DNA of 39,922 bases, from assembly GCA_015485495.1 (NCBI GenBank), contig WFTL01000063.1, positions 1 through 39,922 on the forward strand, written 5' to 3'. This document shows positions 1-39,922 of this stretch, piece by piece; position 1 is the first letter of the stretch, and each line of letters opens with the position of its first letter. Made by a program: the position numbers and the translations under genes. The notes beneath the pieces are model-generated. The model was not told the DNA's origin. It was given only the letters and a program-made list of their open reading frames with translations, and made no database searches. The DNA is from Planctomycetaceae bacterium. Lineage in GTDB: Bacteria; Planctomycetota; Planctomycetia; Planctomycetales; Planctomycetaceae.

Positions 1-1134
1 GGAAGCCTGTTCCATCTGCCGCAGCAAAGCCGTCGCATGCAGGCGCACGCCTGGTGAATCGTGGTTTTCGGCCACCGACCGCACGGCCGCTCGCAGCTTT
101 TCCTGATCGGCGGCGGAAATCCGCGTCCACAGACGTCCGATGGCCGTCATGCCGTTGATCAGCATGGCCGACTGATCGAACTGCCGACGCGACAGTTCGT
201 TGCGTCGCTCGGCCGCCGTCATTCCGGAAGCGTCTTCTTCGGACAACTGAACGGAGGGCTGACTGAGGATCGACAGGAGCACGGGAACGCCCGCGGGATC
301 CGCATTCCGGGCCAGCGCCGTGGCGGCATTCGCCCGAGTGGTCAGATCGGCATCCAGAAGCATCACTTTCAGCAGGTCCATGGATTTCGGACCGCTGACC
401 AGCCCGAGTGCATAGGCCGCCAGATGCCGGATACCGGGTTCCGGATCCTGAGCGGCGGCGTGAAGCTGTTCCAGCACAGCCGCATTCTGAATCACCGGTT
501 CCGCCAGCGGCAGACCGCAGTCGTCCGGCAACGGAGACAGGTCGATGACGGCGGTCCGCGACGTGTCCAGGTCTTCGCCGGTGGCCGCGGCGAAACGCCG
601 GCCGGCAATCAGAACCACCGCCATCAGTCCGCTGCGGCGGACCGCCGTATCGGCGTCCGGAGCGATCGCCTGACTGAGCACCGGCAGGACCACATCGTCG
701 ACATCCAGCGATCCCAGCGTCCGGGCGAGAAACTCCTGATGCCGGATTTCTTCATCGGCAGTGCTGTTGCCGGCCAGCGATTTTTCCAGAAGGCCGGTCA
801 GAGCTTCGGCCACGTCCCGCCGTTCACTCAGACGTTCCCGGGACGGACGGGCCGCCAGACGTTCGTTCTGCAGCACCTGCGACAGATTGGCGGCCGCCCG
901 CCAGCGTCGGTGTTCGTTGGTACTGCCCAGTTCCTGGACGAGCCGATCGACGTCGATATCGCCTCCGGCCAGCCGGCTGAACAGCGCCCACACGCCGACC
1001 ACGGCGGCCACGATCAGCGCCGGAATCAGGAACAACTGGATGATGAATCCGGCCGACGGCGGCGTGACCGGCGGCAGTTCTTCGTCGGCACCGCTTTCCG
1101 CGGACGGAACCGTTTGAGACGTTTCGGCAGACAT
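1..1134 (-). CDS. Membrane-anchored HEAT-like repeat protein, partial (3' end outside window)
   Basis: The reading frame is open from an ATG at 1134 to the window edge (378 codons), so the C-terminus is missing. Residues 1-29 are Ser/Glu/Pro-rich, and about 30-52 form one hydrophobic segment that should anchor the protein in the membrane. The rest is a run of Ala/Leu-rich helices carrying HEAT-like phrases such as RRSGLMAVV, IRHLAAYALG and TRANAATALAR, where each helical pair ends in a small-residue turn. Such proteins usually serve as protein-binding scaffolds; no catalytic motif is visible. The ATG lies 4 nt after the ilvB stop codon, so the two genes are almost certainly co-transcribed, although no functional link to acetolactate synthase is known to me. 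Fold class is fairly secure; the role is unknown. Confidence 0.8.
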   Translation of the reverse strand, partial: MSAETSQTVPSAESGADEELPPVTPPSAGFIIQLFLIPALIVAAVVGVWALFSRLAGGDIDVDRLVQELGSTNEHRRWRAAANLSQVLQNERLAARPSRERLSERRDVAEALTGLLEKSLAGNSTADEEIRHQEFLARTLGSLDVDDVVLPVLSQAIAPDADTAVRRSGLMAVVLIAGRRFAAATGEDLDTSRTAVIDLSPLPDDCGLPLAEPVIQNAAVLEQLHAAAQDPEPGIRHLAAYALGLVSGPKSMDLLKVMLLDADLTTRANAATALARNADPAGVPVLLSILSQPSVQLSEEDASGMTAAERRNELSRRQFDQSAMLINGMTAIGRLWTRISAADQEKLRAAVRSVAENHDSPGVRLHATALLRQMEQAS

Positions 1135-1138
1135 GGGA

Positions 1139-2917
<1,779 letters not shown>

Positions 2918-2995
2918 GAAATCGTCCTTCCATCACACGCCGATGTCGCAGCACCGGCGAAAAAGTTCACTCATCTGGCCTGTCACACACTTCAC

Positions 2996-3024
2996 ATACT
3001 AAGCCGCCCGGTTCGCCGGTTCGA
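2996..3024 (-). promoter_or_regulatory. Weak candidate promoter for ilvB
   Basis: Read on the minus strand, TCGAAC and TAGTAT are separated by 17 nt and lie about 80 nt before the ilvB GTG. The match to the housekeeping consensus is partial. The rest of the 302-nt gap between serA and ilvB (2918-3219) holds no convincing gene, leader peptide rich in branched-chain codons, or T-box, so how ilvB is regulated cannot be read from it. Confidence 0.3.
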
Positions 3025-3219
3025 CCCCGGTTTCCGTCATATTTGACATCCCGCCTGCTCCCGGTCGTTCTGGATCTTCCCCCATCGGTTCCGAATCGCC
3101 GCCGCGCTGCCTTCGCCTGACAACAGCCACCGCCCGGACTCCCTCGACCCCGGACTCCCGCTATACCCCGGACAACCGGCAATCCGGCGGGAAAACGTTC
3201 TGCTCAGTCACCCACCTGC

Positions 3220-4851
3220 TCAGCCTCCCAGCAGGGGAGGAATCTCTCCGGCTGCCGGAAGACGGACGATTTCCACTCCCGTCACTTCATCATGATTCAG
3301 GATTTCCTCAAGAGCCGCTTGCGATGGTTCGCTGTCCAGGTTGAGCACAGCGACCGAATCGCCGCCCGGTTCGGCCGACTGACGTCCCAGCGCCATGTTG
3401 GCGATGTTCACATCGTGCCGTCCCAGGACGGATCCGATGTAGCCAATCAGTCCCGGAACATCGCGATGGCGGTAGATCAGCAGAATCCCGTCCAGAAACG
3501 CTTCCAGCGGGTACGGTCCCAGACGCACCAGCCGCTGAAACTGGTTGCCGAAAATCGTTCCCGAAGCAGAAAATTCTCCTTCGTTTGTCTTCACCCGCAC
3601 ACCGATCAGCGACGCAAAGTTTTCGCACTGGCCGCTGGCCGTTTCTGTGATCGCAATGCCGCGTTCCTGAGCGACCGCCGACGCGTTGACCAGATTCACC
3701 GCAGAATCCAGAGCGTCTTCCAGAAGACCGGTCGCAAAGACGCTTTTCAGCAGCCGCGTGTTCCGTTCGGCCGCTTCGCCGCGGAAATCGATCTCCGCGG
3801 ACGTCAGCGACTGTCCGCGAATCATCTGCGATGCCAGCAGCCCCAGGCGGTAACTGAGGCTGAGATAATGCTTCAGGTCCTCCAGTTCCGCTCCGGAAAC
3901 CGGCGCCATGTTCACCGCACAGCGAATCTCGCTGCTCTGCAGGAACCCCACAACGATTTCCGCCGCTTCCACGGCCACCATTTCCTGGGCTTCCTGAGTG
4001 GACGCGCCCAGATGCGGCGTGGCCAGCACCTGCGGCAGATCGACCAGACGGCGGTCTTCGGGAGGTTCCTGCGTGAACACATCCAGGGCCGCTCCGGCAA
4101 TGTGTCCGGATTCGATTGCATCCGCCAGCGCCTGTTCGTCGACGATTCCGCCGCGGGCGCAGTTGATCACTCGAGCCCCCGCCGGCATCGCCGCCAGCCG
4201 TTCCGCCCCGATCATTCCGCGGGTTTCGTCCGTCAGAGGCGTGTGCACGGTCAGGTAGTCGGCCCGTCGCACAATCTCGTCCAGATCCCGATGCAGCTCG
4301 ATTCCATACTGCCGGGCCCGCTCTTCGGAAAGAAACGGGTCGTACCCCAGAACCGTCATTTCCAGAGCGATGGCCCGCTGAGCCACACAGATGCCGATGC
4401 GGCCCAGACCGACGACCGCCAGAGTCTTTCCGGCAAGCTGCGTGCCCTGAAACAGCTTCCGATCCCAGCGTCCGGCTTTCATGCTGGCCGCAGCCGGGCC
4501 GATGTTCCGCGACAGAGCCAGCATCATGGCGATCGTGTGTTCGGCCGTGCTGGTCGTGTTGCCCGTGGGCGTATTCATCACCAGAATGCCGGCCTTCGTG
4601 GCCGCATTCAGATCGATGTTGTCCACACCGACACCGGCCCGAACAATGACCCGCAGACGCTCCTGTCCGCTCAGCACGTCCGACCGCAGTCTGGTCGCAC
4701 TGCGAACAATGATTCCGTCCGCTGTCTGCAGCTCGTCACGAAGCTGCTCGGCGGTCAGATCCGGGCGGACGACCGGTTCGATGCCGTCAGCCCGTTCCAG
4801 CACGGCCATGCCGGCCGGGTGGAGTCCATCGGTAATCAGCACACGATTCAC
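3220..4851 (-). CDS. serA: D-3-phosphoglycerate dehydrogenase
   Basis: Oxidises 3-phosphoglycerate to 3-phosphohydroxypyruvate, the first step of serine synthesis. I place the start at the GTG at 4851, which gives 543 residues beginning VNRVLITDGL; a GAGG lies about 10 nt upstream, and the 20 residues available further upstream do not look like protein. The NAD-binding loop GLGRIG is at about 148-153. The catalytic set is R233 (in CARGG), E262 (in QEPPED) and H280 (in ATPHLGAST). After the catalytic core come the intervening domain of the long SerA type and a C-terminal ACT domain (about 468-543, RHRDVPGLIGYIGSVL), which in relatives binds serine for feedback inhibition. It is divergent from the nucleoside-hydrolase-like gene. 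Confidence 0.95.
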   Translation of the reverse strand: MNRVLITDGLHPAGMAVLERADGIEPVVRPDLTAEQLRDELQTADGIIVRSATRLRSDVLSGQERLRVIVRAGVGVDNIDLNAATKAGILVMNTPTGNTTSTAEHTIAMMLALSRNIGPAAASMKAGRWDRKLFQGTQLAGKTLAVVGLGRIGICVAQRAIALEMTVLGYDPFLSEERARQYGIELHRDLDEIVRRADYLTVHTPLTDETRGMIGAERLAAMPAGARVINCARGGIVDEQALADAIESGHIAGAALDVFTQEPPEDRRLVDLPQVLATPHLGASTQEAQEMVAVEAAEIVVGFLQSSEIRCAVNMAPVSGAELEDLKHYLSLSYRLGLLASQMIRGQSLTSAEIDFRGEAAERNTRLLKSVFATGLLEDALDSAVNLVNASAVAQERGIAITETASGQCENFASLIGVRVKTNEGEFSASGTIFGNQFQRLVRLGPYPLEAFLDGILLIYRHRDVPGLIGYIGSVLGRHDVNIANMALGRQSAEPGGDSVAVLNLDSEPSQAALEEILNHDEVTGVEIVRLPAAGEIPPLLGG

Positions 4852-4939
4852 GTGAATCAGCCTCGGCAGAAACACACACAGGAAACGGAGAAAGTCCGGA
4901 CCATACACCACAACCCCGGTCCGGTCCCGGCGCGGCCCC

Positions 4940-4963
4940 TGAGATCTCAGAATTCAGATCTCA
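4940..4963 (+). repeat. Operator-like repeat between serA and the nucleoside-hydrolase-like gene
   Basis: The octamer AGATCTCA occurs twice, 14 bp apart, and the arms TGAGATCT and AGATCTCA also form a perfect inverted repeat around 8 bp containing GAATTC. The element sits in the 248-bp divergent intergenic region (4852-5099), about 90 bp from the serA start and 140 bp from the other gene. Position and symmetry suggest a regulator site; no matching regulator is visible. No other gene or clear promoter is seen in this gap. Confidence 0.4.
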
Positions 4964-5099
4964 AATTCCAATCGCCGGACCCGATCATCAGCCGACCGGC
5001 GGCCCGCCATCCTCCGTCCCGGGAATCCTCGCGAACAGCCCGATTGAACGGAAATCTTCTGACCGATTCGATACACTCGCCACCCACGGAGACAGATTA

Positions 5100-6065
5100 T
5101 TGGCCCAGAAACTCATCATCGACGCCGATCCCGGAATCGGAGACGCCCTGGCAGTTCTGACCGCGATGGCCGATCCGGCCATCGATCTGCTTGCCGTCAC
5201 GGCAACCGGAGGAACCGTGTCGGGAGCCCAGGCGACCCGCAACATCCACTATCTGATCGAACTGGTGGATCCGGTGCGTCACCCCCGCATCGGCCAGTGT
5301 CATCTGCCGGCCGCCATCAACGACGCATTGCCGGAAATCACACGGACCTGGACACGGCTGAACGGTGCCGAAGGCCTCGGAGACACGCCGGTTCCCGCAG
5401 CCGATCTGCACAACCGGCGCGAATCGGCCCGGCTCATTGTCGATCTGGCCCGTGAGTTCCCGGGAGAAGTCCGGCTGCTGACCCTGGGACCTTTGTCGAA
5501 TCTGGCGGTGGCGGCCGACTATGACCCTCAGCTGTGCGAATGCCTGCACAGCGTGGTTGTTCTCGGTGGCAGCGTGTGCGCCGGCGGAGACGTGACGGCC
5601 GCCGCGGAATTCAACATCTGGGCCGATCCCCAGGCAGCCCGCACCGTCTGTCAGATGCCGATCCAGAAACTCCTTGTTCCTCTCGATGTGAGTTCCGAAC
5701 CGGCTCTGGGATTCGACGACGTGGACGTGATGTGCACTTTTTTTCAGCCGTCTCCGGTGAGCGAATTCGTGTCCAGCCTGCTTCAGTTCGCCATTCGCGG
5801 ACACCGCACCTATGCCGCGACCGAAGGCATTCCTCTGCACGCCGTGGCGGCTCTGGCTGTCGCTGCGGGAGCCGAATCCTTTCAGCAGGAAGCCGCCATC
5901 GTGGATGTCGAATTGTCCGGAGAACTCACTCAGGGCATGACTGTCGTGGACCGACGGCGACCGTCCCCCGTCCACGGCAGCAACTTCAGTATCGTTTCCT
6001 CCATCGACGATGTCGGCGTGGTGGATTACTTCGCCCGGGCCGTTCGACGCATCTGCTGCTCCTGA
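5100..6065 (+). CDS. Nucleoside hydrolase superfamily protein with altered active site
   Basis: The TTG start has GGAGA 7 nt upstream and gives 321 residues, the usual family length. Family members cleave the N-glycosidic bond of ribonucleosides using a Ca2+ held by an N-terminal Asp cluster. The fold is recognisable from DADPGIGDALAV (residues 8-19), LLTLGPLSNLAV (127-138) and AAEFNIWADPQAA (168-180). Compared with the DxDxGxDD signature, the penultimate Asp is Gly14 while D8, D10 and D15 remain. The later HDP-type motif that normally supplies another Ca2+ ligand reads LHAVAAL, with Ala248 in place of Asp. These changes make classical nucleosidase activity uncertain. The 20-nt gap to the hemD-like gene suggests co-transcription. 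The family call is firm; substrate and activity are not. Confidence 0.85.
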   Translation: MAQKLIIDADPGIGDALAVLTAMADPAIDLLAVTATGGTVSGAQATRNIHYLIELVDPVRHPRIGQCHLPAAINDALPEITRTWTRLNGAEGLGDTPVPAADLHNRRESARLIVDLAREFPGEVRLLTLGPLSNLAVAADYDPQLCECLHSVVVLGGSVCAGGDVTAAAEFNIWADPQAARTVCQMPIQKLLVPLDVSSEPALGFDDVDVMCTFFQPSPVSEFVSSLLQFAIRGHRTYAATEGIPLHAVAALAVAAGAESFQQEAAIVDVELSGELTQGMTVVDRRRPSPVHGSNFSIVSSIDDVGVVDYFARAVRRICCS

Positions 6066-6084
6066 TCCCAGGAAGGACCCTGCC

Positions 6085-6891
6085 GTGACCTCCTCTCCTG
6101 TCGTCTGCAGCTTCGAAAGCCGCCGAGCCGAAGAAATGCGGAAACTCATCGAACGCCACGGGGGGACGGCGCTGATCGCGCCGTCGATGAAAGAAGTCCC
6201 GCTGCGGGACAATCCCGAAGGTCTGAAAGGCATCCGTCGGCTGGTCGCCGGCCGCGCTGACCTGCTGATTCTCATGACCGGAGTCGGCACCACTGCGATG
6301 CTCGACCTGGCCCGCACGGCGTCCCTGGAACAGCGTCTCCTGGAACGAATGGCCGACATTCCGCTGATCGTCCGAGGTCCCAAGCCGGCAGCCGTCCTGC
6401 ATCGCCTGGGTCTGCAGCCGGCCGCCCGCGCTGAATCGCCCAACACATGGAAAGAAATCCTCAGAGCCATCGACAGTGCCGGCCTGTCTGTTCAGGGACG
6501 AACCGTGGCCATTCAGGAATATGGAATCCCCGCCCGCGAACTGGCCGGAGCGCTGGGAGAACGGGGTGCGTCTGTGCTGAGCATACCCGTGTACCGCTGG
6601 GAACTGCCGGACGATGTGGAACCTCTGAAAACCGCCATCCAGGCGACTGTCGACGGCAAAACCGACATCCTGCTGTTCACCAGCGCCCAGCAGATCCGTC
6701 ACGTCGCGCTGATTGCTCAGCAAAACGGCCAGTGGGACACATGGAAGGTTCGGATTCCTTTCACCGGGTCGATCGGCCCCACCTGCTCCGACGCCCTCCG
6801 CGCCGAAGGGATCCAGGTCGACTTCGAAGCCAACCCGCCGAAAATGGGCAGTCTGGTGCGCGGTGCCCTGGAACAGTACCGGCAGGCGTGA
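6085..6891 (+). CDS. hemD: Uroporphyrinogen-III synthase (HemD family)
   Basis: HemD closes and inverts ring D of hydroxymethylbilane to make uroporphyrinogen III for haem, sirohaem and cobalamin. The GTG start is preceded by AGGAAGG 8 nt upstream, giving 268 residues, within the family range. The N-terminus (SFESRRAEEMRKLIERHGG, then APSMKEVPL) is typical. Further support comes from LMTGVGTTAML (about 73-83), the central RTVAIQEYG, and LLFTSAQQIRHV in the second lobe, which matches the two-domain pseudo-symmetric fold. HemD sequences diverge strongly, so related HemD-like proteins cannot be fully excluded. Its neighbour upstream is the nucleoside-hydrolase-like gene, and no other tetrapyrrole gene is nearby. 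It converges with the Cys-rich gene; the 54-nt gap shows no clear terminator. Confidence 0.85.
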   Translation: MTSSPVVCSFESRRAEEMRKLIERHGGTALIAPSMKEVPLRDNPEGLKGIRRLVAGRADLLILMTGVGTTAMLDLARTASLEQRLLERMADIPLIVRGPKPAAVLHRLGLQPAARAESPNTWKEILRAIDSAGLSVQGRTVAIQEYGIPARELAGALGERGASVLSIPVYRWELPDDVEPLKTAIQATVDGKTDILLFTSAQQIRHVALIAQQNGQWDTWKVRIPFTGSIGPTCSDALRAEGIQVDFEANPPKMGSLVRGALEQYRQA

Positions 6892-6945
6892 ATCCCGGTC
6901 CCGGTTCCCATCAGGTCCCGTCACGCAATCCGGTCGTCGGTCGAC

Positions 6946-7686
6946 TCACCTCAGCAGCGGAAATCGCTGAATCGTGCGGGCCGATTCCGTGCGCGGCACC
7001 GACGACACGGGTGTCTGAGGATGAGGTGACGGGGCTGCTTCGCCCGCCCTTTCCCGCGGCAGATACGCGTCTTCCGAATCCGGACAATCCGCCGACAAAA
7101 CTGCCTGCGGACGTTCCGGCACAGCCGAACCGGCTCCACACTCCGCCGCCGGAACCCCACACTCATCGCCACAGCACCCGTCGGCACCGCACCGGACCAT
7201 CCGTTTCCGGACGGTCCAGCGGCAGACGCACTTTTCCGTCGTGTGATCGATCCGTTTCAGGCGTTTCACAGTGCGGACCCGGCAGTTCGTCAGACAGGCG
7301 CACAGCCTGCTGAGAAGTCCCGTGTGGGACCCGAAGCGTCCGTCGTGCACCTGGCATGCCTGTTCTCCGCAGCCCGGACAGGGCGATGCATTCTTCCGGC
7401 GCCGGTCACCTCCTGGCAGCCAGTCCGGACAGATCTGTGGAAGAGTCACCGGCGGAATGCAGATGGTTTCGCAGCGGACGTCGTAACGGTGTCCGGGAAC
7501 CGATTTCGTCGTCAGTTCCATTTCGCAGCACACGGATTCACAGCACTCAGCAGCCGGATGGCAGCCGTCGCAGCAGCATTCTTCATGCCCGGCCGACCGG
7601 ATGCCTCCGGTGAATTCTTCGGCCGACACGCTGCCGAATACCACGGCCGCCATTCCCAGCAGCACCTTCGCCGAAATCCTTTTCAT
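6946..7686 (-). CDS. Exported cysteine-rich protein, planctomycete type
   Basis: I choose the ATG at 7686 because GGGAGG lies about 10 nt upstream; an ATG at 7695 would sit only 1 nt from it. The 246-residue product begins with a typical signal peptide (Lys-Arg, then a hydrophobic stretch to about residue 21, ending VSA). About 25 cysteines follow, many paired or in CxxC form (EECCCDGC, SPCPGC, RLCAC, DGCCGDEC). The block RVRTVKRLKRIDHTTEKCVCRW and an upstream RCETICIPPVTLP resemble, as far as I recall, small exported Cys-rich proteins common in Planctomycetes. The C-terminal third is Pro/Ser/Ala-rich and probably disordered. Disulfide-stabilised surface protein or metal binder are both possible; function unknown. 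It lies downstream of the porin gene on the same strand, 111 nt away. Confidence 0.7.
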   Translation of the reverse strand: MKRISAKVLLGMAAVVFGSVSAEEFTGGIRSAGHEECCCDGCHPAAECCESVCCEMELTTKSVPGHRYDVRCETICIPPVTLPQICPDWLPGGDRRRKNASPCPGCGEQACQVHDGRFGSHTGLLSRLCACLTNCRVRTVKRLKRIDHTTEKCVCRWTVRKRMVRCGADGCCGDECGVPAAECGAGSAVPERPQAVLSADCPDSEDAYLPRERAGEAAPSPHPQTPVSSVPRTESARTIQRFPLLR

Positions 7687-7797
7687 ATCGCTCATGCCTC
7701 CCTGCTCACCACCTGCGTCCGTTTCCCTGAAGGGGAACAGCGTCCAGGTTCTGAACGTCCATCTTTGCGTGCCTGTCAGAACGCCGCACGACAGATG

Positions 7798-9378
7798 TCA
7801 GAAATCGATCATGAATCGCGTGCCGATGCTCTGGTAACTGCCGCCCAGCAGAACGCCGCCTGAGTTTCGGCGGGAGATGCTTCCCAGAATGTAATTGAAC
7901 TGCAGCCGCGTGTTGGCATTCCACAGCCAGTTCAGGCCGAAAGTGGTGGACCGGCCGATGCCTCCCTGAACGGTCTGATCATTGAAATCCGCGTACGAAT
8001 ACCGCACTGCCACCTGCCAGGCTCCCCAGCCGGTCCCCGTGCCTCCTCCGGACCGGTCCACCACGAAGAAGTTTTCGAACGGCTTCACCCGCCCCAGTGT
8101 CCCGTTCTTTCGATTCCAGGGCATGTGCTCACCCGTCAGAAAATACGACGCATAAACGTAGCCGCCGTGGAAATGCAGTCCGGACAGACTGTCCCGCTGC
8201 AGAAAGAGATTCTGATACTCGCCGACAATCTGCAGCGGCCCCACATTCACCACTTTCTCCACGGCAATCATCTGGTACCACGATGCACCGGCGATGAACC
8301 CGGTGTCCAGCCACCGCTGAGCTGTCCGGGCTTCGGGACGAGTGCGAAACCTCGCTTCACTGCCCGATCTCCGACGCCCGAACAGGGCACCCGGCGGATC
8401 ACCACCGACAGAACCATCCGGATGGGCCCAGGTCATGGCCAGCGCCCAGTGGCCGTAGCCGCGTCCTCCCGAACGTTCGTCGTACCACCATGTGTTCGCC
8501 AGGCGGCCGGCGATTTCCCCCTGCAGATGATCGCTGATATACAGTCCTTCATCCTGGATCAGCCGCTGGTTGAACACACCGAACCGCCAGTTCCAGGCGA
8601 GGTCGTCGGAATATCCCTGGGAAGAAATTCCCAGCCGGCGGGAGTCCTGATTGAAAGCCTCCACCACGAACGGCCGTTCCAGAAACACGTTGTGCCGGCT
8701 GCTGTTCAGATGATCCAGACCGTACGGTCTTTTGTGATTGCCGATGATCACCGTCTGCAGCCACGCCACGTCCTTCACACTGATGAACGAATCGCGAAAC
8801 TGTGTCTCGTCGCCGCCGGCGAATTCCATTTCAATGCGGTACCCCATATTCGGGCTGACGTCTCCGCCGACTCCGAAACGCAGCCGCCGAAAACCCAGTC
8901 GGTCCTGAGGCGTCACCGCGGGGCTGCCGGTTTCAATCTGATTGATTCCCGGCGAACTCTCCGGATACCCCCAGTAATCCGCATGAATCCGTCCGGACAC
9001 CTTCATCGTCTTCGTCCCGGAAGATCCCGACTGAACGGACCGCCGAATGTCTTTTTTCAGTCCGTCAAGGACTTCGCTGTTCTCTTCCCATTTTGCCGCC
9101 CACTGCTCCGCCAGACGCCCGGCCGACAGTTCCTCCGCAGCGTCTCCGGCTGCTTCGCCCGTCCAGGATGCTTCTCGAACCGTCAGCGGCCCGGCAGCAG
9201 ACGACAGCGGCGCAGCAGCCGCTTCTTCTTCCAGTTCCGCAATCCGCCGTTCCGCCGCTTCCAGACGATTCAGCACATCGGCCAGCGTGTCCGTCTGATC
9301 GGCAGGCAGTCGGCTGCCGGCTGTCAGCACCGCCACTGCACCAAGAATCCGCACCAGGTGCGTCCGGACCACGTCCAT
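7798..9378 (-). CDS. Outer-membrane porin, phosphate-selective OprO/OprP family
   Basis: A 526-residue exported protein. After a signal peptide of about 26 residues comes a coiled-coil segment (DVLNRLEAAERRIAELEEE) and an Ala/Glu-rich linker. The rest is a beta-barrel of alternating polar and aromatic strands (LGFRRLRFGVGGDV, MGYRIEMEFAGG, GGYVYASYFLTGEH) that ends in a terminal Phe after a hydrophobic strand, as expected for outer-membrane proteins. The motifs RLRFGVGG, NHKRPYGLDHL and RYSYADFND fit the OprO/OprP family, which includes phosphate and polyphosphate channels. Substrate cannot be read from sequence. The start is uncertain by two codons: AGGGG abuts the ATG, but sits 6 nt before a GTG at codon 3. 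A near-perfect palindrome lies upstream. Confidence 0.85.
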   Translation of the reverse strand: MDVVRTHLVRILGAVAVLTAGSRLPADQTDTLADVLNRLEAAERRIAELEEEAAAAPLSSAAGPLTVREASWTGEAAGDAAEELSAGRLAEQWAAKWEENSEVLDGLKKDIRRSVQSGSSGTKTMKVSGRIHADYWGYPESSPGINQIETGSPAVTPQDRLGFRRLRFGVGGDVSPNMGYRIEMEFAGGDETQFRDSFISVKDVAWLQTVIIGNHKRPYGLDHLNSSRHNVFLERPFVVEAFNQDSRRLGISSQGYSDDLAWNWRFGVFNQRLIQDEGLYISDHLQGEIAGRLANTWWYDERSGGRGYGHWALAMTWAHPDGSVGGDPPGALFGRRRSGSEARFRTRPEARTAQRWLDTGFIAGASWYQMIAVEKVVNVGPLQIVGEYQNLFLQRDSLSGLHFHGGYVYASYFLTGEHMPWNRKNGTLGRVKPFENFFVVDRSGGGTGTGWGAWQVAVRYSYADFNDQTVQGGIGRSTTFGLNWLWNANTRLQFNYILGSISRRNSGGVLLGGSYQSIGTRFMIDF

Positions 9379-9438
9379 CCCCTTTTGTCACCGCAACACA
9401 GATCCATGACCGGCCGGATTCCGGTCCGACTGCCGAAT

Positions 9439-9473
9439 GAATCGGTACAATCCGTACAGATTCACCAGTCCAA
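9439..9473 (-). promoter_or_regulatory. Candidate porin promoter overlapped by an inverted repeat
   Basis: On the minus strand TTGGAC and TTGTAC are spaced 17 nt, about 60 nt before the porin start. A 10-bp inverted repeat with one mismatch (arms GAATCTGTAC and GTACCGATTC, 5-bp spacer, 9439-9463) covers the -10 and half of the spacer, where a repressor would act. It does not look like the direct-repeat Pho box. The remaining gap to the ybdK-like gene (9474-9640) holds nothing I can identify. Confidence 0.4.
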
Positions 9474-9640
9474 TTGATCCGTGCGACCCATCCTGACGGA
9501 ATCTTCACATTCGACTGTCCGTCACAAAACACGGGCAAAACAGGGCGGCGGGGAGATCAGGGGAAAGGAGGAGTCTCGGAGAACGCCGCTTTGTTCGGCT
9601 GGTCTGCCGGCATGAAACGGGCTGCTGAAAACCGGTGCGA

Positions 9641-10759
9641 TCAGCCGTCGATCCGACTGATCGGCAGCATCTGCCGCACGACTTCCCGGCGGCTTCCGGT
9701 CGCGTCGTAGATGCGCAACTGCTGCAAAGCTCCCGTGTTTTCCGGAAGGGATCGGGCCGCCAGCAGTTCGTCCCGGCACTGCAGTTCGTCTGCGGTCGGC
9801 AGGAGACGTTCGACCAGATCGGACACGACATCCTGAACGGATCGCGGCTGAAAATCGCGTGTGCTGACCAGACGGGCTTCCGCTCCATACCGCGTGGCCC
9901 GCCACTTGTTCTGCTGCACCATCATCGGGTGGTATTCCGACTGGAACGTCCCGGCATCGATTTCGTTGGAAATCGCGTGGACCAGGCACTGAATCAAAGC
10001 CGTGATGGCCATCACCTGATCCAGACTGGCCGGCATGTCGCACACGCGCACTTCGACCGTTCCGAACTCGTGATGCGGCCGGATGTCCCACCAGATTTCG
10101 CGAATCGTGTTGATGAATCCGGTGTCCACGAGGTGATTGATGAGCCACACATATTCCGACCAGTTCCGCATCTGATGGGGCAGTCCGGCTGTCGGCAGTC
10201 CTTCCATGATCTTGGACCGGTTCGAATGCAGTCCCGTATTGCGGCCTTCCCAGAACGGTGAGTTCGAAGACAGCGCCAGCAGCAGCGGCAGATAGCGCAG
10301 CATGCGGTCGCACACCATGATGGCTTTATCTCCCGTGTCCACGCCCACGTGCACATGCAGCCCGAATGTGACCAGCCGACGGGCCACGTCCTGCATGAGT
10401 TCCACCAGGCGGTGGTAACGATCGTCGACGGTGACCTGCTGATCGCGCCACGACGAAAACGGATGCGTGGCCCCCCAGAACAGCTCCAGCCCCATCGGTT
10501 CGATCGCCGTCTGAACGGTCCGGATTTTCTTTTCCAGATCCGCCCGCGCTTCCGCGACGGTTCGATTGACGCCCGTATTCACTTCCAGATACGACTGCAT
10601 CAGCTCCGGCTTCACAGTTCCCCGCATCTGTTCCGGCAGCCGGCGGAGGACTTCATCGATGGCGCTGGTCAGTGCGAACGTCTGAGCGTCCACGAGCTGC
10701 AGTTCCACCTCGACTCCGATGGTGGGAAACTGATTCGGCGTGAATCGGATGGGCGTCAT
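9641..10759 (-). CDS. Carboxylate-amine ligase, YbdK / glutamate-cysteine ligase 2 family
   Basis: This 372-residue protein fits the GCS2 family, ATP-grasp-like enzymes related to glutamate-cysteine ligase that join a carboxylate to an amine. Family signatures are GVEVELQLVD (about 15-24), KPELMQSYLEVNTGV (about 50-64), GLHVHVGVD (about 132-140), FWEGRNTGLHSNRS (about 168-181) and FGTVEVRVCDMPA (about 235-247), which include the Glu and His residues that bind metal-ATP. E. coli YbdK has weak glutamate-cysteine ligase activity, and the natural substrate of most relatives is unknown. The ATG is 12 nt downstream of the amidohydrolase stop, so the two form an operon: one enzyme that forms an amide-like bond and one that hydrolyses such bonds. 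Confidence 0.85.
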   Translation of the reverse strand: MTPIRFTPNQFPTIGVEVELQLVDAQTFALTSAIDEVLRRLPEQMRGTVKPELMQSYLEVNTGVNRTVAEARADLEKKIRTVQTAIEPMGLELFWGATHPFSSWRDQQVTVDDRYHRLVELMQDVARRLVTFGLHVHVGVDTGDKAIMVCDRMLRYLPLLLALSSNSPFWEGRNTGLHSNRSKIMEGLPTAGLPHQMRNWSEYVWLINHLVDTGFINTIREIWWDIRPHHEFGTVEVRVCDMPASLDQVMAITALIQCLVHAISNEIDAGTFQSEYHPMMVQQNKWRATRYGAEARLVSTRDFQPRSVQDVVSDLVERLLPTADELQCRDELLAARSLPENTGALQQLRIYDATGSRREVVRQMLPISRIDG

Positions 10760-10771
10760 CAGCAGTCGGCC

Positions 10772-12031
10772 TCAGATCTGAAACTCCAGCGGATCATCCT
10801 GCCCCAGCAGATCCAGCACCGCGTGCACCAGCAGTCGGGCGCCCATGGCGATGACCCGTTCATCCACATCGAACACGGGCGAATGCAGCAGGGGCCAGTG
10901 ATCGGTGGCGGCGCATCCCAGACGCACCTGCGCTCCGGGTGCGTGCTCCAGATACACGGCAAAGTCTTCCCCGCCCATGCTGGGCGCAGTCAGATGCACC
11001 ACGGACCGGTCACCCAGCACGCGGCGGGCGGCCCGTTCAAACGCCTGCACCGGCCGAACGGCATTGACGACCGACCCGAGCGGATTGCGGAATTCCACAT
11101 CCACCCGGTTGCCCGTCAGACGGGCCACATGATCACAGCAGTCACGAATCTTCTGCATCACTTCGGTCCGCACCCGACCACAGATGGAGCGCAGCGTGCC
11201 GCCCAGTTCCACCTGATCGGGAATGACGTTCGGAGCGGTCCCGCCGTGAATCTGTCCGATCGTCAGCACCACCGGTTCCCGCGCATCCGTCATCCGGGGG
11301 ATGTGCTGGTACAGCAGATTCACCAGCCCCGCCGCGGCCGCAATCGGGTCGGATGTCTCGTGAGGCCGTGCACTGTGGCCTCCCTGACCTTTCAGAACGA
11401 TGAACAGCTCATCCACATGAGCGGTCAAAGGGCCGTGACGGATTCCCACCTGACCGGCCCGCAGCCGCGGCTCCACATGAATCGCCAGAATGGTGTCCAC
11501 GCCGTCCATGACGCCGTCGTCCACCATCCACTGAGCCCCCTGGCAGATTTCTTCAGCCGCCTGGAAAATCAGTCGAATGCGGGCCGGCGGCAGCCAGACT
11601 CCCGATGACTCGCGAATACGGTGGAGCAGCTCTGCGGCCGCCAGCAGAACCGTCGTATGCACATCGTGACCGCAGGCATGAGCACACCCGTCCACCTCAG
11701 ATGCCCACGGCACATTCTTGCGGTCCGACATCCGCAGCGCATCGATATCGGCCCGCAGAGCGATCAAAGGCCCCGTGTGAGGCGCTTCGCCCAGACACAG
11801 ATCGGCCGTCACGCCCACGCCCCGACTCCCTGTGCGGGCTTCAATCCCCTGACGCATCAGGTGATCACGAATCAGCTCCGACGTCGCCGTTTCTTCCCCG
11901 CTGGGTTCCGGATGGCGATGCAGATGCCGCCGCAGTTCGATCCAGGCGGATTCACGCCTGGAGGCGCAGGCATCGATCACCGAATCGAAATCGTGAAAAA
12001 CGGCGCCGTGATCCCCGCCCGACTGGTGCAT
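10772..12031 (-). CDS. M20-family amidohydrolase (N-acyl amino acid / hippurate hydrolase type)
   Basis: Zinc metallo-hydrolase predicted to split N-acyl amino acids. Motifs in order: WIELRRHLHRHPEPSGEE, LRADIDALRM, the metal-binding HACGHDVHT (about 118-126), the base-containing QAAEE (157-161), GGHSARPHE in the dimerisation domain, GTLRS, and SMGGEDFAVY near the C-terminus. The order is the usual peptidase domain with an inserted lid domain. I prefer the ATG at 12031 (419 aa), which has AGGTG 7 nt upstream; an in-frame ATG at 12073 adds 14 residues without family similarity and has GAGGGG 11 nt upstream. It leads the operon with the YbdK-like gene. Related IAA-amino acid hydrolases and diaminopimelate deacetylases share these motifs, so the substrate is open. 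Confidence 0.88.
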   Translation of the reverse strand: MHQSGGDHGAVFHDFDSVIDACASRRESAWIELRRHLHRHPEPSGEETATSELIRDHLMRQGIEARTGSRGVGVTADLCLGEAPHTGPLIALRADIDALRMSDRKNVPWASEVDGCAHACGHDVHTTVLLAAAELLHRIRESSGVWLPPARIRLIFQAAEEICQGAQWMVDDGVMDGVDTILAIHVEPRLRAGQVGIRHGPLTAHVDELFIVLKGQGGHSARPHETSDPIAAAAGLVNLLYQHIPRMTDAREPVVLTIGQIHGGTAPNVIPDQVELGGTLRSICGRVRTEVMQKIRDCCDHVARLTGNRVDVEFRNPLGSVVNAVRPVQAFERAARRVLGDRSVVHLTAPSMGGEDFAVYLEHAPGAQVRLGCAATDHWPLLHSPVFDVDERVIAMGARLLVHAVLDLLGQDDPLEFQI

Positions 12032-12097
12032 CCAGGACACCTGTTCCGCTGCAACTAAACCGGACCACGGCACACCGCAGCCCCTCGCACCCGTCCC

Positions 12098-12127
12098 ATC
12101 TTAGAGACCGAAGCCTGTGCCGGCAAA
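12098..12127 (-). promoter_or_regulatory. Candidate promoter for the amidohydrolase-ybdK operon
   Basis: TTTGCC and TAAGAT, 18 nt apart on the minus strand, place transcription start near 12091. That leaves a leader of about 18 nt if the 12073 ATG is used, or about 60 nt for the preferred 12031 ATG. Confidence 0.45.
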
Positions 12128-12173
12128 GACCGAATTCCCGGACCGGCAGACCCGCGACCGCTCCGACCGGCGT

Positions 12174-12650
12174 TCAGTCCGACACGGAACATTCTGTTGT
12201 TCGGCGCTGAGCGAAATAGCGGTTGTCACGGACCCAGTCATCGTGCGTGTAGATGAAATTCGACGTGTCGGTTTCCTGGATTTCCATCCGATTCAGACGA
12301 AATCCCATCTCCGTGATCTCCGTGAACATCGTCCACGCGAGATTCTCCACGCTGCTGGCTCCGTCGATCACCCTGAACTTCAGCTTCTCGCCTGATGTCC
12401 GACAGTAGTCCTGCAGCACCTGGTAGAGTGGATCATGGCGATTGATCAGCATCCCGTGGTCGTAGTACTCCTTCAGCCACGGTTCGATCCGGTCGTCGAA
12501 ATCCCCGAACAGCGTGCTGATGTCCCCGTCCCGATCGACTTCGAAGTGCAGCTTCAGCCCGTATCGGTGGCCATGAATGTTGCTGCATTTGTCCTGCAGC
12601 ATTTCATTGCGGTGGGCCGCGTAAAACTTGTAGTGTTTTTCGATGATCAT
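12174..12650 (-). CDS. queD: 6-carboxy-5,6,7,8-tetrahydropterin synthase / 6-pyruvoyltetrahydropterin synthase family
   Basis: A 158-residue T-fold enzyme. QueD converts dihydroneopterin triphosphate to 6-carboxytetrahydropterin for queuosine and other 7-deazapurines; the homologous PTPS makes 6-pyruvoyltetrahydropterin. Zinc ligands appear as H13 (FYAAHR) and H26/H28 in CSNIHGHRY, and the same motif supplies catalytic C22, spaced as in QueD. FGDFDD, DHGMLIN and SSVENLAW are also family motifs, and IQETDTSNFIY carries the pterin-anchoring Glu. The length is somewhat longer than E. coli QueD. No other queuosine gene is adjacent, so the pathway assignment is by family only. The gap to the upstream Hsp20 stop on its other side (12651-12860) shows no gene. 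Confidence 0.88.
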   Translation of the reverse strand: MIIEKHYKFYAAHRNEMLQDKCSNIHGHRYGLKLHFEVDRDGDISTLFGDFDDRIEPWLKEYYDHGMLINRHDPLYQVLQDYCRTSGEKLKFRVIDGASSVENLAWTMFTEITEMGFRLNRMEIQETDTSNFIYTHDDWVRDNRYFAQRRTTECSVSD

Positions 12651-12860
12651 CGTTCCGTTTTCTCCCCGACAACGGTGCCGCCACGTTCACACCGGCCGCA
12701 CTGTTCGCAGCAGAAGCCTTAGACCGCATTCCCGCATCCGCCGTCGCTTCCGTTGTCCCGCATCGACATCCGGCCTGCCAGGCTCCAGTTTACCGGTGCG
12801 GCCGGTTCGCGGTCTACTGCGGTCCTGCATTCGGAGGCCAGGAACACGCAGCCCGGTGTT

Positions 12861-13280
12861 TCAGTCGGTCGACACTTCAATGCGGCGGGGCTGAGCCCGG
12901 CTGGCACGCGGCAGTTCCACACGCAGCACGCCGTGGTTCAGCCGGGCCGTGATGCGATCGTGATCGACTTCGTCGCTCAAAATGAACGACCGAAGAAAAT
13001 CGCCCGTCCGGTACTCTTCATGCAGCACCATGCCCTCATCGGAATCTTCACGGCGGACCCGGCCGAACAGCGTCAGACGGTTGTCCTGAACCTGCAGGTC
13101 CAGCCCGTCCGTCGTCACCCCCGGAAGATCCGCGTAGAGCACCAGACCGTCCCCGGTTTCATAGATGTCAATCGGTGGATTGAACACCAGCCGCTGTTCC
13201 GAATCGCCGCCTGATCGCTTCGTCGGCACCACGGCGTCTTCCTGCGAACGAGCCGGCACATCGTTTTCCAGATCACTCAT
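12861..13280 (-). CDS. Hsp20 / alpha-crystallin small heat-shock protein (second of pair)
   Basis: A 139-residue ATP-independent chaperone that holds unfolding proteins in large oligomers. The alpha-crystallin domain runs from about residue 32 ([25 protein letters not shown]) to 127, with the diagnostic [11 protein letters not shown] near its end. A C-terminal RRIEVSTD tail carries a weak IxI-type motif (IEV). The acidic N-terminus includes [25 protein letters not shown] immediately precedes the ATG. It lies 57 nt downstream of a second Hsp20 gene on the same strand, so both probably come from one transcript. The two are paralogues that differ clearly in their N-terminal arms, as in other bacteria where paired small Hsps form mixed assemblies. 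Confidence 0.9.
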
Positions 13281-13337
13281 CAGTCAGTCCTCCCGGAAAA
13301 TGCTCCGGACATTCCACCATCCGAACGCCCCGGCCGG

Positions 13338-13787
13338 TCATGCTTCCGGACCTTCGGTCACGGGAATGTTGCGCACGATGCCGGAGGCCGCCTTCTTCAG
13401 ACGAATCTTCAGAATTCCGGCACTGTATTCCGCCTTCAGGTCATCCTCATCAACCCGGTCCGGAAGCTGAATCGTTCTCTGCCAGGTTCCATGAAACCGT
13501 TCCTGTCGGCGAAAGGAATCGTCCCGCGCTTCTTCAGGCGGACGCCGCACTCCCTTGATCGTCAGCAGGCCTCCGGCCGCTGTCACCTCCAGATCGCTGA
13601 TCTCCACTCCCGGAACTTCCGCCGTCAGCAGGTAGTGATCATCGCGTTCCACCAGATTCATCAGCGGGAACCGGCGAGACGACCGTCCCCCGGGAAACGA
13701 CAGATTCACGCCCTGCAGCAGACGGTCCATCTCCCGTTCCAGTTCCTGGAACGCGTCCCAGGCATTCCCCCAGCGAAACACGGCCAT
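13338..13787 (-). CDS. Hsp20 / alpha-crystallin small heat-shock protein (first of pair)
   Basis: A 149-residue protein starting at the ATG at 13787, chosen because GGAGGTG lies 5 nt upstream and MAVFRWGNAWDAFQELEREM is a typical Hsp20 N-terminus. The alpha-crystallin domain spans about 40-140 (FPLMNLVERDDHYLLTAEVPGV to YSAGILKIRLKKA), and the tail RNIPVTEG holds a classical IxV anchor for oligomer assembly. The frame stays open another 83 codons upstream, through a 12-bp tandem repeat, to a GTG at 14036. That stretch does not resemble Hsp20 and probably is untranslated leader, but translation cannot be excluded. It is the first gene of the two-gene hsp20 unit. Confidence 0.9.
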   Translation of the reverse strand: MAVFRWGNAWDAFQELEREMDRLLQGVNLSFPGGRSSRRFPLMNLVERDDHYLLTAEVPGVEISDLEVTAAGGLLTIKGVRRPPEEARDDSFRRQERFHGTWQRTIQLPDRVDEDDLKAEYSAGILKIRLKKAASGIVRNIPVTEGPEA

Positions 13788-13850
13788 CCAAACACCTCCG
13801 GATTCCGTCTGTACCAGTTCGGTTTCCTGTTCCTGCCAGGCTTTCCGGCC

Positions 13851-13898
13851 CTGCCGGATTCCCTGCCGGATTCCCTGCCGGATTCCCTGTTGGATTTC
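13851..13898. repeat. 12-bp tandem repeat upstream of the Hsp20 pair
   Basis: Three perfect copies of CTGCCGGATTCC and a fourth with three changes lie about 65-110 nt upstream of the Hsp20 ATG. On the minus strand each unit reads as four codons (GIRQ) in frame with hsp20, so a change in copy number would not shift that frame. Tandem repeats in a heat-shock leader could alter RNA structure or the spacing between promoter and gene; this is inference. Confidence 0.85.
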
Positions 13899-14366
13899 CA
13901 GGGCCATTCCGGTCTGCCGGCCGACAGATCGTTTTCGGCTCCAGTCCCGTACCGCTCCACATGCGGAACAGCCCTGTCGCCCGGAGGCCACGTCCCGGAT
14001 CAGACCGGCAGACCGTTCCCGACGTGGGACCGGCAACTTCCGTCCGGCCGGGCCTGCCGTGCGTGGTGGTCAGGCCGTTCGGTCAGAACCCCCTGTCATC
14101 CTTTCTGCCTGCAGTTGCACACTGCGTGCCGAATCATCCGCTTCGCGGGCGGGGCCGCCGGCCGGAAACAGACGCAATCTGTTCCTGCAGAATATGTTAC
14201 GTCTGGAACCCGTGTTTGTTTTTTTGTACAGTCGCTCCCGCTTCGCTGCCAATTTTACAGATCCACCCGGCAGTCATCCGCGTCGTCTGCCGAAACGGCC
14301 CGAGTCGGTCAGTCCGGTGTCAGGCAACCGGACACGCCGCCGTTCAGCTCAAAGAACCCACTTTTC
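13899..14366. promoter_or_regulatory. Divergent region between hsp20 genes and coaD
   Basis: No gene is convincing here. An AT-rich island (about 14188-14260) contains seven consecutive T residues and stands out from the GC-rich surroundings, so promoters for both directions probably lie in it. Within or beside it is an inverted repeat, AACAGA and TCTGTT separated by 5 bp (14167-14183). No CIRCE element (HrcA operator) was found. I could not define -35/-10 pairs with good spacing. Confidence 0.35.
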
Positions 14367-14882
14367 ATGTCTTCGCCGCTTCCAACCACTCATGCTGTGT
14401 ACGTGGGCAGCTTCGATCCGCTCACACTGGGCCACCAGGACATCATTCAGCGGGGGGCCCGTCTTTTCGAACGCCTGACCGTGGGCATCGGCATCAATCC
14501 CGACAAAGCCGCTTTGTTCAGTCCGCAGGAACGTGTTGCCATGTGCCGCGAAGCACTCGGCCACCTGACCAATGTGTCCGTGCAGACGTTCGAAGGTCTG
14601 GCCGTCGATTTCGTTCGAAGCTGCAACAGCCGCGTTCTGCTGCGAGGGGTTCGGTCGCTCACAGACATCGATTCCGAATTCACCATGTCTCTGGCCAACC
14701 GCGTGCTGGATGACGAAATCGAATCGGTGTTCCTCATGTCCAGCGAAGGCTACAACCACATCTCCAGTTCTCTCATCAAACAGATCGCGAAAATGGGATC
14801 CGACGATCTGGAAGCCCGTCTGGCAGACTTCGTGCCGCCATGCGTGATCGGCCCGCTGGTCAGAACCTTTCACGGCGCATAA
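14367..14882 (+). CDS. coaD: Pantetheine-phosphate adenylyltransferase
   Basis: Transfers AMP from ATP to 4'-phosphopantetheine, the penultimate step of coenzyme A synthesis. The 171-residue size is standard. Nucleotidyltransferase motifs are complete: YVGSFDPLTLGHQDII (about 12-27) with the (T/H)xGH site, LLRGVRS (about 93-99), EFTMSLANR (about 105-113) and the late ISSSLIKQIA (about 136-145), equivalent to the ISSTxVR signature, here with Lys as in some homologues. The start is the ATG followed by SSPLPTTHAVYVG; only a weak A/G-rich stretch lies upstream. It is divergent from the Hsp20 pair and is followed by a 1.4-kb stretch without genes. Confidence 0.95.
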   Translation: MSSPLPTTHAVYVGSFDPLTLGHQDIIQRGARLFERLTVGIGINPDKAALFSPQERVAMCREALGHLTNVSVQTFEGLAVDFVRSCNSRVLLRGVRSLTDIDSEFTMSLANRVLDDEIESVFLMSSEGYNHISSSLIKQIAKMGSDDLEARLADFVPPCVIGPLVRTFHGA

Positions 14883-15097
14883 GCGTGCGCACGGCGAAGT
14901 GCATGTGGCATGCGGCTTCAGGCTGGTGGCCTTTCCATGGAGAAACGAGCTCGGTCGCAGGGATTCGGGAAACCAGTGGGCCGAGTGAATCGAACTGCAG
15001 AAGACGTCCAGGCTGTCAGTGGCCGCATTCTGTGACCCGATCGGCGTGTCACACAATGACTGCTGCCGGTGGCAGCGAAGACGGGCAGAACAGGGCG

Positions 15098-15250
15098 TGT
15101 TCCCCCAAAACTGGTCCGGATGTGATGAACGTCGCAACGTCTCGGTCGGGCACGGAGACTGTCGTCAAACGGAAACGACACGCGCCGAAGCACATCATCC
15201 GCAGGCTTCGGGAAATGGACGCGTTGCTGGCGACCGGGACGACACCGGCC
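15098..15250 (+). mobile_element. IS3-family left end and OrfA N-terminus, degenerate
   Basis: From 15098 the sequence TGTTCCCCCAAAACTGGTCC resembles the terminal inverted repeats of IS3-family elements, which begin TG and contain a C-run followed by AAAACTGG. About 47 nt further on, a frame without a start codon reads KRKRHAPKHIIRRLREMDALLATGTT, closely matching the start of IS3/IS407-group OrfA (consensus like KRKRHTPEQIIRKLRE). The similarity stops near 15250, before the end of the helix-turn-helix, and is directly joined to a piece of an unrelated transposase. No OrfB and no right end are present. A dead fragment. Confidence 0.65.
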
Positions 15251-15423
15251 CGTCATCGCACAGGCATCCTGGCGCGGTACGACTCCCCCATCTCGACCGG
15301 TCCTCTGGATGGGGCGAACAACAAGATCAGAACGTTCAGGCGTCAGGCCTGCAGATTGCGAGATTCAGGAGCCCTTCAGGATTCAAAGCCCTCCACCGAT
15401 CACACTTCAGACTCATCGGATGA
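15251..15423 (+). pseudogene. ISL3-family transposase C-terminal fragment, frameshifted
   Basis: In one frame this reads HRTGILARYDSPISTGPLDG then ANNKIRTFRRQACRLRD, matching the C-terminal signature of ISL3-family (IS204/IS1001/IS1096/IS1165) transposases, whose consensus is close to ISTGPLEGTNNKIKT-RQAYGFRD. Similarity then continues in another frame as FKALHRSHFRLIG and a TGA, which corresponds to the usual C-terminus (FKLKIL, then a helix ending LVG). A frameshift plus a small deletion therefore lies near 15365-15385. Only about the last 55 codons survive. It is directly fused to the IS3 fragment upstream. Confidence 0.7.
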
Positions 15424-15853
15424 CACACAGCCCATGCCCGCGCTCATACACATCACGAAGAACCGGAGAATTCCCGCAACGGCGCTGAAACAGCACCATC
15501 TGCGGGGGATCAGCGAAACAGTCTCGCTCTTTCCGTTCTGAATGGCCGGAAAGCGTCTGCCGGATTCCGGTGCATCAGAATTTTCGCCTGCCCCGGGGGC
15601 ATTTGCGAAATCCACCATCCGGCCAGCACCGGGGATTTCGGCCGTCTCTGCACACGCGCTGAGTTTCGCGATCCGCCTGATCCCACGTGGAATCGACCAG
15701 GCCGGAAATCGATCGATGTCGGCACATACCGAACAGCGAAAGGAGCAAGATGAATGTGGCCGGAAACGAATGGATATCTTTCCCTGCTCGACGTCTGGCA
15801 TGGCCGCTTCGCTCCGATCTGATACGTGTGTTTTGTGCTGTGACGGGTCGGCG

Positions 15854-15873
15854 GCCTGGGGCCTGCCCCAGGC
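15854..15873. repeat. Perfect 20-bp GC-rich palindrome
   Basis: Arms GCCTGGGGC and GCCCCAGGC are separated by CT and would make a 9-bp stem. There is no following T-run, so it is not a standard terminator. It could be a REP-like dispersed element or part of a lost IS. Confidence 0.45.
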
Positions 15874-16180
15874 TGTCCAGTCCAGGTGTCCGGCTCGCGG
15901 GCACCTGAGTGAGATACGGCGGGCTGATCGAAGGAGAGCGAGAGCGACGGACTGGGGCGTTCCAGGGGCGTCCGGGACAGCGCGGAGCATTCTGGAGACT
16001 TCGGTTGAGTCCGCTACGGTGGGCGGTCGTGGTGCAATGCGGTCGAATGGACCGAAAGGCCCTCTGCCGCGAGAAGCCTTTTACCTGCCCCCGGATCGGT
16101 TTTCCTGAACCCTGGCTGCCGGTTCCCGGGATGGGGCGAACATCGATACTTCGAGCCTTCATTCATTCGCGCAGACGGGC

Positions 16181-16210
16181 TTTACCCGGTTCATGGCAGC
16201 GACTTAGAAT
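16181..16210 (+). promoter_or_regulatory. Candidate promoter for the exported protein at 16294
   Basis: TTTACC and TAGAAT are spaced 18 nt, a fair match to the housekeeping consensus. The predicted leader of about 75 nt contains a perfect 6-bp hairpin with a 4-nt loop (16232-16247, arms GCAGCG and CGCTGC) and no Shine-Dalgarno sequence. Confidence 0.5.
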
Positions 16211-16293
16211 GGGGCGGTTGATCGGCGGCATGCAGCGAGAACGCTGCGGGAAGCGGCCTGCCATCGACTTTTTCCCAACATTCTGGCGACATC

Positions 16294-18030
16294 ATGAATA
16301 CCCTTCGAGCCTGTGCGGTCAGTCTGCTGGCCGCATTTCTGACTTTTCTGCCTCCGGCCTGCGCCCAGTCCTCATCGGAACCACTGATCGTTCTGGTGCA
16401 TCCTGGCATCGATGCCCTCAACGCTGATCTGCTGTCGCTGACGAATCTGGCCCCCGAAGAAGAAAAGGCCTACGGCGCGGATCTGGAAGCGTTCATCCAG
16501 GACTTCGCGCTGGGACTGAATCCGGACCAGCCGGTCGTTGTGGAGGTCCTGACGGGAAGCTCCCCCGTGACCTATCTCACCTGGCTTCCCTACGCGGACC
16601 GGGTCGATTTTCTGGACAATCTGGAATCGATCGGTTTTCCGGCATACGTGCAGCCGGAAAGTTCCGACTTTTATCTGATCGACGACGAGGTCGATCAGGG
16701 GTGGCTGCGGCTGTTTCCGGAAAAACAGTACGCCGTTTTGTCTCTGGTGCTGCCCGAGACGCGCGATGCCGTGCGGGAGAAAGTGCTGCAGGCTGAATTT
16801 CCGGAGACAGCCCTGCATCTGACCGAACAGGAAGCGGCTTCGGTGAAGGTGCACCTGCGGAATGACCAGGTGGACGCACAGACGGCTTCGGAACGCCGCG
16901 AAATGTTCCAGGTGCTGCGGGCGGACGACCAGGAATCACTGCAGCAGCGGCCGGACGAAGCAGCGACGGAGTTCGCGCTGCGCCGGGCGGCATCCGACAT
17001 CGTCTACGATGAACTGGAACGGTTCTATGCGGAAGCGGACGCGATCGACCTTCTGGCTCATCTGGATCGGGAAGAGTCCACGATCGATGTGCTGTTTCGG
17101 GCCGTAGCGGGCGATGTCGACGGTGCGGAATCTTTGCAGACGTCGCTGTCGCTGTTCGGTCAGACGCCGGATGCCTTTGCGGCAGTCGGTCGGCTTCCGA
17201 ACAGCGTTCTGTCGGGACGCCTGAATCACCCTGTCGATGCGATGCGTCAGAGGCATGCGGCGCAGTATCTGAACCTGCTGAGGGAAGACATTCATCGGCG
17301 GGTCGACGGATCGACCAGACTGACCGACGGGCAGAAGCAGGCCACTCGCAGAATTTTCGACGACGTGGTCGGAATTTTCGAAGCCGGTTTTGCCAGCGGC
17401 AACGTGAACGGATTTGTCGAAGCAACCCACGATGGATCGGGGTTTGTGCTGATTGGTGCCGTCTCGGCACCCGGTTCGGATGCTTTGGAGGACACGCTGC
17501 AGCAGCTTCCGGCCGCTCGTGAAGGCAATGAAGTGGAACTGGAGGTGGCAACGGAAGGAGATATTCGGATTCACCGGATCCGTCTGGCGGAAGGGTTTGT
17601 GGATCTGGCGGATACCGTGTTCGGCACAGGCCGCGATTTTTATGTGGGGCTGGGCCGGGACCAGGTGTGGATGGCGACCGGGACCGGTTCGAAGGAACTG
17701 CTCATCAGCGCCATTCGTCAGACCGGAGAGCCCGAACTGAACGAGACGGTGCTGACGGTTGATGTGGCGCTGCGTCCGTGGGCCGAGCGGCTTCTGGAAC
17801 TGGCGGAACAGAAGGAGCCTCCGGAAGCGGTTGAAGACCGTGAGGCGTGGCGAAACGAGCTGGCTCGGATGCGTCAGCTGGCCGAGTCACTGGTGCAGGA
17901 AGACGCTTTGAACATCGTCGTGAAGGCAGACGGGGATTCGGTGACCGGGACCGTCCGGATGCACCGTGGCCTGCTGACTTTCATCGGTCGGCAGATTGCG
18001 AAGCTGGCGAAGGAGAATCTCGATCTGTAG
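16294..18030 (+). CDS. Exported protein of unknown function
   Basis: A 578-residue protein with a clear signal peptide (residues 1 to about 24, ending ACA before QSS; a lipoprotein box is not well matched). The mature part is acidic. Blocks include LVLVHPGIDALNADLL-like opening sequence, YLTWLPYADRVDFLDNLESIG (about 91-111), a Glu/Arg-rich helical centre (about 190-260), and GFVEATHDGSGFVLIGAV (about 375-392). Similar stretches recur (the VEATHDGSGFV and FYVGLGRDQVWMATG regions), which suggests two or more related subdomains. I recognise no catalytic motif and no named domain; the size and composition recall large lineage-specific exported proteins. It is 83 nt upstream of scpB on the same strand and may be co-transcribed. 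Confidence 0.85.
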   Translation: MNTLRACAVSLLAAFLTFLPPACAQSSSEPLIVLVHPGIDALNADLLSLTNLAPEEEKAYGADLEAFIQDFALGLNPDQPVVVEVLTGSSPVTYLTWLPYADRVDFLDNLESIGFPAYVQPESSDFYLIDDEVDQGWLRLFPEKQYAVLSLVLPETRDAVREKVLQAEFPETALHLTEQEAASVKVHLRNDQVDAQTASERREMFQVLRADDQESLQQRPDEAATEFALRRAASDIVYDELERFYAEADAIDLLAHLDREESTIDVLFRAVAGDVDGAESLQTSLSLFGQTPDAFAAVGRLPNSVLSGRLNHPVDAMRQRHAAQYLNLLREDIHRRVDGSTRLTDGQKQATRRIFDDVVGIFEAGFASGNVNGFVEATHDGSGFVLIGAVSAPGSDALEDTLQQLPAAREGNEVELEVATEGDIRIHRIRLAEGFVDLADTVFGTGRDFYVGLGRDQVWMATGTGSKELLISAIRQTGEPELNETVLTVDVALRPWAERLLELAEQKEPPEAVEDREAWRNELARMRQLAESLVQEDALNIVVKADGDSVTGTVRMHRGLLTFIGRQIAKLAKENLDL

Positions 18031-18113
18031 GGGCCGAACGCGCGGCCGGACCGGATCCGGACCGTCCGGGGATGCGGGCATGCAGACAGGATTCAGCAGG
18101 CAGGGAGACAGGG

Positions 18114-18884
18114 ATGTCCAACGAGTCCGGGACGGCTGACGATCCCGTCGTGGATGACATGGAACTGGCCTATCGGGAAGCTCTGGCGGCACTCGACGCG
18201 GCGGAATCCCAGGTGGGAGACGCTTTGCAGGAAGCGGCGGCAGATGCGGCGGCCGCTGATGACAGCGAGGCGATTCCGGCCGTGTCGATCGGCGAGGAGC
18301 TGGCCCGAGACCTGTCAGAAGAGTCTTCTCCGGCTGTCATCACGGCGGACAGCGAGCAGCGCATTTCACCGCGGGAGGTGATCGAGGCTGCGTTGTTCGT
18401 CGGGGGAGATGTGGCTCTGACCGCCCGCCGGCTGGCCGGTCTGATCGGCAGCGACGGCGATCCGCGGGTTGCCGTGCGGATCATCGATCAGCTCAACAGC
18501 GACTACGAAGCGGAAAACCGTCCGTATGAAATCCGCCTGCAGGAAGGCGGGTACCGACTGCGTCTGCGGGACGACTTTGCCCGACTTCAAAGTCAGGTGT
18601 ACGGGACCGGTCCCAGGGAGGTGCGGCTGTCGCCGGAAGTGCTGGAGATGCTGGCGTTCGTGGCCTGGAATCAGCCGGTGGATGCCGACAGCCTGAAGGA
18701 ATCCGGCCACAGTCGGCCGATGGCAGCCATTCGGCAGCTCCTGCGACTGGAACTGGTCGAAATCACGCGGACAGGAAGCGGCCGTTCCGACGTGGTTTAC
18801 GGCACCGGGGATCGCTTTCTGGAGCTGTTTCACCTGGACAGTCTGGACGATCTGCCGCAGGCCGACATTTTTTCGTTCAAATGA
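18114..18884 (+). CDS. scpB: Segregation and condensation protein B
   Basis: ScpB is the winged-helix kite subunit that, as a dimer with ScpA, bridges SMC heads during chromosome condensation. The ATG at 18114 follows GGGAGA and gives 256 residues. Residues 1 to about 83 are an acidic Ala/Glu-rich extension not found in short ScpBs. The conserved part begins ISPREVIEAALFVGGDVALTARRLAGL (first winged helix), continues YEIRLQEGGYRLRLRDDF, then LSPEVLEMLAFVAWNQPV (second winged helix), and ends VVYGTGDRFLELFHLDSLDDLP, a family signature. scpA, usually adjacent, is absent from this window. After the stop, 18885-19058 holds nothing recognisable. Confidence 0.93.
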   Translation: MSNESGTADDPVVDDMELAYREALAALDAAESQVGDALQEAAADAAAADDSEAIPAVSIGEELARDLSEESSPAVITADSEQRISPREVIEAALFVGGDVALTARRLAGLIGSDGDPRVAVRIIDQLNSDYEAENRPYEIRLQEGGYRLRLRDDFARLQSQVYGTGPREVRLSPEVLEMLAFVAWNQPVDADSLKESGHSRPMAAIRQLLRLELVEITRTGSGRSDVVYGTGDRFLELFHLDSLDDLPQADIFSFK

Positions 18885-19058
18885 TGTCGGAACCTGCTTC
18901 GCGCCCGGACGGTCGTTTTCCGGCCGGCTCGACACGCAGGGTCGTCTGGGAAATCGGCACCTTTCAGGTGAGCTGATCAGCGGGGTCGGGGGGGATCCGC
19001 ACGGCGCTGCCGCTGGAAGGGCATCACGAACAGATGGCCGCGGGGTGGACGGCCGCCG

Positions 19059-19298
19059 TTATGATCCGGCCGCCGCTTTTTCCGCTTTGCGCTGTTCGGC
19101 GGCGGCTTCCCGTTCTTCGATCTCTTTGACAGCCAGCAGACGCCGTTTCAGAGCCCGGACGTCGGCATCCAGAGACCGCCAGCGGGCATTTTTTTTGCGG
19201 TCGGATGCAGCCACTTTTTTCGCATCCAGATGCTTTTCCCACTGCGCGAGGTCTTCCTGAGCCAGTTTGAGCTGTCGTTCGATGCGTTGGCGGTCCAT
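19059..19298 (-). CDS. Small coiled-coil protein of unknown function
   Basis: The ATG at 19298 gives 79 residues starting MDRQRIERQLKLAQEDLAQW. The whole protein is predicted helical and heptad-like, with many Lys, Arg, Glu and Ala, and ends in an Ala/Lys-rich tail. A GTG at 19337 could add 13 residues without helix character. No Shine-Dalgarno sequence is evident. Such short charged coiled-coil proteins are often found in planctomycete genomes without known role. It is divergent from the FG-GAP repeat gene. Codon bias and the sustained helical pattern support it being real, but there is no motif to prove it. Confidence 0.6.
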   Translation of the reverse strand: MDRQRIERQLKLAQEDLAQWEKHLDAKKVAASDRKKNARWRSLDADVRALKRRLLAVKEIEEREAAAEQRKAEKAAAGS

Positions 19299-19488
19299 GA
19301 CGCGAAAATCAGTAGCTGAAGGAATGGTCGGAAACACGACCGGCGGAAAGTTGAGCGGGGCATTGTGGCAGGCGGATTTCGAATCTTCAATGGAAAAACA
19401 TGACTCACTGCACCGGCCCCAGAAAGGCGGCCGGCTGCGGCGGCATTGAAACGGGCCGATGCGTTCGCGACACTGCAGCGGTTCGTCT

Positions 19489-19513
19489 GAGGGCGGCTTC
19501 GCCTCGTTTTTTT
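19489..19513 (+). terminator. Terminator-like hairpin and T7 run in the FG-GAP gene leader
   Basis: An imperfect stem (GAGGGCG against CGCCTC with one bulged G, GCTT loop) is followed after one G by seven T residues. It ends just before the AGGAA ribosome-binding site of the gene at 19526. The position suggests attenuation, or termination of an upstream plus-strand transcript. The stem is short, so chance is possible. Confidence 0.4.
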
Positions 19514-19525
19514 CAGGAATCTGCT

Positions 19526-21886
19526 GTGCATCTTCGAATTGTTCTGCTTGCGTGGACCGTGCTGACCGGTTTCACGGCGGCTGTTTCCGCTGAAACCGAT
19601 GACGTTTCGGACCTGGCTCAGTTCTATGGTTTCAGCGGTCTGAAGCTGGTTCGTCTGAACGAACGTGTGAACAATCTGGTGGCCGGCGATCTGACCGGGG
19701 ACGGTCGGACGGATCTGCTGGTAGTCGACAATCACAAAAGCTGCCTGCAGCTTCTGCGTCAGCGGGCTCCGGACGAAACCGTCCCCGCTGCGGCGCCGGT
19801 GCAGGTCAATGAACTTCCGAAGGAAACGCACTTCGACGTGCGGGAAATTCCCGTCGACAAAAATGTGCTCGGGCTGACCACCGGGGACTTCAATTCAGAC
19901 GGTCTTGTCGATCTGGCCTACGTGGGGGCTCCGGATCGGCTGATCGTTCGGCATCAGCAGAAGGATGGGGGCAGAAGCTGGCCCCGGGCCTGGTCGGTGC
20001 GTCTTCCGGGGCTCGATCAGGTCGCCTGGATGATTTCCAGCGGCGATCTGAACGGCGACGGCCGTTCCGACATTGCTGTTCTTGGCAAAACCGTCACGTA
20101 TGTCGTGCTGCAGAACGACAGCGGAGTCCTGGACAGCCCGCATCGTCTCATCAATACGTCCGCTCAGCTTTCCCTCCTTCAGATCGGCGATGTGGACGGC
20201 GACGGGCGGGATGATCTGTCGTACATGGCGACCGACGGGGCCGATCGTCGGCTGTGCATCCGCCGGCAGACGGATGACGGACGTGTGGGACCGGAGCTGC
20301 AGTTTGATCTCCAGCAGCCTCGGTCTGTCACGGTCACGGATATCGACGGGCGTCCAGGGCGGGAGATTCTGACGATCGACCAGCAGACCGGACGGCTGCT
20401 GATTTCGCGGCTGGATCTGTCGGTGGATCCCGATGAAGTCGCGGATCGCCGACTGGTGCATTTCGGCATCGGCGACGGCGCTTCCTCCGGCCGCAATCGG
20501 GCTCTGGCCATCGGCGATGTGGATGGTGACGGACGGACCGATGTGGTCGTGACCGACCCCGAACAGGCTCAGATTCTGCTGTTTCGGCAGACAGTCCGGC
20601 ATGGTCTGGGGCCTGCGGAAGCGTTTCCAGGACTTCTGGGAGCGACCGATGTGTGTACGGTGGATGTCGACGAGGACGGCCGTGACGAAGTGATCGTGAT
20701 GAGCGATTCGGAGAACGTGGTGGCCATGAGTCGGTTTCAGAACGGGCGACTCACGTTTCCGCATCCCATTACCCGGACGCAGGAAGGCAAAACCCTGGCG
20801 GGAATTGCGATTCTGCGTGCCGGCGGGGTCCCGCGGCTGACCGTCTGCACACAGTCCGGTGCACGGGCTTCCGGCCGGCGGCTGCGGCTGTATCAGTTTC
20901 TGCTGGGGGCAGACGGATCGGCGAAGGAATCGGATCGGGCGGCGGAGGTCCATGCCGAAAAAATTCCCGGAAATCGGGGACTCCGGCTGGTTTCCATGGA
21001 TGTGAATGGAGACCGCCAGGACGATCTGCTCATGGTTCCCCGCGGATCGGGGTCGAACGGCATCGTGACGTTCCTGACCGGGCCGGACGGTCTGCTTTCT
21101 GAAGAACCGCTGCCCCATCGGCTGGATCTGGGCAAGGGAAACACGGGGTCCGTCTTTGTCCACGGCCGGCAGCTTCTCATCGGCCGCGGAACCTTTGCAC
21201 GCGCCATGGCCCTGGAAGATGGCCGCTGGAACGTGGCGGACCAGTTCAACACCACGGAAGTCCGAGCGAAAATCAGCGGGGCGGCCGCGATGGATCTGGA
21301 TCAGGACGGCCGGGATGAAATCGTGCTGATCGATACGGGCGTTGATCAGCTCCGCATCCTTCGGGAAAACGGGGGGCTGTACCGTCCCTGGCGGGAAGTG
21401 GAGCTGGGCAGTCTGAAGTATCGTTCTGCCCGCGTGGCCGATCTGAACGGAGACCAGGCAGACGATCTGCTGCTGTTCGGCAGTCAGAAGCTGAGTGTTC
21501 TTTATTCCGGAGTATCCGGCGGACGGCTGCAGGTCATCAGTTCCTGGGAATCCTCACGCGAAGACGCCTGGGCCGCGGACATCATTGCCGGCGATCTGAA
21601 CGGTGACGGACACCGCGACCTGGTCCTCATCGACACCGGCATCAACGGTCTGGAGATTCTGCATCTGGATCAGACGCTGACACCAAGGGCGGCGACTCAT
21701 TTTCGGGTGTTTGAAGAAAAGCGGCTGGTGACCAGTTCGGACAGTTACGGAACGGAACCGCGGGAAGGTCTCATTGCGGATGTCACGGGTGACGGACGGG
21801 CGGATCTGATTCTTCTGTGCCACGATCAGGTGATCGTGTATCCCCAGGATGCCGGACCGTCACGGGATGGCCGGGCGGATCGATAA
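19526..21886 (+). CDS. Exported VCBS/FG-GAP repeat protein
   Basis: The GTG start (AGGA 7 nt upstream) gives 786 residues, opening with a signal peptide that ends near VSAETDD. About twelve FG-GAP/VCBS-type repeats follow, each with a calcium-binding loop of the form DxNxDGxxD then a beta strand: DLTGDGRTDLLVVD, DFNSDGLVDLAYVG, DLNGDGRSDIAVLG, DVDGDGRDDLSYMA, DVDGDGRTDVVVTD, DVDEDGRDEVIVMS, DVNGDRQDDLLMVP, DLDQDGRDEIVLID, DLNGDQADDLLLFG, DLNGDGHRDLVLID, DVTGDGRADLILLC and one degenerate copy (DIDGRPGREILTID). These should make one or two beta-propellers, the fold of integrin alpha heads, typically used for ligand or carbohydrate binding outside the cell. No membrane span or enzyme domain follows, so it is probably secreted or periplasmic. 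Confidence 0.9.
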   Translation: MHLRIVLLAWTVLTGFTAAVSAETDDVSDLAQFYGFSGLKLVRLNERVNNLVAGDLTGDGRTDLLVVDNHKSCLQLLRQRAPDETVPAAAPVQVNELPKETHFDVREIPVDKNVLGLTTGDFNSDGLVDLAYVGAPDRLIVRHQQKDGGRSWPRAWSVRLPGLDQVAWMISSGDLNGDGRSDIAVLGKTVTYVVLQNDSGVLDSPHRLINTSAQLSLLQIGDVDGDGRDDLSYMATDGADRRLCIRRQTDDGRVGPELQFDLQQPRSVTVTDIDGRPGREILTIDQQTGRLLISRLDLSVDPDEVADRRLVHFGIGDGASSGRNRALAIGDVDGDGRTDVVVTDPEQAQILLFRQTVRHGLGPAEAFPGLLGATDVCTVDVDEDGRDEVIVMSDSENVVAMSRFQNGRLTFPHPITRTQEGKTLAGIAILRAGGVPRLTVCTQSGARASGRRLRLYQFLLGADGSAKESDRAAEVHAEKIPGNRGLRLVSMDVNGDRQDDLLMVPRGSGSNGIVTFLTGPDGLLSEEPLPHRLDLGKGNTGSVFVHGRQLLIGRGTFARAMALEDGRWNVADQFNTTEVRAKISGAAAMDLDQDGRDEIVLIDTGVDQLRILRENGGLYRPWREVELGSLKYRSARVADLNGDQADDLLLFGSQKLSVLYSGVSGGRLQVISSWESSREDAWAADIIAGDLNGDGHRDLVLIDTGINGLEILHLDQTLTPRAATHFRVFEEKRLVTSSDSYGTEPREGLIADVTGDGRADLILLCHDQVIVYPQDAGPSRDGRADR

Positions 21887-21941
21887 GCAGCCGTCTTCAC
21901 CCGCGGCGTGAAACCCATCACGCTGAACAGACAGGTGTGCG

Positions 21942-23099
21942 ATGCTGACGGAATCCGGCTGCCGGGAGCGGCAGCAGAAATTCTGGTCCCGAATGGATGC
22001 TGAGATCGAATGGGTGCTGCTGGGCGACCCGCGTCATGTGCAGTATTTCTGCGGGTTTCGGCCCAATCCGATCAGCTTTTCCGCAGACGAATCGGCTCTG
22101 CTGCTGCTGCTGCGAGACGGTTCGTGCATTCTGATGGCGGACAATTTCACACGGCGAACGGCCGTGGCCGATGTGTATGTCTCTGAAGAAGTCATCGATG
22201 CGTGGTACAACCATCAGAATTCCGTCAGCAGCCGGCATCGGGCTCTGCTGCGGGCTCTGGAAACCGTGCGTCCCCGTCTGAACCGCACCGCCGGGATGAT
22301 TGAACGGGACGCCGTGCCGCTTCACGTGATCGATCTGCTGCCGCAGGCGGTTGAACCGGATGCAGATTCTGCTGAATCTCCGGGCGACATCATTCGGGAT
22401 CTGCGGCGCAGCAAGATGCCGGACGAACTGGCGCTGCTGGAACGGTGTATGGATGCCGGGGCGGCCGGCCACCGGGCTGCTTTCAACGCTGTGCAGCCGG
22501 GAGTGTCCGAAATCGATGTCTATCAGGCTGTGCGCACGGCTGCCGAATCGGCGGCCGGGTGTCCGTGTGTGGTGTACGGAGATTTCCGGGCCACCAGCGG
22601 TCAGGTGTTCCGTGCCGGGGGGCTGCCTTCCAGTCGGCGGCTGCAGCCTGGCGATCTGTTTCTGCTGGACTACAGCGTGATCATTGCCGGTTATCGCAGC
22701 GACATCACGAATACGATTGCCGTGAGTGAACCGACGGCGGATCAGACCAGGCAGGCTCAGGCCTGTCTGGCGGCCATGCAGAAAGCAGAAGACATTCTGG
22801 CACCGGGATGCCGTGCGGCGGATGTGTTCACCGCAGCCGATGGTGAACTGCAGGCGCATGGATTTCCCGGGCTGTCGCATCACGCGGGGCACGGAGTGGG
22901 GATGGAACATCCGGAACCGCCGATTCTGGTGCCGCACAGTACGGACGTTCTGCGGGCAGGAGACGTGGTGACTCTGGAACCGGGCCTGTACATTGAAGGA
23001 ACCGGCGGCATGCGTTTTGAACACAACTACGTGATCACGGAAGAAGGCTGCCGCCGGCTGAGTCACCATCAGACGGGGCTCACGGAAGGGGCGGACTGA
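21942..23099 (+). CDS. M24 metallopeptidase, Xaa-Pro aminopeptidase/dipeptidase type
   Basis: A 385-residue cytosolic peptidase with pita-bread fold, predicted to release N-terminal residues before proline. The N-terminal creatinase-like domain (about 1-150) is followed by the catalytic domain. All five ligands of the dinuclear metal site are present: D243 (LLDYS), D254 (SDITNT), H317 (HHAGHGVG), E346 (TLEPGLY) and E360 (MRFEHNY). The Xaa-Pro-type dipeptidases and creatinase-like enzymes share these residues, so exact specificity is open. The start is the ATG following AGGTGTGCG. It lies 55 nt after the FG-GAP gene and 237 nt before argG. Confidence 0.9.
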   Translation: MLTESGCRERQQKFWSRMDAEIEWVLLGDPRHVQYFCGFRPNPISFSADESALLLLLRDGSCILMADNFTRRTAVADVYVSEEVIDAWYNHQNSVSSRHRALLRALETVRPRLNRTAGMIERDAVPLHVIDLLPQAVEPDADSAESPGDIIRDLRRSKMPDELALLERCMDAGAAGHRAAFNAVQPGVSEIDVYQAVRTAAESAAGCPCVVYGDFRATSGQVFRAGGLPSSRRLQPGDLFLLDYSVIIAGYRSDITNTIAVSEPTADQTRQAQACLAAMQKAEDILAPGCRAADVFTAADGELQAHGFPGLSHHAGHGVGMEHPEPPILVPHSTDVLRAGDVVTLEPGLYIEGTGGMRFEHNYVITEEGCRRLSHHQTGLTEGAD

Positions 23100-23274
23100 G
23101 ACGGCATGCGGCCGTCATTCTTCCGACCGGGAATTCGGGGAGCCAGACACTGATTCCTCGGTCGGACATCGTTAGTCTGTGCCTGTGTTCTGTGGCGGTC
23201 GGTCCGGGAACGCCCTGCGGCTGCAGAAACCGGCGGACAGCAGTTCGTGCCGGCCGACTTTTCTTTCCAGACCT

Positions 23275-23310
23275 GGTTCCTTCGATGTTTCCGGCAGAGA
23301 CGAAGGAACC
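23275..23310 (+). promoter_or_regulatory. Perfect inverted repeat in the argG leader
   Basis: Arms GGTTCCTTCG and CGAAGGAACC are perfect 10-bp complements around a 16-nt loop, ending 26 nt before the argG start. In RNA this is a strong hairpin next to the ribosome-binding site; in DNA it could be an operator. It does not match the ARG-box consensus known to me. The rest of the gap (23100-23274) holds no gene and no promoter I trust. Confidence 0.55.
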
Positions 23311-23336
23311 GCAGACGGACAGCGGAGACAGTGACA

Positions 23337-24551
23337 GTGGCGGAATCGGTGGTGCTGGCATACAGCGGAGGGCTGGATACATCGGTCCTGGTGGGCTGGC
23401 TGCAGGAACAGGGATACGACGTACACTGTCTGTATGTCGATCTGGGGCAGCCGTGCGAAGATCGACAGGCCATCATGCAGAAGGCTCTGGATATCGGTGC
23501 CTGTTCATCGGAAATCACGGATGTCCGGGAGGAACTATGTCGAGACTTCGCCTTTCCCGTGCTGCAGTGGCAGGCGAAGTACGAGAACATCTATCTGCTG
23601 GGCACATCGATTGCCCGGCCGCTGATTTCCAAAGCCTGTCTGCAGCGGGCCCGTGAAGTGGGGGCCACGGCATTCGTTCATGGAGCCACGGGAAAGGGCA
23701 ACGATCAGTGCCGTTTTCAGCTGGCTGCCGAAGCTCTGGATCCCACAGTGCGGGTGATTGCTCCCTGGCGGATGGAATCGTTCCGCAGTCGGTTTCCGGG
23801 GCGGGCGGAAATGCTGGCCTACTGCGAACAGAAACAGATTCCCGTCAAGGCGACGGTCGAAAAACCGTATTCCAGTGACGAGAACTGTCTGCACATCAGT
23901 TACGAAGCCGGGGCACTGGAGGATCTGACGGTAGACGGCGAAACGGTCGTGGATTTCGGCATGACTGTCTCACCTGCTGAAGCTCCGGACCGCGAAGAGA
24001 TCGTGACGATCGGTTTCGAAGCCGGTGTGCCGGTGTCCGTCAACGGGACGAAACTGTCTCCGGCTGCACTTGTGGCGGAACTGAACACCATCGGCGGGCG
24101 TAACGGCATCGGCCGGATCGACATTGTCGAAAACCGGTTCGTCGGTATGAAAAGCCGGGGCGTGTATGAAGCACCGGGAATGACCGTGCTGTATGCCGCT
24201 CACCAGGCAATGGAACAGATCACGCTGGACCGCGATCTGGTGCACCTGCGCGACCAGCTCAGTCCGGTGGTGGCCGAAATGGTGTATTACGGTTTCTGGT
24301 ACTGCGCCAAAATGGACGCTCTGATGGCCTTCATTCAGAACGCCCAGACGCCCGTGACCGGCGAGGTGACTCTGACGCTTTATCGCGGCAACATGCGCGT
24401 CAGCAGCCGAACGTCTCCCGGCAGCCTGTACGATGCCGAAATCGCCAGCATGGAAAAGGGAGGCGACTACGATCAGACGGATGCGGAAGGTTTCCTGAGA
24501 ATCATGGGGCTGCCGCTGCGGGTTCAGGGAACCGTGCGACCGCGTTCCTGA
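23337..24551 (+). CDS. argG: Argininosuccinate synthase
   Basis: Joins citrulline and aspartate with ATP cleavage to AMP and PPi, the penultimate step of arginine synthesis. I choose the GTG at 23337 (404 residues) because GGAG lies 9 nt upstream; a GTG at 23331 is only 3 nt away from it. The PP-loop AYSGGLDTSV is at residues 8-17, YVDLGQ follows, and HGATGKGNDQCRF (about 114-126) binds aspartate and citrulline. PYSSDENCLHISYEAG and AAHQAMEQITLDRD are further family blocks. The protein is complete. argH is not adjacent. The leader contains a perfect 10-bp inverted repeat. Two 11-bp direct repeats, CCGGTCCGGGG, follow the stop codon (24553-24574). Confidence 0.96.
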   Translation: MAESVVLAYSGGLDTSVLVGWLQEQGYDVHCLYVDLGQPCEDRQAIMQKALDIGACSSEITDVREELCRDFAFPVLQWQAKYENIYLLGTSIARPLISKACLQRAREVGATAFVHGATGKGNDQCRFQLAAEALDPTVRVIAPWRMESFRSRFPGRAEMLAYCEQKQIPVKATVEKPYSSDENCLHISYEAGALEDLTVDGETVVDFGMTVSPAEAPDREEIVTIGFEAGVPVSVNGTKLSPAALVAELNTIGGRNGIGRIDIVENRFVGMKSRGVYEAPGMTVLYAAHQAMEQITLDRDLVHLRDQLSPVVAEMVYYGFWYCAKMDALMAFIQNAQTPVTGEVTLTLYRGNMRVSSRTSPGSLYDAEIASMEKGGDYDQTDAEGFLRIMGLPLRVQGTVRPRS

Positions 24552-24614
24552 ACCGGTCCGGGGCCGGTCCGGGGCCGCACGCTGTCCGGCAGGGGTGCAG
24601 AAGGAGGACTCATC

Positions 24615-25166
24615 ATGATTCGCTGGTTTTTTCGCCGAAAACTGGATCGGCAGGAACAGCGGCTGAACGTGTCGATGGACTACCTGCGGCATATTCTGGA
24701 CGTGTCTCCGGCTGCCTTTCTGCGGTTCATGACAGTTCTTTCCTTTTCGGGACGGCGGAAGACTCTTCCGAAGACTGTCTGGTTCGCGGCCCAGCTTGCC
24801 GCTCTGCGTGAAGAACACTGCAGCCCGTGCCTGCAGATCGGCGTCAATATGGCTCAGCGAAGCCGCGTGGACCCGCACGTTCTGGACTGTCTGGTGCACG
24901 GCCGGTTCGACGACCTGCCGGAGGAACTGGCGGATGTGGCGTCCTTCGCCCGTTCGGTCGCGACCGGGCAGGATGATGACGAATCACGGCGTGAGCGGCT
25001 CCGTGAGCGATACGGTGAACAGGGACTGATCGATCTTTCGTTCGCGATTGCCGGAGTCCGGGTGTTTCCGGCGGTCAAAAGGGCGCTGGGGTTCGTGCAC
25101 GAATGCCCTGTCGTGGCGGCCGGGCTGTCCGATCAGCCCTCCCCGTCGAAAGTCCCGGCAGAATGA
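24615..25166 (+). CDS. AhpD-like / carboxymuconolactone decarboxylase family protein
   Basis: A 183-residue, mainly helical protein with AAGGAGG 6 nt before its ATG, one of the best ribosome-binding sites in the window. Residues 60-80 (LAALREEHCSPCLQIGVNMA) match the CxxC helix of AhpD-like proteins, which use the two cysteines (C69, C72) as a peroxide-reducing or thiol-relay pair. The family His four residues after the second Cys is Gly76 here, so the proton relay is altered, though H68 precedes the pair. About 105-135 is charged (QDDDESRRERLRERYGEQ). Substrate unknown. It follows argG by 63 nt and could share its transcript, but its own strong RBS implies separate translation control. Confidence 0.7.
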   Translation: MIRWFFRRKLDRQEQRLNVSMDYLRHILDVSPAAFLRFMTVLSFSGRRKTLPKTVWFAAQLAALREEHCSPCLQIGVNMAQRSRVDPHVLDCLVHGRFDDLPEELADVASFARSVATGQDDDESRRERLRERYGEQGLIDLSFAIAGVRVFPAVKRALGFVHECPVVAAGLSDQPSPSKVPAE

Positions 25167-25294
25167 ACGGCCGGTTGCCGGAATCGGGCGGACAAAAGCA
25201 GATGCCGGAAGCGATTGCCCGGATCGGCCTGAACGGCGGAACGGAAGGACCGTGAATTCTCCCCGGGGCAGCCGTGCTGCCGTTCCGGCCATCT

Positions 25295-25322
25295 GTTACA
25301 GTGCCGGGGAAAGTGGTATTTT
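25295..25322 (+). promoter_or_regulatory. Candidate promoter for the DinB-cyclase unit
   Basis: GTTACA and TATTTT are separated by 16 nt, about 30 nt before the DinB-like ATG, followed by a purine-rich AAGGGGGG. The gap 25167-25294 also holds GC-rich inverted repeats but no gene. Confidence 0.4.
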
Positions 25323-25351
25323 TCGTTCTTCCGGTTTCCCAAGGGGGGCTC

Positions 25352-25870
25352 ATGTCAAATCGTACCGATGCCATAGCCGACGGACTGCGACTGTCGATCG
25401 CACATGCCCGTCAGCTTCTGGACGGCGTTCCGGCCGATCAGTTTGCCCGATTTGCGGCTCCTGGAGGAACGCCGATCGTATCCAATCATCCGGCGTTCAT
25501 TTACGGCCATCTGGCCCTGTACGCTCCGCGCGTCGTTGAAATGTGCGGTGGTTCTCCGGAACCGGCGCCGGAAGGCTTCGAGGCTCTGTTCGCCAACGGT
25601 GTGGAATGCGTCGATGATGTCGACGGGACCGTTTATCCGCAGCAGGATGTCATCACCGGAGCTTTTTTCGACGCGTACGATGCTGCACTGCAGGCGATTC
25701 GAAAGGCAGAGGATGCTGTTCTGGATCAGCCGAATCCCCTGGGCGGAACGCTGGTGGAACGGTTTCCCACGATCGGATCGATGTGCAGCTTCATGTCGTG
25801 CGGGCATCTGATGCTGCATCTGGGGCAGATGAGTGCCTGGCGGCGGATGCAGGGCCTTGGTCCGGCCTGA
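25352..25870 (+). CDS. DinB-like four-helix metalloprotein
   Basis: A 172-residue protein starting at the ATG after AAGGGGGG. The DinB/YfiT-like superfamily forms a four-helix bundle with three metal-binding histidines. Here H53 in HPAFIYGHLALY and H152/H156 in the C-terminal CGHLMLHLGQMSAWRRMQG fit that triad. Many relatives are thiol-dependent transferases (for example bacillithiol or mycothiol S-transferases), while others have no known activity. It should not be confused with DNA polymerase IV, which shares the name dinB. Its stop codon is 6 nt before the ATG of the FHA-GAF-cyclase, so the two are translationally close and surely co-transcribed. Confidence 0.8.
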   Translation: MSNRTDAIADGLRLSIAHARQLLDGVPADQFARFAAPGGTPIVSNHPAFIYGHLALYAPRVVEMCGGSPEPAPEGFEALFANGVECVDDVDGTVYPQQDVITGAFFDAYDAALQAIRKAEDAVLDQPNPLGGTLVERFPTIGSMCSFMSCGHLMLHLGQMSAWRRMQGLGPA

Positions 25871-25876
25871 TGCGCC

Positions 25877-27643
25877 ATGTTTCGGCTGCTTGCCTTCTAC
25901 CGGGAACGACCTCTGGATCGGCAGTTCGTGCTGTCGGCCGGGGAAACGAAGGTTCTGGGACGGTCGTCGGTGGCGGATTTCTGCACCGACTGGGACAGTC
26001 TGATTTCGCGTCGTCATGTGCGGCTGGAAGGAACACCGACCGGGCTGCGCATCGTCTGTCTGGATGAAGCGTCCAATCCCGTGTTCTTCGACGGGCGGGA
26101 GATTCGAACGGCGGAACTGAGTTCGGGACAGTCGTTCGTGATCGGCAACACACGCTTTGAGCTGCGCGATGTGGTCCTGACGGATTCGCCGGAGGATGTC
26201 CGCGGGGAACTGCGGGCGATTGACCGGAACCGACTGAAGAAGGTGCGTTACAGCGATGCCGACAGGCGGATCGAGATTCTGGCCAGTCTGCCGGACGTGA
26301 TCCGCGAATCCGGTGTGGAGCGGGATCTGAACGTCGGTCTGTGCACGCTGCTGCTTTCAGGGATTTCCGGAGCCGACGCCGTCGCCGTGGTTCGGATCGA
26401 CGATGCCGGGAACGTTGACGTTCTGCATCAGGAATGCCGCGACGACACGGCCGGGACGATTCGCCCCAGTTCGCGCATGATTCGCAGTGCGCTGGATCGC
26501 CAGAAGACGATTCTGCACGAATGGAACGATCCGGCCGCCGGCCGGACCGGCCACTACACACAGGACGCGCGGTTCAACTGGGCATTCTGCACACCGTTTT
26601 TTACGGACATTCATCGCGGCCGGGCCTTCTATGTGGCCGGCGCCGGCATGTCCATGGGCGTGCCGGCTGAGACGGAACAACGGCTGCACCCGGATATCAA
26701 ATTCACGGAATTCATCGCAGAGTTCGCCGGATCACTGCAGCGACAGCGGGTTCTGGAACGCCGGCAGGCCGGGCTGAGACAGTTTTTTTCGCCGCCGGTT
26801 CTGGAGGCCATCGGAGACGACCTGGACACGTCTCTGCTGGAACCGCGGGAATGCGATGTGGCCGTTCTGTTCTGCGATCTGCGCGGTTTCAGCAGGCGGG
26901 CAGAAGAGACCGATGATCTGCTGGGCCTGCTGGACCGGGTCAGTCTCGCGCTGGAAGTGATGACCAGGCAGATTCTGAAGTTCGGAGGCGTGACGGGTGA
27001 TTTTCAGGGCGATGCGGCTCTCGGATTCTGGGGATGGCCCATCGAATCGGAAGAAGCCCCGCTGAATGCCTGCCGGGCGGCGCTGGCCATTCGCCAGGAA
27101 TTCGCCCGAGCGAACACGGATCCCCGACACCCGCTGTACGACTTCGATACGAGCATCGGTGTGGCCTGGGGACGGGCCGTGGCCGGAAAAATCGGAACGC
27201 GGGATCAGGTGAAGGTGACCGTGTTCGGACCGGTGGTCAATCTGGCCAGCCGACTGGAAAGCATGACGCGTCTGCTGCACGTCCCGGTCCTGATCGACGA
27301 ACGTCTGGATCACCTGGTGAGAACCCGCATGGATCCGGATGAAGGACGTGTCCGACGTCTGGTGCGGCTGCAGCCATACGGCATGGACCGGCCGCTGCTG
27401 GTCAGTGAGCTGGTGCCGCCGGAGTCGGAGCTGCCGATGCTCACATCGGAGCATCTTACAGAATTCGAGCGGGGAGTGGATGCTTTTCTGGCCGGTGACT
27501 GGGAGGCCGCCTGGTCGTTTCTGCACCGCATGCCACCGGATGACCGGGCTCAGGATTTTCTTGCCATGCACATCACGCACCATCATCGCCGTCCGCCGGA
27601 TGACTGGGACGGTGTGATCCGCGGACTGTCCAAAGGAAGCTGA
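25877..27643 (+). CDS. FHA-GAF-class III nucleotidyl cyclase with atypical specificity residues
   Basis: A 588-residue cytosolic signalling protein. An N-terminal FHA domain (about 5-100; GRSS at 28-31, ISRRHVRLE at 43-51) should bind phosphothreonine. A GAF-like sensor (about 135-295) comes next, followed by a class III cyclase domain (about 322-480). Both metal-binding aspartates are present, D334 (LFCDLRGFS) and D379 (GDAALGFWG), as are the transition-state N455 and R459 (VVNLASRLES). The two residues that select adenine differ: the usual Lys four residues before D379 is D375, and the usual Asp/Thr in the GDxVN motif is P452. Substrate is therefore uncertain. The FHA domain suggests control by Ser/Thr kinases, such as the one at 33.6 kb. 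It is co-transcribed with the DinB-like gene. Confidence 0.88.
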   Translation: MFRLLAFYRERPLDRQFVLSAGETKVLGRSSVADFCTDWDSLISRRHVRLEGTPTGLRIVCLDEASNPVFFDGREIRTAELSSGQSFVIGNTRFELRDVVLTDSPEDVRGELRAIDRNRLKKVRYSDADRRIEILASLPDVIRESGVERDLNVGLCTLLLSGISGADAVAVVRIDDAGNVDVLHQECRDDTAGTIRPSSRMIRSALDRQKTILHEWNDPAAGRTGHYTQDARFNWAFCTPFFTDIHRGRAFYVAGAGMSMGVPAETEQRLHPDIKFTEFIAEFAGSLQRQRVLERRQAGLRQFFSPPVLEAIGDDLDTSLLEPRECDVAVLFCDLRGFSRRAEETDDLLGLLDRVSLALEVMTRQILKFGGVTGDFQGDAALGFWGWPIESEEAPLNACRAALAIRQEFARANTDPRHPLYDFDTSIGVAWGRAVAGKIGTRDQVKVTVFGPVVNLASRLESMTRLLHVPVLIDERLDHLVRTRMDPDEGRVRRLVRLQPYGMDRPLLVSELVPPESELPMLTSEHLTEFERGVDAFLAGDWEAAWSFLHRMPPDDRAQDFLAMHITHHHRRPPDDWDGVIRGLSKGS

Positions 27644-27690
27644 CGGGCTGTTTCCGAGTCCGACCGGCGGCACACATTCACAGCAGATCG

Positions 27691-27711
27691 ACAGTCCGGA
27701 GGCGGGACTGT
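27691..27711 (+). repeat. Inverted repeat with GGAGG in the loop, upstream of the HD-GYP gene
   Basis: Arms ACAGTCC and GGACTGT enclose GGAGGCG. No T-run follows, so it is not an ordinary terminator. The 229-nt gap (27644-27872) otherwise contains an A-rich TAAAAC at 27725-27730 that may be a -10 element. Confidence 0.4.
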
Positions 27712-27872
27712 GCCGATTGTGCCGACTAAAACGGTGCGCTGACGGTTCAAAACATGGGGCGCGGCCGCGTCGCCACGGATGCATGTGCAAGGCTTGCAGG
27801 GCATCGGGCGCCGTTTCCGGACGGTCCGCCCCGGCTGTTCCGACGCCTTCTTCCACTGCAAAAATCGGTTCC

Positions 27873-29489
27873 GTGGTCACTTCTTCCGAGCAATTCGATG
27901 ATGCTGCGATGGCTCTGGTGGAGCATCTGTTCGGATCCGGATGGGATTTGTGGACGACCGATGCGGGACTGCGCAGAGTGCGGCAGGGGCTGACACAGGC
28001 GTCGCATCCCCATCGGTCCGTCCCGGCGGCCGTTCGCACTCAGATTGCTCAGACCGCAGCGAACGGCTGCGTGCAGTTTCGTCCGATGCAGAGTGGCTAT
28101 CTGTGCACCGTTCCTCTGACCCGCGGCGCCTGTCCCCGGGTGGCTCTGGGACGTCTGTCGCATCAGCAGGCCGCAGATCTGCTCAACACCCTGATGGACC
28201 GTCCGTTGAATCGAGCGAGCGGTCGGCCGGTGGACAACGCCCCGCTTCAGCCGATGCGTTCCGATCGGCTGGAATGGCTGGTGCGTCTGCCGGCAGACGC
28301 TTTTCCCGGACCGATGGAACAGTCGGTGCAGGAAACAGCCGCCCGGATCCTTCCCGCGCTCAGACGTCTGTTGCACGCCCGATCGGTTGTGCTGCAGGAG
28401 ATCGATGAAGATGAACCGGAGAGCGGCGGCCGGCGGTGGCGGATCGTGTGGGCGGACGGAGACGAGGTGCCGGAAGAGGTTCTGAACCGGCTGAACGAAC
28501 GGGGCGCGTCGGACAGCACGGACATCGGCGGAACCTGCATGTCCGTTCGTTCCGAGAAACGGCCGGCCGGATATTCTGACGGGATTCCGTCGGTCATTCA
28601 GGTTCCGGTCAACTGGCCGGGCCGGCTTCCGGGCCGTCTGCTGGCGGTGAACAGAGAACACCGTGTCGGGAAAGTCGATGTTTCCGGTGTCGGGGCAGGC
28701 GGTGCATCGTCTGGATTCGAAGAATTTCGGGACGAAGATCGATATCTGCTGCAGGCGGCCGCATCGGCGCTGGAAACCGGATGCGGCATTCAGAATCTGC
28801 ATGAAGATCGCCAGGAGCTGCTGACAGGAATCGTGCGCAGTCTGGTGAACGTGCTGGATGCGAAAGATTCCTACACCAGCGGACACAGTGACCGCGTGGC
28901 GGAATATGCCCGGCTTACGGCACAGCACATGGGTCTGAGCGGCGAGGAATGCGAACAGATCTGTCTGGCCGGTCTGCTCCATGACATCGGCAAGGTCGCC
29001 ATTCCCGATGACATTCTGAACAAACCGGGACGTCTGAATGAGCAGGAAACCCGGCTGGTTCAGCGTCATCCGGTGACCGGGTACGAGATTCTGAAACCCC
29101 TGAACAGTCTCAGTCGCGTTCTGCCAGGGGTGCTGCATCATCACGAATCCTGGGATGGCAGCGGATATCCTGATGGTCTGTCCGGACGTGCCATTCCGCT
29201 GCAGGCGCGGATTCTGGCGGTGGCCGATGCCTGGGATGCCATGACCAGCCGGCGTTCTTACCGCGCGGCTCTGCCTGTGTCTCAGGCCAGGCAGATCCTG
29301 CAGGACGGCGCCGGAAGGCAGTGGGATCCTGAATGTGTGGCTGCCGTGCTGCGCTGCATCGACACGAAGCGAATCCGTCTCGATGCGTCCCACCGCCGTC
29401 CGTCCCGTCCGGAATTCATTCGCCAGGCAGCCACGCGGTCCCTGCTGCGATGGCCAGGCAGCCACGCGGTACGGCTGACCGATGAATGA
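27873..29489 (+). CDS. GAF-like and HD-GYP phosphodiesterase
   Basis: HD-GYP enzymes hydrolyse cyclic di-GMP and related cyclic dinucleotides. The core is intact: HSDRVAEYARLTAQHMGL, LLHDIGKVAIPDDILNKPGRL (HD at about 370-371), HPVTGYEIL, LHHHESWDGSGYPDGL (GYP at about 431-433) and ILAVADAWDAMTSRRSYR. Before it lie about 300 residues with a GAF-like sensor (about 150-305). The start is uncertain: the GTG at 27873 gives 538 residues, and the frame is open to a TTG at 27717, but the added residues look non-coding and no site has a good Shine-Dalgarno. The C-terminus contains an 18-bp direct repeat. It follows the cyclase by 229 nt. Confidence 0.9.
   Translation: MVTSSEQFDDAAMALVEHLFGSGWDLWTTDAGLRRVRQGLTQASHPHRSVPAAVRTQIAQTAANGCVQFRPMQSGYLCTVPLTRGACPRVALGRLSHQQAADLLNTLMDRPLNRASGRPVDNAPLQPMRSDRLEWLVRLPADAFPGPMEQSVQETAARILPALRRLLHARSVVLQEIDEDEPESGGRRWRIVWADGDEVPEEVLNRLNERGASDSTDIGGTCMSVRSEKRPAGYSDGIPSVIQVPVNWPGRLPGRLLAVNREHRVGKVDVSGVGAGGASSGFEEFRDEDRYLLQAAASALETGCGIQNLHEDRQELLTGIVRSLVNVLDAKDSYTSGHSDRVAEYARLTAQHMGLSGEECEQICLAGLLHDIGKVAIPDDILNKPGRLNEQETRLVQRHPVTGYEILKPLNSLSRVLPGVLHHHESWDGSGYPDGLSGRAIPLQARILAVADAWDAMTSRRSYRAALPVSQARQILQDGAGRQWDPECVAAVLRCIDTKRIRLDASHRRPSRPEFIRQAATRSLLRWPGSHAVRLTDE
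29422..29470 (+). repeat. 18-bp direct repeat at the 3' end of the HD-GYP gene
   Basis: GCCAGGCAGCCACGCGGT occurs perfectly at 29422-29439 and 29453-29470, 31 bp apart. The two copies are read in different frames, so it is a DNA-level duplication rather than a protein repeat. It adds a short Arg-rich tail to the protein. Confidence 0.8.
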
Positions 29490-29597
29490 CGGATGACAGG
29501 TGGCCGGCATCGTGTCGGCACACGGAGTGCAGCACCCACATCCTGGCAGGCCGTCCTGTCGGAGCCGTCGGCGGACCGGTACACGCGACGAAGCAAA

Positions 29598-31055
29598 TCA
29601 GCGTGTTTCCTGCGGCAGGTCGGCCGACCAGCATTCTTCTTCCAGACAGCGGACCACGTTCCAGGCCGGGTGCAGCGAACTGTCGGAACGAAGCAGTCCC
29701 TCCCGGCTGTCGTGGCTTTCCCACGGGTCGAACACAATTCCCGTAACGCGTTCCTTCGACAGACACATCAGCAGCGTCTGGTGGATCCACTGGGCCTGAC
29801 CGGCTGCGATTTCCTGGGGACGTTCGGAATCGGGAAAAAACCGGGGCAGTCCGAGGACGACGTTGAGCGGCATCTGCAGCAAAGACCAGTGATCCAGAAG
29901 CTGGGACAGTCCGAGGTGGTCTCTGGGAAGGCTCCAGAACGGCGGACGGACGGGTTCCTGCACCGCGACACGGATATCCAGACTCACATCGCTGATGCGC
30001 ACGCCGGTGCGCCGCAGCGTGTCGATGAACTGAATGGGAGACAGACAGTTATCGGGGCTGCCGAGGGATTCTCCCCAGGGCTGGACGATGCGCAGACTGA
30101 TCTGAATCTGCTCGTCGACCTGGCGGGCCGCTTCGACCGCGGCGATCACCAGGTTGAGACGATCTTCTTCGGAGAGCCGGACGGCATCGCCGCGGTTGCC
30201 GCCGCACACGATTTCCCAGTGGCGGATTCGTCCAATGTACCGGCTGACGACGGTCTCCACGAAATCGGCCGCGAAACTCTGCAGATTGACCAGATCGCTC
30301 TTCCAGGGCCGGATCCATTCCGGAAGTGTGTCATCGACCAGATCGATCAGCGGACCGCCCTGAATCAGAAGACGGTGTTCGGTGGCCCAGTCGACCAGTT
30401 CATCCAGGGCATCCCATTCGTAGTGGCCGTCCTTCGGTTCCAGATCGGACCAGCGGGTTCGCAGTGCCGCGGAGGAGAACACTTTCAGGAACTGTTCGGG
30501 CTGCCGGGGGACCGTGTGCAGGGAGCAGCCCAGTGAGACCGGGAAATGAGATGTGCGTTCGCGGCGCCACGCAAGTCGCTGTCCGGTGTACAGGCGACAC
30601 AGTTCGCCAATGGCGTCGCGGGTGATCAGCAGAGATTCGATCGCGTCCGCGGCCGATCCGGATGCTGTGGCCGATCGGAAGAAGGTCCTTTGCGCATCGT
30701 GCATCAGACGGGTGATCGTGTCGGACACCGCCAGGCCGGCCCCCGTCCAGATACCGAAATAGTTCCTCAGACGAGACAGCTCCCCGCGGGCCAGTTCGAC
30801 TTCCAGACGATACGGTTCGCTTCGTTCGCACAGGCTGGTTGAGTGAGTGATGACAGGAGCCGCCCTGGGATGCGGCCGGTAAAGAAGCCGCAGGTGGCTG
30901 CTGTCGTTCCGCGGCCGTACGCAGACCAGGGTGCGGTCCTCCAGGGTCGTCTGCGAGGGAATGATTCGTCCGTCGAATGTCACGAAGTCGGCGCGATCCA
31001 GCCCGTACGCCGGAATATATTCCGGATATTCCACGTCGAACTGAATGGTGCCCAT
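29598..31055 (-). CDS. GH10-like (xylanase-fold) protein lacking catalytic residues
   Basis: A 485-residue protein without signal peptide. Residues 1 to about 175 form a beta-rich, then helical N-terminal region I do not recognise. From about 176 the sequence follows glycoside hydrolase family 10: SSAALRTRWSDLEPKDGHYEW, then ALDELVDWATEHRLLIQG and LPEWI match the block that reads KWxxxEPxxGxYxW...GHTLVWH...PxW in xylanases. The key residues are not conserved: GHTLVWH is GGPLIDL (232-239 region), the acid/base motif WDVVNE is WEIVCG (280-285), and the nucleophile segment TELD reads VSLD (357-360). A TIM-barrel fold with binding or novel activity is more likely than xylan hydrolysis. It is divergent from purC through overlapping promoters. 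Confidence 0.75.
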   Translation of the reverse strand: MGTIQFDVEYPEYIPAYGLDRADFVTFDGRIIPSQTTLEDRTLVCVRPRNDSSHLRLLYRPHPRAAPVITHSTSLCERSEPYRLEVELARGELSRLRNYFGIWTGAGLAVSDTITRLMHDAQRTFFRSATASGSAADAIESLLITRDAIGELCRLYTGQRLAWRRERTSHFPVSLGCSLHTVPRQPEQFLKVFSSAALRTRWSDLEPKDGHYEWDALDELVDWATEHRLLIQGGPLIDLVDDTLPEWIRPWKSDLVNLQSFAADFVETVVSRYIGRIRHWEIVCGGNRGDAVRLSEEDRLNLVIAAVEAARQVDEQIQISLRIVQPWGESLGSPDNCLSPIQFIDTLRRTGVRISDVSLDIRVAVQEPVRPPFWSLPRDHLGLSQLLDHWSLLQMPLNVVLGLPRFFPDSERPQEIAAGQAQWIHQTLLMCLSKERVTGIVFDPWESHDSREGLLRSDSSLHPAWNVVRCLEEECWSADLPQETR

Positions 31056-31088
31056 GAGGTTCTGTTCTGCAGGGAAGTGAGGAACATC

Positions 31089-31134
31089 TGTTGAACAATC
31101 TCAGTCTATGCCGCCGTCGGTCGGTTGTTCAACA
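31089..31134. repeat. 10-bp inverted repeat in the GH10-like/purC divergent region
   Basis: TGTTGAACAA (31089-31098) and TTGTTCAACA (31125-31134) are perfect complements 26 bp apart. One copy overlaps the -35 elements of both divergent promoters and the other lies at the predicted start point of the minus-strand promoter, an arrangement suited to a looping repressor. Confidence 0.6.
31103..31132 (-). promoter_or_regulatory. Candidate promoter for the GH10-like gene
   Basis: Minus-strand TTGAAC and TAGACT are spaced 18 nt, with about 45 nt to the start codon. Its -35 shares bases with the purC -35. Confidence 0.55.
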
Positions 31135-31153
31135 CGGTTGCCGCCGTTAGACT
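31125..31153 (+). promoter_or_regulatory. Candidate promoter for purC
   Basis: TTGTTC and TAGACT are spaced exactly 17 nt. The -10 hexamer is identical to that of the divergent promoter. A leader of about 125 nt would precede purC; it shows no purine riboswitch that I recognise. Confidence 0.55.
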
Positions 31154-31286
31154 CTGCCGCCCGCTGAGAATGCGCGCCGCCGGCCTGCAATGTCCCGCTC
31201 TTCGGAAAACGACCGCGCGGACCAGGCGTTTTGCCGGCCGTTTCGGGCATTCCTGACATGTGTCTTTTCTGAGGGGATCCTGCGCA

Positions 31287-32162
31287 ATGACGGTTGTTGT
31301 CGAAAGCCGGCTGACCGGTATTCCTGTGAAACGCGGCAAGGTTCGTGATGTGTACGACCTGGGCGATACGCTGCTGTTCGTGGCCACAGATCGGATCAGC
31401 GCATTCGATTATGTGCTGCCGACCGGAATCCCCCGAAAGGGGGAAGTGCTGACCAGAATGAGCGAATTCTGGTTCGAACAGCTCGATGTGCCGCATCATT
31501 TCCTGACAACGGATCTTTCGGAAGTTGATCTTCCGGATGACACGGACATCGATCTGCTGCAGGGGCGCAGCATGGTTGTTCGGCGGACACAGGTCATTCC
31601 CATCGAATGTGTCGTTCGTGGTTACCTGGCAGGGTCCGGCTGGAAGGAATACTGCCGGACGGGAACTGTCTGCGGGCTGCCTCTGCCGGAAGGCCTGCAG
31701 GAAAGCAGTCGGCTCCCGGAGCCTCTGTTCACGCCGTCCACCAAGGCCGAAGAAGGTCATGACGAAAACATCAGCTTCGAACAGATGGTGGAGACCGTGG
31801 GGCAGGAACTGAGCGAAAAGCTCCGGGATCTCAGCCTGAAAATCTACACTCAGGGCGCTGATCTGGCCCGGGAACGGGGCATCATTCTGGCCGATACGAA
31901 GTTCGAATTCGGCCTGCTCGACAGCGAAGTGCTGCTCATCGATGAAGTCCTCACTCCGGACAGTTCACGATTCTGGCCGGAATCGGAGTATGCTCCCGGA
32001 CGCGGTCAGCCGTCGTTCGACAAACAGTACGTCCGAGACTGGCTCATCGATTCCGGATGGGATCGGAACAGCCCGCCGCCGGAACTGCCTCCGGATGTCG
32101 TCGAACGGACGACGGCCCGTTACATCGAAGCCTACGAGACTCTGACCGGCCGGATCTTCTGA
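31287..32162 (+). CDS. purC: Phosphoribosylaminoimidazole-succinocarboxamide synthase
   Basis: Condenses CAIR with aspartate using ATP in purine synthesis. The ATG at 31287 follows GAGGGG about 10 nt upstream and yields 291 residues (the longer, yeast-like SAICAR synthase class); a GTG at 31260 would add 9 residues. Motifs: [32 protein letters not shown] (about 14-45, ATP-binding lid), [18 protein letters not shown] (family signature 1), [15 protein letters not shown]-like [15 protein letters not shown], and [11 protein letters not shown] (signature 2) with [13 protein letters not shown]. The protein is complete. No other purine gene is adjacent. It converges with the aldose epimerase gene, with 38 nt between the stops. 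Confidence 0.95.
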
Positions 32163-32200
32163 ACCGTCGCCGGCTGTCGCCGATTGCCGAACTCAGACCG

Positions 32201-33169
32201 TCAGAAGCGGACGTCGATATCGACGAAGCCCTGCCAGGAATCTCCGGGAGACATCACCCGCAGTCCTGTATCGTGCCCCTGCTGCTGCAGGTTGATGGCA
32301 TCGGTGCAGCAGGTGTACGGTTCCAGGCAGACAGCGGTGGTCCAGGGAGGCGTGAAAGCGACCAGTTCCTGAAAGTCGCCGGAAAACCGCTGGGTCACGC
32401 TGCGGCCACTGACCGGGTCGGAAAGCCGGGTCGTCACGGATCCGTCTTCGTCCGGCCGCAGTCCGTGGTAGGCGGTGTCCAGTTTCAGACGCCCGTATTC
32501 GGGTGACTGCGAAAGGTCTGACCGGGGCGGCAGATCGGTGATGTTTCCCGTCGGCAGGCAGTCGACCAGTTCCCGAAGCTGCTGCACCGGAGCAAAAATC
32601 TTCACGTTGTCGGCCGGCCATTCTTTTGCCAGAGGAAGCCGGAAGTACGTGTGCGTGCCGATTCCCCAGGGCAGGGGCCTTTCTGACGGATTGTGCACCG
32701 TCAGACGGGAATGCAGACACGTGCCCCGGATTTCGTAACGGACGGTCAGTTCGGCATCCGCCGGCCACAGGCTCGCGCGGTCGGGTGCATCGGTGCTGAT
32801 CCGGAACACGCCGGTGACAGATGATTCCGACTGATTGGTCACGCGCCACGGGCGATCCAGACAGAGACCGTGAATCGCGTTTCCCGCTCCATCGAATGCC
32901 ACCTGGGACTCGGGCAGCCGGTATTCCTGACCGTCCCAGAAGAAACGTCCCGACCGAATGCGATTGGGATAGGGAAACAGAATGGGAATGCCGCTGTGAG
33001 AAGGCGGACACGAACCGTGTTCGAATTCCGGATCGGAAGCCAGAACATGCAGCTCCTGCTGGCCCTGGCGGGCTGTGAATTCGAAACAGTTGAATCCGCA
33101 GGTGACGGAAATGCGGGCGGACGATCCGGTCTGGGGATCGCCAATACGAACAGTTTCAGTGGTCGGCAT
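32201..33169 (-). CDS. Aldose 1-epimerase (mutarotase) family protein
   Basis: A 322-residue protein of the galactose mutarotase-like beta-sandwich fold, interconverting alpha and beta anomers of sugars. Recognisable elements are SHSGIPILFPYPNRI (58-71; substrate Arg R70), GNAIHGL with H100, GIGTHTYFRLP with the catalytic acid H173, and AVCLEPYTCCTDAIN near the C-terminus with the predicted catalytic base Glu. Substrate could be glucose, galactose or a phosphorylated sugar (YeaD-like); sequence does not decide. No signal peptide is present. It is divergent from the Ser/Thr kinase. An extended -10 candidate (TGC then TATGGT on the minus strand, 33233-33241) lies about 65 nt upstream. Confidence 0.88.
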   Translation of the reverse strand: MPTTETVRIGDPQTGSSARISVTCGFNCFEFTARQGQQELHVLASDPEFEHGSCPPSHSGIPILFPYPNRIRSGRFFWDGQEYRLPESQVAFDGAGNAIHGLCLDRPWRVTNQSESSVTGVFRISTDAPDRASLWPADAELTVRYEIRGTCLHSRLTVHNPSERPLPWGIGTHTYFRLPLAKEWPADNVKIFAPVQQLRELVDCLPTGNITDLPPRSDLSQSPEYGRLKLDTAYHGLRPDEDGSVTTRLSDPVSGRSVTQRFSGDFQELVAFTPPWTTAVCLEPYTCCTDAINLQQQGHDTGLRVMSPGDSWQGFVDIDVRF

Positions 33170-33401
33170 AACGGCTTTTCGGAAAGGCAGAGCGAACAGG
33201 AGTTCCCTTCAGAGCACACATGCGAAAAAAATACCATAGCACCGTTCCGGTCTCAGTACATGCAAGGAACCGGGACCACCGGAATTCGGAACCAGGAAGG
33301 TCCGTCTTTCGGCAGAACCACTGTCCGATGCATTCTGCGTTGAATGGGATTCCAGACAGGCAATTCGGATCGGCCGTCGGACCGGTTCCGCGGATGCAGA
33401 G

Positions 33402-33430
33402 TTGCGGTGTCGGTTCGGTCGGAGTAACCT
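33402..33430 (+). promoter_or_regulatory. Candidate promoter for the Ser/Thr kinase
   Basis: TTGCGG and TAACCT are spaced 17 nt, with a leader of about 130 nt. The 397-nt divergent gap (33170-33566) also contains an A-run (33226-33231) near the epimerase side; I see no gene in it. Confidence 0.45.
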
Positions 33431-33566
33431 GGCGGTTCGATGGGAGCGCCTGTGCTGTCGGCGGTCTGCAGCGGCTGCTGGTCAGCGCGGGGCAGGGCTT
33501 TCTGACAGGGCCGCAGTTGTGACAGATCATTCGGACGGAGGACCTCGTTCGCGCGGCGAGACCGGC

Positions 33567-35324
33567 ATGTCGGCCGCTGACGAACAGGTCACGATTCCAC
33601 CGGCTTCTTCGATGGCCGCGGACCACGGCGCCACCATTCCCCCGTCACGGACTCCGCCGATATCCCGGATGTCCGGGAGCGAGACACCGGCGTTCGACGA
33701 CTATGTCATTCTGGAAGAAATCGCCCGGGGCGGCATGGGGGTCGTGTACCGCGCCAGACAGCGCAGCATCGACCGGATCGTGGCTCTGAAAACGGTGCTT
33801 TGCGGAGACCAGGCGTCAGACGCTCAGGTGCGTCTGCTGATGACCGAAGCGCAGGCCGCCGGACAGCTCAGTCATCCGGGCATCGTTCCTGTCTACGATG
33901 TGGGGCAGAAGGACGGATACCACTATTTTTCGATGCCCTTTTTTCCGGGAGGCAGTCTGGCCGACCGAATCGTCCGCAGTCCCATGGATCCGGACGAAGC
34001 TGCTGCTTTTCTGAAAACGGCAGCGACCACCATCCAGTTCGCTCATGACCACGGCATTGTTCATCGGGACATCAAGCCCGCCAACATTCTCATCGACCAG
34101 GACGGGCAGCCGCGGATCACCGATTTCGGGATTGCCGGCCGGATCGGGGAATCAGAAGACCCGGCCGGTCGGATGATCGGAACGCCGGAATTCATGTCGC
34201 CGGAACAGGCCTCGGGGCAGGCCGGAGGCCCGTCGACGGACATCTATTCGATCGGCGCCACGCTGTACTGTCTGCTGACGGGCCGACCGCCGTTTCAGTC
34301 GCACAATCCGCTGGACACGGCGATTGCCGTTCTGGAAGCCGATCCCGTGCCTCCTCGAAAACTGAATCCCCGAATCCCGCGGGATCTGGAACTGATCTGC
34401 ATGAAATGCCTGCAGAAGACTCCGGAACGCCGTTATGCAACCGCTCAGGAGGTCGCCGATGAACTGGAACGGTTTCTGGAAGGCGAACCGGTGCACGTGC
34501 ATCCTGTGGGGAACGTGGGCCGTTTTCTCCGCTGGATGCGGCGTCAGCCGAAGCTGGCGGCCATGGCCACCGGTCTGGTTCTGAGCTTCACCGGGGGCCT
34601 GGCAGTCAGCATCTACTACAACTTTCAGTTCCGCATGCAGAGAGAAATCGCCCGGGCCGCTCAGATGGAACTGGAGTTCGAGGTTCGCCGGGCACGCCAC
34701 TTCCAGAAGCAGCTCAATGAACTCATTTCGTCCGAACGTGGTCTGCTGTCGGCTTTGCAGTATTCGTCTTTGGCGGCGGTGACTGCTGCGGGCGCGGCCG
34801 TTCGGAATGCGACAGATGCTGACGAACAGAAGGCCGCGGTCCACCGGCTGCTGGCGGCCCGGGAAAGTCTGTCGGCCGAACATGCGGATCGGCTGACTCC
34901 TCTGATCGACACGGTGATTCAGCAGGCAGACACATTCGATTTCGACCGGCAGCCGCTGACAGAATCGGTCGATCGGCTGAGGGCAGCCGTGCGTGAGCTG
35001 TGGCAGCCCGGTTCCTCAGGCGCCGAAGCCGCCGACCTGATCCGGCGGAATCAGTACAGCCGGGTCCGTCAGCTGATGGACGTAATCACGGCCGACGGTC
35101 TTGTGCGTCACGATGTCGACAGGGAACTGACAGCGCTGAAGGAACTGCTGGAAGGAGAGATGGCGGTCGTGGCACCCGATCGGGTCGATGAACCGGTGCG
35201 GAATCTTGCAGAAGCTTTGACCGGCTGGCACGCGGGAACCATGCCGGACAGCGTGCGTTCGGCCGTGCAGATTCTGCGGCAGACTCTGGATGTGGAATTT
35301 CCGGCCGATCGATCGGATCACTGA
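33567..35324 (+). CDS. Membrane-bound Ser/Thr protein kinase (PknB-like)
   Basis: The ATG at 33567 gives 585 residues; further upstream the open frame is not protein-like. After a Pro/Ser/Thr-rich N-terminus, the kinase domain (about 46-305) is complete: glycine loop IARGGMGVVY, K75 in VALKTV, catalytic HRDIKPAN with D168, DFGIAG with D186, and GTPEFMSPEQA. One membrane span lies at about 330-352. The remaining 230 residues, predicted outside the cytoplasm, are mostly helical with Glu/Arg/Ala-rich coiled-coil character and have no PASTA or other repeat I recognise. The layout (cytosolic kinase, one span, long outer region) is common in Planctomycetes. Targets unknown; the FHA-cyclase at 25.9 kb is one candidate reader. 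Confidence 0.92.
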   Translation: MSAADEQVTIPPASSMAADHGATIPPSRTPPISRMSGSETPAFDDYVILEEIARGGMGVVYRARQRSIDRIVALKTVLCGDQASDAQVRLLMTEAQAAGQLSHPGIVPVYDVGQKDGYHYFSMPFFPGGSLADRIVRSPMDPDEAAAFLKTAATTIQFAHDHGIVHRDIKPANILIDQDGQPRITDFGIAGRIGESEDPAGRMIGTPEFMSPEQASGQAGGPSTDIYSIGATLYCLLTGRPPFQSHNPLDTAIAVLEADPVPPRKLNPRIPRDLELICMKCLQKTPERRYATAQEVADELERFLEGEPVHVHPVGNVGRFLRWMRRQPKLAAMATGLVLSFTGGLAVSIYYNFQFRMQREIARAAQMELEFEVRRARHFQKQLNELISSERGLLSALQYSSLAAVTAAGAAVRNATDADEQKAAVHRLLAARESLSAEHADRLTPLIDTVIQQADTFDFDRQPLTESVDRLRAAVRELWQPGSSGAEAADLIRRNQYSRVRQLMDVITADGLVRHDVDRELTALKELLEGEMAVVAPDRVDEPVRNLAEALTGWHAGTMPDSVRSAVQILRQTLDVEFPADRSDH

Positions 35325-35347
35325 AGACATCGCGGGCGGCAGATGGT

Positions 35348-36730
35348 TCAGGATTCCTGCAGAGCCTTGCCGATTTCCACGACTGCCGCTTTTCCGTCTC
35401 CAAAGAGCATGAGCGTGTTTTCGGCACCGAACAGCGGATTGGCGATGCCTGCAAAGCCCGGGCTGAGTGACCGTTTGATGACGACAACGGTGCGGGCCCG
35501 GTCGACGTCGATGATGGGCATTCCGGCGATGGGACTGTTCGGGTCCGTGCGGGCCAGAGGGTTCACCACGTCGTTGGCACCCAGCACAATGGCCACGTCC
35601 ACCTGATCCATGGTGCTGTTGACCTGGTCCATTTCCAGAAGGCGTTCGTAGGCGATGTCCGCTTCTGCCAGCAGAACGTTCATGTGTCCGGGCATGCGTC
35701 CGGCGACCGGGTGGATGCCGAAATTCACTTCGATGCCCCGCGCCAGCAGCAGGTTGGTCAGATCGCGCACGGCATGCTGGGCCTGAGCGACGGCCATGCC
35801 GTAGCCGGGGACGATCAGCACATTCTGAGCGACTTCCAGCATCATGGCCACTTCTTCGGCTGACGTGCTTCGCACGGTGGCGTACGCTTCCTCATCGGAC
35901 AGCGAACTGCTGCCGCTTTGCAGCGTTCCGAACAGAACGGCCCCCAGGGAACGGTTCATGGCTTCGCACATGATGCGTGTGAGAATGAGGCCGCTGGCGC
36001 CGACGAGCGATCCGGCGATGATCAGCAGGTTGTTGTTCAGAACGAATCCCGTCGCGGATGCCGCCAGACCGGAATAGGAATTCAGCAGCGCGATCACAAC
36101 CGGCATGTCGGCTCCGCCAATGGAAATCACCAGCAGGACGCCCAGTCCCAGAGCCAGAACGGACATGAGCCAGAACCACAGGACGGCGCTGTCAGGCCGG
36201 GAGACCAACAGGTAACACAGCAGCAGACAGGTCAGGGCCAGCCCGGCATTGATCATCTGCTGCCCGCTGAACGAAACATCCCGGACGAACTTCAGTTCCT
36301 GAAGTTTTCCGAATGCCACCAGACTGCCGGACAGTGTCACAGCACCGATCAGACCGGATGCGGCGGTGGCCACGGAAACACTCATGCTTTCCAGATCCGG
36401 CTGTCCGGCCAGGTAACCTCCGGCCACCAGAACCGATGCGGCGCCACCCAGTCCGTTGAACAGTGCCACCAGCTGGGGCATGGCCGTCATTTCGATGCGA
36501 ATGGCCAGAACGGCGCCCAGGATCGAGCCGATGGCCATCCCGGTGAGGATCGTGCCCCAGCCGATGACGTCCCCGTGCATCATGGTGGCCACAACGGCGA
36601 TCGCCATGGCCAGAGCGCCCAGCAGATTGCCCCGGACGGCCGTCCGCGGGCGGGTGAGCCCTTTCAGTCCCATAATGAACAGGACAGCGGCCACCAGATA
36701 ACTCAGATCGATCAGGACTGCGGTATTCAC
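35348..36730 (-). CDS. pntB: NAD(P) transhydrogenase subunit beta
   Basis: The GTG start (AGAGGA upstream) gives 460 residues. PntB carries part of the proton channel and the NADP-binding dIII domain of the transhydrogenase, which uses the proton gradient to reduce NADP+ with NADH. The N-terminal two thirds has about nine hydrophobic helices, with MHGDVIGWGTI and IGGADMPVVIALLNSYSG as family blocks. The C-terminal domain (about 285-460) shows VPGYGMAVAQAQ (NADP loop), GIHPVAGRMPGHMNVLLAEA, and IVLGANDVVNPLA with KRSLSPGFAGIANPLF. It is the last gene of the pntA-pntAB-pntB operon, 39 nt after pntAB, and converges with the kinase gene (23 nt between stops). Confidence 0.95.
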   Translation of the reverse strand: MNTAVLIDLSYLVAAVLFIMGLKGLTRPRTAVRGNLLGALAMAIAVVATMMHGDVIGWGTILTGMAIGSILGAVLAIRIEMTAMPQLVALFNGLGGAASVLVAGGYLAGQPDLESMSVSVATAASGLIGAVTLSGSLVAFGKLQELKFVRDVSFSGQQMINAGLALTCLLLCYLLVSRPDSAVLWFWLMSVLALGLGVLLVISIGGADMPVVIALLNSYSGLAASATGFVLNNNLLIIAGSLVGASGLILTRIMCEAMNRSLGAVLFGTLQSGSSSLSDEEAYATVRSTSAEEVAMMLEVAQNVLIVPGYGMAVAQAQHAVRDLTNLLLARGIEVNFGIHPVAGRMPGHMNVLLAEADIAYERLLEMDQVNSTMDQVDVAIVLGANDVVNPLARTDPNSPIAGMPIIDVDRARTVVVIKRSLSPGFAGIANPLFGAENTLMLFGDGKAAVVEIGKALQES

Positions 36731-36769
36731 GACACGTGGGTTCCTCTGAATCCGGATTCGCCCGGAACG

Positions 36770-37138
36770 TTACTTTTTGGTGGTCCGGAACATCGCCAGC
36801 ATCCGATTGGTGACCATGAAGCCTCCCACGACATTCATGACGGCCAGCACGACGGCCAGAAACCCGAGGACGGCGGCCGTCGGTCCGTGGTCCGCACCGG
36901 CCGCCAGAATGGCTCCGATCAGAGTGATACCGGAAATGGCATTGGAACCGGACATCAGCGGAGTATGCAGCGTGGGCGGAATCTTGGTGATGACTTCCAC
37001 GCCCACGAACACGGCCAGAACGAACACCGTCACCAGCAGCATGACGTGTCCCGAAGCATCAGCGGAAGCGGCGGCCGATGCATCGGCGACGGCCGCATCC
37101 GCCAGAATCGTCAGGGCATCAGACAGAAAACCAGACAT
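36770..37138 (-). CDS. pntAB: NAD(P) transhydrogenase subunit alpha, part 2 (membrane domain)
   Basis: The ATG at 37138 (AGGA about 11 nt upstream) gives 122 residues. The N-terminus is Ala/Ser/Asp-rich (about 12-30), followed by three to four hydrophobic helices with VEVITKIPPTLHTPLMSGSNAISG, the conserved dII segment, then GFLAVVLAVMNVVGGFMVTNRMLAMF. In E. coli this domain is fused to PntA; separate genes occur in Rhodospirillum and many other bacteria. It sits 34 nt after pntA. The Ala-rich insert is longer than in typical PntAB. Confidence 0.93.
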   Translation of the reverse strand: MSGFLSDALTILADAAVADASAAASADASGHVMLLVTVFVLAVFVGVEVITKIPPTLHTPLMSGSNAISGITLIGAILAAGADHGPTAAVLGFLAVVLAVMNVVGGFMVTNRMLAMFRTTKK

Positions 37139-37172
37139 CGCGGAACATCCTGGACAGGTTGACAGAACCGGA

Positions 37173-38381
37173 CTATTCGGAAGACGCATCGACTGCGGAT
37201 TCGAGTGCAGGCAGATCGAGCTGTTCCCGGATCCGGGCGTTTTCGATCTGCCCTGACCGCGTCAGCAGCGTATCCCGCAGAATTTCATCACTCACATCGA
37301 TCTTCAGCGTTCCGTCCTGAATGAGTGTCTGCAGGAAGGTGAGCACATTGCGGCTGAGCATTTCGCTGGCATGGACCGGCACGTCCGACGGAAGATTCAC
37401 CGGACCAAGAATCGTGACTCCGTGGTGATCGATGGTCTGTCCGGCCTGAGTGACCTCGCAGTTGCCTCCCCGTTCAGCCGCCAGGTCGACAATGACACTG
37501 CCCGGCGCCATGGCGCGGACCATTTCTTCGGTGACCAGAACCGGCGCCCGCCGGCCGGGAATGGCGGCTGTGGTGATCACCACATCGCAGGCGGCCACGA
37601 CCTGTTTCATGGCTTCCTGCTGGCGGCGATAGAACTCCGCGTCCATCTCCTTCGCGTAGCCTCCGCTGCCTTCGGCATCGTCGGCGGCGACATCGAGTTC
37701 CACGAAGCGGCCGCCCAGGCTTTCCACCTGTTCCCGCACGGCCGGACGAATATCGTATCCGGACACCACCGCCCCCAGACGTTTCGCCGTGGCGATCGCC
37801 TGCAGCCCGGCGACTCCGGCACCGATGACCAGCACCTGAGCCGGTTTGAGCGTCCCGGCGGCCGTCATCATCAGTGGAAACATTCTGGGAGCTGCCGTGG
37901 CTGCCAGCAGGACACCTCGGTATCCGGCAATCGTCGCCATCGACGACAGCACATCCATGCTTTGAGCCCGGGTGATGCGGGGAACCAGTTCCAGAGCGAA
38001 CCCGATGGCACCGGTTTCGGCCAGATCCTGGACCGCTTCGGGAAACGTCAGCGGATCGCAGCTTCCGATGATGACCTGTCCGCTGCGCAGCCGCTTCAGG
38101 TCGTCGCGTCCCCGTTCCCCGCAGGCTCCCAGATAACGGACCTGCAGAATGATGTCGGCCTGCTGAAAGACGTCGTCGCGGGATGCGGTCAGGGTGGCCC
38201 CGCGTTCCTGCCAGGCTTCATCCGTGATTCCGGCGTGCCGCCCGGCTCCGGCCTGCACGAGCACATCCAGCCCCAGTTTCTTCAGAGCCGGCACGGACGA
38301 CGGCACGGCCGCCACACGGCGTTCTTCAGGATCGGCTTCCTGCGGGACTCCCACGGTCAGACGCGGGGATTCGTCAGTCAT
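37173..38381 (-). CDS. pntA: NAD(P) transhydrogenase subunit alpha, part 1 (NAD-binding domain)
   Basis: A 402-residue soluble dI subunit that binds NAD(H). N-terminal VGVPQEADPEERRVAAVPSSV is the family start, followed by GLDVLVQAGAG, a Rossmann segment VLVIGAGVAGLQAIATAKRLGAVVSGYDIRP (about 182-212), TAAIPGRRAPVLVTEEMV and SVIVDLAAERGGNCE. These distinguish it from alanine dehydrogenase, a close homologue, together with the operon context. It is the first gene of pntA-pntAB-pntB. A 16-bp tandem direct repeat lies 24-55 nt upstream of the ATG; no clear Shine-Dalgarno is present. Confidence 0.95.
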   Translation of the reverse strand: MTDESPRLTVGVPQEADPEERRVAAVPSSVPALKKLGLDVLVQAGAGRHAGITDEAWQERGATLTASRDDVFQQADIILQVRYLGACGERGRDDLKRLRSGQVIIGSCDPLTFPEAVQDLAETGAIGFALELVPRITRAQSMDVLSSMATIAGYRGVLLAATAAPRMFPLMMTAAGTLKPAQVLVIGAGVAGLQAIATAKRLGAVVSGYDIRPAVREQVESLGGRFVELDVAADDAEGSGGYAKEMDAEFYRRQQEAMKQVVAACDVVITTAAIPGRRAPVLVTEEMVRAMAPGSVIVDLAAERGGNCEVTQAGQTIDHHGVTILGPVNLPSDVPVHASEMLSRNVLTFLQTLIQDGTLKIDVSDEILRDTLLTRSGQIENARIREQLDLPALESAVDASSE

Positions 38382-38404
38382 GATGCCCGTTCCGATGGAA
38401 CCAA

Positions 38405-38436
38405 TAACGCGGAGATCTGTTAACGCGGCGATCTGT
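38405..38436. repeat. 16-bp tandem direct repeat upstream of pntA
   Basis: TAACGCGGAGATCTGT and TAACGCGGCGATCTGT follow one another directly, differing at one base. They lie in the pntA leader or promoter (gap 38382-38653), where a dimeric regulator could bind both on the same helix face only partly, since 16 bp is 1.5 turns. Nothing else in the 272-bp gap is recognisable; no U-rich terminator follows fusA. Confidence 0.7.
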
Positions 38437-38653
38437 CCGTCTGCCGACCTCGAACGTGCCCGGCAGTGCGACGGTCCGAAGAATAAAGGATTTTCGGCCG
38501 CCGTTCCATCAGGTCCGCCGGCCCCCGGTCACCGCCGGCGCCGCAGCCGCTCCGGACAGACACTCCGGCAGGCACAGCAGAAGGATACCACGGGGCCGGC
38601 AGAACCGGGAGCCGCCCCAGAGAACGGATCGGACAGCCTGCGAGCGGCCCACA

Positions 38654-39922
38654 TCATTTGGCGACAAGTTCTTTTTCTTTGCGCCGTTTTTCGAGAACTT
38701 CGTCCTGGATGTTCTTCGGCGTCTGGCGGTAGCACTTGAACTCCATGCTGAACGATCCTTTGCCCTGAGTCATGGACCGGATTTCATTCGCATAGTCGAA
38801 CATTTCCGCCAGCGGAACTTCGGCCAGAATGATGCAGGTGCCGTCATTGACTTCCGAAGAATTCACCACGCCGCGTTTGCTGGACAGGTGTCCGACGACG
38901 GCTCCCTGAAATTCTTCCGGCGTTTCGATTTCCAGCAGCATGATCGGTTCCAGCAGGGCCATGCCGGCCTTGTTGAGAATCGATTCCCGCATCGCCTCCC
39001 GGCACGTCAGGCGGAAGGCCATGTCGGAAGAATCCACTTCGTGGTAGCTGCCGTCCTTCAGATAGATTTTCACTCCGACCACTTCGTATTCGCCCAGAGG
39101 CCCTTTGGCGAGCTGATCCTGGAAGCCCTGATCGCACGCCTTGATGTATTCCCGGGGGATGCGGCCGCCCGTGATCTCATCCACGAACTCGTAGGTGACT
39201 TCGGAATCTTCCGGCAACGGTTCCATCACACCGATCACATGACCGTACTGTCCGGAACCGCCGCTCTGCTTTTTCCGCTTGTGGTCGAATTCCACTCGTT
39301 TGGTGGGACGTTCCTTATAGGACACACGCGGCTCCCCGACGATGCATTCGCATTTGTACTCGCGGCGAATCCGTTCGATGTACACATCCAGATGGAGCTG
39401 TCCCATGCCGGCGATAAGCGTTTCGTTGGTTTCTTCATCGCTGAGCACGTGAAAGGTGGGATCTTCGCGGCGAAATCGTTCCAGCGCCTTGCTCAGCTTG
39501 TCGGCATCGTCCCGTTTGGCCGGTTCGATGGACAGCCGAATGACCGGTTCGGCCACATAGATGTTCTCAAGAGAAAGCTGGACTCCTTCGCCCAGGAACG
39601 TGTCCCCGGAAGCACAGTCGACGCCCACCACAGCCACGATGTCACCGGCTTCTCCAGCGTCGATGTCTTCCCGGTCGTTGGCGTGCATCCGCACGATCCG
39701 GCCGATGCGGACGGACTGGCCGGTTCGGGCATTGATGTAGCTTTTGCCTTTTTCCAGACGCCCCTGATAGATGCGCATGTAGGTGAGCTGCCCGAAGGCT
39801 TCCACGACCGTTTTGAAGGCCATGGCCACCAGAGGGTCGTTCGGGTCGCTGGACAGTTTCACTTTGGGCGGGTTGCCGTCTGCGTCCGGTTCGGCATCTT
39901 TGCTGTTGTCATTGGCGAAGAC
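38654..39922 (-). CDS. fusA: Translation elongation factor G, partial (N-terminal GTPase domain outside window)
   Basis: The frame is open from the window edge (VFANDNSKDAEP) to the stop, 422 codons, so about 270-300 N-terminal residues including the G domain are missing. Present are domain II (MAFKTVVEAFGQLTYMRIY), domain III (AGMGQLHLDVYIERI), domain IV (RKKQSGGSGQYGHV, then IPREYIKACDQGF) and domain V (LEPIMLLEIETPEEFQGAVVGHLSSKRGVV). Phrases such as RMHANDREDIDAGEAGDIVAVVGVDCASGDTF resemble mitochondrial EF-G1 and the spirochaete/planctomycete EF-G group more than E. coli FusA. Planctomycetes often carry several EF-G copies, so this may be one of a set. It precedes the pnt operon on the same strand by 272 nt, with no shared operon evident. 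Confidence 0.93.
   Translation of the reverse strand, partial: VFANDNSKDAEPDADGNPPKVKLSSDPNDPLVAMAFKTVVEAFGQLTYMRIYQGRLEKGKSYINARTGQSVRIGRIVRMHANDREDIDAGEAGDIVAVVGVDCASGDTFLGEGVQLSLENIYVAEPVIRLSIEPAKRDDADKLSKALERFRREDPTFHVLSDEETNETLIAGMGQLHLDVYIERIRREYKCECIVGEPRVSYKERPTKRVEFDHKRKKQSGGSGQYGHVIGVMEPLPEDSEVTYEFVDEITGGRIPREYIKACDQGFQDQLAKGPLGEYEVVGVKIYLKDGSYHEVDSSDMAFRLTCREAMRESILNKAGMALLEPIMLLEIETPEEFQGAVVGHLSSKRGVVNSSEVNDGTCIILAEVPLAEMFDYANEIRSMTQGKGSFSMEFKCYRQTPKNIQDEVLEKRRKEKELVAK

Follow-up and report, generated by a model that had tools for sequence, protein, structure and literature searches.

The window, i.e. the whole stretch of 39,922 nucleotides of planctomycete DNA that was analysed, harbours a gene for a class III nucleotidyl cyclase in which, according to sequence and profile alignments, an aspartate (D375) takes the place of the base-selecting lysine of adenylate cyclases. 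The gene product is probably a signalling enzyme making a cyclic nucleotide. As far as the alignments go, the cyclase family is conserved, and the oddity of the base-selecting site reported in the initial annotation is half real (D375) and half a misalignment (P452). The family probably resembles the guanylate cyclases most, with Asp in the role of Glu, but we do not class it among the guanylate cyclases, as the window protein has Asp instead of the Glu that defines them. In the reading we favour, of which we are about half convinced, the protein would be the enzyme at the output end of a phosphorylation relay, with a homodimeric class III domain in which Asp acts as the Glu of guanylate cyclases and GTP is converted to cGMP. 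The gene and its domains are located as follows.

25877..27643, + strand: FHA-GAF-class III cyclase gene (open reading frame of 588 aa with zero internal stops)
25952..26146, + strand: FHA domain, residues 26-90 (Pfam PF00498)
26234..26746, + strand: GAF-fold region, residues 120-290 (modelled alone, pLDDT 87; structure matches)
26837..27424, + strand: class III cyclase catalytic domain, residues 321-516 (Pfam PF00211 and structure matches)

This FHA-GAF-cyclase architecture, already proposed in the initial annotation, was borne out by Pfam for the FHA and cyclase domains and by fold for the GAF domain. The PF00211 match covers residues 327-469 of the 588-aa protein (6.8e-8) and is the only one in the genome assembly the window comes from (98% complete). 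The AlphaFold2 model, with a 49-sequence family alignment as input, has a mean pLDDT of 89. Its C-terminal half matches OaPAC 8qfg (Z 22.3, rmsd 2.2, 205 aligned), CyaC 1wc1_C (Z 20.7, rmsd 2.1, 186 aligned) and Cya2 2w01_A (Z 19.7, rmsd 2.4, 193 aligned). By homology as well as by fold, the protein is a class III nucleotidyl cyclase. A scan of the 588-aa protein gave no Pfam GAF match in the middle region at 0.001. Folded alone, this piece gave Z values of about 15 with solved proteins of GAF fold (Foldseek list and structure comparison), e.g. the putative GAF sensor 5hl6_A (Z 15.4, rmsd 2.8, 147 aligned), and the modelled middle region is a GAF fold by structure, without Pfam support.

Residues were placed by HMMER alignment to CyaB and by a 25-member profile compared with Cya2 and CyaB and read out by position. 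The placement of D375, T448, S426 and Y501 refers to these sequence and profile alignments, the structure comparisons to the fold only. Conservation was counted in the query and the best 80 of 555 relatives, which had been confirmed among 585 pattern matches from a family scan of genome contigs.

26876..26878, + strand: D334, first metal Asp (codon checked; 81/81)
26999..27001, + strand: D375, acid at the base-selecting position, Lys in adenylate and Glu in guanylate cyclases (alignment; Asp in 81/81)
27011..27013, + strand: D379, second metal Asp (codon checked; 81/81)
27152..27154, + strand: S426, at the Arg of CyaB (alignment; Gly in Cya2 and in most rows of the clade described below)
27218..27220, + strand: T448, true second base-selecting residue, the canonical Thr (alignment; 81/81, inside a search pattern)
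27230..27232, + strand: P452, clade marker (alignment)
27239..27253, + strand: N455 and R459, transition-state residues (81/81 each, N455 inside a search pattern)
27377..27379, + strand: Y501, at the Lys of CyaB and Cya2 (alignment)

The search patterns of the family scan were two peptides, one of which includes positions 447-455 (448 being Thr or Gly, 452 Pro and 455 Asn), which biases the 81/81 counts obtained for these three positions. Positions 375 and 459 lie outside both peptides; with 81/81 at such a position, chance is excluded as the origin of D375.

In the alignments, D375 falls opposite the Lys of 'DKFVGD' in P. aeruginosa CyaB and opposite the Glu of 'DEFMGD' in the guanylyl cyclase Cya2. 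This confirms that it stands at the position of the adenine-selecting Lys and supports the view that ATP is no longer chosen by way of the usual Lys. Its Asp/Thr partner had been given as P452, which is a misalignment: P452 lies three residues before N455, where CyaB has Arg, and the residue that pairs with Thr in CyaB ('DYTIIG') and with Gly in Cya2 ('KYGVVG') is T448, seven residues before N455. Thus, of the canonical adenylate cyclase pair (Lys plus Asp/Thr), the Lys has become D375 and the Thr is kept. The codons of D334, D379, N455 and R459 are present as annotated, and the intact metal and transition-state residues support the earlier statement that catalysis looks possible.

The substitutions S426 and Y501 had been overlooked in the initial annotation. 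Arg and Lys position the triphosphate in the guanylate cyclase treated in the excerpted text of PMC2576301. When positions 426 and 501 are equated with this pair, an equation of our own, the window protein carries Ser and Tyr instead; the pair is not universal, Cya2 being without the Arg, too. Together with the base Lys, two further basic residues of CyaB are thus replaced, as might be expected if the protein were a catalytically dead or very weak cyclase serving as a regulatory dimer. In line with this, one paralogue in the family (L049, G058:C137) has both metal Asps replaced (by Arg and Glu) and Asp for Asn, and is likely a pseudo-cyclase. Against this, both metal Asps, the Asn and the Arg are kept in 88 of 90 rows of the clade, as expected of an active enzyme, and the window's genome has no second PF00211 match. 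We regard a dead or very weak cyclase as rather unlikely.

The clade referred to was found in a tree of 169 domains, calculated by a quick method with SH-aLRT support and no bootstrap after removal of the three trait columns; L194 (too short), L001, L192 and L257 (repeats) and identical open reading frames were left out. It comprises 90 rows (SH-aLRT 87), every one from the window's class, which we take to be Planctomycetia. Since family rows were gathered within the class by similarity to the query, the 90 rows inside and 79 outside are an uneven sample and not a census. Eleven of the 90 are second fetches of one gene, as seen by hand from the coordinates, leaving about 79 genes, 71 of them with an acid (66 Asp, 5 Glu). 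Counted by rows, position 375 is an acid in 82 cases (75 Asp, 7 Glu), never Lys, and another residue in 8; outside the clade it is Lys in 69/79. Position 452 is Pro in 71/90 clade rows and Asp in 50/79 outside rows, position 426 is Gly in 80/90 clade rows, and Lys or Arg at 501 occurs in 7/90 clade rows compared to 55 of the 61 outside rows with a residue there.

The clade splits into a group of 23 rows (support 97), mostly with the pair Asp-Gly, and a group of 67 rows (support 98) with the pairs Asp-Thr, Asp-Gly, Glu-Thr and Gly-Asp. Acid, Lys and other residues require a minimum of 12 changes on the tree. Asp and Glu are exchanged at two places in the clade, one of them near the window protein's own branch. 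Within the FHA family, Glu-Thr is found in two genomes of one genus (G030 and G061; L279, L283), and the sister group contains Glu-Gly, the pair of Cya2 (G049, G057, G064; L275-L277). A subgroup of the clade (L071, L072, L073, L286) has Gly at 375, Asp at 448 and Lys/Arg back at 501, a pattern in which base and phosphate sites are possibly coupled, but L043 and L044 have Asp at 375 together with Lys at 501.

In the other classes of the phylum, Lys was found at the 375 position in 59 of 69 class III domains and Asp in one (best match from each of 30 genomes plus 39 lower-ranking loci picked by hand); Asp is also present in L257, a 70th locus deliberately taken from the family of the window protein. 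The best matches from 30 of the 32 genomes of the window's class with a match gave 6 Lys, 18 Asp, 5 Glu and 1 Gly (30 domains including the query). The protein query matched in 54/59 relatives' genomes at E 0.001 or better, weak partial matches counted, and several of these genomes carry many paralogues.

What does an acid at this position mean for the substrate? In guanylate cyclases Glu replaces the Lys and the partner is C, S, T, H, A or G, Cya2 having Glu-Gly (excerpt of PMC4215837); an acid, Glu, at the base position with a variable second residue that may be Thr is described in the excerpt of PMC2576301, too. In the GTP-bound RhGC structure Glu contacts guanine N1/N2, and no other canonical contact to the base is formed (excerpt of PMC7384201). 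Accordingly worded, the favoured reading is that the base would be read by D375, like the Glu of guanylate cyclases, plus the ordinary Thr T448, and because of this the likeliest reaction of the putative homodimer would be GTP to cGMP. The exchange of Asp and Glu at two places, together with the absence of Lys in all 90 rows, is what would be expected if a contact between carboxylate and base were under selection, and this makes GTP the best guess. The initial annotation had considered that the product may not be cGMP. This finds no support, as published guanylate cyclases carry an acid (Glu) here and the clade exchanges Asp and Glu.

Several points count against a guanylate cyclase. The side chain of Asp is shorter than that of Glu by one carbon, and the excerpts of the literature cited here contain no characterised guanylate cyclase with Asp at the Glu position. 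S426 and Y501 replace basic residues of CyaB, whereas Cya2 keeps the Lys at 501. The position of the Cya2 Tyr, reported to raise guanylate cyclase activity (excerpt of PMC4215837), is S458 in the window protein. Furthermore, neither Asp nor Glu is present in 8/90 clade rows. Among the literature matches listed, which covered few subscription journals, there was no characterised planctomycete class III cyclase.

Nor does the presence of an acid commit a cyclase to GTP: a Ma1120 triple mutant (Glu, Gly, Tyr) was equally specific for ATP and GTP (excerpt of PMC4215837). This leads to the reading that the acid just removes the preference for adenine, so that both purine nucleotides would be used and cell conditions would set the selectivity. 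T448, a partner of the adenylate cyclase type, would fit such an enzyme, but an acid in 82/90 clade rows, seven of them with Glu, suggests selection for a particular contact, and we consider promiscuity unlikely while giving it some weight. The kept Thr partner would also suit an adenylate cyclase of non-canonical mode, in which another residue substitutes for the lost Lys. The candidate is K446, two residues before T448, which is Lys in 42/50 rows with Asp/Glu-Thr. A Lys shifted within the site had been named as an outcome that would contradict the initial annotation; K446 gives no clear restoration of the adenylate cyclase site, since Cya2, a guanylate cyclase, has Lys at 446, too, and the position is Ser or Thr in 9/81 of the nearest sequences. 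Chances for this mode appear slim.

A pyrimidine cyclase, in which the carboxylate would recognise uracil or cytosine, a task that falls to acids or other residues in Pycsar enzymes, came into consideration by a match to the PADLOC PycC models (best 4.1e-15) and by D94, named as UTP-reading in BcPycC. F332 and Q377 correspond, by our residue count from the metal Asps, to F100 and Q144 of EaPycC, two of the three residues that read CTP there (excerpt of PMC11224242), and Q377 is Gln in 71/81 of the nearest sequences. The base pocket does not agree in every residue with that of a characterised uridylate or cytidylate cyclase. By the same count, the D375 position is Arg142 in EaPycC and Ala92 in BcPycC, whose D94 falls two residues further on, at Q377; the residues of BcPycC were counted in the alignment with 7r65, where D94 lies two before the metal Asp. 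The PADLOC match is unspecific, as the paralogues L082 and L089 with the Lys-Thr pair reach 98 and 104 bits with the same model that gives 54 here. Because of Ala92 and of these higher-scoring controls the Pycsar reading was rated low. Neither PycTM nor PycTIR was found among 11 flanking genes scanned with Pfam, and presence in 54/59 relatives' genomes is unlike a patchy defence gene. We hold a pyrimidine cyclase of this kind to be very improbable.

The favoured reading places the cyclase at the end of a phosphorylation relay. G28, R29, S44, H47 and N67 are presumably the phosphothreonine-reading residues of the FHA pocket. They are largely kept across 46 sequences, the query plus the 45 nearer rows of the family (G28 and R29 46/46, S44 42/46, H47 and N67 45/46), and from these residues phosphothreonine binding is predicted. 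Clustering of the neighbours of 55 loci, the window included, gave one frequent upstream partner, a Ser/Thr kinase with membrane spans recognised by eye and a putative sensor region, for which the dCache match was below the Pfam cut-off in the kinases of two relatives scanned. With the L061 kinase as query, the kinase was found upstream on the same strand in 28/79 non-redundant loci with at least 2.4 kb of upstream sequence. A kinase was counted as adjacent if its match, on the strand of the cyclase, ended no more than 1500 bases upstream, small genes in between being ignored. In these 28 loci the match covers the kinase domain and most of the rest, and 20-546 bases separate its end from the beginning of the cyclase match; two of these loci (L067 and L068) belong to other families of the class. 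In the other 51/79 loci, among them both from the window's genus, this adjacency is missing, which counts against the relay.

The kinase query has 33 matches in the window's genome, almost all of them limited to the kinase domain or a part of it. The exception is a near full-length relative of 735 aa on another contig (G000:C44) with 45% identity over residues 34-723 of 764, the next best match covering the kinase domain only. This protein is likely the orthologue of the upstream kinase, and its location on another contig is the reason why kinase and cyclase genes seem to have been parted in the window's lineage. In the circuit proposed here, the target of the kinase would be a threonine partner or else the cyclase, the phosphothreonine would be read by the FHA domain, and the GAF domain and the following helix would pass this state on to the cyclase domain, which would thereby be activated. 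Such a path from kinase via FHA to cyclase is likely the economical reading.

In the window, the cyclase gene is surrounded by argG, two small genes without Pfam match, a downstream gene with HD domain (HD-GYP type) and a GH10-like gene; another Ser/Thr kinase is encoded about 6 kb downstream. The HD-domain gene directly downstream (27717-29489) was considered as partner phosphodiesterase and rejected, as it is no conserved neighbour in relatives: tblastn at 1e-6 found no relative of it in 100 loci, some of them short of downstream sequence. One of the small genes (25274-25870, 198 aa) ends 6 bases before the cyclase. Relatives of it (54 and 60% identity) lie directly upstream of the cyclase in both loci of the same genus, L051 and L052 (L101 repeats L052), and a 51% match was found in L167, 4.4 kb upstream on the other strand. 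The argG gene of L105 (L105:11181-12371) is 85% identical to that of the window but is found on the downstream side of the cyclase, about 2.4 kb away, and not upstream as in the window, which is a local rearrangement. A planctomycete Pycsar-like pair was observed at L094:501-1822, where a class III cyclase of 263 aa with PADLOC PycC matches precedes a protein that has a match to Pfam PycTM (8.6e-15).

None of the genome's three proteins with a cNMP-binding domain (L189, L190, L191) is evident as a cGMP receptor, the phosphate-binding Arg being absent by eye, and this counts against cGMP as the product. One could imagine that a class-wide clade reading its base by Asp and devoid of both the base-selecting Lys and the Lys at 501 makes neither cAMP nor cGMP, i.e. 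a cyclic pyrimidine or other nucleotide; the relay of kinase and FHA domain would then be the switch, and the receptor would lie outside the CRP family. We regard this combination as improbable.

Bacterial guanylate cyclases are reportedly regarded as few, to go by the title of the 2004 article of Shenoy and Visweswariah. With Asp and Glu naturally exchanged within one of its families, the planctomycete acid clade offers a natural set of variants for testing whether one carboxylate suffices for the choice of GTP and whether Asp is able to replace Glu. Furthermore, the recurrence of the kinase beside the cyclase suggests that Ser/Thr phosphorylation leads directly to cyclic nucleotides in a kinase-rich genome.

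Compared to known systems, the protein shares the class III domain and an altered base pocket with PycC of Pycsar and, by our count, Phe and Gln with the CTP-type EaPycC. It differs from PycC at the D375 position (Ala in BcPycC, Arg in EaPycC) and by the lack of an effector gene alongside. The canonical bacterial adenylate cyclases CyaB, CyaC and OaPAC have the same fold (Z 20-22), and CyaB has the metal Asps, the Asn, the Arg and the Thr partner in common with it, but carries Lys at 375 and 501 and Arg at 426 and 452. PKN2 of Myxococcus xanthus couples a Ser/Thr kinase to a cyclase-like domain with an acid (Glu) and Thr, its specificity being called unclear by its authors. In contrast to the proteins studied here it is a single fused chain with a membrane span and has Glu instead of Asp, and the excerpt of its description makes no mention of FHA or GAF (PMC1262709). 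The guanylyl cyclase Cya2 of Synechocystis (PDB 2w01) has Glu-Gly where the window protein has Asp-Thr, keeps Lys at 501 and Tyr at 458, and sits on a separate branch of the 169-domain tree, so that it is not a close relative. It shares with the window protein the class III fold, the acid at the position of the base Lys and the Lys at 446, and with the majority of the clade the Gly at 426, which is S426 in the window protein. When the cyclase profile was compared with PDB sequences, Cya2 was the top match (1.6e-22), narrowly ahead of CyaB (9.3e-22).
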